Assembly (NCBI GenBank): GCA_963575645.1
Contig: OY754467.1
Span: 4,278,001 to 4,342,000, forward strand
Direction: 5' to 3'
Length of the DNA stretch: 64,000 nucleotides
DNA from: Xanthostigma xanthostigma
Taxonomy: Eukaryota > Arthropoda > Insecta > Raphidioptera > Raphidiidae
Part shown: piece after piece, positions 1 to 64,000 of the stretch
Layout: each line of letters starts with the position of its first letter
Numbering within the stretch: the stretch's first letter is position 1
Made by a program: the position numbers and the translations under genes
The notes under the pieces: model-generated
What the model was told of the DNA's origin: nothing
Databases searched by the model: none
Seen by the model: only the letters and a program-made list of their open reading frames with translations

Positions 1-306
1 CGCAATCACCGAAAAAATTAGAGGGAACCAATTAGAATGTTTATAAACCGTTTAAAAATTCTTTCATCTGATGATCTACAAAAAATACGAAATATTCTAC
101 ATAGACCACTTTACACTGAGGCCATAGATATATTTTGTTGTTTGCTACAAAAGAACAATAACAACGCGTTTTCAATTTATCTTTATACGGCAATTAATTT
201 GAGGTCATTTGGTATTTATTTATACTCTAATAAGGTAATTATATATTGACTTAAATATATTTGTTATCATTGATGCGCTTGTCAATGTCAAAAGTGAAAC
301 TTCTTT
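1..306. other. Unassigned AT-rich sequence
   Basis: I see no gene or recognisable repeat here. The 70-codon ORF at 37-249 shows no motif I know and is probably chance. Confidence 0.5.
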
Positions 307-316
307 AAGCGCGACT

Positions 317-663
317 AAGATAATATATAAGAAGGTATTCCAATCCTGCAATGCATCATGGGAAATGTGTCAAGCGGTCGCGCCACCACGAGTGTGTCAG
401 ATACACTAGCCATCCAATCCTGCAATGCATCATGGGAAATATACACTAGCCAGTAACTAAAGTATTTTCATCCTAACTCTTGAAATAATAATAAATATTG
501 TTTATTAATTAATTAGCGCCTAAAAATTTTTTTAGGCGCTAATTAATTAATAAACAATATTTATTATTATTTCAAGAGTTAGGATGAAAATACTTTAGTT
601 ACTGGCTTGACACATTTCCCATGATGCATTGCAGGATTGGAATACCTTCTTATATATTATCTT
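317..663. mobile_element. MULE-like MITE with long inverted repeats and 10-bp TSD
   Basis: The ends are inverted copies (AAGATAATATATAAGAAGG at the left and its complement at the right). The arms continue inward through a TGCAATGCATCATGGGAAAT block and close on a hairpin centred near 530 (TTAGCGCCTAAAAATTTTTT). The 10-mer AAGCGCGACT lies directly outside both ends (307-316 and 664-673). A 9-11 bp duplication is the usual mark of Mutator-like transposons. The left arm has an extra 75-bp partial duplication around 376-450. No transposase is present, so the element is non-autonomous. Confidence 0.75.
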
Positions 664-767
664 AAGCGCGACTTGAGAGTAACTCAGATCCTTTTTTGGA
701 CAGAAGTTGCGTTCAGTACAGACTCTAATCTGTGTATGCAGTTTCCGCTATTTAAAGGCATCAACAG

Positions 768-938
768 ATGGCGACATCAAAACGCATCTGTAGAAGCCAT
801 TTTGAACGAAAGGTGAAACACAGCTACGGACGTAAACCAATTTTACTTAAACCGCGCGTAAAGGTTACACGCACACATTTTTTTCCTCAAATTTATTTAT
901 CTGCAAACGGGTTTAATTTCAAAGAATGGTTGCGGTAA
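768..938 (+). pseudogene. Possible partial THAP-domain exon
   Basis: A 56-codon frame starts at an ATG at 768. It contains RICRSHFE (codons 6-13), matching the second half of a THAP C2CH zinc finger (..ICSxHFE..), followed by a stretch like the L-K-P-x-x-V-P-T end of the domain (ILLKPRVKVT). The N-terminal CxxC half is not visible upstream, where the frame is closed by a stop. A consensus splice donor GGTAAGT overlaps the end of the frame near 934-940. It could be one exon of a gene whose other exons lie outside, or a fragment of a P-element-like or domesticated transposase. The similarity rests on a short motif only. Confidence 0.3.
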
Positions 939-994
939 GTTTTAATAAAACTGGTTTACACTTTTTGCGACACAGAATAAAATGAATTAGTCCT

Positions 995-1052
995 TTTAAA
1001 ATGTCTGACACCTCGAATATGTCGACATATTCGAGGTGTCAGACATTTTAAA
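995..1052. repeat. Perfect 58-bp palindrome
   Basis: The two 29-bp halves are exact inverted copies with no spacer, meeting at GTCGAC (1021-1026). A second small hairpin (ACATGTCGTCAAAACGACATGT) lies at about 1150-1171. I know no function for either. Confidence 0.9.
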
Positions 1053-1835
1053 TGGTTCATGTTATTTGTCAGAGAACATTATTTTAGCGTTTTGGTTGAA
1101 GTTTTTAAGCTATTCAATTAAAAAAACAAACAGTATTTATAAATTTTTTACATGTCGTCAAAACGACATGTTTCGGAAAATTTCGAGGGAACACGCCCCA
1201 AAATCAAAAAAGTCATAGAGGAAATAGGTGTCAGACTAAGCCTAATGAAGCCACATACAAAGTTTGGGGAGAGTATTTGTCATTAAAATTTTCCGACGGG
1301 CACTCTGACTAAATGTTTTTGAAAACTATGTTAAAATTACGAGAATAAAAATGAGAAGCGGGTCTGTAATTATTAATAATTCTTGAGTAGATACTACAGG
1401 CGTTTTCAAATTAAATTTAATCTATCCCAATTATGTTCTTCTAAGATAATTAATTCAATTCTTGATCAACAATAGGAAACCATAAGCGCAGCTTGTTGAA
1501 TAATGCTATTTACGCAGTCAATGAAAAATAGTGTTATACGAGTTCTTTGAAGAAAAAAAAAAACTCTGCAATATGCGGAACAGCTGATAAGGCCAATAAA
1601 CATAATGTGTATTATTTTAAACTTGACCTTTCCGACTGCGAACAAGGAAGATGGGCTTGTTAATTTCATACGTAATATTTGAAAAAAGTACATGTATTTT
1701 AAAATAAAAATTATATAAATTATTGCTCGATCAAAATTATATATGAATTTATCATTTATCGGTTTTGACAGGAAACATATCTTAATAATATAATTATAAC
1801 CTAACATATCAATTATTAAAATCGTAGTGGAAAAC
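1053..1835. other. Unassigned AT-rich sequence
   Basis: Apart from the small hairpin near 1150 I see no gene or recognisable repeat. The 113-codon minus-strand ORF at 1466-1807 has no motif I recognise. Confidence 0.45.
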
Positions 1836-2072
1836 TTTTATTTGTATACCAATCATAGAAATAAAATCGCAATTGAACCATTAGGGTGCAAGGATATATT
1901 TTTTTTGTCGTAAGAACTCGTTGGTTCTGATGGGTAAACGCCATAATATAACTTTTGATAAAGAGAGATATTTTATATTGTCGGAATAACTTCGAAAAAA
2001 GAGACGCAGATATATTTTCAATATGCTTTGTTGTCTTCGCTCACCGCACATTGATGATAGTAATTATTATAT
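1836..2072 (-). repeat. Repeat family C, diverged copy
   Basis: On the minus strand this matches the repeat at 12060-12450 and 27515-27885. Shared blocks include CTCACCGCACATTGA, GAAAATATATCTGCGTCTC and AATAAAATCGCAATTGAACC on either strand. The middle of the family unit is missing or diverged here. Confidence 0.6.
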
Positions 2073-2264
2073 ATATGGGTAAAACCTAATTCCCTCATAC
2101 ATGATGCGCAAGCGACCGCCATATTCTTAGCAGGCCAAGCTATCAGTTCTGACTCAAACTTTCGTTCAAGGTCATAGAAACTGTAGACTGACAAGCATCA
2201 AACTGTCGACAGTGTTACAATAATATTATACTGTGCTTTAAGTAAAATTTGGGTATCAAGTTTT

Positions 2265-2467
2265 TTGACGTGATAACGTTTATAAATTGATGAAACACCA
2301 GCTGCACGCACGAAAAAGTGTAACGTTCCGCCTGACCCTGTGCGTGCAAGCGAGAGCGCAGTATGCTTCGGCCCAAGTTTGACAGCTACTAAAATTTAGG
2401 TTATGTATTACGGAATACGTTATCACGTAAAACTATCGTCCGTAAACCGACTTTACAGACAACCAAT
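2265..2467 (+). repeat. Repeat family B, short form
   Basis: It begins TTGACGTGATAACGT and ends with CGTAAACCGACTTTACAGACAACCAA. The middle contains GAAAAAGTGTAACGTTCCGC. Other copies in the window start and stop at the same points, which defines the unit. The motif ACGTGATAACG occurs inverted near each end. No target duplication or known superfamily signature is clear. Confidence 0.65.
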
Positions 2468-3175
2468 TTTTTTTTTAAATCGATCCAGTAGTAGAAACGC
2501 AGTTTTAATTTAACCTTGCGATTTTTTAATGCATTCCAAAGTTTCGTAACAACGGTTTTATCTTTTCAATTCCAAATCGGTTAACAGAATTTAATCAGAT
2601 ATGGTGACAAAACTGTTATAGCCATGACCTCAAAATATACTTCAGTGTTTTAATAATTAGCAATAACAACGGCCTAAATGTTGACATGTTAATGATGTAG
2701 GGATGTGCAAACAGTGATTTTTCTTTTATTTTCAAGTTGGCGCAAATATGTTACTGATCTTTGTACCGCGATAACGCGATGCGCGTGAAAAATTCAACCT
2801 CATAGAAATCCATGGCATGAAGTAGTGCAAGCTTGCGACTAAGTGAGCTGTTTTTTGACGATCGCACATTCGTGATACATCCGTTATATATTTAACAAGT
2901 GTGCGATCGTACGCAGTTAGCAACTGCATCTGACAATCATCTACAAGCGACAAAAAGTAGTGTTGAAACAAATTTTCATGTTAAAAATTATTTTGAAAAA
3001 GATTTTGAAATATTGAAGACAAGTAGGTATGTTTGCACCCTAATGGTTCGATTGCGATTTTATATCTATGGTCAGTATAGAATAAACGTAGTTGCACGAC
3101 TCACTCAAAAGAGGCTTTCAAAAGTTGCCGTACGGGCCTGATATCGTCCGTCCCTACAATTAATAGTTCGACATA
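2468..3175. other. Unassigned sequence with a family C fragment
   Basis: About 3015-3095 carries the family C end block (GTTTGCACCCTAATGGTTCG, then CAGTATAGAATAAA). Short inverted GTGCGATCGT blocks lie near 2860-2910. I see no supported gene. Confidence 0.4.
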
Positions 3176-3761
3176 TCATACGCTAAGGTTAAGAATGTTT
3201 GCCTCCCTTTTTAGAAAAAACCTCACAATTTCTCCACATAAATTATATATCATTTTACAGATAATTGCTTGCTCTACTGACATCGACAACTAAAAAATTT
3301 ATTATTGTTTTTGTTTTTGTAAATTAATTAAAATACAGCAACGCTGAACAACGTCTGCCTTCTGACGGCTTTAATTTGGAAACAACGTCAACACTTCGAT
3401 CTGTCATCTGACCTTTATATTGTAATACAACAGACACAATACTGCATACTGCCATCTGACGGCTTTAATTTTGAAACATTGAGCAACGCTGAACAACGTC
3501 ACAGCAATGCTGCATGATGCCATCTGACGGCTTAGCTCAACGCTTTTGCTACTTGCGCCTCTATATGACAATTTTAGTAAAATATATTTCTTCGATCTGT
3601 CATCTGAGATCATATTGTAATACAACAAAAAGAAGAACGTTATAAGCAGTGTGCAAAATTAGAAACGAATTGAATACCTGCAATCATATTTAAAAAATAA
3701 TTTTGTAAAGTGATAATTATTATACTTATTTAGTGCGAACAATTCGCACAGGTCACGCTAG
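3176..3761 (+). mobile_element. Non-autonomous Helitron, copy H1
   Basis: It starts TCATACGCTAAGG directly after an A and ends CTAG directly before a T. A 17-bp hairpin (3733-3749, GTGCGAACAATTCGCAC) lies 8 bp before CTAG. These are the classic Helitron features: 5' TC, 3' CTRR with a subterminal hairpin, and A/T insertion without target duplication. The interior carries repeated GCCATCTGACGGCTTTAATT units and no Rep/helicase gene. Seven related copies lie in the window. The ORF at 3404-3628 is a recurrent chance ORF seen in most copies. Confidence 0.8.
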
Positions 3762-4250
3762 TAGGTATTTATATTATGTATTGTTTCCCAACATAGAGCA
3801 TAGTCTGATAATGATTCTTAAAATTCAGATTGGTGTTTGTTAACTTAAAAGGATAACAATGTCATAAACTTCATGGTACCAATACGTGATAAAAGTACCT
3901 GTTTTAAAAAAGTGGACTGACTCGTTATTCACGATTCAATTGACGAAGAATAATAATTAGTATTGCATTGTTTCAATGCAACGATCAGTCATATTTAACA
4001 TTCCAGTTTTTATTGTCGCTTCTTAATAATTGTTGTTTTGGCAATGATGCAAACTTCTGTCGTAAAAAACCAGCATACAGTGCAGCCTTCTTTATCCGAT
4101 CGAATATACGCACTGAGTCGTCTGTCTTATCAAATTGTTCGGAATACTAACATAGAAAGTGAACTGTCATACTTAACAAGTTTTTATTGTTGCTCGTTAA
4201 TTCATCAGTCTTAATTTTTACTACTTCTGAAAATAAATGTATTTTTACTA
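3762..4250. other. Unassigned sequence
   Basis: I see no gene or repeat that I can name. The 60-codon ORF at 3968-4150 is not supported by any motif. Confidence 0.4.
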
Positions 4251-4251
4251 T

Positions 4252-4980
4252 AGCGGTCCCGTCCGGTTTCACCCGAGTACAGAAGAACGAATGGGGAAGG
4301 GAGGGAATGAGTACACACATTCATCTTAGTTTACCGAGATGAATGTTGTGTCCAAATTTCATGATGATCGGAGTTACCGATCAAAAGTTTTTATTGATAA
4401 AAAGCACTAATTATACTTTTTTATAAGTATAGATAATAAATTTCTTTTAAATCAATAATTACTGGATATAATAAAATATAATAAATATTTAATTGTAAAC
4501 ACTGTAAGAAAATTATTTTTATATAGGTACCTATAGTTGTAACAGTTTTCAAATGAGCTATTAATTAGATTTAATAAAATTAAAATAAATTTAAATGTAA
4601 GAAAGTAATGTAGAAAATAAAAAAAAAATTAAAAATATATTCGCCCAACGTGGGGCTCGAACCCACGACCCTGATATAGAGTCGCGTGCTCTACCGACTG
4701 AGCTAGCCGGGATTGTGAATGAACGACGTTAATATTGGAATATTAATTAGTTAGGGCATTTCACCTGAATAGACGCTAATTTTGAGGTACATTTTGCAAC
4801 ATTTTTCATTGATGCTCTGCTTCTATTGGTTGTAGCGTGATATTATAATATAGCCTATAGCCTTCCTCGATAAATGGGCTATCCAACAAAACAATTTTTT
4901 TTCAATTCGAACCAGTAGTTCCTGAGATCAGCGCGTTCAACCAAACAAACAAACAAACTCTTCAGCTTTATAGATTATAA
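4252..4980 (+). mobile_element. RTE-type retroelement tail interrupted by a tRNA-like block
   Basis: The left part begins AGCGGTCCCGTCCGGTTTCACCC, an idiom common at the start of insect RTE-type non-coding tails. The right part ends with CAGTAGTTCCTGAGATCAGC followed by CAAACAAACAAACTCTTCAG and a TTTATAGATTATAATAATA tail, typical of RTE/BovB-like 3' ends as I remember them. No reverse transcriptase frame is present. A minus-strand tRNA-Lys-like sequence sits in the middle (4642-4712). Confidence 0.6.
4642..4712 (-). pseudogene. tRNA-Lys-derived pseudogene
   Basis: Read on the minus strand it has an intact pol III A box (TAGCTCAGTCGG), a near-consensus B box (GGTTCGAGCCC) and an acceptor arm close to tRNA-Lys (CCCGGC against GTTGGGC). 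It is 71 nt, about two shorter than normal. The loss is in the anticodon arm, whose stem (CGCGA against ATCAG) no longer pairs. The first base also mismatches. The triplet in the CTT position reads CTA or TAT depending on alignment. It is probably part of the surrounding retroelement rather than a working tRNA gene. Confidence 0.7.
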
Positions 4981-5489
4981 TAATACACACCAGATTAGCA
5001 TGATAATTATGATGGATCGCTATATTATTTGCGATAAGAAAAACTTTATCAAATGTCCTCAGCATCCAGTCAAGGGCAAAGAATACGACACAGAAAACTA
5101 TTATTATTTAGGTTCATAATATTTTCTAAATATGCTGGGCATGCGCCAAGGTTTATAATAATACGCAGTCGTAATATTATGGTAATTATAAACATTTGTA
5201 TCCAACAGAAATACAATTTAGCGGACATTTAAGTTAAAAATAACAAAAAAAAATCAATAAGAATACATTGTAACCTCGTCGTGTTATTCTTCACATCGCT
5301 GCAGTTTTTATTATAGTCTCAAGTTTCGATGTCTTCGCTTAAAGTCAGAGTCCCACTACCGGATATTAGGTACTTCCTCGCAAATAATAGTCGAAGTACT
5401 GTATCTATTTGTTACAGCAAAACTCGGGAACCACTAACCCAATTTTTATTTTTTTTTGACCGTTTAAAAACCCACACCTCGATTTAAAA
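4981..5489. other. Unassigned AT-rich sequence
   Basis: I see no supported gene, RNA or repeat in this stretch. Confidence 0.4.
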
Positions 5490-5737
5490 AACTGCTATTT
5501 TTCAATAAATAAAATTATCGAGCAATTTTTCAAACAATATATTTAATACATTAACGTTTCAATCCGGATTTGGACCGTCTTCAGAACTGATCTAAAAAAT
5601 ATAAAAAATAATTAATATTTAATTTCTAATTCACTTTATATAAAATTCTTTCAAAATATTAATTAGAATCAAAATATTGAAAAAATAATATATTGTCTGA
5701 AAAATTGGTCGATAATTTTATTTATTGAAGAGTTCTA
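5490..5737 (-). mobile_element. Penelope-like remnant with hammerhead-like core
   Basis: Two inverted arms (around 5490-5545 and 5682-5737, sharing AATAAATAAAATTATCGA) flank a minus-strand motif at 5553-5584 that reads CTGAAGA, a short GGTCC...GGATT stem, then GAAACG. This order is that of a hammerhead ribozyme core (CUGANGA, stem II, GAAA), and such motifs are known from the terminal repeats of Penelope-like elements. Stem I is not convincing. A second structure of the same design lies at 13768-14115. Confidence 0.4.
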
Positions 5738-6462
5738 ATCAGACGTTAATCAAAGATTTGAACTCCTATTTTTGATAAAATTCGAAATTTATCGGAATTT
5801 TTCAAACTTGTATTTGTAGAAAATTGGGCTTGTGAGTAGCCAACTGTTGTTTATATGGCCCGCGGTTCGCAAATGTATTGGTACTAGACCCAAGTTACAC
5901 TGACTGTTGGTGGTCTTAAATAAAAAAACACTACACACTACATAGTGAGCATTCAGAAATTGTTTTAGGAAGACTGTAATACGAAGACATTCATTTTTTT
6001 ATTTTTATTTTTCATAAATTCTTGTTTTTAAACATTATAAGTTGCCCATCAAAAAGAATGCATTGTGTATTTATCAATATTGATGGCAAGTCGAGAATTT
6101 TTGACCAAAGACAAATGTGAATTGTGAATGCCAATAAAAAAAAACCCGGCATATTTTGTTAACAAAAGTCGTCACAATAAATAAATTAATATTTATAATA
6201 TTTCTACCGTACGGAATTTTGTAATACCTATAATAACAATTTTATACTTCATATTTACGGCCAAAAGTCAAAAGCACTCATGTCGATTTTTTCGCTTTTT
6301 TAGAAGTGCAACTTTTTTTGCGACATATTCGTTTGAAATATTCCGTGACGTTAAAGGGGAAATATAAAAGAAGCCTCGGTAACTCAAAAAAGAAAACGCA
6401 TCGTCTCTAAAGAAGTTTCACTTCGTCCGTAAGTTTATGTGGGTTTAAATTATTATAGATTT
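5738..6462. other. Unassigned AT-rich sequence
   Basis: I see no supported gene or repeat. Confidence 0.4.
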
Positions 6463-6826
6463 TTTAAGGGGAATCCAACCAACTCCATCCCGTTTAAAAC
6501 ATTATTACACGCTCCCGATAGTATTTTTGATCTGCGGGTAAATTTCCTGGCGTCAATTATTTAAAGCTACTGGCCCCCGCTTGGGCGCCAATTTTTAAAA
6601 GTTAAACCCATCTATTTCATTGAAATTGATACATTTTTTAAAAGGGATCTAACCAATTCCATCCCGTTTAAAACATTATTACACGCTCCCGATAGTATTT
6701 TTGATCTGCGGGTTGATTTCCTGGCGTCAGTTATTTAAAGCTACTGGCCCCCGCTTGGGCGCCAATTTTTAAAAGTTAAACCCATCTATTTCATTGAAAT
6801 TGAAACATTTATAATTTAGTTAAAGG
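6463..6826 (+). repeat. Two-copy tandem repeat of about 185 bp
   Basis: The units start at about 6463 and 6643. Both carry AACATTATTACACGCTCCCG, GATCTGCGGGT and GGCCCCCGCTTGGGCGCC in the same order with only a few substitutions. The GC-rich block is out of character with the surroundings. The origin is unknown. Confidence 0.85.
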
Positions 6827-7195
6827 ATTCATAACACTTGTTTTTACAAGTGATTTGAGATAAGCGCTTTTGTCTTACGCCCTCAGCTATATTATTTTGA
6901 CACGTTTATATGTGCACAGTATTACAACATTAATTCAATGTAAACAAATTGCCAATTAAAATACTTTTATTCAATAACTTGTATGTATAAAAATCACACG
7001 TGTTTCAAGAAAAAAAAAACGTAGATATGTCAACTCGCATTAAAATACAGTCGGCTCTCGACAAGTCACGGTTCACAAAAATATTTGCTTAAAATCTTAG
7101 ATTTACTGAAGCTTTCGATATAATTAACGAGGTTCGAATTAAAAAAAAAAAAAAAACAAAGTTAAAAAAAAAACAAAAATATTTGAAATTATCTT

Positions 7196-7352
7196 ATGGC
7201 GTTTTTGGCATCAAGAACTGCCGCGGGGCGAGGCGGGCCGAATGAATTGGTTAAATAATTATATATGTAAACAATAAACAAATTTCTTTAACCTGCAATT
7301 GCCCATTCGGCCTGCCCTGTCCCGGGGCAGCTCTCGATACCGAAAACGTCAT
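7196..7352. repeat. Imperfect inverted repeat (hairpin MITE-like)
   Basis: The left arm reads ATGGCGTTTTTGGCATCAAG, then CTGCCGCGGGGC and GGCGGGCCGAATG. The right arm is its diverged complement (CATTCGGCCTGCC, CCCCGGGGCAG-like, CCGAAAACGTCAT). The arms are about 55 bp around an AT-rich spacer. No clear target duplication is seen. Confidence 0.65.
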
Positions 7353-7895
7353 AAATTTCGACTTATGTAAGTCTCAATAATTTTATATTTAAGCTTATTA
7401 CAGAAAATTTCTGAAAACTTAAAAGAGACCACGGAAGTCTAAATCCGTCGAAATCTCGAATTCGATTTTTTTTGTGATCACAGGACTTTTTTTCACTAAA
7501 ACTTATGATTGCTCGAAAAAACATCTACCGACCGACTATAACTGCCTCCAAAATATTGTTATTTTAGACAAATATTTCCTATTCTGTTGTTAATATAATT
7601 AGTATCAATTTATTCAACTGTCTTAATTAAATATAGGTATAATTCCATGGCCGCAACTCAAGCAAATATTTTGTAGGTATTTTGCAGATAAAAGTTATTC
7701 ACCCAAAACTAAGAATTTATTATTTGGGAAAATTCCTGTCTCATCCGTAGTCCGTGTTTACAACGGAAATGTATGTCTTTAAAAATTAATATTTTTTTTT
7801 CTGAAATGTTACTGCCTTTTCAACTGCCTGTATTTTAACCATTTCTCAAACAAATTATTTTTTATGCATTAAAATCATAATGAAACTTGAATTAA
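7353..7895. other. Unassigned AT-rich sequence
   Basis: I see no supported gene or repeat up to the TTAA that opens the next element. Confidence 0.4.
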
Positions 7896-8342
7896 GGTAG
7901 TTCACTCGCGACAGTCGTAGACAAGTATCAACAGTTCGAGATTCCCCGTGCTAAAGAATTGTATTTTTTAAGAGACTGTACCCAACACATCTAACCTCTA
8001 ATATTCAGATACACTACTATACGTTTTCAAGTACAGTAAAAATATTTTTATTTTAAAAATCTACATTTTTTAACAAATCGGTAAAAAATTCAGAGTTTTT
8101 CCAAAAATTTATAATTTTCAAATTTACAATGCATTAGTTTTTAAGACATATGTTAAGAACCGTTTTCTAGATGTTGTGAAATGGTATAGGTACAACTCCA
8201 GCATGTTAATTATGCACATTTTGATTGTTTTACAGTCGGTGAAAAAATGTCATTTCTTAAATTAAATATAAGGCACTTTTATTAACCTTATACTTGAATT
8301 TTATTAAATTTCTAGGAAAATCCGTTTCACGAGTGAACTACC
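7896..8342. mobile_element. TTAA-type MITE (GGTAGTTCACTCG ends)
   Basis: The termini GGTAGTTCACTCG and CGAGTGAACTACC are inverted copies. The left flank is TTAA; the right flank reads TAAA, a one-base decay. The design matches the larger element at 52329-53367 (GGTAGTACGAGC ends, intact TTAA both sides). TTAA targeting points to a piggyBac-type transposase acting in trans, but the terminal bases are not the CCC/CCT of classic piggyBac, so the superfamily is uncertain. Confidence 0.6.
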
Positions 8343-8532
8343 TAAAATTTAAATACGATTAAACGACCGTTCTAAGACGAGCTCTATAGTAATGAATAAC
8401 ATTAAAAATTACTAGTGTGACCTGTGCGAATTATTCGCACAAAATAAGTGTAATAATTATCACTTTACAAAATTATTTTTTAAATATGATTGCAGGTATT
8501 CAATTCGTTTCTAATTTTGCACACTGCTTATA

Positions 8533-10012
8533 GCCCAAGAGCCCGCGGCAGCCAGACCTTCGTCATTTTATAAAAGCTAAAAGTTTTTCTATGGATGTCT
8601 CCAATACAGGTAAGAATGATCCCCACCCATGAAACCTGAGTAGTGGTGGCTTTGGCAGGTAACAGGTATTAAAGGTGTACAAAATTCCATCTCAAATTCG
8701 TCCTTTTATAAAACTCAATTTTTTAATATTTCATTCGTAACAATACTAAAAATCACGTCGCTCATTGCCAGACACTTAGTATGGTTCCAACCCCCTGCCA
8801 GACACCCTTAAACTATCATAATTTGTATAATTATATTTACGTTATTTTATAAAAGCTGAATTTTATATATATTGTTTGGAGAACTATTAATTAATGTTTC
8901 ATTAGTAGCCAGACAGTTTCGAGGGTTCTATCATCCTGCCAGACGCATTAAAGTGTACAAATTATTTTCAAATCGTTTTTGCTTTATAACTTTGAAACGG
9001 CTCATGAGATTTTACTCAAATTTGGTACGTTGGCATAGCTTTATTGGGCAATAAAACCCATATCATAATAATGATGAATATCATTCCATGGGCGTAGAAC
9101 TTGATTTTTTCGATAAATAAACATCTAAAACTTCTACGCCAATGGAAAAAAATCAGTTTGAGTATGAAATCTGGATCACGAGACTCATTTACTACAAAAA
9201 AGGTACTCTTGATAAAATTCGATTACTCTCATAGTTTCGACAAAATTTTAATTCTAGTAATTTAGAGCATATATGCCTTAAATTACTAGAATTAAAATTT
9301 TGTCGAAACTATGAGAGTAATCTAATTTTATCAAGAGTACCTTTTTTGTAGTAAATGAGTCTCGTGATCCAGATTTCATACTCAAACTGATTTTTTTCCA
9401 TTGGCGTAGAAGTTTTAGATGTTTATTTATCGAAAAAATCAAGTTCTACGCCCATGGAATGATATTCATCATTATTATGATATGGGTTTTATTGCCCAAT
9501 AAAGCTATGCCAACGTACCAAATTTGAGTAAAATCTCATGAGCCGTTTCAAAGTTATAAAGCAAAAACGATTTGAAAATAATTTGTACACTTTAATGCGT
9601 CTGGCAGGATGATAGAACCCTCGAAACTGTCTGGCTACTAATGAAACATTAATTAATAGTTCTCCAAACAATATATATAAAATTCAGCTTTTATAAAATA
9701 ACGTAAATATAATTATACAAATTATGATAGTTTAAGGGTGTCTGGCAGGGGGTTGGAACCATACTAAGTGTCTGGCAATGAGCGACGCAATTTTTAATAT
9801 TGTTACGAATGAAATATTAAAAAATTGAGTTTTATAAAATGACGAATTTGAGATGGAATTTTATACACCTTTAATACCTGTTACCTGCCAAAGCCACCAC
9901 TACTCAGGTTTCATGGGTGGGGATCATTCTTACCTGTATTGGAGACATCCATAGAAAAACTTTTAGCTTTTATAAAATGACGAAGGTCTGGCTGCCGCGG
10001 GCTCTTGTTCTA
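8533..10012. mobile_element. 1.48-kb near-perfect palindromic (foldback) element
   Basis: The two arms of about 730 bp are almost exact inverted copies, centred near 9272 with a spacer of only about 15 bp. The ends carry CAAGAGCCCGCGGCAGCC and its complement. The Helitron sequence TTATA lies on both sides (8528-8532 and 10013-10017), consistent with a short target duplication. The identical 60-codon ORFs at 8872-9054 (+) and 9489-9671 (-) are a by-product of the symmetry. No transposase is present. I see only a handful of arm-to-arm differences. Confidence 0.85.
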
Positions 10013-10437
10013 TTATAACGTTCTTCTTTTTGTTGTATTACAATATGAAGCTCAGATGACGATCGAAGAAATATTTTACTAAAATTGTCATATAGAGGCG
10101 CAAGTAGCAAAAGCGTTGATCTAAGCCGTCAGATGGCATCATGCAGCATTGCTGTGACGTTGTTCAGCGTTGCTCGCTGTTTCAAAATTAAAGCCGTCAG
10201 ATGGCAGTATGCAGTATTGTGTCTGTTGTATTACAATATGAAGGTCAGATGACAGATCGAAGTGTTGACGTTGTTTCAAAATTAAAGCCGTCAGATGGCA
10301 GACGTTGTTCAGCGTTGCTGTATTTTAATTAATTTACAAAAACAAAAGCAATAATAAATTTTTTAGTTGTCGATGACAGTAGAGCAAGCAATTATCTGTA
10401 AAAGATATATAATTTATGTGGAGAAATTGTGAGGTTT

Positions 10438-11172
10438 TTAATTTTATACGCTTTATATTAGTTTGGGTTGTAAATATGTATGTATGTATGTAACTAACTC
10501 CGTAACGGAATCTTTGAGCATAATTTTCACCAATTTCCCGAAGTCTGATTAATTTGAAACTTTGCATACGTATCAAGGACCGATGACAATGCAATAATTT
10601 GATAACAGTTTCCCATTATCCTTATTAGGACCCCCAGGATTAATAAATTCTTTTATAGATCCTCTGTAGTAAACGCTTTATTTTCACCAATTTCCCGAAG
10701 TCTGATTAATTTGAAACTTTGCATACGTATCAAGGACCGATGACAATGCAATAATTTGATAACAGTTTCCCATTATCCTTATTAGGACCCCCAGGATTAA
10801 TAAATTCTTTTATAGATCCTCAGATTAATTTGAAACTTTGCATACGTATCAAGGACCGATGACAATGCAATAATTTGATAACAGTTTCCCATTATCCTTA
10901 TTAGGACCCCCAGGATTAATAAATTCTTTTATAGATCCTCAAACTAAAAAGTGAAAAATAAAATATAGTTTAAAAAAAACTAAAAAACACGCTTTATATC
11001 GCACTAAAAAGTAAAAAATAATTGTTTTAAAATAAGCTTAAAAAGCGTGGGGCGCTTTGTTCCACATTTTCGTACATCGAGCGCCCAACGCTTTTTAAGC
11101 TTATTTTAAAACAATTATTTTTTACTTTTTAGTGCGATATAAAGCGTGTTTTTTAGTTTTTTTTAAACTATA
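10438..11172. mobile_element. Nested insertion: tandem array plus hairpin
   Basis: This block interrupts the Helitron between GAGGTTTTT and TTTTCTAAAA. The left part has an ATGTATGTATGT run and the tandem array at 10526-10941. The right part is a long hairpin (10961-11176). The motif ACGCTTTATAT occurs near the left edge and inverted near the right edge, so it may be one element with short inverted ends. I do not recognise the family. Confidence 0.55.
10526..10941 (+). repeat. Three-copy tandem repeat
   Basis: The block GATTAATTTGAAACTTTGCA...GGACCCCCAGGATTAATAAA...TTATAGATCCTC occurs three times nearly identically, beginning near 10550, 10706 and 10823. The spacing drops from about 156 to 117 bp because the third copy lacks the TTTTCACCAATTTCCCGAAG lead-in. 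Confidence 0.9.
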
Positions 11173-11176
11173 TTTT
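10961..11176. repeat. Long hairpin with ~90-bp arms
   Basis: The arms contain AACACGCTTTATATCGCACT, AAAAATAATTGTTTTAAAAT and AAGCTTAAAAAGCGTGGGGC, and their complements, around a loop of about 30 bp near 11068. Pairing is nearly perfect. Confidence 0.85.
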
Positions 11177-11209
11177 TTCTAAAAAGGGAGACAAACAACT
11201 AACCTATGA

Positions 11210-12059
11210 TTTATTGAGCCGTTGCCGAACTGTTCAGAGAGTAGCGACCCCTGTACATAATTATATTTTACAGCAAAAGTTTAGTTATGCAAAATGTATG
11301 TCTAAGTAGCCAATTAGAACGCAATTAGAGTCTTCGGTGATGAAGATGTACTTTAAATTTGTAACTTGAAGAGTCGGGCTCTGAACATCAAAATTAGATT
11401 ATTGTATTTAGAGCGACGTACCTACAACTACATAATATTTCAGTATTTATTATTTAATGTAAATCCACATAAAACACTACAGCAGAGACCGGCTGTTATG
11501 TAACTAAACCAGATTCCATCAAACTGCTTTTTACATCAAACCTAAAATGTAAATGTATCGAAATAAATTCAGAATATATAAAAGCAATATATTTATTTAA
11601 GACTAATCTTTTGCCGTGGTTTCACTCGCGAAAAGCGGATTTTTGCAGAGACTTTATATTATCTGAATATGAAATTGTACAATCGATAATGTACTAAAAA
11701 CTAGAAAATAATTATGAGTGACCATTGACCATAGACCTTTGATTATAAACTAAAATAGTCGGCAAAGCGAAAAGTGCACATCCCGCAAGTTTTCCACTGT
11801 ATAATAAAAAAAACAATTGAAAAAGTACCTATATTAAAAAATTAAAGAAAGATTAAAAAATTTAAAGAAATAAATCATTAAAAATTGAAACAAAATTTTA
11901 AAAACTTGAAAAAAATTTCACTGAGATAAATAAGGTTCTATTCCGATAGTAAACAAAGTGAATAAAATATAAACCAAGGAGATCCGATCTGTATATCGCG
12001 ACGTACGTACGTACATACGTACGTAAAGACCAACTAACATCTATCCATATACATTTAAT
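11210..12059. other. Unassigned sequence
   Basis: I see no supported gene. A short ACGTACGTACGTACATACGTACGT-like run lies near 12001-12024. Confidence 0.4.
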
Positions 12060-12450
12060 AATTTACGATATGAATCATTGTCTATCTACTCAATGTGCGG
12101 TGAGTGGAAGCAACAAAGCGTATCGAAAATATATCTGCGTCTCTTTCTTCGATGTTATTCCCTGATTTCTCCGATGATAGGATTGGTTGATGTACTTGCA
12201 TTCAATCTGAATCAAGTATCTCTGTTTCAAAAACGTTGCCTTCTTCTATGACGTTAACGTGGGCGTACCCAGCTTTTGGCCCAGGAGGGGACAAATTAGA
12301 AATTTCTTAAGCCGGGTCCCCCGTGCTTGTTTTGCCCTCCTGGATACGCCAGTGCTTACGGCGTAAAAAAAGACAGAAGTATATGCTTGCACCGTAATGG
12401 TTCGATTGCGATTTTATTCCTATGCTCAGTATAGAATAAAAGTATATGCG
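12060..12450 (+). repeat. Repeat family C, full copy
   Basis: It matches 27515-27885 over its whole length: CTACTCAATGTGCGGTGAGT, TATCTGCGTCTCTTTCTTCG, GATGATAGGATTGGTTGATG, a CCAGGAGGGG...CCCTCCTGG hairpin, then ATGGTTCGATTGCGATTTTA. No terminal repeats, coding region or target duplication are clear. Confidence 0.75.
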
Positions 12451-12865
12451 TGTAACAATTCTAAACTATTGTTGGTGTATCTATAAATATTTAATGCTTG
12501 TTGGTAAAATTGTCACGATTCGAAGTATAACACATCCGTTCCAGAAGGAATTGTGTTCTGTAAATGGCAAACAAGCGTTAAAGAGATTAACAAAGTAGAA
12601 TGTAATGTTTGCTGTGTATATATACGTTGTTGTTGTGTTGTGAAGTACAGATGTGGAGGAATGCTAATTATTGCACAGTTGATTAGCTCTCCGATGTCTG
12701 ATACAATGTCTGATACGCGCCGACACCGGCGAAATTACATCAGTTCCGCCCTGAACAGGTAATAGCCATATGCTTGTAAAGACGCAAATAGGTATACCTA
12801 CATACAGGGGCGTATCTAGGTTCTTCGGAACTTAGGGCTGTTTCAAGTCCAATGAGAATCAATTC

Positions 12866-13414
12866 TTGACGTGATAACGTCTTATAAATTGATGAAACCA
12901 CGGCTGCATGAACGAAAAAGTGTAACGTTCCGAAAAGTGTCCGTTCCGCCTGAGCGTGCAAGCGAGAGCGCGATATAAGCGCGATAGAGGCACGATCTGC
13001 CCAAGTTTGACAGCTACTAAAATTTATTTATTAAAGATCACAAGACACAAACTTCCAATAGACTGCCACAGTTCGTTCGTATATATACTTACAGGGAGTG
13101 AAAAATCCACACCACCCGACCGTCCGTTTATTAAAACTGCGTGTATTTTGAAAACGGTTCATTATATTTAAAAACCGTTTCTACAGTTGGTTAGAACTCT
13201 AATTTTACTATTTAAATATGTAAAAATAAATGTTTGGAAACGTATACGTATAATGTGAAAAATAAAAAAAGTTATTTTTCAACACTTTACGAGTATGGTG
13301 TGTAAAGAAATACCTATAATAACTGTAATTGATTTCCTTAATAATTTTCAATGTTTCTTTATGACGTTATCACGTAAAACTATCGTCCGTAAACCGACTT
13401 TACAGACAACCAAT
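12866..13414 (+). repeat. Repeat family B, copy with internal insertion
   Basis: It has the TTGACGTGATAACGTC start and the ACTATCGTCCGTAAACCGAC...CAACCAAT end of family B, with about 330 bp of unrelated sequence between 13025 and 13355. The segment GCAAGCGAGAGCGC with CCCAAGTTTGACAGCTACTA is shared with the copy at 2265. Confidence 0.6.
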
Positions 13415-13767
13415 TTTTTTGTTAGAAGAATTAGACATGAGAAAAATCGTTACTATGTGATCACAGTGACTGTTATTCCGGTTACACAAAAATCACAGTG
13501 AAAAATCATCGTGACTTTGTCACGTCGATACCGATCGAAAAAATACTCGGTCGGACGTTACGTCAGCTGCTCGGTTGGAGCGACCGTCGTGATTGCGGTG
13601 ACATGGAACAACATACGTTACTTTGGAACGTATATTGTCAGATCACAATGATCATTTTAGACGGCTGGTCACAGTGATATTTTAGTCGTGAAGTTATTTA
13701 TTCCCCAACTCTAAGAAGAATCCTTAAGTTGGGATTTAAAATTCATTTTTAATAACATCAATATCAG
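13415..13767. other. Unassigned sequence
   Basis: I see no supported gene. Several GTGATCACAGTGA-like half-palindromes occur between 13455 and 13680. Confidence 0.4.
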
Positions 13768-14115
13768 ACTGTAAATGTTCATGGGTATTTGGATTGACAA
13801 AACAGTTATTATTTAAACAATTCTTTAATATCATCTCTCTCGAGTCGTGTGCAAAGTCACTTAGCTTGATACTTGAATTTATGATAAGATTTTGTTAACT
13901 AATTAATTAGCTTGAAAATGGAACGACGTCTTTTATGTAACTTATTATTTTCAAATCTTGTGAATTTTAGTTTTAGTATTGACTTTAAATAATTCGAAAT
14001 CGAGTACCTGAAAAAGTCTCGAGAGAGACGAAACGTCGTACGATGATATTAAAGAATTGTTTAAATAATAACTGTTTTGTCAATCCAAATACCCATGAAC
14101 ATTTACAGTCATTCA
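13768..14115 (+). mobile_element. Penelope-like inverted terminal structure with ribozyme-like core
   Basis: The left arm ACTGTAAATGTTCATGGGTA...ACAATTCTTTAATATCATC recurs inverted at about 14043-14110. Just before the right arm, 14008-14035 reads CTGAAAAAG, a perfect stem GTCTC-GAGA-GAGAC, then GAAACG. The layout equals that at 5490-5737. The core has A where hammerheads need G (CUGAAAA, not CUGANGA), so it is probably inactive. Confidence 0.4.
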
Positions 14116-14809
14116 ATAACATGGATATGAATAGAATAAACCAAATTAATATCAGAGTTGAAACTCGGTGACTTGACCAAACAAATAATATTATAAATTA
14201 AAAAAAAAAATATTTAATTCATCGAAAAAGTTGTTAAAAATTCACCCAAGAAATTGCCAAATTTCATCCATATAATAATTATTTAATTTTCATTTTTTTT
14301 TTTGTTTCAATTTTTTTTTTTTTGGTATATTTTCAAAATATCAATAAATACCTATGTTGTAAAAAAATGACGAGCTTGACAAAGTGAGCATAACTTATGC
14401 CTCTTATAGACCAGAATACTCCCTTTAATACATTTCCAAATAATAGAGTGTGAGTGATTTATTATCTTAATTCTAAATTTAATCTCGTTATCTTGTTATG
14501 TAATTTTAGTGTTTCAAATTAATTTGAGCAAAATTATTGGTTATTTATGAACCTGTGATTATCTGTTCTGGTCTTTATTATTTAATATTGTGATTTATAG
14601 TCTATTATTATGTACCTAATTTAACAAAACCGTCGACTTCTGCGTCTGTCTGAAATCCCAGTTCTGTGTGGTCTTGTGGCAAGAAAAGCGGTTGGTTTCT
14701 TCCGTATCCCGCTGTAGTGACATTTCCGTAAGCTTTTTGTATTAACATCGTAGAAACTCGTTAAACCTCCATTAAAACATATATCTTATAATTTAACTAT
14801 ATCAAGCAT
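14116..14809. other. Unassigned AT-rich sequence
   Basis: I see no supported gene or repeat. Confidence 0.4.
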
Positions 14810-14900
14810 TGTCTATTTACTCCATGTGCGGTGAGCAAAGGCAACAAAGCGTATCGAAAATATATCTGCGTCTCTTTTTCAAAGTAATACCTTGGTTATT
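14810..14900 (+). repeat. Repeat family C fragment
   Basis: Only the left block is present (CATGTGCGGTGAGC, AACAAAGCGTATCGAAAATA, TATCTGCGTCTC). The right three quarters are missing. Confidence 0.65.
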
Positions 14901-15038
14901 CCGACAATCTTTGCCACCTCTCTGTTACTTACAAGGGTGCCCGTAACGCTATAATTTAAATTTAAGAACAACTTAAAAAAATATACTTGTCTGATAAACC
15001 ATATTATTCCTTAAAAGAATTTTTTGATACATATTAGA

Positions 15039-15190
15039 TTCGTTCCAAGCAGCTAGTGAACGGTTTCGAAACCGTCACCCGCATGCGCAGTAGGTAAAAC
15101 GAAGTTGTTAGTGGCGATTTTAGAACACGTTTTAGCTATTGCGCATGCGGGTGACGGTTTCGAAACCGTTCACTGGCTGCTTGGAACGAA
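15039..15190. mobile_element. 152-bp hairpin MITE
   Basis: Arms of about 55 bp (TTCGTTCCAAGCAGC, GTGAACGGTTTCGAAACCGT, CACCCGCATGCGCA) recur inverted around a spacer of about 40 bp. Each arm contains the self-complementary GGTTTCGAAACC and a GCATGCGCA motif. No target duplication is clear, so the superfamily is open. Confidence 0.8.
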
Positions 15191-15574
15191 CTTAATGTAG
15201 ACTGAATTGACGCTAGTTATACATGTACCATAATATATTTCTTTGTAAATAAAGTATTACTATTATTATTATATATTGGCATGGAGTATATCTCTTTTTG
15301 TCAAAATGTCTATGTCTTTATCTATGGCGTTAGCCAGTCAGAACCAATAGTTCAAGCTCCCATGACAGAAAAAGTTACCCCTACGAACACTTCAAAATTA
15401 TAAAGTGAAAATGGCTGAAAAACATGTAAGAAACATGTTACGCCCGCCAGACTAGTAAAAATTTGTTAATTGTTAATTTTTATGAATTTTTGAATTAAAA
15501 AAAAAACATGATTTTTTTCCAAAACACCTGCTTGAAATTTTTACAATTTGTAGTAAATAATTTACCATTTTTGA

Positions 15575-15800
15575 AAAAATTTGTCTGGCTGACAATTTTT
15601 GAAAAAATTTGTCTGGCTGACAATTTTTGTTAATAAATTTGTCAGACTTTATTTGTTATAAATTATTTTTTTTTATGAAAATACATTTCATAACACCTCC
15701 TTGAATTTTTTTTTAAATAAAGTTTTAATACACTTGTCTAGCTGACAATTTTTGTTAATAAATTTGTCAGACTTCATTTGTTATAAATTTTTTTTTATAT
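15575..15800 (+). repeat. Degenerate direct repeats
   Basis: The block TTTTGAAAAAATTTGTCTGG occurs twice (near 15571 and 15596). CTGACAATTTTTGTTAATAA...ATTTGTCAGACTTxATTTG occurs twice (near 15617 and 15741). They are AT-rich and without coding meaning. Confidence 0.6.
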
Positions 15801-16039
15801 GAAGTCTGTCATAGTAAAAAACATTTTTTCGCAGACAGACCAATTTTTATGCAGAAAATAGATGTCAAACCTTCTTTCAGAAAAAATTAAGATGGTGTTT
15901 TGACACGGCCCTTGTAAAAGCTGATTTGTTTATGAAAATACGCTGTCACGGCGCTTAAAAATTTAATCTGACATGGTAAAAAACAATATTTTGATGAAAA
16001 ATGTATTAAAGTATATAAAAGGGATCTACCGTATTAATT

Positions 16040-16140
16040 TAGAATAAAAAAAAAATTTCTAGTAAGCAACGATTATACCACATTTTTTAATCAAAAAATA
16101 TGGTATAATCGTTGCTAACTAGAATTTTTTTTTTATTCTA
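16040..16140. repeat. Hairpin with ~45-bp arms
   Basis: The arms TAGAATAAAAAAAAAA and TAGTAAGCAACGATTATACC recur inverted, ending in GGTATAATCGTTGCTAACTA and TTTTTTTTTATTCTA. The size and AT-rich ends suggest a very small MITE. Confidence 0.75.
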
Positions 16141-17040
16141 TATTTTATTCTATTCTGCAAGGCTCTATACTGCAATGCCCTAAAGCAATACCTGAACAAA
16201 AGAAAGCGTTGACGCTGTAGTTGGAGAAAGGACAAGGACGAAAATACGAATCTTGTGACCTTGATCTTTCAACCTCAATTGTTTATTCAGTTATCTTTTA
16301 ATCTTCCATCTATCGACGGCACACGAAGATACACCGGACAATAATATTTTAGTGCTATTTAGCATTGACATTTTTACACAAAAATTCTAATGCTGGTTCG
16401 TTAAGATTTATGAACTATAAAAAAAAATTGCATATATATACACATGTATATATTGTGCATGCAATAATTTAAAAAAAAGTGAAAACACATTGTGAAAATT
16501 AATTACTTTTTGTAATTCTTTCGCGATGAAAATAATTACTTTCATTTAATTTGTTTATTTGTATAGTCAAATTGTGATTTCAAGTTTCAAAACATTCTTA
16601 CCTGTAATCTGTTAAATTATTATGTATATGTAGCACAGTTTGAATGCGAAGGTCATATTTCAATATTGCAGTCTATCAACATACTCTTTTTTATGATTTT
16701 CTTATCACAATTTGCTTTTACTTAATGTCGTTCGTCTTACTCATGTTCAAAAGTGACTTGGATTCTTGCAAAAACTTTATAAAATATTTTTATTTATTTA
16801 TCAGAGTCTCTGTATGAAAATAAATGAACAAACAAATTGTTTATTGTACTTCAGTTACCTACGAAGGGCAAGTTTCGACCTTCGTTGACCTTCCATCTAG
16901 CCCATATTAAAAATTTACAATAATACAAAGGAAGTATGCGTTAGTCTCTCGTAGTTGCAAATATCGTTATATGCATTGAAAAGCACTCCTTCTGCAAGTA
17001 TCCTGCGAATTCTAAACTCATCTACAATAATTTTATAATA
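16141..17040. other. Unassigned sequence
   Basis: I see no supported gene or repeat in this AT-rich stretch. Confidence 0.4.
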
Positions 17041-17505
17041 GTTATTGGCGTAACTAGTAGTCTAAGTCATTCATGACAGGTCATGACTTAGCCTACAAGT
17101 TACGCCCATAATTTTATTCAACAATTGCGCGTTATTCATGTTTTATTTATTGTTATTAATGAGATGTTTTAAATATCTATTTATTTCTTTATAAAAAAAA
17201 CTGTCAATACTAACAGCACGATTCAATGTTTTGGTTTGAGGTTAGCCGGTTATGAATAAACTCCATGTCGAAAACATTCGGCCTCTCAATTTTAGCCTCA
17301 ATGGGTAACAACGGAGTTGTTGTTACCGACTATTTCGTTACGACTCAGAAAATAGTTACGTTTATTTTCATTACTCCACAATGGCCGAGCTAGTAGGAAT
17401 CTTCATTGAGTTATGACAAGTAATTGTCACCAGTCGGTAAATGGCTATTTAGGGTTCGGTTTTTAGGCATGATAAAACATGAATAACGCGCATGAGTTGA
17501 ATAAT
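17041..17505 (-). mobile_element. Inverted-repeat element F, copy 1
   Basis: Inner ends TTGCGCGTTATTCATGTTTTA and TAAAACATGAATAACGCGCA are inverted copies. A separate 70-bp palindrome (GGCGTAACTAGTAGTCTAAG ... GCCTACAAGTTACGCC) abuts the left end. The same composite recurs in opposite orientation at 54711-55112 inside flotillin intron 4. It was therefore copied as a unit. Confidence 0.7.
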
Positions 17506-18221
17506 AAATAATTATTATTTTCGTTTTGGTTGACAATTATTTTTAACAACGTTTTATTTTTTTCAGGTTAGTCGATTATTCAATCTTTGACGGTGGCTGG
17601 TAAGTTTACAAAATTATTTCGCGTCATGAATTTATATGGTTACATTTGTTTTTGCGCTTAGAAATCGGTTACAAACAAAAAAATACAGATATATCTCCGA
17701 CACGTGTAAAAAAAAACTACTTTGGTGAAATCTTGACAATTTAATCGTTCATCTGGTTTCGGAATATATAAGCTTTTGTTCAGAGAAGCAGACTTTGATG
17801 TTTTATTTTTCGTATTTCTAAATTTTACATATAGCCAAATATTAATGCCATGTCAACATGCACGACATATAAAAGATCTAAAGTAGTTGATTTATCCCTA
17901 TACAAAATAAAGGCGGTACCCGGAGCGACGTTTTTGTACGATGCGTTTGAAAGTTGGAGTGCAGATTTCAATATCATAAACATTAACCCTCGTTACATAC
18001 ATTTGACCTCAATATTCTGTTCTGTTCTCCTGGTTTCGGTTGACAAGTGACAGTGGCAAATGACATACGCGATCCCACTCAGCGATCTGTTGAATCTACA
18101 AAATGAATCGCAATTCCATTCACGGACAAAATCAATTTCAGAACTATATCAAAATTACTAAACATAATCTTTGATAAAGGCGTTTGGTACATCGCAGAGT
18201 TCGTGAGAAAGACGCATTTAA
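17506..18221. other. Unassigned sequence
   Basis: I see no supported gene. The 66-codon ORF at 17850-18050 has no recognisable motif. Confidence 0.35.
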
Positions 18222-18920
18222 GAAGGGTTGAGCCGTTTTACGAAGATAATGAAAAAAATCTGAAATAAAGGTTTTTTAATAGATTTTTTATGACAAATTT
18301 TTCAGTAAAAAATCCAAAATCATTAGGAGATTTATAAAGTTAAAAATTGAAAAAAACTTTTACATGTAGTTTTATGGAAAATATGTCAACCTAGCATGCA
18401 AACGGTACATTTTCATTTTTTGCAAATAACCAAATAATGTCAGCAGTTCCGAAAACTAACTATGTAAAGCATCGATGTCTTACGCATATTTTAATATTTT
18501 TTCCAATTTAATTAGGAGACTTTTAAACAATAAAAAAAAATTATTATCCTTAGCACTTTTCGATTTTGGACTTTTATTCTTGACAATTTTAACTGAATAT
18601 TCAACTTTTTAATGATTTAAGTTTTTTTCATTACTTCTAATTTTTTTTTTAATTATTTACTGCAAAAAATATGTAAAAGACAGATATTTACATACATTTA
18701 TTTTTTCTAACCTAACTTTGTACAAAAAATTCAAAAGTTAGTCCATTAAGTAAAATACTGAAATAATTAATTAATATAAAAAAAAAATACTTATTTATGC
18801 CTTTATGACAATAATTTATTAGTATCATCGACTTATAACCTTTTGTAAAATTTTATTATGGAAAAGTTCCAATTTAGAATTCAACTTACTTTTGATTAGG
18901 ACTGTAACGCATCAACCTCC
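18222..18920. mobile_element. TTAA-type MITE E, copy 1
   Basis: It is about 700 bp and matches 61159-61864 end to end with scattered differences (GTTGAGCCGTTTTACGAAG start, GACTGTAACGCATCAACCTCC end). The left flank is TTAA and the right flank TTAG. The intact sister copy is flanked by TTAA on both sides. Confidence 0.7.
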
Positions 18921-19379
18921 TTAGAAGAATACAAATACATTTTGACTTTTCATTTTTACACCGAGAGATGGTGTTACTGTGCTATTTTTAACATATTTAG
19001 ATTCCACTCCCACTTCTGTATCTTTCTTCGTTAAGAAGTTATGGCGTTTTTAAGTTTAAAAAAGTCTGTGTGTCAGCTCCGACGCACGACTGGAGTTTTT
19101 ACCTTAGATACGCTGTGTAATGTATTCCATCTCATTCTTTCGCACGCTAAATCCTACAGATATATATGTTTGTCTCTTTTGAAGCGGACGATCGTAACAC
19201 CACACTCGAAGCGGTGGGGCGTAACGCCTCACCAATTGATTTGACTACTCATAAATTTTCCGTACTGGGCCTTATAACCCAAAATCTTTTCTTAAAGAGT
19301 GACTCCAAAAATATATATAAAGCACTCATATCTCTGAAAATAATAGAGATATAAAGGATTCAACGTGATTTTTTCTGTA

Positions 19380-19533
19380 AGGCCTAGTTTATATGAGAGG
19401 CGTTCAACGCGCGTTGGCCCAACGCGCGTTTACAGTTTCTATACAATTGTATAGAACTGTTTATATGATAACGCGCGTTGGTGGCGCGTTGAACGCCAAC
19501 GCGCGTTGAACGCCTCTCATATAAACTAGGCCT
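19380..19533. mobile_element. 154-bp MITE with TGTA target duplication
   Basis: The ends AGGCCTAGTTTATATGAGAG and CTCTCATATAAACTAGGCCT are perfect inverted copies. TGTA occurs on both outer sides (19376-19379 and 19534-19537). The interior is built from AACGCGCGTT palindromes: five or more copies of CGCGCGTT or its near variants. I do not know the superfamily. Confidence 0.8.
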
Positions 19534-20110
19534 TGTACTTATTATCAAACGAAACGGAGCGAATTTATTTTTCATAAATGTTTTATTTTTTTTTCAAAAA
19601 AGTTTTATTTTTTTAAGAAGGCGGACCCTTATTTTTCCATCATTTTTAAGAAACCCAAGAAAACGTTAGATATTATTTACGTGTAACTTATAACTCACGA
19701 TATTTTTATAGAACAACTCGCGCTGAATCGATTCCGACCATTCCAACCGCTGTATCTTTCTTCTTTTAGAAGTTATGGCTTTTATGATTTATTTTAGTTG
19801 TAGATAATTATATTCCACTTTCTGTAAGCTTGTAAAAAATCGGTACGGAAAGATAATACACATGATATATTGCGTTATTTGTTTAATATGAATGCTGCGA
19901 TAAACGATAAGGATTACAGATCGCTTCTTTATCCATGAATGAAAAATTATAGTCTGTTAGTTCAGTGCGTTTGGGAGTCAATAATTTATTACACCCAAGG
20001 CTGGAACTTTTTTATGGCGTGATTTACATTCATAACTTTTTTTAAATCTTAGAGTAGCCGTTATCAAGGCCCTTGCAGTTGTTTGTTTTATTTCAAAAAT
20101 TAAAAGCAAA
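19534..20110. repeat. Diverged repeat shared with 47.9-48.7 kb
   Basis: ATCAAACGAAACGGAGCGAA (19548) and CTGAATCGATTCCGACCATTCC (19720) recur, in part inverted, around 48050-48720. No coding frame is visible. Confidence 0.45.
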
Positions 20111-20697
20111 TCATCATATATATTAATACGTTAAGGTTAAGAATGTTTGCCTCCCTTTTTAGAAAAAACCTCACAATTTCTCCACATAAATTATATATCA
20201 TTTTACAGATAATTGCTTGCTCTACTGGCATCGACAACTAAAAAATTTATTATTGCTTTTGTTTTTGTAAATTAATTAAAATACAGCACTGCTGAACAAC
20301 GTCTGCCATCTGACGGCTTTAATTTTGAAACAACCTCAACACTTCGATCTGTCATCTGCCCTTCATATTGTAATACAACAGACACAATACTGCATACTGC
20401 CATCTGACTGCTTTAATTTTGAAACAGCGAGCAACGCTGAACAACGTCACAGCAATACTGCATGATGCCATCTGACGGCTTAGCTCAACGCTTTTGCTAC
20501 TTGCGCCTCTATATGACAATTTTAGTAAAATATTTCTTCGATCTGTCATCTGAGCTTCATATTGTAATACAACAAAAAGGAGAACGTTATAAGCAGTGTG
20601 CAAAATTGAATACGTGCAATCATATTTAAAAAATAATTTTGTAAAGTGATAATTATTATACTTATTTAGTGTGAATAATTCGCACAGGTCACACCAG
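20111..20697 (+). mobile_element. Non-autonomous Helitron, copy H3
   Basis: It starts TCATCATATATATTAATACG after an A and ends with the hairpin (GTGTGAATAATTCGCAC), then AGGTCACACCAG before a T. The terminal CTAG has decayed to CCAG. The interior matches H1 closely. Confidence 0.8.
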
Positions 20698-21839
20698 TAT
20701 ATTTTTAATTAAGTCACGAATACGATTCTATAATAACATAACCCTACTAAATTCGTTAAAATCACTCCGCGAATTTGAGTTAACAACGAGACAGACAGCC
20801 ATCGACATGTGCCATTCGGTCGAGCTAAAACGAAACATCACTCATACAGTCAAATATATGAATATTATGCGAGTTTATTTTAAATCAATTGAAGAGTATG
20901 ACATAACCTAGATAGTAGAGGCACTAGACAGTGCTTGAATATTATGCAAATGAGATAAATGACAAACCGCCGTTGCATAACAGACGCGAACGAAAATAGT
21001 GCACCTGTCTTCTACCATTATTATACTCATCTCTTTCTAGCTTTCAGTAATTTATTGACTTTCCGCCTCCAATCAAATATTTTATCTGTGCGCTTTTGAA
21101 TTGGCAATTTTCATACGTGACTTATTTGAAAATTTCATATCAAATTGCACTGCAGTACTGTGATCTATGTACATGATGAAAATAATCAAATATTGAGAGT
21201 TAAATTACGATAAATTCTTACATTCAAAATGTATTCACGCTTTTTTTGTTATAATAAAAAAATGTATTTAACAAATGGGTTTCTGAAGCAGTTACTCCAA
21301 ATTCCAATTTAAGAAGCGAAGAAATGAGAAAATCAAAATGAGTGTCAAGGTTTCAATTATTTATTTACAAGATCATTTGCGACTGTCAATGGTTACGTGA
21401 TTGGAGGTTTCAAATGATCGACAATTGAAGGTGTATCATTCATGCGCGCCTTAATCGATTGCTGAACTGTGTTGAGAAATTGCCATCAATCAAAATTTTT
21501 ATCATTTGTTGCCAATCCCGCAGTACTATTGACAATGACCTAAAGTAGACGATCATTTTTTGCATCAATGTGTCAATCACATCAACATTGACAATCGCAA
21601 TTGAACGTCTCGGGAATACTTTAGTTCGGGTCAGATCTTGTAATCCAATTTTGACTCATTTTTACGTATCCAAACCACTTGCAATTTTGCATCCATAACG
21701 ATGACAATACAATATTTTCACCTGATAATGGAGTCAGAAGAGCTGGTACCAACTAAAATATCTTGATTCAATTATGCTCATTCGGCATAGCTTGGTGAGG
21801 AATCTCCTCACAAAGGTAAGCCGACTGATGATGTATCGT
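20698..21839. other. Unassigned sequence
   Basis: I see no supported gene, RNA or known repeat. Confidence 0.4.
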
Positions 21840-22460
21840 TGGTGAACAGGAGGCTTACCGTAATTATGCTCATTTTGCTTAGCTTGGAGATTTGTTTGAC
21901 CCTATGATGAAACGGAAGAACCACTAGTGTCTATGGGAATCTCTCGATGGCGAACAATAGGTTTACCATCTTTATCCTTATTTGGTTAGCTTCCATACGG
22001 ATTTTTTGACTTGATGATGAAGTCAGGAGAGTGAACAGGAAGCTTACCGTAATTATGCTCATTTTGCTTAGCTTGGAGATTTCCATATAGATTTATTTGA
22101 CCCTATGATGAAACGGAAGAACCACTAGTGTCTATGGGATTCTCTCGATGGTGAACAAAAGGTTTACCATCTTTATCCTCATTTGGTTAGCTTCCATACG
22201 GATTTTTTGACTTGATGATGAAGTCAGGAGAGTGAACAGGAGGCTTACCGTAATTATGCTCATTTTGCTTAGCTTGGAGATTTCCATATAGATTTGTTTG
22301 ACCCTATGATGAAACGGAAGAACCACTAGTCTCTATGGGAATCTCTCGATGGCGAACAATAGGTTTACCATCTTTATCCTCATTTGGTTAGCTTCCATAC
22401 GGATTTTTTGACTTGATGATGAAGTCAGGAGAGTGAACAGGGAGCATACCGTAATTACGG
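21840..22460 (+). repeat. Minisatellite, ~200-bp unit, 3+ copies
   Basis: Each unit runs GTGAACAGGAGGCTTACCGT, ATTATGCTCATTTTGCTTAG, CCCTATGATGAAACGGAAGA, ATGGGAATCTCTCGATGG, GGTTTACCATCTTTATCCTC and TTTTTTGACTTGATGATGAA. GTGAACAGG begins near 21844, 22032, 22233 and 22433. The last unit is truncated. Confidence 0.9.
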
Positions 22461-22958
22461 TCATTTCCTTAGCTTGGCGAGGAGCTTCACATGGATTTTT
22501 TCCAACGACCAGAACTCGCTTAAAACGTTACACTCAATAATATTCACTAGAAAGCCATTTTGCCTTGGGACCATGGATAATATTGCAGCATGTACAAATA
22601 TATATAGTAATGGAACAACATACATCATACATTGTATGTACTATGCAGCAGGCAAGCAGATATGATGTGCTGTGAGGGACTTGGCCTGGCGTACCTGTTA
22701 AATTAATTAAACATCGTGCAGAATTCGCCTGCTTACCCGTCGGGATTCAATTTAAAATATACCTTTACGTCCTTAGATCATATGCATTTAGATAGGAGAG
22801 TATAATACGGAAAATGTTGCTTCCGCAGCAGCGATATGTCTTCCAAGAAGAAGTACAAACTGGAGATTCAATTCTTCATTCATTCAAAAGACTGCAGAGA
22901 CATAGTAATAATTGAAACTTGGCCGACGGACTCCGTGCGCTATGATTTTACTATGTAA
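22461..22958. other. Unassigned sequence
   Basis: I see no supported gene. A short inverted CATACATCATACATTGTATG lies at about 22619. Confidence 0.4.
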
Positions 22959-23454
22959 TAGTGATGTGCCGGAGGGAGAAGAAAGATCCGTATCCGTTAG
23001 TTTTTGGCGGATCTTTTACCTTATTAATTTTCAATTCATAGATGAGATTTTATATATATAAGTATAGGTGATTAGATAATAATGAAAACCTGTTAAATTC
23101 CATTCAGATATTTTTTTTTTTAAATCGTATTTGGTACCTTTATATTGCAAACATTTATCGTAGTGAGTACCATACTAATAGTACTTAACTCAAAGGTACT
23201 AAATCAACTATTTTTATAATGAGATATTGCACATCGATCTTTGGAAAGAGACAATCTGTTATGAGAGTTAACTCTTAAAGAGGTCAATAACTTTTTCCCA
23301 TAACAGATAGTCTCTTTCCAAAGGTCGATGTGCAATATTTACCGCCGCGTACTCTAAGAAAGTTAAGATCCGTATCCGCGGATCTTGAAACCAAAAATCC
23401 ATATTCAGATCCGTATCCACGGATATACATTTTTAACGATCCGGCACATCACTA
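22959..23454. mobile_element. hAT-type MITE, copy 1
   Basis: The ends TAGTGATGTGCCGGA and TCCGGCACATCACTA are inverted copies. The flanks CTATGTAA and CCATGTAA form an 8-bp target duplication with one mismatch, the length typical of hAT transposons. Subterminal GATCCGTATCCG repeats lie at both ends. A hairpin occupies the right half (TATTGCACATCGATCTTTGG, then its complement). No transposase is present. Confidence 0.85.
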
Positions 23455-23781
23455 CCATGTAACCCTTTCGTTGCGATACACGATTTTTTTATTAATTAAC
23501 CTCTCCATGAATCGCCAAAAAACTGTTGACTCCGGTCTAACTTTAATGTCTTGATATTTAAGCTCTGTACGATAATATTGAAACTGCGTTAACATTTTAT
23601 TTGTAAATAAAATATATTTTTATAACACGTACATCATTAATCTTCCAAACTTCACGTACATAAAAAGCTGTCCCCTAGGGCTGAACAATATCGAACAAAA
23701 TGCATAGGCGCCTGCCAAGTTTTACCAGTATGGACGCCACAGAGAAAGCCACCTTACACATAATATCATAGGATTCAAGTA

Positions 23782-24341
23782 CAGTGTAAACTCCATTTAA
23801 CGTCACTCGATATAACGACAAACTTCTTAAAACGTCGAAATTACTTAACTCAACAATACGTCATCATTAAACAATAAACAGCACTTGTTTGTTATTTTGT
23901 TGCTTTGTTGTCGGCATCAAGCGTACCGAAGATTCTAAGAAATTCGTTCTTTTGTTTGTTGGGATTATCTTTCATATGTTTAGCTCAGCTGCTTTGTGAT
24001 AGTATGAATGTTTGTTGGTCAGTTGTAAATTTTATATATTATGAGTAAATACATATTACTATTATTATTTTCTTTTATTTTCATTTTCTTTACCAGACAG
24101 CACAATATAGCTAAACAATTAGCTCGTAAGAATCCCTACCCTAGAACTGGAATTGCCAAGTTGGGTAGGAAAACTCAATAAATATTGTATTGTATTGTAT
24201 AATAAAAAAAAATAAATAAATAAAAAAAAATATATACTGAAAAATATTAATGGATTATTTCTTCTCTCCGTTTAACGACAACTCTCAATAACGCTTCAAA
24301 GTACACAGTCCCTTGAGTGTCGCTATATAGAGCTTACACTG
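23782..24341. mobile_element. pogo/Tc1-mariner-type MITE
   Basis: The ends CAGTGTAAACTCCATTTA and the diverged complement (TATAGAGCTTACACTG) are flanked by TA. The start with CAGTG, the TA target and the CTCCATTTAACG wording fit pogo/Tigger-type MITEs. The middle (about 24110-24240) holds a foreign retroelement tail: CCCTACCCTAGAACTGG, CCAAGTTGGGTAGGAAAACT and an A-rich end. Confidence 0.7.
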
Positions 24342-24743
24342 TATTTCCAACCCATCGGGACCAATCGTGTATCTCATCCTCACTTTGTGACCAATCAGGA
24401 AAAAAAACCTTTATTCATTTGAGGTTAAACGTTGTCAAACGTATTTGTCGAATGTACGGTGAGACTCAGGCGTTTTCTTTAATTTAGCTAGTACGATACA
24501 ACAATTAAACCCATCCCTACTATATTCATTATTTAATCCACGCGTGCGATAGAAGCTTAAATCATCATATACATTTTATTTCACCAGAAGACTGACTTAA
24601 TCCACATTACTATGTTACCGGAAATATCATCCCAGCCCTGTTACTCTGTCTTGGCATTAGTTCATGAAACGTTCCTGGACTATAAATAGTATATAAGTGT
24701 TTCTGAATAATTAATTACAATAATTTATAGACATATTGGCTAA

Positions 24744-25452
24744 GAGCTGGCTACGGAGAAAATGGGTGACTCGGTGCAGAGCTGAAAATTTGCAGAATAA
24801 TAGGAGATAGTACAAGTAAGTAGGAAAAAAATTACTAGAAGGCTAGGCGGAAGATAAAGAGCCGCCAGAAGGCGCTAATGTTGCGAAAAATCAGTGCACT
24901 TCTGGCAATTTCTATACTTATTCTGTCATTCAAAACTAGATTATATATTATACATTGTATAGTTATAACGGCATACTGAAAATTCAAACATGATATAATA
25001 ATTACATTCGACAAATATTCAAAATTATTAATTAATGTCATTTTGATAGAAATAAAATTAATCGTCATATATTTTCATTAATAAAATTACGTTGTTATAA
25101 CAGCGTGATTTTATTAATTTATTTAATTTTATTTCTATAAAAATGACACTAATAATTTTGAACATTTGTCTAATGTAATTATTATATGTATCATGTTTGA
25201 ATTTTCAGTATACCCTTATAAAACTATATAATGTATAATATATGTAATATATAATCTAGTTTTGAATTACAGAATAAGTATAGAAATTGCCAGAAGTGCA
25301 CTGATTTTTCGCAACATTAGCGCCTTCTAGCGGCTCTTTATATTCCGCCTAGCCTTCTGGCAATTTTTTCCCTACTTACTTATACTATCTCCTATTATTC
25401 TCCAAATTTTCAGCTCTGCACCGAGTCACCCATTTTCTCCGTAGCCAGCTCT
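24744..25452. mobile_element. 709-bp inverted-repeat element
   Basis: Arms of about 340 bp are inverted copies (GAGCTGGCTACGGAGAAAAT ... CAGCTCTGCACCGAGTCACC), centred near 25095 (AACGTTGTTATAACAGCG). Arm identity is high but not perfect. No target duplication is obvious. No protein is encoded. Confidence 0.8.
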
Positions 25453-26528
25453 CCGTCTATATACAATTATAACGTATAAAATATAAAATAATGTGTCGCG
25501 TGTTATGCAAATGTTTGCGCGGAAAGTGTGACATATTTGACATGATAACCAACCAGCTGATCCGTTCTTTTCTTGAAACGTGTTTCTTTACTGCGTAGAC
25601 ATTGAGAATGATGGAATTCGTTGATTTTTTCGAGACACCCGAATCGAATATCTCCTTTTTACCCATTAATCGATATTGTGGTTGTCCCGTGTGTTTATTA
25701 TACATTAGGGAAAAGAATAAGGTGCAGAGTGTTGAAAAAAAAAGAATAAGGTGCAGAGTGTTGAAAAAACGCGTGGGATATATTACTCAGTTACGCAGTT
25801 CTAATCAAAACAGACTAAAAATCTTCTATTTCAGAAATTCAGAGATAGGATCTGAATTGATGTATTAATTATAATTTCGAGAAATTTTAAAAATATTTTT
25901 AGATAAGACCTCTTTATGGACAAATGTTTTCGTAAATTATTTTTTTAAGGTGACTCTTCACCAGCTGTACAATGTGTCTCTGTAATTCTCACTAACATTT
26001 GAATATATTGTAAGTGCATGAATTGAAACCCAGCTTTAAATTAATTCATGCAAGACGGCATTCATGTAACCGCAAACATACTGGAAGACACTGTACTTTT
26101 TTTTTGATACCTAGAAAAGGATTATCGTGTGACTTGAACGACAAAATTACGTCAGAATAATCGTTTCGCAATTGTTATAACAACTATTATAAATGACATC
26201 ATATCGGTTTTTCTGTTATTTTTTAGTCATTTTATTGCTGTAGGTACTATATTTAATAGTAGGTACGTAATTCCTTTTAGGAAAATAGTCTTTACGATCA
26301 CGAGCGTCAATGCGAATTAAAAAAATAATAATTTAAAATTAACAAAAATAACTTCATTAGGCTTTTGTTAAAACGGTACATATTGAAAATTAACAAAATC
26401 TGCTAAACTTGTTTTTGACCCAAATCATGTTTTAATAATAAATACTCGTTTCACAACCGATATAATAGTCTCTCATCTTAGGCTCGATTTTTATGATTAA
26501 CAAATCTGGGAAGTTGATCTAAAAAAAA
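25453..26528. other. Unassigned sequence
   Basis: I see no supported gene. A short direct duplication (AATAAGGTGCAGAGTGTTGA) lies near 25717 and 25745, and ORFs across it are not convincing. Confidence 0.4.
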
Positions 26529-27098
26529 ATTGGTTGTCTGTAAAGTCGGTTTACGGACGATAGTTTTACGTGATAACATATTCCGTAATACATAACCTTT
26601 TATATAATAATTATAATAATTCGAATCTATGATATTGCATCTTTCGCTTCAAATTTAGGTTAATTTTATTTATTTAAATTACTCACCACCTATAATATAA
26701 TTGTTTTTTTTTAACTTTCTTTCTTTCGTATTTATTTTAAGTCTCAAAGATTAGCTGTCATAATATTTTGAAAACAATTGTTTCACTGTTTATATAAAAT
26801 TCCAAAACCTACTTACAATATTTAAGTATTTTCATACGTCAAAAAATTGATTTTTATAATGATAAAATTTGTATGAAAACGATTTTTTCGAGAGATGAGA
26901 CCTAGCTAAAACGATTTTTTGCCCCCCAAAATTCCTTTTCAGTAAATTTCATCCAAATCGTTAGGGCCGTTTTCGAGAAAAGCACGCACAGGGTCAGGCG
27001 GAACGTTACGAACGTTACACTTTTTCGTGCATGCAGCCGGTGTTTTATCAATTTATAAGATTGGTGATTCATCAATTTATAAGACGTTATCACGTCAA
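26529..27098 (-). repeat. Repeat family B, long form
   Basis: It starts ATTGGTTGTCTGTAAAGTCG and ends ATAAGACGTTATCACGTCAA. The about 570-bp body carries TCGAGAGATGAGACCTAGCT and CGATTTTTTGCCCCCCAAAA, absent from the 200-bp short forms. Copies at 31682 and 32896 share the ends. Confidence 0.75.
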
Positions 27099-27514
27099 AA
27101 AAGTTCATTAGAATTTATTTAATTTAACAGCATCGGTACGCGATTTAGTTAGGCAACCCATGTGCGAATAATTAATTATCAATGTATCTATTATCTAACA
27201 TATCATCAATGAGAGTATATATTTCTATATTGTGTTGAATATTTAATGGCTCGAGCTCGCATAAGAATCTACACTTCAACGAGTCTGTTTTGCCCATATA
27301 TCTATTAATTAACTATACATGAATGTAGGAATGTATGCGTGAAGTATGAATGAGAGTGTGCATGTGTCAGTGTATGTGCGTATTATGTATATAATCATAC
27401 TTACCTATACCACATATTATTACCCCATATTGAATATTTTTTTTATAGTGCATATAGCCTGTGTTGCTGAGCACTTATTTTATTAAAAAAAAAAAAAAAA
27501 AAAAAACTATACAT
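27099..27514. other. Unassigned sequence ending in a poly-A run
   Basis: A run of about 22 A lies at 27484-27505 after CACTTATTTTATT, which may be a retroposon tail. I see no gene. Confidence 0.45.
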
Positions 27515-27885
27515 GAATCATTGCCTATCTACTCAATATGCGGTGAGTGAACGCAACAAAGCGTATCGAAAATATATCTGCGTCTCTTTCTTCGCTGTAA
27601 TTCCCTAATTTCTCCGATGATAGGATTGATTGATGTACTTGCATTCAATCTGAATAAAGTATCTCTGTTTCAAAAACTTTGTCTTTTTCTATGACGTTAA
27701 CACGGACGTACCCAGCTTTTGGCCCAGGAGGGGGCAAATTAGAAATTTCTTAAGCCGGGTCCCCCGTGCTTGTTTTGCCCTCCTGGTGCTTACGGCGTAA
27801 AAAAAGTACAGAAGTATATGTTTGCAACCTAATGGTTCGATTGCGATTTTATTCCTATGCTCAGTATAGAATAAAAGTATTTGGT
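27515..27885 (+). repeat. Repeat family C, full copy
   Basis: It is colinear with 12060-12450, except that a short ATACGCCAGTG segment is missing near 27785. Confidence 0.75.
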
Positions 27886-28270
27886 TTTGCCACATGGTCC
27901 CACCTTAAAAGAGCTGATCAAATCAATTTATTATGCCATCACGCAGGTAGCTCACGATTGTTACACGTATTAATAATGTACTATACAAGAATTACAAACA
28001 AATGAATTATAACAATATAAAATATAAACTGTTTGCAGCAGGGCATTTCACTTTCAATGTGAGTGAGCATTCACCTGTCTGTCAGAACGGCATTCTTAAG
28101 ATTAGATAATTCACCTGGGGCATATCGCGTTTACTTTATTCTATAAGAAATAAACAAATTGACATACAAAAAGGTTCGCCTTTTAAAGACTATCATCAGG
28201 CAATAAGATTGTAAGGCAGTGGCGTGCATAAAAGTTTAGCGAGAATACTTTAAAATTTCACCATTCCAAC

Positions 28271-28772
28271 TAGTGATGTGCCGGATATCCGAGGGAGAAG
28301 AAAGATCTGTATCCGTATCCGTTAATTTTTTGCGGATCTTTTACCTTATTAATTTTCAATTCATAGATGAAATTTTATATATATAGGTGATTAGGTAATA
28401 ATGAAAACCTGTTAAATTCCATTCAGATTATTTTTTATTTTTTTAAATCGTATTTGGCACCTTTATATTGTAAACATTTATCGTAGTGAGTACCATACCA
28501 ATAGTACATAACTCAAAGGTATTAATAAAAAACTATCTTTATAATGAGATATTGCACATCGATCTTTGGAAAGAGACAATCTGTTATGAGAGTTAACTCT
28601 TAAAGAGGTCAATAACTTTTTCCCATAACAGATAGTCTCTTTCCAAAGGTCGATGTGCAATATTTACCGCCGCGTAATCTAAGAAATCCGTATCCGCGGT
28701 TCTTGAAACCAAAAATCCGTATTCAGATCCGTATCCGCAGATACACATTTTTAACGATCCGGCACATCACTA
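28271..28772. mobile_element. hAT-type MITE, copy 2
   Basis: It has the same TAGTGATGTGCCGGA ends, subterminal GATCCGTATCCG repeats and internal hairpin as copy 1. A perfect 8-bp target duplication ATTCCAAC lies at 28263-28270 and 28773-28780, which fixes the boundaries. Confidence 0.9.
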
Positions 28773-28808
28773 ATTCCAACCCACAAGTGAGGAATGGTAC
28801 TAGTTTAG

Positions 28809-28967
28809 ATGAATTTACTCTATTTAATAAATAGAGTAACTGTGATCCATTGAAGTTAATGATAGGTATTTGGAAAAAATTCCGTGGCATATTATAAGGA
28901 TCGAAAATGAAGCAATACTGAAATTTTCGATCCTTATGCCACGGATTTTTTTCCAAATACCTATATC
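28809..28967. repeat. Hairpin insertion between 13-bp direct repeats
   Basis: A hairpin with arms of about 42 bp (ATAGGTATTTGGAAAAAATT, CCGTGGCAT, GGATCGAAAAT) lies at 28862-28964. GGTACTAGTTTAG occurs directly before (28796-28808) and after (28968-28980). The direct repeats may be a long target duplication. Confidence 0.65.
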
Positions 28968-29274
28968 GGTACTAGTTTAGGTCAAATATCAATAATTTTC
29001 AAAATTTTACAATATATTTTTGTTTTGAGGTCCCCCGAATCTAAAATATTTTTGGAAAAACTCTGTGCGTCTGTTAGTCTGTGAGCACGATACAGGTCAA
29101 ACGGATGAGCGGATTGAAACCAAATTTTGGGAGGATGTTGGGTATACAAATATGAAAAATCCTATTGTTTTTGGGGAAAATCGGCGCTTGCGCAGAAGAG
29201 ATACTAATGGTAAACTTTTCATAACGGCTTATTATTTTATTTATTTGTTCAAGAAAGCTTCGTTAAAATATTTT

Positions 29275-29468
29275 TTGACGTGATAACGTCTTATAAATTG
29301 ATGAATCATGTCAATATAAAAAGATGAAACACCGGCTGCATGCACGAAAAAGTGTAACGTTCCTAACGTTTCGCCTGACCCTGTGCGTGATTATTAAATA
29401 TGATATTCGAGCGGAATACGTTATCACGTAAAACTATCGTCCGTAAACCGACTTTACAGACAACCAAT
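29275..29468 (+). repeat. Repeat family B, short form
   Basis: It starts TTGACGTGATAACGTC and ends AGACAACCAA. It contains AAACACCGGCTGCATGCACG and AAAGTGTAACGTTCC and is nearly identical to 37066-37259. Confidence 0.75.
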
Positions 29469-29828
29469 GTTTTCTAAACTTTATAGTTTCTAAAATATTT
29501 TGAAAGTAAAAAAAATCAGCTGTTCTTTTGTTTTGTAGATCTGTCAGAAATAAACTAGCTAAGCGTGCTTGGATTAATTTTTACATGACGTGCAACATAT
29601 TATGTAGGTAACCATGACAACGAATTAGAAAAAAATATATTGAATACTAGCCATTACCCACGTCACCGCACGCGATATCAGAAATTTTATTTTCTTTATT
29701 ATACCATATCAAATGTCAACATTTTGAAGTTGGAATGGTCCCGTCACCCAATTGGCTCGAATTTTTTTATCATCTTCCAAAACTACTTGTAACGCTACGA
29801 TAGAACGACTGTCGTATATATAACATAG

Positions 29829-30056
29829 CGGCCCGGTCCGGCTTCGCCCGAATTTTGTAGATTGCCGCCGTTTTTTCATCGACTTACGTTGAAAAATTTG
29901 TCTCCACGAAAAGTACTTTTATTTTAACACGATAATATATAGCCTATGTCCATCTTAAAGGTCCATTCTAAGTATTGGTGAAAATTTTTTTAAATCGGAT
30001 GAGTTGTTTCGGAGATTACCATCTACATCCAAACTTTACCTCTTTATAATATTAGT
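29829..30056 (+). mobile_element. RTE-type retroelement tail
   Basis: It begins CGGCCCGGTCCGGCTTCGCC, then ATATATAGCCTATGT, GGATGAGTTGTTTCGGAGAT and ends TTTATAATATTAGTAT. A minus-strand relative lies at 36241-36447. No open frame is retained. Confidence 0.6.
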
Positions 30057-31199
30057 ATTTTTTGTAGACAAAGTTTAACATACCTTTTTGTTTGGCGTAC
30101 AAATTATATTTTACATTTTTTTTCTGGCCTAAACCCGCTACAATATGTTATAGCAGGCGTAAATTATTTTTTATTTTGGTGTTTAAAAAATAGTCAATAT
30201 AATTAATAATATGCTTTCAAATTATTTGTTGAATTTTCTCCTATTGCTTATATTGTGTATAGCCTTGATATGACCTTCGGTAAATTGTTGTTTCTTATAA
30301 TTAAACAATTAATAGATATAATTATAAGTCGTCGATATAGCACCTATATCACAATATGCAACAACGCATCTTCGCACAATGTATACAGGGTGTTCAAAAA
30401 TGATAAATGCTAATTGCTATTAACTTGCCTATAGTATAGCACATATTTGCACGAATCTCTGATTTACCGGAAGCATAAAAAATAGCACCCATATAATATG
30501 CATTCCTGGACACAGTGTAATTTTAAACTAGACTGCAACAGATCTGTTTTACTGCAGGCAAATCAAGTTACAACAAATTAAATATCACGTATTTGTTGCT
30601 TAAAATATTTATAATATTAAACGATTACATTGCAATAAAAATTTTGTAGCATTGTTGACCTACTATAAAATATTGAAATATAATTTTAATATTAAATATT
30701 TATTTTGAATTTACCGATTCGATTTTGCTTATAAAAAAATAGTCGTCTAATATTTTTACTAGTTACCTGCGTGCGTTATTTGAATGCAAATATTTTATAA
30801 AAAGATTCGAAATGCATAAAAAAAAATTGCACATATCTTACCTTTTTAAAATCGACCTCAAAAACAGACAAATTTAAAATCCTGAATACTGGTTGATGTG
30901 CCACAAATTTTTATAAAAAACATTCATTTTTTTTTCAAACAATAATCACAATCACTCACTATTTATTAAAATAATTTCATATTTAAATTCAATAAAAATA
31001 TAATCAAACGCAATTTATAGTTTTTCAAAACACAAATCCTAAATTGTCATTTATTTTTAAAACACCACTCACATTATTTCACATTCTTCGAACGGTTGTT
31101 CCATTTCGATATTGACACGGCCGTTTGTGCGTATTTTGTTTTCAAAAACAAAAATGTAAACAAGAACACAGTGTTTTGTTAACACCTGACAGTGAATGA
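30057..31199. other. Unassigned AT-rich sequence
   Basis: TATACAGGGTGTTCAAAAATG at 30386 resembles the end of a DNA transposon but no partner end is seen. I see no gene. Confidence 0.4.
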
Positions 31200-31550
31200 A
31201 TGAATATAAACGCGATCGTCAGCTGCAGGGAACAACCGCTGCGCGACTGACATAAGAATATGTGTTCGTTACCATCTCCAGCGGTAATAATCAGACTTCG
31301 TCGGTATTCGGCATTTCAATCGTATGACTGCAGCAAGGCAACGGCAGCGAGATCGTTTTGCAGAAGAAAGGTAAAAGCTCTTTGCGTTCGTTTAACGGCG
31401 CCCGAACGACCGACGCTCGCCGTCGGTACCAATCTCTCGTCGCTGACGTCGCTATTGCAGCGCCGCCGTGACGTGCGCCGGTACTGACAAAGCTCGTTTT
31501 GTCAGATGCGACCATTGAGATAAGAGATTTAAAGGAGTGCGTTTTCAAAA
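31200..31550. promoter_or_regulatory. CpG-rich island, candidate promoter or first exon
   Basis: This stretch is far richer in G, C and CpG than its surroundings (blocks such as AACGGCGCCCGAACGACCG and GCAGCGCCGCCGTGACGTG). It is not repeated elsewhere in the window. A plausible + strand splice donor follows GCAGAAGAAAG (GTAAAAG, near 31371). ORFs cross it on both strands (75 codons + and 85 codons -), but neither has a motif I know. Such islands in AT-rich insect DNA often mark a 5' untranslated exon or promoter. Strand and gene cannot be decided here. Confidence 0.35.
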
Positions 31551-31681
31551 AATCGTCTTTATAAAAAGTTTTATGAGCCGAAATTGTTCGCTGGATCTAC
31601 GGTTTCTTCGCACCGGGCCAGAAACTTGATAATGGCGCCCCCTCTCGCCGGCGTATGAGATAAATTACTTAAAAAAAAAAA

Positions 31682-32272
31682 ATTGGTTGTCTGTAAAGTC
31701 GGTTTACGGACGATAGTTTTACGTGATAACGTATTCCGTAATACATAACCTAAATTTATATAATAATTATAATAATTCGAATCTATGATATTGCATCTTT
31801 CGCTTCAAATTTAGGTTAATTTTATTTATTTAAATTACTCACCATATAATATAATTGTTTTTTTTAACTTTCTTTCTTTCGTATTTTTATTTTAAATCTC
31901 AAAGATTAGCTGTCATAATATTTATAAAACAATTGTTTCACTGTTTATAATATAAAATTCCAAAACCTACTTACAATATTTAAGTATTTTCATACGTCAA
32001 AAAATTGATTTTTATAATGATAAAATTTGTAAGAAAACGATTTTTTCGAGAGATGAGACCTAGCTAAAACGATTTTTTGCCCCCCAAAATCCCTTTTCAG
32101 TAAATTTCATCCAAATCGTTAGGGCCCTTTTCGAGAAAAGCACGCACAGGGTCAGGCGGAACGTTACGCGTTACGAACGTTAGGAACGTTACACTTTTTC
32201 GTACATGCAGCCGGTGTTTTATCAATTTATAAGATTGGTGATTCATCAATTTATAAGACGTTATCACGTCAA
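31682..32272 (-). repeat. Repeat family B, long form
   Basis: It is nearly colinear with 26529-27098 from ATTGGTTGTCTGTAAAGTCG to ATAAGACGTTATCACGTCAA. A small expansion of ACGTTACGCGTTACGAACGT lies near 32160. Confidence 0.8.
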
Positions 32273-32895
32273 AAACGACTGTGCTTTAGACCACACGACT
32301 GAAGTTAAACTTCTTCCTGCCATAATTTGTAATTATTCACCCGAAAATTCACAAAATATGAACTTTAAAATTAATTTACAATTTTATTCACTTTAAACGT
32401 AGAATATTTAATGTATTGAACAAAATATTAATTTATAAAATTGTTCAAGAACGAAATGAACAGTCTAATGTAAGAAGAAAGAAATATAAACATAAAGATA
32501 ATGAAAACAAAAGTAATACGTTGCAATTACTTAGTTCTCGTTGGATTTTAAGCGTAAATCTTTATGAAATATTATTTAGCTCTTTCTGTCACCCGATAGC
32601 GCCACTGGCAAGTAAAGTATGTGTCATTCTATTGTTAGTACTGCTTATATTTTCGGCCACCTGATGGCGCCACTAGCCAGTGAAGTATTTGTTGAGGAAG
32701 AGCGAAAGAAAATGTGCGCGCGTACGTATCTCTCTTGCCCCTACAGTAATAAGTATACGAAACGTAACTCTCTCTCTTTCTATCTTTACTAACTTATATC
32801 TCCCTTTCAACTTCCGTTCGCCTCACACTTTTCGTCAAGCATTGACCAGCTTACTCTCCAAGTCAAGCGTGCCTAAAGAAGTTTTACTTCAAAAA
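32273..32895. other. Unassigned sequence with paired GATGGCGCCAC motifs
   Basis: Two diverged direct repeats, at 32589-32612 and 32657-32686, share the order (C)CACCYGATRGCGCCACT, ARTRAAGTA. I see no gene. Confidence 0.4.
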
Positions 32896-33471
32896 ATTGG
32901 TTGACTGTAAAGTCGGTTTACGGACGATAGTTTTACGTGATAACGTATTCCGTAATACATAACCTAAACCTCCCAAAATTTGGTTTCAATCCGCTTAACC
33001 TTGGTGTCGGAATGATAAGAAATGTCAAAAGTGACGTTTGCAACTGTCAAAGTATTATGTTCTAATAATAATTAGTTATTCCAATACTTAACTTAGAAGG
33101 CGTTGCATTTCACAAAATACTAATGTCAAAAAATTGAATTAAACATTAGAAATGCAGCCGTTTTCATGTTGCATTTATACAGCTATTTTTCTATATAAAT
33201 TTGTATAAAAAAACTGTTTAGGCAAATTCTGTTATACGAAATCTATGTAAAATGTTCTCCTCTTTCGTTTAAGACTGGTTTCAAACCGATCTGATTTAAA
33301 TTGAGCGAGAAATTAGCAAAAAGCACGCACAGGGTCAGGCGGAACGTTACGCGTTACGAACGTTAGGAACGTTAGGATTTAGGAACGTTACACTTTTTCG
33401 TGCATGCAGCCGGTGTTTTATCAATTTATAAGATTGGTGATTCATCAATTTATAAGACGTTATCACGTCAA
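32896..33471 (-). repeat. Repeat family B, copy with replaced interior
   Basis: The family B ends are present (ATTGGTTGACTGTAAAGTCG and GACGTTATCACGTCAA), and the AGCACGCACAGGGTCAGGCG block and ACGTTAGGAACGTTAGG expansion are shared. The middle third differs from the other long forms. Confidence 0.7.
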
Positions 33472-34156
33472 AAACTCACAAATACAGTGTAATCTCTTTA
33501 TAACGAATCTCAAGGGATTGTGAGATCAAAATCATTGCTCCAGAAGAATTTCAGGCAAGCATAATATTTCCTTCCAAATATTTTTATTTTAGTGTGTATT
33601 GCGATGTACCAAGTTACCAACATTATATTACTAGATTCCACACACTGAGAAATAAATCGTGATTCATAGCCTCATATTTTGTAAATCATATTCCTGTTAC
33701 TTTTTTGAAGCAAGAGAAACCAGTTTTAATTTAACGTTTACAGAGAAAAAATCCCTTACATAAATCTTAAATTTTTCTTTCCCCTAAATGTGAAAAAAGT
33801 AGCTCTCTTTACATTTTGTTGTTTTTATATAAATTTGAAAAGGTGTATCATTTTTTTTTTCAGAGACGTCTTTCAGTAAATTCCGCTCTTAAAGATCGCG
33901 CACACTTATCAACCACGACCAGCACTGCACTGACGAGAAAAGCCTGTTCGTGAAGGTACCCATGTTATTTAACAGAGTAGCGCACATTAGACCTGTAGAC
34001 AGCAGCCAGCAACGACCGTCTACAATTTCTGTCTGGTCGTGCTGGACCGATCTAGTGATGTGGCGTTTTTATTAATTAAATTTAATTGATAAATCTACTT
34101 GAAAACTGCAAAATCTTAGCCGCACACGAAACGTGCACTAAAAGTTGTTGGTTTGT
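33472..34156. other. Unassigned sequence
   Basis: ACAGTGTAATCTCTTTATAACG at 33484 looks like one end of a pogo-type MITE, but no matching end is found nearby. Inverted CACGACCAGCAC and CTGGTCGTGCTGG lie near 33917 and 34042. I see no gene. Confidence 0.4.
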
Positions 34157-34250
34157 GCGGGTCCAAGCTGCTTTGTGCAAGTCCTAACTGCTTTGTGATG
34201 ATCCAAGCTGCTTTGTGCTGGTTCTAGCTGCTTTGCGCTGGTCCATGCTT
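34157..34250 (+). repeat. Minisatellite, ~20-bp unit, ~5 copies
   Basis: The unit GGTCCAAGCTGCTTTGTGCT repeats about five times with substitutions. This also explains the repeated peptide in the overlapping minus-strand ORF, which is not a gene. Confidence 0.85.
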
Positions 34251-34394
34251 GACAAGTGTATGACAAATTAGCTTTACTTAACATAATTATATTAAAATTA
34301 TTTATATAGGGAATCAGGAAACCAGAATAAAGAAGGCAGCTAGTTAGAAAGTATGAGAGTTTGGCAAATAATAAGTCATATACTTTTAAAAGGA

Positions 34395-34553
34395 ACCATC
34401 TCAATAGTTAGTTCAAGAATTATTGTTTCTCGGCGGAGGTCTCACAGAGAAATACTATGTCATCCATCTGCTCTCGCGTCCCCGGGATTCGAAACCAATA
34501 CCTTCCGAATTTGAATTTAGTACGTTCACCATTCTTCCACGTGTTCGGTTTTG
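34395..34553 (-). mobile_element. tRNA-derived SINE, diverged copy
   Basis: On the minus strand a degenerate tRNA-like head (B box GGTTTCGAATCCC, GTTCGGGAAGG-type blocks) is followed by a body with TTTCTCTGTGAGACC and GAACCATCTCAATAGTTA on the plus strand. It is colinear with the better preserved copy at 41680-41880. Confidence 0.55.
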
Positions 34554-34599
34554 AATTTCAGACGATAGTGACTAATTTTTGATTACAGTTTCTACGTAT

Positions 34600-35136
34600 T
34601 GTTGCGTGCCCCCTGTTGGGACGACTATGGGTTCTGTAGAATTTTCTAGCAACAACAGCAATGGAAAACAGGTAGCCAAGTAAAAACCCGACTTTCTTGG
34701 AATTTCCTAGAGAATGCAATGCAGGTAAAGAAAGGTTCTTCTAGAAGATTCAATCAGGCAGGATCGAAGCTATAAAATGCAAGCTTATCGCTGGCGCAGG
34801 AGTCAGTTAGTCAGTTGTTCGTGAGTTTGTTCATGTGTTGAAACAAGTGCTCTGGCGTTGCGACATAAATAAATTCAGTTATACTGTGAAGATAATTAAA
34901 CTTTGTTGTGTTTGTGTGTTGTAAATATTTTGTGTACATAATTTAGTGACTCTATATCTTCTGTTACTTAGTTTTTTATTTTATAATTTAGAACTGTCGT
35001 TATTTTGTTTCTGTTAATATTACTGTTTGTTAAAACAGTACGCTTTCGTTGTGTGTTTAACTGTTTTGTTAAACGTTTTTACTGTAAATACTGTAAATAA
35101 ATAATTTTCACCACGGACTAGAACAGTTTTGTTACA
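34600..35136 (+). mobile_element. Probable solo LTR
   Basis: It starts TGTTGCGTGCCCCCTGTTGG and ends TTTTGTTACA, 537 bp, an LTR-like TGT...ACA frame. Inside are a TATA box (CTATAAAATGCAAGC, near 34770), GGAGTCAGTTAGTCAGTTG at a start-site distance, and a polyadenylation-like AAATAAATT downstream, in promoter-to-poly(A) order. No second copy, internal region or convincing target duplication is seen, so the call rests on architecture. Confidence 0.5.
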
Positions 35137-35450
35137 GTGTATTATAAATATTGGTAAACTTAGAAATAGTTGTATACGCTGAACTGGGCGCCTTGGAATA
35201 TAGCTCCGTTAACCCTAAAGGCGGTCCTGCTCCTCTTAAGCGGTTAATATACGAGAAGAAAGGATAAAACGTCGACCTTTTCTCAAACCCACGCTGCATT
35301 ATTCATTCTGGGGATTCCCAAATTTTATCTCGATGATCCCTTTAACAGGGCATAAATAAAAATTTATTTGAAATATTTTTTTATCTGGGAAAGACATCTA
35401 ATGCTTTCGATGATTTATGATCTTTCTATTTTGTATAATTATAAGAAAAA

Positions 35451-36026
35451 CTAGAGTGACCTGTGCGAATTATTCGCACTAAATAAGTATAATAATTATC
35501 ACTTTACAAAATTATTTTTTAAATATGATTGCAGGTATTCAATTCGTTTCTAATTTTGCACACTGCTTATAACGTTCTTCTTTTTGTTGTGTTACAATAT
35601 GAAGCTCAGATGACAGATCGAAGAAATATTTTACTAAAATTGTCATATAGAGGCGCAAGTAGCAAAAGCGTTGAGCTAAGCCGTCAGATGGCATCATGCA
35701 GCATTGCTGTGACGTTGTTCAGCGTTGCTCGCTGTTTCAAAATTAAAGCCGTCAGATGACAGTATGCAGTATTTACAATATGAAGGTCAGATGACAGATC
35801 GAAGTGTTGAAGTTGTTTCAAAATTAAAGCCGTCAGATGGCAGACGTTGTTTAGCGTTGCTGTTAATTAATTTACAGAAACAAAAGCAGTAATAAATTTT
35901 TTAGTTGTCGATGTCAGTAGAGCAAGCAATTATCTGTAAAATGATATATAATTTTTGTGGAGAAATTGTGTGGTTTTTTCTAAAAAGGGAGGCAAACATC
36001 TTAACCACGTATTAATATATATGATG
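35451..36026 (-). mobile_element. Non-autonomous Helitron, copy H4
   Basis: On the minus strand it starts near CATCATATATATTAATACG and ends with the GTGCGAATAATTCGCAC hairpin, then AGGTCACTCTAG before a T. Part of one internal repeat unit is missing near 35775. The ORF 35529-35759 is the family's recurrent chance ORF. Confidence 0.8.
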
Positions 36027-36240
36027 GTTTCTTCAGTTTTACAATCACCTTTTTGACCCTGTATTAAATTAGAAGGAACAGTTATTTACGCCGATTTCAA
36101 TTTGTATAAGGCTAGGGAAGATGTTTTTAAAATTAAAGGAGTCGTCCTTTTTTAAGAATTGAAAGTCTTTTTTTTGAAGCTAGTAAATTCTGTAAATATT
36201 TATTTTAATTTTTCACCGTGTCCTTGTATTTATATTTTAT

Positions 36241-36447
36241 CTATACTAATATTATAAATAGGTAAAGTTTGGATGTAGGAAGTAATCTCCGAACTACTAA
36301 TCCGATTTAAAAAAAATTTTCACCAATATTTAGAATGGACCTTTAGGATGAACAGAGGCTATATTAACGCGTTTTGCAACCTAAGTCAACCAAAATGGCG
36401 TCAATCTTCAAATTCGGGCGAAGCCGAACCTAGCCCCTAGTCTTCTA
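36241..36447 (-). mobile_element. RTE-type retroelement tail
   Basis: It is a minus-strand relative of 29829-30056: ATACTAATATTATAAATAGG at the left edge, AATCTCCGAACTACTAATCC, then GGCGAAGCCGAACC-type wording at the right. Confidence 0.6.
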
Positions 36448-36561
36448 TATATAATTTTAAAAACGAGAAGCTATGGCAAAAAATAATCATCGAAATGATG
36501 CAGTAGAGTTGCTGAGTTTTGACATTTTGTCTTACGCCTCAAATTGGTTTTGCGTGCTTTT

Positions 36562-37259
36562 TTGACGTGATAACGTCTTATAAATTGATGAAACACCGGC
36601 TGCATGTACGAAAAAGTGTAACGTTCCTAACGTTCCGCCTGACCCTGTGCGTGCTTTTCTCGAAAACGGCCCTAACGATTTGGATGAAATTTACTGAAAA
36701 GTTATTTTGGGGTGCAAAAAATCGTTTTAGCTAGGTCTCATCTCTCGAAAAAATCGTTTTCTTACAAATTTTATCATTATAAAAATCAATTTTTTGACGT
36801 ATGAAAATACTTAAATATTGTAAGTAGGTTTTGGAATTTTATATAAATAATGAAACAATTGTTTTCAAAATATTATGACAGTTAATCTTTGAGACTTAAA
36901 ATAAATACGAAAGAAAGAAAGTTAAAAAAAACAAATATTATTATAGGTGGTGAGTAATTTTAATAAATAAAATTAACCTAAATTTGAAGCGAAAGATGCA
37001 ATATCATAGATTCGAATTATTATAATTATTATATGTAGAAGATAGGAGAAATAGAACATAAATTATTGACGTGATAACGTCTTATAAATTGATGAATCAC
37101 GTCAATATAAAAAGATGAAACACCGGCTGCATGCACGAAAAAGTGTAACGTTCCTAACGTTCCGCCTGACCCTGTGCGTGATTATTAAATATGATATTCG
37201 AGCGGAATACGTTATCATGTAAAACTATCGTCCGTAAACCGACTTTACAGACAACCAAT
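36562..37259 (+). repeat. Two family B copies in tandem (truncated long + short form)
   Basis: 36562-37036 is a long form that begins TTGACGTGATAACGTC but lacks the CGTCCGTAAACCGAC end. 37066-37259 is a complete short form that ends CAGACAACCAAT. They lie 29 bp apart in the same orientation. Confidence 0.7.
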
Positions 37260-38009
37260 TTTTTTTTCGAAAAAAACATGCCGTCAGAGAGTAAATAAAT
37301 TATAGAGATAATGACATTAAACATGTTAGCCCAATTGACCGACAATTAAATTGAAAGAAATAACATTTTGAAAACTTCTCGTTTACTTGCTTGATTTTAT
37401 AGATATTATACCGTTTATGGCGGCCCGTGTTTTTTGCGTCCGTTGTTTGCTCTATAGTCGCCGTGTTTTTCTGCTTTTTGCTTTAGTGATTTTGATTGTT
37501 TCGACTTTGACTACAACATAAAAATATTTGTGCATGACTTGAATACTCTATATTATTACAAGATACTCCCATTTTTTACAAAGGTACAATTTATTATGGC
37601 TTTGAAATATGGTTACTTTATTTTTATTCCATCAGTCATCACATTAAAAATAAAGTCGAATAGATTCATGCTTTCATTGTACCGCAATGTTTTTTGTAAA
37701 ACTCAGAACCTGACTTGTTGAGCGTCTATATAATTTTCAATCTTTAACAAACATGTACAGTCGTTAAATTGTGAAATGTTTTGTTTCCTACCCTGGAACT
37801 GGCTCTGCCAAGTTGGGCAGGAAAACTTACATATAATGACATTTTGTAAAAATAATAATATGTAAAAGTAAGTTAATAAATTCAAATTCAAATATATTTA
37901 TTGGATCCCAACACAATCGTTGTAACCGATACTTCGGGGGAAGGAGGGCTAATTCGTCGAGAAAAAATATAAAGAGTTCCGGTGCCTTTGCCCTGCATAG
38001 ATAAAGACT
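37260..38009. other. Unassigned flank of the LTR element
   Basis: CCTACCCTGGAACTGG and GCCAAGTTGGGCAGGAAAACT near 37790 are shared with 24140 and probably come from a retroelement 3' end. The host target GACT (38006-38009) ends this stretch. Confidence 0.45.
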
Positions 38010-38544
38010 TGTAACGATTCAAAACTTTTATATTACATTGTACGTAGTTTAGAAGTAATAATTAGAATTGGGTATTTACTGTACTTGTCTATTTGTTTTG
38101 TCACGGCGCGTGTCAATTTTGGTTTTGGCATGTTGAACGACGCAGTGAAATAAAGAAAAAAATATGTTTTTTGTCTGAAAAAAGGCAGTAGGTTTTAAAA
38201 GGTTGAAATAGAATGTATTAAAATAAGCTGTGAAAAAGTGTTGAAATATTTCCTTTAAACCACATCAGGGAGAAACTGGAGTACTTGGTGATCTACCGAT
38301 CCAAATTTCTTTTTGTATGTGTCGTTTAATTGATTATTTTTCACTTTGTCAATTCCAATCACATTAACATATCAGAAATTTTCTGTGTGTACATTCTAAG
38401 ATATCTTGTTAACAACAATTTTATTATAAAACATTCAAAATAAATATTTTAAATTGTTTATTAATTTTATTAAAATTTATTTTAAATTATATTACGAGAC
38501 GATTACGTGAGCTTATCCGAAAAAGTCCAAAGCTAATCGTTTCA
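38010..38544 (+). repeat. 5' LTR
   Basis: It is 535 bp, TG...CA. I read the two LTRs side by side and found no difference. It contains GAAATAAAG, a poly(A)-signal-like block, and an AT-rich right half. Confidence 0.9.
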
Positions 38545-38546
38545 TT

Positions 38547-38564
38547 TGGCGCCCGAAAAAAGAC
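38547..38564 (+). other. Primer-binding site, tRNA-Lys type
   Basis: TGGCGCCCGAAAAAAGAC begins two bases after the 5' LTR. It matches the complement of the tRNA-Lys(UUU) 3' end over the first eleven bases and the last three, with mismatches between. Confidence 0.8.
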
Positions 38565-38706
38565 TGGACCTTGGAAATTATCCAGACTAACACCAAGTGA
38601 CATTTTGGACATTTTAATAATAATATCAATAATTATTATTAAATCAATATCAATCAATTAACTATAAATCGATGTGTTTATATATTATAAAATTTAAGTT
38701 ATTAAA

Positions 38707-39558
38707 ATGACTACAAAAAGTGAAAAAAAAAGATCGTGCTAAACAAATTCAGGACAAATACCAGCAAGTACTAAGTAAATGATTGGTTAAGAGATGAGGA
38801 TAATAAATATTGTGTCGATTGCGATACAAAAGGTCCTCGTTGGGCATCGTGGAACATAGGTATGTTTTTATGTATAAGTTGTGCAGGAATACATAGAAAT
38901 CTCGACGTTCATATTTTGAAAGTAAAATCAGTGAATCTGGATACATGGACATATATTATCTCAACAGATGGGCAACAGTCGTGTTTGGGCTGTTTACGAA
39001 GCAAATTTGCCCGACCATTTCTGGCGTTCTCAGAACGATTCTAGTTTAGAGTCATTTGTGCGCGCGAAATATGAACATAAATAGTATATCGCCAGAGAAT
39101 GGTTGCCTCCGGCACTGCCAAAAGTAAATTGGGATAAAGAAGACGACAAATCCAGTGTCGAAAACGCGAAAGTTCAAAGCGAAGAAGAAAGTTTCTTTAA
39201 TCAACCGACTTCGACCGAAAAAGAAGAGACGAAATTAACTGAAGATAGCATATTGGCATTATACGGCAATGCTCCGATGCAACAAACCACATTTCAAGCA
39301 AATTACGCTCCGACAGGGGCAATTCCTGGCTTTCAAGTTCAGCAACAAGCATTTCAAGTTCCAGTTTATCCGACAAACTTGCAAGCTTCCTCGCAACCGC
39401 AGCAAGCTTTTCAAAACCAATCGACATTTGTTTCGCCGCCTCAGAATCAATTTGTGATGGCTCAACAAACGATGCAATCTCAAAACTTCGCTCCTAATAC
39501 GGGCGCAGCAGTGCCTAATCCCTTTTACGCTAATCAACAAGCCCTGCAACAACAGTAA
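38707..39558 (+). pseudogene. Retrocopy of SMAP-type ArfGAP (stromal membrane-associated protein)
   Basis: In cells SMAP proteins stimulate GTP hydrolysis by Arf GTPases in clathrin-coated membrane traffic. The copy starts at an ATG (38707, MTTKSEK). The C4 zinc finger is visible as CVDC (38811-38822) and CISC (38871-38882), spaced C-x2-C-x16-C-x2-C, followed by CAGIHRNL with the catalytic arginine. The downstream VNWDKE and the Q/P-rich tail (QQAFQVP, NPFYANQQ) also fit SMAP, and the tail is open to a stop at 39556-39558. The frame is broken by an extra A in a run near 38723-38731, stops and a shift around 38780-38787, another shift near 38950-38962 and a TAG at 39082. No introns are present. 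About 480 bp of presumed 3' UTR follow before the polypurine tract. Confidence 0.88.
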
Positions 39559-40032
39559 CTAAGTAGATAGTCAATTGTTTGTGTAATTGTGCATTTTTAT
39601 CGGGTGCATAAAGAATTTAAAGCGGAATTATGGACAGTCATAGTTCATAATTAAATTTTACTATGACGCGCTATGACTGTGCATAAATTGTGATATGATT
39701 TAGTTAAATTTTGTCTTTGAACATCTAAATGCACAGATCTTTATTTTATACTTTGCAGTAAATATAAACACAATTGTTTTTTTTTATAGTTGAAAATTCT
39801 TCGAACATTTTATATTGTTTTCAGTTGAAAAGATTCATTAACTAATTTTTTTTTAATTGTTTTGAAATTTTTATGTTTTTTTTTAATATTTTATATAGTA
39901 CGTGTAAACGAAGATTAGTATTTTATTCAATGTGGTAAATCTTCGTAAAATTCCAGGTAGTACATAATTCTCATTTATTTAAGCGGTTCATCCTCCATGC
40001 ATTTCTTTATTCTAAAATTGTTCGTATGAACC

Positions 40033-40045
40033 GCTGGGGGGGCTA
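40033..40045 (+). other. Polypurine tract and preceding hairpin
   Basis: GCTGGGGGGGCTA ends directly at the 3' LTR, the usual place for the plus-strand primer. Just upstream AGCGGTTCA (39981) and TGAACCGCT (40027) are inverted copies, so the tract closes a stem of about 10 bp. Confidence 0.75.
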
Positions 40046-40580
40046 TGTAACGATTCAAAACTTTTATATTACATTGTACGTAGTTTAGAAGTAATAATTA
40101 GAATTGGGTATTTACTGTACTTGTCTATTTGTTTTGTCACGGCGCGTGTCAATTTTGGTTTTGGCATGTTGAACGACGCAGTGAAATAAAGAAAAAAATA
40201 TGTTTTTTGTCTGAAAAAAGGCAGTAGGTTTTAAAAGGTTGAAATAGAATGTATTAAAATAAGCTGTGAAAAAGTGTTGAAATATTTCCTTTAAACCACA
40301 TCAGGGAGAAACTGGAGTACTTGGTGATCTACCGATCCAAATTTCTTTTTGTATGTGTCGTTTAATTGATTATTTTTCACTTTGTCAATTCCAATCACAT
40401 TAACATATCAGAAATTTTCTGTGTGTACATTCTAAGATATCTTGTTAACAACAATTTTATTATAAAACATTCAAAATAAATATTTTAAATTGTTTATTAA
40501 TTTTATTAAAATTTATTTTAAATTATATTACGAGACGATTACGTGAGCTTATCCGAAAAAGTCCAAAGCTAATCGTTTCA
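40046..40580 (+). repeat. 3' LTR
   Basis: It is 535 bp and matches the 5' LTR without a visible difference. It is followed directly by the GACT duplication. Confidence 0.9.
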
Positions 40581-40599
40581 GACTGGACTATAACATATA

Positions 40600-41219
40600 C
40601 AGTGTGGTCACTTAAGTGTGCAACATATGGGAAAATTTTTAATTAAATGCACAACCAAAATACAAATATTGCCAAAAGTTGGTGCATGTCCGATAATCAT
40701 TTTAAGTTCTCTTAGAATTGTTGAAACTCAAACAGCATACAGGGTGTTTAATTTCGTTGCAACAAACATAAAGTTTGTGATTCCATAAAAAATTAAAAAT
40801 TAATTTTACAAATATGCCTGAATTTGAACAAAGTTATGCGAAATTGATTCGATTTTGAATAATTTATTAGTGTGTTTAAGGTAAGTATAAAAAAAAAATT
40901 TCAAAAAAATTATAATAATGGTTTTTCAAAAAAAAATTTTTTTTCTTAGAAGGCCATGTTTTGGTATTTGGGCATAACTTTTAATTCTAAACAGCTTTTT
41001 CTTATAACATTTCGCTGAATTTTTTTAAATAAGGGCACTTTACTCTTGTACAATTTTTATGTTTTTTTACCCACCCCTGTATGCGGTTTGTGTTTCAACA
41101 ATTCTAAGAGCACCTAAAATGATTATCGGACATGCACCAACTTTTGGCAATATTTGTATTTTGGTTGTGCATTTAATTAAAAATTTTCCCATATGTTGCA
41201 CACTTAAGCGACCACACTG
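40600..41219. mobile_element. Tc1/mariner-type MITE with nested second element
   Basis: The ends CAGTGTGGTCACTTAAG and CTTAAGCGACCACACTG are inverted copies flanked by TA. The arms run about 140 bp, through GCACAACCAAAATACAAATA and CCGATAATCATTTTA. At their inner edge (about 40741-41081) a second pair of ends (TA-CAGGGTG and CACCCCTG-TA) marks another TA-flanked insertion exactly at the loop. Neither element encodes a transposase. Confidence 0.8.
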
Positions 41220-41639
41220 TATATAAAAATTGCGAGAGAAGAGGAAAAACCGACGCGTCGCGACATTGACGCGGACGTCGGTCGTGTGTTTACATTTTCC
41301 ATCGTTCCTACGTATCTATATACGCGCACAAAAAGGAGTTGGAGGATGTATCAAATGCAACTGTATAAACAGTGTTTGTCATATTATCATATTTCTATAA
41401 TATGTAACAATAAAATATCAATGTACAATATCTAGACTATATAATTATAATAATAATAATAATGCGTTTAACGTCCGTTTCTCGACTTTATGTCATAACA
41501 GACACCATTCGCACAATTACTATTTTCCATCTATTACACTTCCCGCTATTTTCTACATTTTTAAACTTCAACTTAATTAATAGCAATGGACAAATGAAGG
41601 AATTTTTAGGACATTAGGATAAGGTAAGAAAATTTCGAG
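41220..41639. other. Unassigned sequence
   Basis: I see no gene. A small CpG-rich patch (CGACGCGTCGCGACATTGAC) lies near 41252. Confidence 0.4.
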
Positions 41640-41880
41640 CATAGGAGTTGGACAGGTAATCGGCCATGCCCTCGAATAATGAACCATCTCGATATTTATC
41701 TGGTATTATTGAGGGAAACTATGGAAAACCTCAACAAAATGGCCGGTACAGGAATTACCGTTTCTCGGCGAGAGGCAGCAGGAAAAAGTACCAGTCACAT
41801 CTGCTCACGCCGGGATTCGAACCCAGTACCTCCCGAATGCGAGTCTAGTGCTTTCACCACTACGCTACACCGCTCGGCTA
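41640..41880 (-). mobile_element. tRNA-derived SINE
   Basis: On the minus strand the head (41878-41808) has a perfect B box GGTTCGAATCC and an A box TAGCGTAGTGG, the internal pol III promoter. The anticodon position reads CGC in an alanine-like context, but the acceptor stem does not pair well. The body continues down to about 41660. The ORFs at 41666-41900 are read through its complement and are not genes. A diverged relative lies at 34395-34553. Confidence 0.75.
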
Positions 41881-42953
41881 GACTATTATATAAAATTTAA
41901 TGATGTACTTATAAATGTTTGAATGGATTTAACCTAAAAACTAATTGACGGATTTTGATGAAATTTTTTTCAATGATTCTTATAATTCCAAAAATGTTAT
42001 AGACTATATTTTGTTTTATCTCAACGTTAATCAATTTATTAATCTTTTCTCCATACCTCGATCGAAAGTGCATACTTTCGGCATCAATTGTAAGGTAGAA
42101 AGTCTAACATTTACTCCTTGCTGCAGAGATAACACGCCCCAATGCGGGAAGTTCGTACGTTCGGTCGGTAGTAAAGCAAAAATAATCAATCAACTGTTGT
42201 TTGTTTCCATAGCAACCTTATTACATTTTAGCTAATAGTCGCGAACAGCTGTCATCCGTGTTTTTACGTATAACCTCAAAGCTTCTTTATCTGTGTTTTT
42301 ATGTAATTAGTTAATTAATGTATTTAATAAGTGTGCTTACGACCGAGTTATGAAGAAAAATAGTATACACCACACTGGCCGACAGTGTGATATTCTTCGC
42401 CTGCGCGCCATGATACCTGAAGCGAAGCCCTTGCGGTGTAATATACTATTTTTGGCATACTTCTGTACAAATATATACAAAATCGTAACTCGGTGCAGTA
42501 TGTTCGAAGCGAACTGAGAACTTGGCTTGGCGTCCTGCCGTGCCAACTAGATCAGTTCGTTTCAACTAATTAATCGTATCCAGCAGACGTGTCTAATCTT
42601 ACGAGATTTAAAACACCGGCGGGAATTGTGTCATCGACTCATCGCCCAGTTTGAGACGATTGTTTCTATCCAATGAACACAGACTCCTTTCGACGCGGAC
42701 GCTCGCCCATTATGCAGGTCTCTCTCCGTGATGTAACCCCGACATACGAACACACAGACGGGGGCGACACTATGGCATGTTACAGACTATCGATTGGCCT
42801 ATATACCGGGTGTACCGAATTATATACGGTCACAAAGCAACACGATCTGCGAGGCTTTGGATCGCAGAAGACAGATCATCTATGGGCAATGTAGAATGAA
42901 CCCAAAGGATTATATCCCATCAAAAACATAAATGTGAAAAAGGGAACCAACTT
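41881..42953. other. Unassigned sequence, partly GC-rich
   Basis: An imperfect inverted repeat (ACCGAGTTATGAAGAAAAAT with AAATAGTATAC, and its complement near 42447-42498) spans about 42332-42500. 42560-42890 is GC-richer than the surroundings, with a 73-codon ORF (42673-42894) that I cannot identify. Confidence 0.35.
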
Positions 42954-43555
42954 CTAGTGTGACCTGTGCGAATTATTCGCACTAAATAAGTATAGATAAT
43001 AATTATCACTTTACAAAATTATTTTTTAAACATGATTGCAGGTATTCAATTCGTTTCTAATTTTGCACACTGCTTATAACGTTCTTCTTTTTGTTGTATT
43101 ACAATATGAAGCTCAGATGACAGATCGAAGAAATATTTTACTAAAATTGTCATATCGAGGCGCAAGTAGCAAAAGCGTTGACCTAAGCCGTCAGATGGCA
43201 TCATGCAGCATTGCTGTGACGTTGTTCAGCGTTGCTCGCTGTTTCAAAATTGGAACCGTCAGATGGCAGTATGCAGTGTTGTGTCTGTTGTATTACAATA
43301 TGAAGGTCAGATGACAGATCGAAGTGTTAACGTTGTTTAAAAATTAAAGCCGTCAGATGGCAGACGTTGTTCAGCGTTGCTGTATTTTAATTAATTTACA
43401 AAAACAAAAGCAATAATAAATTTTTTAGTTGTCGATGTCAGTAGAGCAAGCAATTATCTGTAAAATGATATATAATTTATGTGGAGAAATTGTGAGGTTT
43501 TTTCTAAAAAGGGAGGCAAACATCTTTAACCTTAGCGTATTAATATAATATATGA
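42954..43555 (-). mobile_element. Non-autonomous Helitron, copy H5
   Basis: On the minus strand it starts TCATATATTATATTAATACG after an A and ends with the hairpin and AGGTCACACTAG. The next base is A rather than the expected T. It has a complete set of internal repeats. Confidence 0.78.
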
Positions 43556-44282
43556 TATTACTTTTTTAACATCATTTTCTTATCACTCTTAAATATTTTT
43601 ATGAAATTTTGTACACACCCTTTAATCCATTTTTTGACGTAAGTAAAAGATTTTTTTTTATTTTTACCAGTGACGTTCGTACGTGGTTTGAACTGAATAT
43701 TTTTGAAGAAAAAAATGGTACGCCACTGATTTATCTGAAAACCAAATTTGTTTTTGAAATCCTAATTTATTTTGGAGCAAATTTGGTCCATAGACTTACT
43801 TTCGTACGACGCACCGTTTTCGCATAAAAAAATAAAAATCAAAAAAATATTTGTAGGCTGGGTACCAAATTTCAACAAAATATCAGTCTGAATGAATAAA
43901 TTATGATAAAAAAGTTCATTTTTCTTAAAACTTTAACACCCTGTAACTCAAAAATTAAGAGGTTTAGGACATATATTGATAATAACTTTTCTTCTTAAAA
44001 TCACACCCTTAAGTATCGGCACTCAATTAATAAACATCCCGTATATATGCGTTGATATAATATTTAATTTTTATTCATATTGAAATAAAACCTGACATCT
44101 GTCATATTCACTATTTTACGTTTTCGATCGCTGCGCCATCACTCGAATTTTTGGCAAACGTGCTTAAAATCAAAATATTTAACAGAATGTTCAAGGCGTA
44201 TGGCTTAGCGAACAACTTCATCCTGTTAATTTTTATGTTACAGTCGGCAACTGTATTCTGCTAATTTTGATCTTACCTCGTA
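43556..44282. other. Unassigned sequence between two Helitrons
   Basis: I see no supported gene. The 72-codon ORF at 43609-43827 has no motif I know. Confidence 0.4.
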
Positions 44283-44826
44283 TCATCATATATATTAATA
44301 CGCTAAGGTTAAAGATGTTTCCCTTTTTAGAAAAAACTTCACAATTTCTCCACATAAATTATATACCTATCATTTTACAGATAATTGCTTGCTCTACTGA
44401 CATCGACAACTAAAAAATTTATTATTGCTTTTGTTTTTGTAAATTAATTAATTATTATTAAACTTATATATATAGATATACATTAAGACACAATACAGCA
44501 ACGCTGAACAACGTCTGCCATCTGACGGCTTTAATTTTGAAACAGCGAGCAACGCTGAACAACGTCACAGCAATGCTGCATGAAGCCATCTGACGGCTTA
44601 GCTCAACGCTTTTGCTACTTGCGCCTCTATATGACAATTTTAGTTAAATATTTCTTCGATCTGTCATCTGAACTTCATATTGTAATACAACAAAAAGAAG
44701 AACGTTATAAGCATTGTGCAAAATTAGAAACGAATTGAATACCTGCAATCATATTAAAAAAATAATTTTGTAAAGTGATAATTATCATACTTATTTAGTG
44801 CGAATAATTCGCACAGGTCACTCTAG
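44283..44826 (+). mobile_element. Non-autonomous Helitron, copy H6
   Basis: It starts TCATCATATATATTAATACG after an A and ends with the hairpin and AGGTCACTCTAG before a T. About 45 bp of AT-rich sequence is inserted near 44450, and one internal repeat unit is missing. Confidence 0.82.
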
Positions 44827-46266
44827 TTTTTTCTTAACGCGCCAAAAGAAGTATGACTCAAAAATTATCGAATATTCGATATAAATCATTTTGCCACGTG
44901 GCCATTGCTGATTTTCTCCTGTAGTACTGCATATTGTGTGGAGTACCTATGCTGGTTGGATACAGTCCAACTGGACTAGCACACGTAGATATTGTGTATA
45001 CGAGAAGAGCCCTAGCCTGTAGGTGAGGGGCGTTTGTGTACGGTACGCTGGGACGCTGGGACCAACACGCTGACACACACTCGTGGAAATCGTTGGCCGA
45101 ACGAATTAATGTCAGAGGTAAATAAACCATTTCTGTAGCTCATATTGAGAAATTGGTTCACTATCGATAAATGAATATTTTATACGTAACAGAGATAGCT
45201 TTCAGCTGTCATTTATGAAATAATCGAACATTTGGACGTTTCTAAACGCAATATACAATGTTGAAGTGAAACTTCTTTATCGGTGCTGTTCATTTGTTCT
45301 GAAAATCTCTATGATTCCGAAACTGCTTTAATCTGTAAACCAGTGGCAATAAGATGGAATAGGATTATTCAAAAATATTGAAAATTGAATAATTGACAGA
45401 CTTTTGAAAATTAATTTGTAATTTTCATGATTTTTTCGATAATTTTTCGGTGTAATTATTTTTCAGAAACTGTTTTAAAACCACAGCGTTTAACAATCGG
45501 TATTTTGCAAGTATAGCTTAACTGACAAATCTCTATAGAACATAATAAAACTGATGCATTTTGTATTCCCCTAGGCTTTTTCCAATTGCAGATTGTAGAC
45601 GTTGGCCAACTGAGGTCATTAGTGTCTTCCGAGTTGCAATGTGAACAATAAACGACTATACGTAATAAGGATAAGGAAATGCCGCATTGTCGCCACGTGA
45701 CGTGACAATGTCCTAGATTTTTAAGGGTGAACAAAAGCTGCAAGATTAACTACTTAACCGATCTTGAGATCACTGCCGTGTCACGAAGTATAGATAGAAG
45801 GAGCCCGAACGCAATGTTCAAATAGTTGCTTCGATTTGATCATAGACAGAGTGCCCCACTTTCAACGAAGTACACGTTTAAACAAAGTTTAAACGGTGCG
45901 TTCTGAACATCAGCGCTATTATAGTGTCCCAAAATTGTACTATCATGGGTAGGTACGCAAAAGTAATGAAAATCCTATGCCGTTTGGACTCCTTCATATC
46001 TTTACCGAATGACGGCACAGATGGAAAAAGCACGCGCTAGGGGTACAAAATAAAAACTAGATTCTTTAATTTTTAACGTTTTGTTCATTGATAAAAAATA
46101 TAAATAATGATAACCATAGGCTAAAATAAGATTTATTTTTTTTTAAACCATCACAATATTTACAAATTTGCACCTCGTAAAGTATTATAAAGCAGTTTAA
46201 ATTGTGTTTGGCATCCAAGCATGATTTTTGAAAGAACAAAGTTACGCATTTTTAACTCGAATGTAA
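44827..46266. other. Unassigned sequence
   Basis: I see no supported gene or repeat. ORFs of 90 and 95 codons on the minus strand (44858-45130, 45456-45743) show no motif I recognise. Confidence 0.4.
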
Positions 46267-46670
46267 AATCGGTCCTTCTATATGGTTTCTGAAACCTGGA
46301 AAGTGACTAAAGCCATAACAACTAAATTGCAAATCTTCATAAACAAATGTCTCAGATTCAGAACGATCCTCAAGGTGAAATGGTACGAACACGTCTCGAA
46401 CAACGAACTTTGGAAACGTGCATGTCTTGAACAAATCTATGTAACTATTAAACATAGGAAATGGAATTAGATTGGACACACGCTGCGAAAGAGAGCCTTG
46501 GATTGGAACCCACAGGGATATCAAAAGAGAGGAAGACCAAAAATATCCCGGAGAAGAGCTGTTCGTGAAGAAGTTATGGAACAAGGAGCTACCTGACTTC
46601 AAGTCAAAAATATGGCAAAGAATAGGACTAGATTCCAAAGCCTTATGCTCCACTTAGGATTTAGAGGAAT

Positions 46671-46701
<31 letters not shown>

Positions 46702-46720
46702 TATATTTATTTATTTCCTC
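46267..46720 (+). mobile_element. LINE 3' end: degraded C-terminus of a non-LTR reverse transcriptase
   Basis: Across three frames the translation gives the familiar tail of an insect non-LTR ORF: LLYG, ETWKVTKAITTKLQIFINKC, LKVKWYEHVSNNELW, HRKWN-IGHTLRK, ALDWNPQG, KRGRPK, ALCST and a stop. At least two frameshifts and two stops separate these blocks. After the stop comes a TTTA microsatellite tail (46672-46712), as in many LINE 3' ends. The element is 5'-truncated and dead. The clade (RTE or CR1) is not settled by this fragment. Confidence 0.8.
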
Positions 46721-47318
46721 AATAAAAAAAAAATATACAATTTCTATAATATGTTATTACATAGACTATAGAGGATATCCTGCCCAACTTGGGTTATATA
46801 TTATTAATTAATTGTTTGCTTGTCACGGGTAATCTCCGGAACTACTGAACCGATTTTAAAAATTATTTCATTGTTTGATACATGACTATGCTAAGATAAA
46901 GGGGGAACGAGCAGTGAGCGAAAAATGTAGAGCAAGTCGGAGATTAAGCACGCGATTTCTGAGCTAAAATATACGCTAAGCTATGAGAGGTGCTGCAAAA
47001 TATGTTGCTCTTGAAATTAGTTACCAAACGAAAATCTAGGTACTCGGGAAAAGCTGGACCGGAAAGCTAGTAATAAAAAGAAATTCGTCGATTTTAAGCT
47101 CTGTCGACGCTAAGCCGATTCACAAAAGAAAATGAAACACTTTGATAGGTTATTTCCGTTCATTTCAGTGTACAACAGACGTGCAGTAAAGTGTAGGTTT
47201 TGTAAGACCTTCAAGGGGTTCGTTTTGAAGAACAAAGGACACAAAGTCTATTGAAAGAAACCTTTTCATTTGCCGTAGGCAACGAACTGACATACTTGGA
47301 AGTTTGATTATATCACGA
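46721..47318. other. Unassigned, with RTE-like wording
   Basis: GGTAATCTCCGGAACTACTG near 46829 resembles RTE tails. I see no gene. Confidence 0.4.
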
Positions 47319-47906
47319 CTAGTGTGACCTGCACTAAATAAGTACAATAATTATTATCACTTTACAAAATTATTTTTTAAATATGATTGCAGGTATTCAA
47401 TTCGTTTCTAATTTTGCACACTGCTTATAACGTTCTTCTTTTTGTTGTATTACAATATGAAGCTCAGATGACAGATCGAAGAAATATTTTACTAAAATTG
47501 TCATATAGAGGCGCAAGTAGCAAAAGCGTTGAGCTAAGCCGTCAGATGGCATCATGCAGCATTGCTGTGACGTTGTTCAGCATTGCTCGCTGTTTCAAAA
47601 TTAAAGCCGTTAGATGGCATTATGCAGTATTGTGTCTGTTGTATTACAATATGAAGGTCAGATGACAGATCGAAGTGTTGACGTTGTTTCAAAATTAAAG
47701 CCGTCAGATGGCAGACGTTGTTCAGCGTTGCTGTATTTTAATTAATTTACAAAAACAAAAGCAATAATAAATTTTTTAGTTGTCGATGTCAGTAGAGCAA
47801 GCAATTATCTGTAAAATGATATATAATTTATGTGGAGTAATTGTGAGGTTTTTTCTAAAAAGGGAGGCAAACATCTTAAACCTTAGCGTATTAATATATA
47901 TGATGA
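47319..47906 (-). mobile_element. Non-autonomous Helitron, copy H7, hairpin deleted
   Basis: On the minus strand it starts TCATCATATATATTAATACG after an A and ends GGTCACACTAG before a T. Unlike its sisters, the 17-bp terminal hairpin is almost wholly missing (only GCAC remains between GTGACCT and TAAATAAG on the plus strand). The rest is full length. Confidence 0.82.
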
Positions 47907-48720
47907 TTTTATTTAGAATTGCAGCCCGACCCGGCTTTGCCCGGATTTGTAAATTGTCGACGGTGGACACTAATGTTTTCTAAAAACGGAAAGTAATAAG
48001 GGGGGACCCTTCTTTCAAAATTGTAAAATTTTTGAAAAATAAGTTCGCTCTGTTTCGTTTGATATTGTACATACTTATAGAAAAAGTCATTCTGAATCGA
48101 TTCCGACCATCCGCAACCATGTATCTCTTTTAGTTTCGGAGATATAACCTGCAATTTTAACTGTTTAAGTTTTTATACATTTTAAACCGTCATAGCATCT
48201 AAACTAAGCGAGATACGAATTTGCGCTAAGGCCTAATCGATTCAGCGTACTTTTTTTCATAAGACACGTCGGGAATGTTTACATATTTTTTCAAATTTCG
48301 TAAATTTTTTCGTTTTCATGCGTTTTGCAAATCTGCAATTTTTTAAGACGCTAAACGATTTTTGGCCTGTTCTATATTAACTGAACTTATAGAAAAAGTC
48401 AAGCTGAATCGATTCCGACAATCCGCAACCCTGTACACATTGTAGTTTCGGAGATATGATCGTTTATTTATATTATTATAGAGAAAAACATAATAAACGC
48501 TGTAACTTCTAATGATACCGTGCTGAGAGTGGTCGGAATCGATTCAGTGTGACTTTTTCTATAATAACCTCAGTTTTAAGTCGTATGTAAACAATACATC
48601 ACAGATTTTTGGGTTTTTCTAAAAACGGCAAAGTAAGAAGGGGAGACCCTTCTTTCAAAATTTTTGAAAAATAGGTTTGCTCTGGTTCGTTTGATATTAT
48701 ACATATAACGATATCCGATT
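47907..48720. repeat. Diverged retroelement-like repeats
   Basis: CAGCCCGACCCGGCTTTGCC (47923) is RTE-type wording. CTGAATCGATTCCGACCATCC recurs at 48095 and 48402 and inverted near 48535. TTTGCTCTGGTTCGTTTGAT recurs at 48045 and 48676. The block is related to 19534-20110. No frame is open. Confidence 0.5.
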
Positions 48721-49634
48721 GCCCCCTTGCGATCCCGCTTGAAAAGTTTGATAAATATATCTTTCTGTGTGTCATATTAACTTTATAAGAAAACAGAAAA
48801 AAGAAAATGTATTGTCATGATTATGCCATGAAAAAGTTTTTCCATACACCGCCGGAAAACTAATTTCCGGTAGACCGACGGGGGTTAAAAAAGCCGGAAG
48901 AGTCAAACAGGTGAATGGTTCTTGTTTAAGTTATTCGAAAATAAATTATCGTACTTAGTTTTTTAACGTGCTAGCAACTGCTAAAGCGTTTATATTTTAC
49001 CATATCTATAGGCCTTTTACTATTTTTTCCTGCTTATTTTGAGTAAAAACAATCATATAACACTGTATGCTGTACTGAACTGAATAAGCACGGAGACTAT
49101 ATGAAATTTTCTCGGTTTTCCCTATCTAAATATTTTCCTGCATCACTAATTTGCAGATCGATTGGTCTATTTAAAGCGCATTCGCTTATTGCGCATTGTT
49201 TCGTGTGAGACAAGAAGACATAGATATGGTAAGCTGGAAGACTATTTGAAAAGAAACAGAATTATTGTTTATCTTATTATAATAACAAGGTCCGCTATAC
49301 AAAACTCCGTATTTACATAAACACACTACTGCAAGCACCGTATTATTTGCTGCTCGCTAAAGAGAGACATATAGCGCATAATGCGTGCAAGGTAAATAAT
49401 CTATCTCTTACGCAAAACTAAAAACGAGCATGGCATTGTGCTCTGATCATTCTGGTAGTGTGTTTGTGTGAAACAGCTATCTAAAGATTCTACGCGCGTG
49501 AAAAAGAGAGAACTATTTTATTCCATTGAAATATCCAAATATTTGGCTTCAGTAGTGTCGGCGGTGCTTGTGTTTGCTGTCATTTTTATCTTTGGTGCTT
49601 ATTTTATCCAATTTCTTCTCGAAGATAAGATAAA
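48721..49634 (+). promoter_or_regulatory. Upstream region of the flotillin gene
   Basis: No repeat is recognised immediately before the flotillin start codon, so promoter and 5' UTR presumably lie here. A GC-richer stretch around 49550-49600 is a plausible start-site area. No TATA box is clear. Confidence 0.3.
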
Positions 49635-49686
49635 ATGACTTGGGGTTTTGTTACCTGTGGACCTAATGAAGCACTTGTAGTATCAG
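49635..49686 (+). CDS. Flo1: Flotillin-1 exon 1
   Basis: It encodes [17 protein letters not shown] plus one base. The ATG follows AAGATAAGATAAA. Donor GTAAAT. Confidence 0.95.
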
Positions 49687-52600
49687 GTAAATAATTTCAA
49701 TTTGTTTTTATCAATTATCTTGAAAGAGGGAGGGGCTGAATAGCAAGTGTCAGTGTGACGTAAGAATGAGAAATGACGTCATTCTTTAAAATGCAAGGTT
49801 AATTTGTAGGTTAAGTGCGTCTTATTAACAATGTTAATAAAATCCACCAAACAAGCCTTCAATCAAAATTTCAATTTTTTAAATTATACGGCTTATTTAC
49901 GAAATGCTGCCTTTAGTTACGGCATGGCCTTCTCAGTAAGTTTTTCTGAGGTCAGTTTTCAGTTTGCAGATAAAAATAGATAATTAAAATGTACTTATGA
50001 AGAATTAAATTCAATCCTGACATATTAATTACAAATAAAATAATTATGCCATTGAACAGACTCCACATACCATTATTGACCGCGTTCACATTTAGAGTTG
50101 GGAGGTTTTCGACTTATCGAGGTTCGATTTAAAAAGGTTCTACTGTAGTTACAAATATCTCGATTTTTGGTAAAATGTTTCTTACATGTTCTTCAACAAT
50201 TGGAGCTTTGGCAACGTTTAAAAGTGTAGTAAAAATAACTTCATATTATGTAATTCGTTGTGCTGATCTAATTCGAAGTTTAAAGTGTCAAATCGAAAAA
50301 TTCTTGAATTTGCATTCTTTTAGGATGTTGTTATTCAAAGCCACTTCTTGTGCCTGGAGGCCGAGCGTTTGTATGGCCAACACTTCAAAGAGTTCAAAGG
50401 TAAGCTGTTGTAATTATTATGAACCGTAAAAATTAAATTATACCGGGTGTAACAAAAAAGTGTACGCTACACTTTAAAAGTTAATAACCAGCGTTTTTCG
50501 AATATTTATAATTTTTTATATTTGTCCTTTTGTCATGTAGAAAATTAAATTCTACTCACGCAGAGAAAAAATGATTTATGTAGGTACGTAGAAAAAGAAA
50601 GCTTTTAATTCAAGCTGAATTTTGATCAAAATGCGTAGAAAAAAGTTATTTCGAATTGAAAGTTGTACAAAAAACGAATAGTTCAATTTATTATTTTTCG
50701 AGCAGAATCGATATAAAATTCTACTATGCTTTTCTTATGGAGAAATATGCGTGATAACAATCAGATCTTCTGATAACGCTTACTGCGACTCAACATTAAT
50801 GTTCTGATATTTTCATTTTAGAATATCTTTAAATACCATGACTTTACAAGTTGACAGTCCTACTGTATATACAAGCCAAGGAGTGCCTATTTCTGTTACG
50901 GGAATCGCCCAGGTAAACGAAACTTTTTAATCTAATTAATACTTCAAGTTCAAATATCTTTTGGACAATTCCTTAAATCTTCCAATTGTCAGAAGAACTC
51001 CCACGACTTAGATGAAAACAATTTCTCAATTCGCAAACCCCAGAAATCCTTGTTTCCAACGAAGGTCGTTCGTCTATACAAGGGGCTATTTCATGAAATC
51101 ACTTTGGGGGTCAACCGAAATCGTTAGTAAGATGATTTAACAAATTTTGACTTCATGAAATCTCTTCAATATCGCTAGCGCCAATATAGATTTTTGGACT
51201 CACAGACAAGTGCCCTTCGAGTCTGAACCGCGACCTTGGACTGTACTGCGCCGTTTGAATTTGGACTGTCCTTTTGGCAACAAGAATGATTATTTTTTAG
51301 GTAAAAATTCAAGGACAAAATGAAGAAATGTTACTGGCCGCTTGCGAACAGTTTCTTGGAAAATCGGAAATGGAAATACGCAATATAGCTTTGGTGACAT
51401 TGGAAGGACACCAACGTGCGATAATGGGTTCGATGACCGTCGAGGAAATTTATAAAGATCGTAAAAAATTCAGTAAACAGGTATTTGAAGTGGCATCATC
51501 GGATCTTGTTAACATGGGAATTACAGTCGTGTCCTACACTCTTAAAGATATTAGAGATGAAGAAGTAAGTGTAAGAACAATTTTTTATTTTACCCTCCGA
51601 TTTTGATGAATAGACATTGAAAAGTTTCAAAATTTTGATCTTTCAATAGTTACTTTAGATTTCTTGACTTCTAATTTTCACTGATTTCCACTGTTGCCAA
51701 ATTACTTTTTCTACAAGGATTTGATAATGACTTGCATGGAAATTTCATTTATAAAACAAATAACTTTTCAATACTTCTTCATTAAAATTGTTTAGAGCTA
51801 AGATTAAAATCTCAATTCGCCCTTTTCTTAAAATGATGTCACTATGTTATTTGATTCTGATCAATAAAATAGTCTCTATTTTATTGAAGAATTACATATT
51901 TTTGATATCATTTCGAAGAAACATGTTTAAATTTTAGATTGTGAAATATTTTTCAGATAATATTGTTACCGTTGAATGGTATGGCTCCATCATCGGTGAG
52001 TTAAATGTATTAAAAGAAATCGATGTTAATTCAATTTTTTTTCGTCGTATTAACTCAAACGTTTTGTGGCGGCTTTAGTTAGTAGGCGGACTTTGACTGA
52101 ACTAAAGTGTTAGTGATTCAGAATTCCTTCATTTAGATCAAATTGTTGCTGAAGTAGTCAATTGTTTGTAGTCACGCGTTTAATCAATGCTTTGAGTGAA
52201 ACAAAAACACATCAATTGTTGTTTACAGCTATGTTAAGCGGGTTTGATTTTGTTTTATATTTACACCAATCAATGATGTAAGATTTTAATCAACATTTAT
52301 TTGACAAAATCGCGTAATATTCCTTTAAGGTAGTACGAGCACCAAGGCAATTTTAAACAAAAGGTTTGATTTTTTTTATATTTCGGTAGATGGATGATGT
52401 TTTGATTGATTTCTCCAAAACTAGTCTGTGGAAATAAAAAAAAAAAAAAACTATTTAAATTAAAGTTAAAACCTTAATAAATTATTGAAAACAAAAAAAA
52501 CCCGTTGTGCCCGACTAATTAAAAAGATATTTAATCATTTTAATTAAATATCTTTTTAATAGGTCATATGCATGATTTTTTTTATATTTTTAATAGATTA

Positions 52601-55600
52601 TTTAGTCAACCATAATACGGAAAAAAATTGATAATCATTTAAAAATGTAATATTATCATAAGAAAAAAAAAATTAAATTCCACATTCAAAAATAGACAGT
52701 TTAAACAATCGGCCATGTTCGCGGGCTTATGTGACGTCATGATATACGATGCATGCCAACCTTGATGCAAATTGTCAATGTTCTAAAATCTAAATGAAGT
52801 TTATTTGTTGTTTTCTCTAAATACTGACATAATCTTACTGTGAGACGACACAGTCGTCATGAAAACTGTTGTTGATATATACTCTGACGTCACGATGCGT
52901 TTTGAAAATTCGAAAATAGCGCTTATTTTCTACATTTCTTTTTTATTATTTGTATTTTTTTCAGTGATTAGATTAATAAAATAACCATTACGTTATGATC
53001 AAGAACTAAAATATATTTCGAAATAAAAATTTTAACCAATTTGGAGTTTTATGCATATGACCTATTAGTCGGGCACAACGGGTTTTTTTTGTTTTCAATA
53101 ATTTATTAAGGTTTTAACTTTAATTTTAATAGTTTTTTTTTTTTTTTATTTCCACTGGCTAGTTTTGGAGAAATCAATGAAAACATATCATCCATCTACC
53201 GTTTTACCATAAAGCCAATGTTAAATATGCGTACTTTTGAAGTCATTTATTTATTTAAATAGTCGGGCAAATCCCCTAAAATTTTCAGAATTGGTTTAGA
53301 CTTAGTCCAACTTCATATAAAAAAAATCAAGCCTTTTATTTAAAATTGCCTTGGTGCTCGTACTACCTTAAACAAAACACTTCGAAATATTTTTTTTTTT
53401 ATTAACGAAATAAAATGGAATATCGATCATCTTTTGTCAGCGGAAACTATCGTTGAACAACATTATTGAAGTGTTTTTCTCATTTTGTGACAATTGAAGT
53501 TTTTAAAATTGTCAATGAATATTGAGTTAAAAACGTATATGTTCAAAAATTATTGCACGAACCGTCACTGCATGATAAAATGGCGAATATTTTAGATGAT
53601 TGAGGCATACGTTATTCATTGGAGAATGGAATTTAAATGTTGTAATTTAGATCTAATCTTGAATATATTTCTAACAATATTATCTAAAAAATAATAATGA
53701 ATAGACAGACATAATATAATATATTGATTTTTTAGCAACTGTCGATTATTGAAATATCAATATTTGGAGTAGAGCTGTGTTTATATTATTGCTTTCAGTG
53801 TCTGACTAATTCGAATTTTTTAACATCTACCAATTGTAAATGTAATAAAATTTGTTTTCTGTTATTTTATTTAATCCTAAACAATTATTGTTATTTTGAT
53901 TTGCGAACAAGGGTGCCAAGGTATGTTTATATTTTCGTGTTTATTTTTTATTTACATTTTTTGTGTATATAGTCTACACTTGCAAATAGGATCTCCTAAA
54001 CTCGAAACAATTGGTGCATATCTTCTTATTACAAATTTTTTTTTTGGCTCGTCAGTTGGCACTAAGCTTTTTTATCATTAAAGAATACACTGTAGTGTAC
54101 ACATTTGGTTCAGTTTTTGTTTTTTTAATAGTGCCTGATTTTTATTGACAACACTGAAAATAGATTTTTCGACAATGGAATATATTATATGTATGTATTA
54201 TGAAAATTTTGTCTAAAAGTTTTTTTATACTAATCATTACTATATCTGAGAAAAGGTTATAGGTATATATGCAATTTATTTTAGCGTGATTTTAGTATTT
54301 ATTTTCAAACTATGCCGCTTATATCTCATCTTGAATGGGCGTGTTTGGCCGAAGTAAGTACTTACTAAGCTTAGTAAGCCAGTTAGCATAAAAAAATTAA
54401 AATCTTACAAGCTGACTATAGCGCTTTTCGGCCAGGACAGACTTACTGGCTTGACATAACTCAAAACACTGGTTTACATTATATCCCGTACATAACCTCA
54501 TAGACTGAATATAATTGGCAGTACTAAATTTATCAATATAATTTAATTCATGTAAATAGTTGCAAATGAATAAATGACAGGTCTGTTCCTGTCTGTTTTG
54601 TTTACATCAACAATAAGCAAAATGGCGTCTTATAATAAGCCATGCTTACTGCGTTAGCACTTGTTTTGTGTTCCGGCCGAAAATTTTGTAAGTATAGTGA
54701 GTGACATTAAATTTTATTCAACTCATGCGCGTTATTCATGTTTTATCATGCCTAAAAACCGAACCCTAAATAGCCATTTACCGATTGGTGACAATTACTT
54801 GTCATAACTCAATGAAGATTCCTACTAGCTCGGCCATTGTGGAGTAATGAAAATAAACGTAACTATTTTCTGAGTCGTAACGAAATAGTAGGTAACAACA
54901 ACTCCGTTGTTACCCATTGAGACAAAAATTGAATCGTGCTGTTTGGTGCTGTTAGTATTGACAGTTTTTTTTATAAAGAAATAAATAGATATTTACAACA
55001 TCTCATTATAATTAAAACATGAATAACGCGCAATTGTTGAATAAAATTATGGGCGCAACTTGTAGGCTAAGTCATGAGTCTCATGACCTAGACCACTAGT
55101 TACGCCAATAACTATAGTAAGTACTTACTTCGGCTAAACACGCCCAATGACTCACTTCTTAAATTTTGAATTTAGTGGCGGGGCTGGACAAAATTTGAAT
55201 GAAAATAATAAAATTGTTGAACGACCATCGTCTTTTAAATAAAACAGTTATTATATAATTAATTTGAAGGTTATTGTTTGCTCAAAACAGTAGCGTAGCT
55301 ATGAGATCGTAGACCCTTGGTAAAAAATAAAATGACTCACCATATTTATTATCCTCGTTAAAAAAAAAAAAAACAAAATAAATTTTTAAAAGAATTAGGG
55401 CATCGACTATCACGAAGTTAAGAATCATGTAAGTAACTGTGATAAAAATCGTATATTTATATATTATTCAAACGGAACTGTTATGTTTAAAAATAAGCTT
55501 TATTAAAATATTAAATAATATTAATTAACAAAAACAGTTTCAAGCCGTATTTTGTAAACGAAGCTTCAGCATATGAAAAATCTATTAGTGAATTAGTGAA

Positions 55601-58600
55601 TAACAATAATATATAATAAGACTATTCCAACAATAACTCTCATACTTACCAGTTTGTGTTGTGGTTTCAACACAAATTGTGTACTTACTTTTTATTTTTT
55701 TACTTTACTTTACCCACCTCACTTTTTCTTTACTTTTTTCTTTACTTTTTACTTTACCTACTATTTACTTTGCTCTACTTTACTTCTCGCACTCCCACCC
55801 GCGCATATAGCCTTTGTAGCTGAGCGCGGTTTATTTAGAAAAAAAATCTATTAGTGTAAAAAAATGTCCCTTAACAAAATGCTTTAAATTTGGTACCATG
55901 TATTAAGTGATTGATAAAATCGCACGTTGAAAACAATAGTGACACTATATAAAAAAGTTAACTTTTCACCTTTTGTAAGATTCATGTTTTACTGCAAAAG
56001 TGTCACTATACGAAAATTTTCGTTTGCTCATAAACCCACTTACTTCCGCTAGACTGAGCTAGTGTCACTTAATATTTTGAAAGAATTGCCCATGGTCATG
56101 ACTGATATAACGACACTATTTTGATTGTGTCAAAGCAGTTGTTTGGTACGCACGTCGCTGTAAGTGAAAAAGTGACACATTTTGTTAAACGACAATTTAC
56201 TGATTACAGTTGCTACAAAAATTAATGCAAGTAAGTAAATACATAAAATGACACATTTTGTTTAGTGACACTTTTTGCAGTTGAAGTCTCCAATTTACTG
56301 ATTATAGGTTATGACAACAATGACACTAAACAAAAAATTATTGTAAAAAGGTCTTTTTTTTAATAACTTTATTTTTAACATTGTGGTCAAAAAATAAATT
56401 AAAACAATAATAAATTGTCTCATTATTAACAAAAGAATGTCTATAAGCAGTATTTTAATAGTAACTTTTTTAGGACAAAACAATAATATTAAAACTAAAA
56501 AATGCTCTACTGTAAAATGTCATTTTTTGCATAATGCCACTTTTGTTTTCAACGTGCGAAATATATATCGCAACTCAAAATAGATAAATCGATTATAGTT
56601 CATCAATTTTATCATTAGATAAAACGAAGATCAGGGACTGAAAATGTATTCGTAAAATGTCTACGATTTTTTTTTAGCAAAGTTATTACACGGGAATGAA
56701 AGTGATGATTTCTGACTTTTGAGAAATTGCTTTAGGCCATGGGATACTGCCCCACTTTACCCTACGGTAGCAACGCCACTGGCTCAAAAATGAAGTCTCA
56801 AGTCAAACCTCCATTCTACTACAAATCCATTTATTGCTATCTTATTTTTAGAGCATAGCTGTCGAGCGTCTATAATCACTATTTTCCTTTAACACTGAAG
56901 TCAAATTGCCGTAGTAGATGTAGGCTATTATTCATAATTATTTTACAGATAATTACACAGCATTCATGTATATACGCTAAATAGTACCTAAATGTTATTT
57001 TTGTTGAAATGTAACTTAGTTTGCTAACATTTTTAGCTAATAATTGAAACATAACCTCAAAGGTCCTACACAAACTCCCACTCACTTTTATTTCTTGCAA
57101 GACCATGGACATAATATACTTATGTGCAAGACCCTTATACAGTATGTAAATGCGTAAGGTGCACATAGGGAAATTAGCATTGGGAAAAAATACTTGGATC
57201 AGAGTTAGCCATGACTGCATTAATCGTTATTTCTATTGAATTATCGTGGTAATTTTGAGGATTTCTATTTTATTTTGATTTATTTTTATTTTACTTGGCT
57301 TTTTTAATAATAAAAAGCTCTTATAAATCACTATTTGAATTTTTTTGTACAAAAATAAAACAAATAAAACAACTCCATCTGTTTGGAAACATTTCATTCA
57401 AAAATTGTCTGACTGGTATGACGTATGCGCGTTGGTAAATCAGTGACCCAATGTCTTTAGGTTCAACACGATTAGGCGGAGATATTTGATCTCGTACCAT
57501 ATTTAAGTATTTTTGGGAATTTAATGTCCCATTAATAAAAAAAAGTTCGATTATGTTGTAATCATTTGAATGTTTTTTTCGGTAGTATACGCATTCATTT
57601 TGCAAAAGAATATTATCTGTCAAATTGAAAAACAAGATTTCAAGGCTCACTCTGATCCAGTCATTTTTTCCCAATGTTAATTTCCCAATGCGCACCTTAC
57701 GTGTTTACTTACTGTATTTCTTCTTCTGTATATTTCTAATTTATTTTGAATCATTCTTCCAAGCAGCCATTTCGAGTTGCCTCTTTATATTTCCTTGGGA
57801 AGTAACTCATTTCCATAAAAAATAAACGTGTGCATCGCGGGACGCCTGGCAGATGAGAAACATAGCGAAATTCTAGTCACTAAATATCGCCCTGTAACTA
57901 AATTTTGCCTTGGCATCTAGTTGTCGCCTTTAACAAAAGCCAAGTTATAATCCAACGCATACGCGCTGTCATCTAACGAAATACTACTAACTAAACTTCG
58001 TCCTGTAATCTAGATGCCGCCTTCAACTAGAGCCATGTTTAATCCAACGCACGCAAACGTAACATCGTTCCATAAAAGTGTCGCGCCAATTGCACGGTTC
58101 TACTCCCAACCAAACGCGGCATTAGATGTGACACATCAAAAATCTTAACTCGTACTTCTACGCAGCCATATTGGCTTACCTTTTTTTTGAGCTTTTCTGA
58201 TTCCTGAATGATCAAGATGAAAATATGCAAGATATGGAAAGACTTGTATCGTTTCATATTTTGCATTTTTATCTTGATCGTTTTTAGGGTTCGGTACGTC
58301 CAATGAAAAAACGGAATCCTTATAGGATCACTATTGTTTCTGTCTGCCTGTCAGTCCGTCTGTCACAGCTTATATCCTCCGAGTCTACCAGACGAAAAAG
58401 ATGAAATTTGGTACATATCATAGATATATATATATATATATTAATAGATAGCGGATGCCTATCATTGAGCATTGTGCGGAATGGTTCCAATTAGAAGCCA
58501 TGTGGAAGCCATTTTGTACGTGGAAAACGCCGTAAAAAGCGCGCGGGATTCAAAAAGATTAAATATTCTATAATATGATGTTAATGGAAAAACAATAAAA

Positions 58601-61600
58601 CTCGCAGTAAACAGTGATATTTCGCTCCAAAACCTATTTTTATATATTGAAACGTTTCAAAAATTACAAAACTGAGCATAAATATAATATAAAAGCTTAG
58701 AACATTTTACATTGTCATATTGGCATCAATGCTTGTCAACCTTGATGCCAAATTGACAATATAAAATGTTCTAAGCCTTTACATTATATTTATGCTCAAT
58801 TTTGTAATTTTTGAAACGTTTCAGTATAAAAATAGGTTTTGGAGCGAAATATCACTGTTTACTGTGAGTTTTGTCGTTTTTCTCAATAAAATAATTAATA
58901 TTTTTGAATCTTGCGCGCTTTTTACGGCGTTTTCCACGTACAAAATGGCTTCTAAAAGGTACAGGAGGCGCTAGTGTATCCGCAATCTAATAAATATATA
59001 TATATCTATGGTATATATATATATATATATATATATACAGAGTTAGATGATCCAGTTTCGGACGTATAGCGCAAATTAACGAATTTCGATTTTATGGGGC
59101 TCCAAGACAATTTTGACTTTGTAATTACCTTTCCTCAAAAAGATCTCAGTTCATTTCTATCTTCTTCCTTTAACATGTATGTATGTGTGTATGTATGTTT
59201 AGTATGTAGTTTTCGTTTAAAATTTTGCCTTGATTGCTCTACGGAACAATATGATTTATTCAGGGTTACCTAAAAAGTTTGGGTATGGCGCGTACTGCTG
59301 AAGTGAAGCGAGATGCGCGAATTGGCGAAGCCGAGGCCAGGTGTGAAGCGCAAATTAAAGAGGCGATCGCTGAAGAGCAAAGAATGGCGTCTCGCTTCTT
59401 GAACGATACCGAAATAGCGAAAGCGCAACGCGATTTCGAGCTTAAAAAAGCCGCGTACGACGTCGAAGTACAAACGAAAAAAGCCGAGGCCGAACTAGCT
59501 TACGAGCTGCAAGCGGCTAAGACGAGACAAAGAATCAAAGAAGAACAAATGCAAATCAAGGTCGTGGAACGTTCACAAGAAATCGCTGTACAAGAACAGG
59601 AAGTTCAAAGGCGAGAAAGAGAACTCGAGGCTACAGTGCGCCGTCCAGCTGAAGCGGAGAAGTTTAAATTAGAAAAGCTAGCTGAAGCTAATCGCACGCG
59701 TGTTATTATTGAAGCTGAGGCAGAGGCGGAGGCTCTCAGAGTTAAAGGTGAAGCGGAAGCGTTTGCGATTGAAGCTAAGGCCAAAGCTGAAGCTGAACAA
59801 ATGGCTAAGAAAGCTGAAGCGTTCAAAGAATACAAGGAAGCTGCCATGATCGATATGCTTTTGGACACATTACCAAAGGTTAATCTGACAAATCTTTACT
59901 ATTACACTCTTATACAGTAGAACCTCGATTATTCGAGTCGCAATTATCCGAGCTCTGGATTAACCGAGTCAATCTAATGCGAGGTACGCGCGTCTATAAT
60001 CCGGATTATTCGAGCCACTAAAGGCCCAATATCCGTATTAACCGAGTTTCTAAAATATAGTATGTAATGTACATATTTCCATTTAAAATTGTTGGGGTAA
60101 AAAACAGTTGTGTGGTTTTAAGAAACCACGACGTAAGTGAAACTTTTATTGGATAGTAGGCGTTGGATTGTAGACACTTATCCATCACGATTAATTATAA
60201 ACAGCAATATTCACATGAATACACGAATAAAAACATGTAAACACTGTACAGCACTTGCCCGCATGACAGACTGTCTATGTGTTATACATACTACACGGTC
60301 AGCTGATGCTAACCATGGGCGGCGCCATATTGGCCTTGGCTGCTCTACCGAGCGCCTACTCCGAACGCCTTTCACTTTACCCCTACTCCGCGGCCGCCTG
60401 TAATGCGACATGCAACAGACGGCCAGAAAAATTCGGGGCGATAGAATAAAAGTTTCACTTTAATAAAATAATTTATTAATAAAAATATTTACATGGTAAA
60501 AACGTTTATAAACCGTTTAAAGTACATTTGTGATTATTTTTTTAATGAATAAAAAATAAATCCGGATTATCCGAGTAGGGTGTTCCCCATGTTACCTCGG
60601 ATAATCGGGGTTCTACTGTACATTGGTTTTGCTTTCTCCTTTACGGAGTACATAGGTAAAATTCTTTGTCCAAAATTCGAGTCTGAGTTTTGGGGGTTTA
60701 CGGTTTCAAGTACCTTAAACCCAAAAAAAGTTGTTTTTAAAAACGGTCTGTCTGTCTGTGGATACCAGAAATGAAAAGATTGTGAGTCAAAACCGTGATG
60801 CTAATCGAAAAACTTCCACCTACAGGTGGCAGCCGAAGTGGCAGCTCCGTTATCGCAAGCCAAGAAAATTACGATGGTATCGACTGGCCAGGGTGACGTT
60901 GGCGCAGCAAAACTGACTGGTGAAGTATTCAATATAGTAACCAAGGTGCCGGAACTTGTCAAAACACTCACGGGTGTCGACATTTTGAAGGTGAGTTCAC
61001 AGTAAAAGTGTGGCACTTTGCTTATGTCACGGACATTTTTGGTTGGATGTATTCAGGGCCGCGGCACGACAGGGTGTACAAGAGTCAGTCATCGAAATTC
61101 GTTAATTGTTGTTAGTTTCCGATTATTTTTAAGAAATACTCATTGACTTTTCATTTAAGGAGGTTGAGCCGTTTTACGAAGGTAATGAAAAAAATTTGAA
61201 ATAAAGTTTTTTTAATAGATTTTTTATGACAAAATTTTCTGTAAAAAATCCAAAATCATTAGGAGATTTATAAAGTTAAAAATTAAAAAAAACTTTTACA
61301 TGTAGTCTTATGGAAAATATGTCAACCTAGCATGCAAACGGTACATTTTAATTTTTTGCAAATAACCAAATAATGTCAGCTGTTCCGAAAACTATCTATG
61401 TAAAGCATCGATTTCTTACGCATATGTTAATATTTTTTTAAATTTAATTAGGAGACTTTTAATCAATAAAAAAAATTATTAAACCTTAGCCCTTTTCGAT
61501 TATGGACTTTTATTCTTGACAGTTTTAACAATTTTAACTTAATTTTCAACTTGTTAATTATTTAATTTTAATTTTTATTACTTCTAATTTATTTTTTTAA

Positions 61601-62160
61601 TTATTTACTGCAAAAAATACGTAAAATACAGATATTGACATAAATTTATTTTTTTTAACCTAACTTTGTACATAAAATTCAAAAGTTAGTCCATTAAGTA
61701 AAATACTGAAATAATTAGTTATAATTAAAAGAAAAATATTTATGCCTTTATGACAATAATTTATTGCTATCATCGACTTATAAGCTTTTGTAAAAATTTA
61801 TTATGGAAAAGTTCCATTTAGAATTCGACTTACTTTTGATTGGGACTGTAACGCATCAACCTCCTTAACAACCCTGCAAGGAATATTATATCACAGTTGG
61901 GTTGGATAAAGTGAAAAATAATTAATTTTGCCGTATCATACTATAAAAGACAATTTAGCTATGAGTATTTAATTAATTGGAACAGCGTACTGATCGATAT
62001 TGGGGACGAAAACTTGCAATTTAGATGCAGTCTCGTAATCCGCGACTATGCGACAAAATTAAACGTGTCTTAAGTGTCTTCGCGCGGCCCTGGTGTTGTA
62101 TTTTTAATAGTGGTGAGTAAACGATTTTGAATTTGTTTTCAGTCTGTTCACGCTGCTTAA
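49635..62160 (+). CDS. Flo1: Flotillin-1 gene, seven coding exons
   Basis: Flotillin-1 (reggie-2) is a membrane-scaffold protein that binds the inner face of cholesterol-rich plasma membrane and endosome domains and forms hetero-oligomers with flotillin-2. Exons 49635-49686, 50324-50399, 50822-50912, 51301-51564, 59264-59878, 60826-60990 and 62143-62160 join in frame to 426 residues, the usual length of the family. The first two introns are phase 1 and 2, the rest phase 0. The SPFH/PHB domain covers about residues 5-180 ([44 protein letters not shown]). The alanine/glutamate-rich coiled coil covers about 185-365 ([52 protein letters not shown]). The C-terminus is AAKLTGEV...[13 protein letters not shown]. 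Cysteines 8, 19 and 20 are candidate palmitoylation sites. The residue aligning with mammalian Cys34 is threonine. All splice sites are GT-AG. No defect is seen. Confidence 0.96.
50324..50399 (+). CDS. Flo1: Flotillin-1 exon 2
   Basis: It encodes [20 protein letters not shown] and LQRVQ with split codons at both ends. Acceptor TTCTTTTAG, donor GTAAGC. Confidence 0.95.
50822..50912 (+). CDS. Flo1: Flotillin-1 exon 3
   Basis: It completes an arginine codon and encodes [20 protein letters not shown] then [10 protein letters not shown]. Acceptor TTCATTTTAG, donor GTAAAC. Confidence 0.95.
51301..51564 (+). CDS. Flo1: Flotillin-1 exon 4
   Basis: It holds 88 codons, [20 protein letters not shown] through TLKDIRDEE, the second half of the SPFH domain. 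Donor GTAAGT. Confidence 0.96.
52329..53367. mobile_element. TTAA-type MITE, 1.04 kb
   Basis: The ends GGTAGTACGAGCACCAAGGC and GCCTTGGTGCTCGTACTACC are perfect inverted copies, flanked by TTAA on both sides (52325-52328 and 53368-53371). The outer 50 bp and an inner CCCGTTGTGCCCGACTAAT arm are inverted, giving a foldback shape. It has no transposase. Confidence 0.85.
54336..55146. mobile_element. Inverted-repeat element with element F nested inside
   Basis: The outer ends TGGGCGTGTTTGGCCGAAGT and GTAAGTACTTACTTCGGC...CGCCCA are inverted copies. 54711-55112 is element F copy 2 (ATGCGCGTTATTCATGTTTTA ... TAAAACATGAATAACGCGC plus the GGCGTAACTAGT palindrome), inverted relative to 17041-17505. 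Confidence 0.7.
55920..56559. mobile_element. MITE with many GTGACACT motifs
   Basis: The ends TCGCACGTTGAAAACAA and TTGTTTTCAACGTGCGA are perfect inverted copies. Between them at least eight copies of TAGTGACACT or variants (AAGTGTCACT, ATGACACATT) occur in both orientations. No protein is encoded. The superfamily and target duplication are unclear. Confidence 0.7.
57140..57714 (-). mobile_element. mariner-like deletion derivative with transposase remnant
   Basis: The ends CAGTATGTAAATGCGTAAGG and CCTTACGTGTTTACTTACTG are diverged inverted copies of about 60 bp, flanked by TA. The minus-strand ORF 57321-57695 contains [16 protein letters not shown] and [13 protein letters not shown], wording I know from the catalytic region of Tc1/mariner-family transposases. 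The segment between them that should carry the second catalytic aspartate is scrambled ([11 protein letters not shown]), and the N-terminal DNA-binding part is absent. Confidence 0.75.
58446..58991. mobile_element. Large inverted repeat flanked by TA runs
   Basis: Arms of about 260 bp (AGATAGCGGATGCC, GCCATTTTGTACGTGGAAAA, CGCTCCAAAACCTATTTTTA, TTAGAACATTTTACATTGTC) are inverted around a centre near 58735. (TA)n runs lie just outside on both sides. Confidence 0.8.
59264..59878 (+). CDS. Flo1: Flotillin-1 exon 5 (coiled coil)
   Basis: It holds 205 codons, [20 protein letters not shown] through [11 protein letters not shown], and contains the whole charged coiled coil. Acceptor TTATTCAG. The donor GTTAAT is weaker than the gene's others. 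Confidence 0.96.
59915..60618. mobile_element. pogo/Tigger-type MITE in flotillin intron 5
   Basis: The ends CAGTAGAACCTCGATTATTC and CGGATAATCGGGGTTCTACTG are inverted copies flanked by TA. The wording is typical of pogo/Tigger MITEs. It makes up about three quarters of intron 5. Subterminal TCCGGATTATTCGAGC repeats lie at both ends. It has no transposase. Confidence 0.85.
60826..60990 (+). CDS. Flo1: Flotillin-1 exon 6
   Basis: It holds 55 codons, [20 protein letters not shown] through [12 protein letters not shown]. Acceptor CACCTACAG, donor GTGAGT. Confidence 0.95.
61054..62092. mobile_element. hAT-like element in flotillin intron 6, interrupted by a TTAA MITE
   Basis: The ends CAGGGCCGCGGCACGA and CTTCGCGCGGCCCTG are imperfect inverted copies of the CAGGG type common in hAT elements. 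No clear 8-bp duplication is seen. The middle is taken by 61159-61864. Confidence 0.5.
61159..61864. mobile_element. TTAA-type MITE E, copy 2
   Basis: GGAGGTTGAGCC at the left and CAACCTCC at the right are inverted, and TTAA flanks both sides (61155-61158 and 61865-61868). It is nearly colinear with 18222-18920 over about 700 bp. Confidence 0.8.
62143..62160 (+). CDS. Flo1: Flotillin-1 exon 7 (five codons)
   Basis: It encodes only SVHAA and the stop. Acceptor TTGTTTTCAG. The SVHA ending matches insect flotillin-1 C-termini as I remember them. A possible poly(A) signal ATTAAA lies at 62238-62243. Confidence 0.88.
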   Translation, partial: SVHAA

Positions 62161-62672
62161 ACAATTGCTACCGCTGCTGTAAGTATTTCTACAACTGACC
62201 ACAAAAGTTTTTTGATAACGCCAAACGTAAACAATTTATTAAAATAAGAAAATCATTATGGTCTAGTCATGATATTTTGTTTTTTGATAATTCTACTTCC
62301 CGACATTTTTCGCACTTTTGTTTGCGTTCCGTTTTTTCACGAGTTTTCAAAATGTGGTTGATTTTTTTGATTATTGTCAAACGTGAAAATTTCCCTTCAT
62401 AGTGGTGCATAAAAAGCCATGTAATATGGATCAGTGATGTTAGAATTATCAGCATAGACTATGATAGAGGATGATGATTATAGTTATGACCTAGTCTAGA
62501 ATTACGTACCAACTCCCTCTTTGAAAATTTGGTAAGCAATATACTCAGTGGTACATCAATTCCTTTGATGTTTCCAAAAGCAGAAAGCAACACTAGAAGC
62601 AGTTCAAGACTGCGTCTTCTTCTTGATAATATTATTAGATGTCTTCAGCATAAAGTAATGTTGATCCAATAG
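62161..62672 (+). other. Flotillin-1 3' flank
   Basis: The 3' UTR presumably occupies the first 100 bp or so. I see no other gene. Confidence 0.4.
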
Positions 62673-62850
62673 AATATTACGATGAAGGAAGGTTTTGGTT
62701 GAGGATCATAAATAAATAAGCTTTACCAATGTTTCGCTAGTGGCCAACGTATCGAAAAATTCATTTTCATCTTCAGGGCCTCAAGCGAAACATTGGTTAA
62801 GCTTATTTATTTATGATCCTCAACCAAAACCTTCCTTCATCGTAATATTA
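62673..62850. repeat. Hairpin repeat with ~65-bp arms
   Basis: AATATTACGATGAAGGAAGG, TTTTGGTTGAGGATCATAAA and TAAATAAGCTTxACCAATGTT recur inverted with almost perfect pairing around a 45-bp loop. Confidence 0.85.
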
Positions 62851-64000
62851 TTAGAGTATGACTGGGAAGACCCACCAGAGACTGTGGTCACATATTCCTC
62901 ATCCAGGTGACGTAGTGATGTGCATTTTGAACGCGTGATTTCTGCACCAAAGTTTTCGTTTTATATTGCCATTAAAAGCACCACTTTCCACAATTCACAA
63001 GTCCAAAAATAATTGAACAGTAGAATGGTCCATAAATTAACAAATGAAGGAACCAATGGTGTCGAAAAATCGATTGTGAAAAACGCAATCATTTGATTGG
63101 CTTTTCAATTTTATTATACAAAAATTGATAATCGTTAATTGTCTATGCTGCAAGGGCTTGGATGTTTTAAAAATCATTTAAAAGCAATATCATATAGAAA
63201 ATGAATTTGATCAAAAATCAATTGATTTTTTTCTGTTGATGTGTGTTGTCTTAGCTTTTATATTTTCTTGTTACTGATATATATGTTAAAAATAATGATA
63301 TCATCTGAAGAACTCGAAGATTTTTGTATGCCTCAGCAAGGAACAAGTGTTTTTATAGTGAATACAATAATTGGTAAAAAGATTTTCTGTGGCTTAAATA
63401 TTAAGTGCAATATCTTCGTTGTAAACACGTTTTCAGCGTTTGCATTTCACGAATTTGTTCATACGCGATTGATAAATGGAGAAATAATGTCAAGGTTACT
63501 GATTTGAGCTACTGGATACGTGAACATTGATGATACTGCTCAGGTTTTGAATGTTCTATTTCTAACCTCACTTTTTCTCATAAAGTCTGTTATTCTTTTT
63601 TATTACGCTAATTTGGATAACGTGATGATTTTCATTACCGCGTTATAGAAGAAATAATTGCATGAGTCACAACAGTATAAATTTTGAACAACACGTTTGT
63701 AGGAGAAATTACTTTATTATTAATTTAAAGCATTCTTCTTTGAGAAAACACCCTCTAAATAGAGGGCTTTGACTCTGTAGACAAATCGCAAATTAAATGT
63801 ATTTCATTCAGTTCTTCAGTTGACACTCGTTGGTAAAAAAAATAAATAATTGGATACATAGGCCAGCATTTTTTAATCGTGCTTTTATTTTTTAATAGTT
63901 GGTATTATATACAACAGTTAAAACTTGTTTTTATTTTATCAAATTTATTTTTATACATAAAAAAAGCATATTTTGTAAAAATAGGACATACCCTGTATAA
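62851..64000. other. Unassigned sequence ending in a transposon-like terminus
   Basis: I see no supported gene. The final bases ACATACCCTGTATAA resemble one end of a TA-targeting MITE whose other part would lie outside or farther left. The ORF at 63241-63507 has no motif I know. Confidence 0.35.

Follow-up and report, generated by a model that had tools for sequence, protein, structure and literature searches.

How does a piece of a cellular ArfGAP gene come to lie between two long terminal repeats (LTRs), and is it still a gene? The question is raised by one locus in a 64,000-nucleotide stretch of Xanthostigma xanthostigma DNA (the window; contig OY754467.1, positions 4,278,001 to 4,342,000), in which all features of the element described below are given in window coordinates on the + strand. 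Two direct repeats that start with TG and end with CA, i.e., a 5' LTR (38010..38544, TGTAACGATT...AATCGTTTCA, delimited by LTR comparison and by LTR ends recovered genome-wide) and a 3' LTR (40046..40580), are identical at 535 of 535 positions and enclose an interior of 1501 bases. The 4-bp target-site duplication GACT is present on both sides (38006..38009 and 40581..40584). Just 3' of the 5' LTR is a primer-binding site (TGGCGCCCG..., 38547..38564) that agrees at 15 of 18 positions with what we take to be the tRNA-Lys(UUU) primer-site string, followed by an AT-rich leader (38565..38706) that may be the element's own or SMAP 5' UTR in origin. A run of seven G (40036..40042), apparent in the sequence and in a junction search, occupies the polypurine-tract position immediately 5' of the 3' LTR. 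The LTRs, the GACT duplication, the primer site, and the G-rich tract had been described in the first-pass annotation, and all are present.

The gene-like content of the interior is SMAP throughout. An ArfGAP stretch is recognized by Pfam (PF01412, E 4.2e-24), and the best solved-structure relatives are SMAP1B (E 1.2e-29) and a SMAP1-like protein (E 2.8e-28). An ATG stands at the SMAP start position (38707..38709), its frame soon breaking in the window copy; the N-terminal part of the ArfGAP domain, identified by profile and structure matches, occupies an 89-aa frame (38775..39041) and is out of frame afterwards, and a C-terminal SMAP frame of 157 aa plus TAA, identified from frames and protein matches, covers 39085..39558. 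The non-coding 3' region (39559..40035), in which nothing matches the 3' end of intact SMAP, is likely the parent element's own sequence. All five ATG-started open reading frames of at least 60 aa between 37000 and 41600, on either strand, lie within the SMAP stretch, and no gag or pol coding capacity was found in these frames or in those of a subset of copies, as had been proposed at first. The element is a non-autonomous LTR retrotransposon. TRIMs are defined as very short and LARDs by an interior above 4 kb, and an LTR of 535 with an interior of 1501 bases places the SMAP element in neither class.

Other features of the window were recorded alongside. A 150-nt inverted repeat (40595..41224, arms 97% complementary, 330 nt between them) begins 10 bp beyond the target duplication and is likely a MITE-like element, weak tRNA-like matches on the - strand (41808..41869 and 4642..4712) are likely tRNA-derived SINEs or pseudogenes, and a Glu/Ala/Lys-rich frame of 221 aa (59255..59920), without match in a Pfam search, presumably resembles the coiled part of flotillin.

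Is the window copy a singular accident? An LTR that occurred nowhere else would have refuted the initial reading; the LTR is, on the contrary, widespread in the genome searched (623 Mb, 28 contigs). The best 40 of 394 candidates scored for the LTR query are all 98-100% identical, and 338 LTR ends were recovered genome-wide at up to three mismatches, the reversed control pattern giving 0. Exact LTR/primer-site junctions were found 33 times and G-tract/LTR junctions 49 times (two mismatches allowed), and since the reversed controls again gave 0, such recurrence excludes chance as the origin of the LTR frame. Set against these two junction counts, the number of LTR ends implies that most LTRs of the family are probably solo; 4-bp duplications flank six of the seven single LTRs examined. 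A protein search of the genome with the C-terminal SMAP frame (all 59 candidates scored) yielded 58 matches, nine of them at three host-type SMAP loci on contig C10, while the other 49 correspond to 45 element copies. The LTR-SMAP-LTR copies elsewhere, for which the first-pass annotation had proposed to look, are therefore real: the genome holds 45 SMAP-carrying copies, some of them truncated.

Thirty-seven of the 45 copies were spanned; L061-L063 are partial or partly covered, L064-L066 were covered in short pieces, and those at C3:13342044 and C3:40038427 are counted among the 45 and lie outside the spanned set. Both LTRs exceed 500 nt, each as one uninterrupted piece, in 35 of the spanned copies, the other two having incomplete 3' LTRs. 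Five make up two tandem arrays, with GACA and GTGC as the repeated outer flanks, namely L010 (C5:23661525-23667147), which reads LTR-interior-LTR-interior-LTR with two elements, and L015 (C6:31541877-31549342), a triple array in which neighbours have LTRs in common; each has a single target duplication around the whole. Each of the remaining 30 is solitary and has a perfect 4-bp target duplication; the duplications are of many different sequences, and the copies are spread over contigs C1 to C11. A segmental duplication or an assembly artefact of a single locus would explain why some interiors are identical (L023 and the window copy), but we regard it as practically excluded, as it is refuted by these separate target duplications, matched within each copy and varied among them, and is contradicted by the 0 matches of the control patterns in the junction and LTR-end searches.

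Where did the SMAP sequence come from? An ArfGAP family search of the genome scored all 70 candidates and gave 60 matches, among them exons of other ArfGAP genes, and a SMAP protein search gave 94 matches from 106 candidates, all scored. Besides element copies, these searches recovered an intact SMAP locus, locus C, whose open frame of 446 aa, uninterrupted by stops, runs from C10:36187049 onward, as well as two partial, degenerate loci, A (C10:788374-794915) and B (C10:11585628-11603791). By sequence comparison, the intact gene at locus C is the likely parent of the captured sequence. It lies on another contig; a parental SMAP locus at the place of the element would have told against the initial reading. 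Three other sites considered as parent loci (C5:6247450, C5:32842526, and C6:27769656) turned out to be further element copies. Loci A and B are 97.6% alike across the 340 bases compared, have a frameshift in common, and are likely duplicates of one another. A family LTR ends at C10:11604798-11604820 (+), ca. 1.0 kb downstream of the last locus B SMAP match (C10:11603791), a proximity that is rare by chance (338 LTR ends in 623 Mb) and was noticed post hoc.

Before the linker edge, nine substitutions are fixed between the element and locus C, of which five are synonymous and the other four nonsynonymous. Three of the nine fixed bases, read by eye, are also present at loci A and B, so that the source allele may differ from the present-day locus C gene. 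Ten further apparent differences at the linker edge are, we infer, a product of alignment across a deletion. Element residues 16-146 match C10:36187688-36188080 at 89% over 131 codons, and residues 1-30 match C10:36187313-36187399 at 69%; because these are separated segments of locus C, about 110 linker codons are absent from the element, their place being near 39130-39145 by comparison with intact SMAP. The open frame of locus C ends at 36188386, which is 102 codons beyond the end of the firm match, and through a weak match (54%, E 5.9e-4) the last residues of the element reach 36188296, which leaves 30 codons up to the frame end. The final 12 codons of locus C together with 150 bases of its 3' UTR, queried as 191 bases, had no match in the 32 aligned interiors (an alignment from which exact duplicates and partial interiors had been removed beforehand; 29 of the 32 rows differ). 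The SMAP protein P0005 aligns as far as the final QQQ of the element; for the 25 residues with which P0005 ends, the element offers no convincing counterpart further downstream. Against a public protein set, the C-terminal frame gave five matches among 98 candidates, with 42-71% identity over 22-41% of the query.

At locus C, the sequence reads ...TTGTTTTAAG and then GTCCTCGTTGGG, forming an acceptor-like boundary after which the exon starts (...TTTTAAG), and the elements read ...GATACAAAAGGTCCTCGTTGGG, uninterrupted at that position. On the basis of this one boundary, the SMAP insert is likely intron-free and derived from a spliced mRNA. The initial picture of a whole intronless SMAP copy with its 3' UTR is thus upheld as regards processing and corrected as regards completeness: the linker codons, the coding end, and the 3' UTR are absent. 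Similarly, the intron-containing parental gene that was expected is recovered as an intact locus with an acceptor-like boundary, and is the likely source. The same intron-free insert could have been made by LINE-type machinery, i.e., as a SMAP retrocopy inside an LTR element that lost its gag-pol thereafter, with no need for template switching by an LTR element. LINE-made retrocopies are common. Such a copy normally starts from the 3' end of the mRNA, however, and here the parental 3' end and 3' UTR are missing, the firm match stopping within the coding region; nor does a poly(A) tract follow the SMAP frame in the window copy. We therefore think a LINE origin unlikely, with a small chance of being right.

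With locus C as reference, all 32 aligned interiors have the same two lesions, an 11-nt frameshifting deletion after the Trp-Thr codons (38951..38952 in the window copy) and a TAG (39082..39084) where intact SMAP has AAG (Lys). As both are found in 32 of 32 interiors, SMAP had probably been inactivated before the expansion of the family, and the copies would go back to a SMAP sequence that was broken by then. Could the SMAP part nevertheless be a working gene carried by the element, comparable to the host genes in oncogenic retroviruses or crocodilian ERVs? No break interrupts the 157-aa C-terminal frame in 24 of the 32 copies, one of the 24 having no stop codon. In addition, the ArfGAP profile is matched up to position 115 at ten genomic sites, of which four contain a single TAG and six a single TGA plus a single TAG. 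This frame is nonetheless altered in nine of the 32, eight through premature stops or frameshifts and one (L039) through loss of the stop codon, and the profile match past the common frameshift runs outside the true SMAP frame. Among copies, 23 synonymous changes were observed in the C-terminal frame against 17.9 expected when the same mutation types are placed at random; the excess is non-significant (P = 0.09), yet its direction is that of constraint. Stops are as many as expected (5 observed, 6.1 expected). An overall pN/pS of 0.55 had suggested weak constraint and proved non-significant with mutation types kept, and no single type dominates the mutation spectrum of private changes. The intact and constrained host frame of a functional transduced gene is thus not what the copies display. 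Together with the lesions common to all interiors, this makes a working gene very improbable, and the SMAP part appears to be carried along as a passenger and not to work as a protein gene.

How recent is the spread? In the 30 stand-alone copies, the two LTRs differ by no substitution in 17 cases, by one in seven, and by two in two, and single copies have 5, 7, 8, and 11; together, these LTR pairs have 42 substitutions in 16,069 sites, from which many insertions appear to be recent. Divergence among interiors is larger than between LTR pairs (mean 2.4%, maximum 4.2%), and the interiors cluster in several supported groups, with five of 26 inner branches at 95% or above. Given that the interiors differ more than the LTR pairs and fall into several groups, more than one lineage seems to have been active recently. 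Two main primer-site versions exist side by side in the family, as seen in the first 20 bases of the interiors: scored against the tRNA-Lys(UUU) string that we assume, six of 32 interiors agree at 18 of 18 positions, one at 17, and about 24-25, the window copy included, at 15.

One copy bears on how such elements are copied. The interior of L023 (C7:3249042-3250542) is identical to that of the window copy over 1501 bases, while ten alignment positions distinguish their LTRs (nine substitutions plus a gap); the 5' LTR of L023 has an additional 6-nt gap, and its target duplication, ATCT, is its own. Judging from this mosaic, L023 is likely a template-switch recombinant, a strand switch during reverse transcription being the simplest reading, although gene conversion would also fit. 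A template-switch origin of L023 suggests that recombination of the kind required for capture happens within the SMAP-element family.

A family without gag or pol is likely copied by another element's proteins, and the first-pass annotation had proposed to look for an autonomous element with the same LTRs. None was found through the 33 LTR/primer-site and 49 G-tract/LTR junctions, among the best 40 of 55 candidates scored with the 3'-region DNA query (all 40 being SMAP copies), or among 100 listed of the 338 LTR ends, where all nine close same-strand pairs are 2,025-2,042 bases apart and none belongs to a longer element. Five G-tract/LTR sites and one primer-site junction are without a detected SMAP match (C1:48383245, C5:16364111, C5:17257303, C6:20893288, C20:36705, and C5:42320403), and these may be truncated copies or the autonomous partner.

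Taken together, we consider it highly probable that this is a non-autonomous LTR family built on a truncated, frame-broken piece of host SMAP, which was likely captured from spliced mRNA by template switching and likely amplified in trans by another element. Template switching was reportedly proposed for LTR-mediated retrocopies in metazoans by Tan et al. in 2016 (Genome Res). In our case, the RNA of an LTR element and a SMAP mRNA would have been packaged in one particle, and reverse transcriptase would have switched from the 3' region of the element into the SMAP coding region and then returned from SMAP into the element's leader. The resulting chimaera would have retained LTRs, primer site, and G-tract and would, for that reason, still have been a usable template, to be copied in trans afterwards by the Gag and Pol of another element. 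What is observed are the many integrations with 4-bp duplications, the common lesions, the solo LTRs, and the two tandem arrays.

Broken as a protein gene, the SMAP part might still act through RNA. Sense or antisense SMAP transcripts of the copies could feed small RNAs that lower the expression of host SMAP, the dispersed recent copies being a self-spreading source of SMAP-like RNA. Long stretches of the element are nearly identical to the SMAP gene and its dispersed copies are many, and the W-linked PxyMasc retrocopies of Plutella xylostella offer a precedent, as far as the available part of that report goes (PMC9674220). Neutral drift of the copies, however, requires no such role, and we give it a slim chance at best. 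If true, a dead mobile gene fragment would tune Arf-dependent vesicle traffic, as a dispersed counterpart of the PxyMasc retrocopies.

The family has little sequence of its own besides LTRs, leader, primer site, 3' region, and purine tract, which suggests that any RNA within the right frame is spreadable. Its copies form a replicated record of capture, gene loss, amplification, likely template-switch recombination, and solo-LTR formation, and they provide a natural case for asking if mobile gene fragments feed back on their source gene. Host genes captured by LTR elements are, to our knowledge, mostly encountered as single retrocopies. A literature search, conducted largely outside subscription journals, found none that reports SMAP within an LTR element. 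Among the best-ranked matches, no title or abstract describes a multi-copy LTR family on one broken host gene. Co-mentions of "stromal membrane-associated protein" with retrotransposons led to two papers that, judging by title and opening of the abstract, map obesity-diabetes in the mouse and review salivary-gland carcinoma, respectively.

Several known systems are nevertheless comparable, here as far as the accessible portions of the respective papers describe them. Bs1 of maize is likewise an LTR element with truncated host gene segments (PMC13317346), but it is a plant element that captured three genes, whereas a single gene gives all gene-like sequence in the interior of the SMAP element. 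The crocodilian ERVs, similarly animal LTR retroelements that captured host mRNA and exist in several copies, carry KIT-ligand or nectin3 in frames described as intact and under purifying selection, with viral domains present (PMC4299795); in the SMAP element, no gag-pol was seen and the captured gene is broken. Pxyfem, the W-linked clusters of PxyMasc retrocopies that give piRNAs in Plutella, also consists of multicopy host-gene retrocopies ascribed to LTR elements, with LTRs that are not identifiable (PMC9674220), while those of the SMAP family are intact and its copies dispersed. LTR-mediated retroposition in metazoans is discussed in several reports (PMC8277862, PMC5408686, and PMC9674220), and the retrocopies concerned (Tan et al. 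2016, Genome Res) resemble ours in placing an intron-free host mRNA in an LTR frame; here, the chimaera itself has become a recently active family of 45 copies, which may set it apart from them. Gene capture by LTR elements is thus known, and what appears to be new, on our limited view of the literature, is that such a family has been built on one dead host gene.
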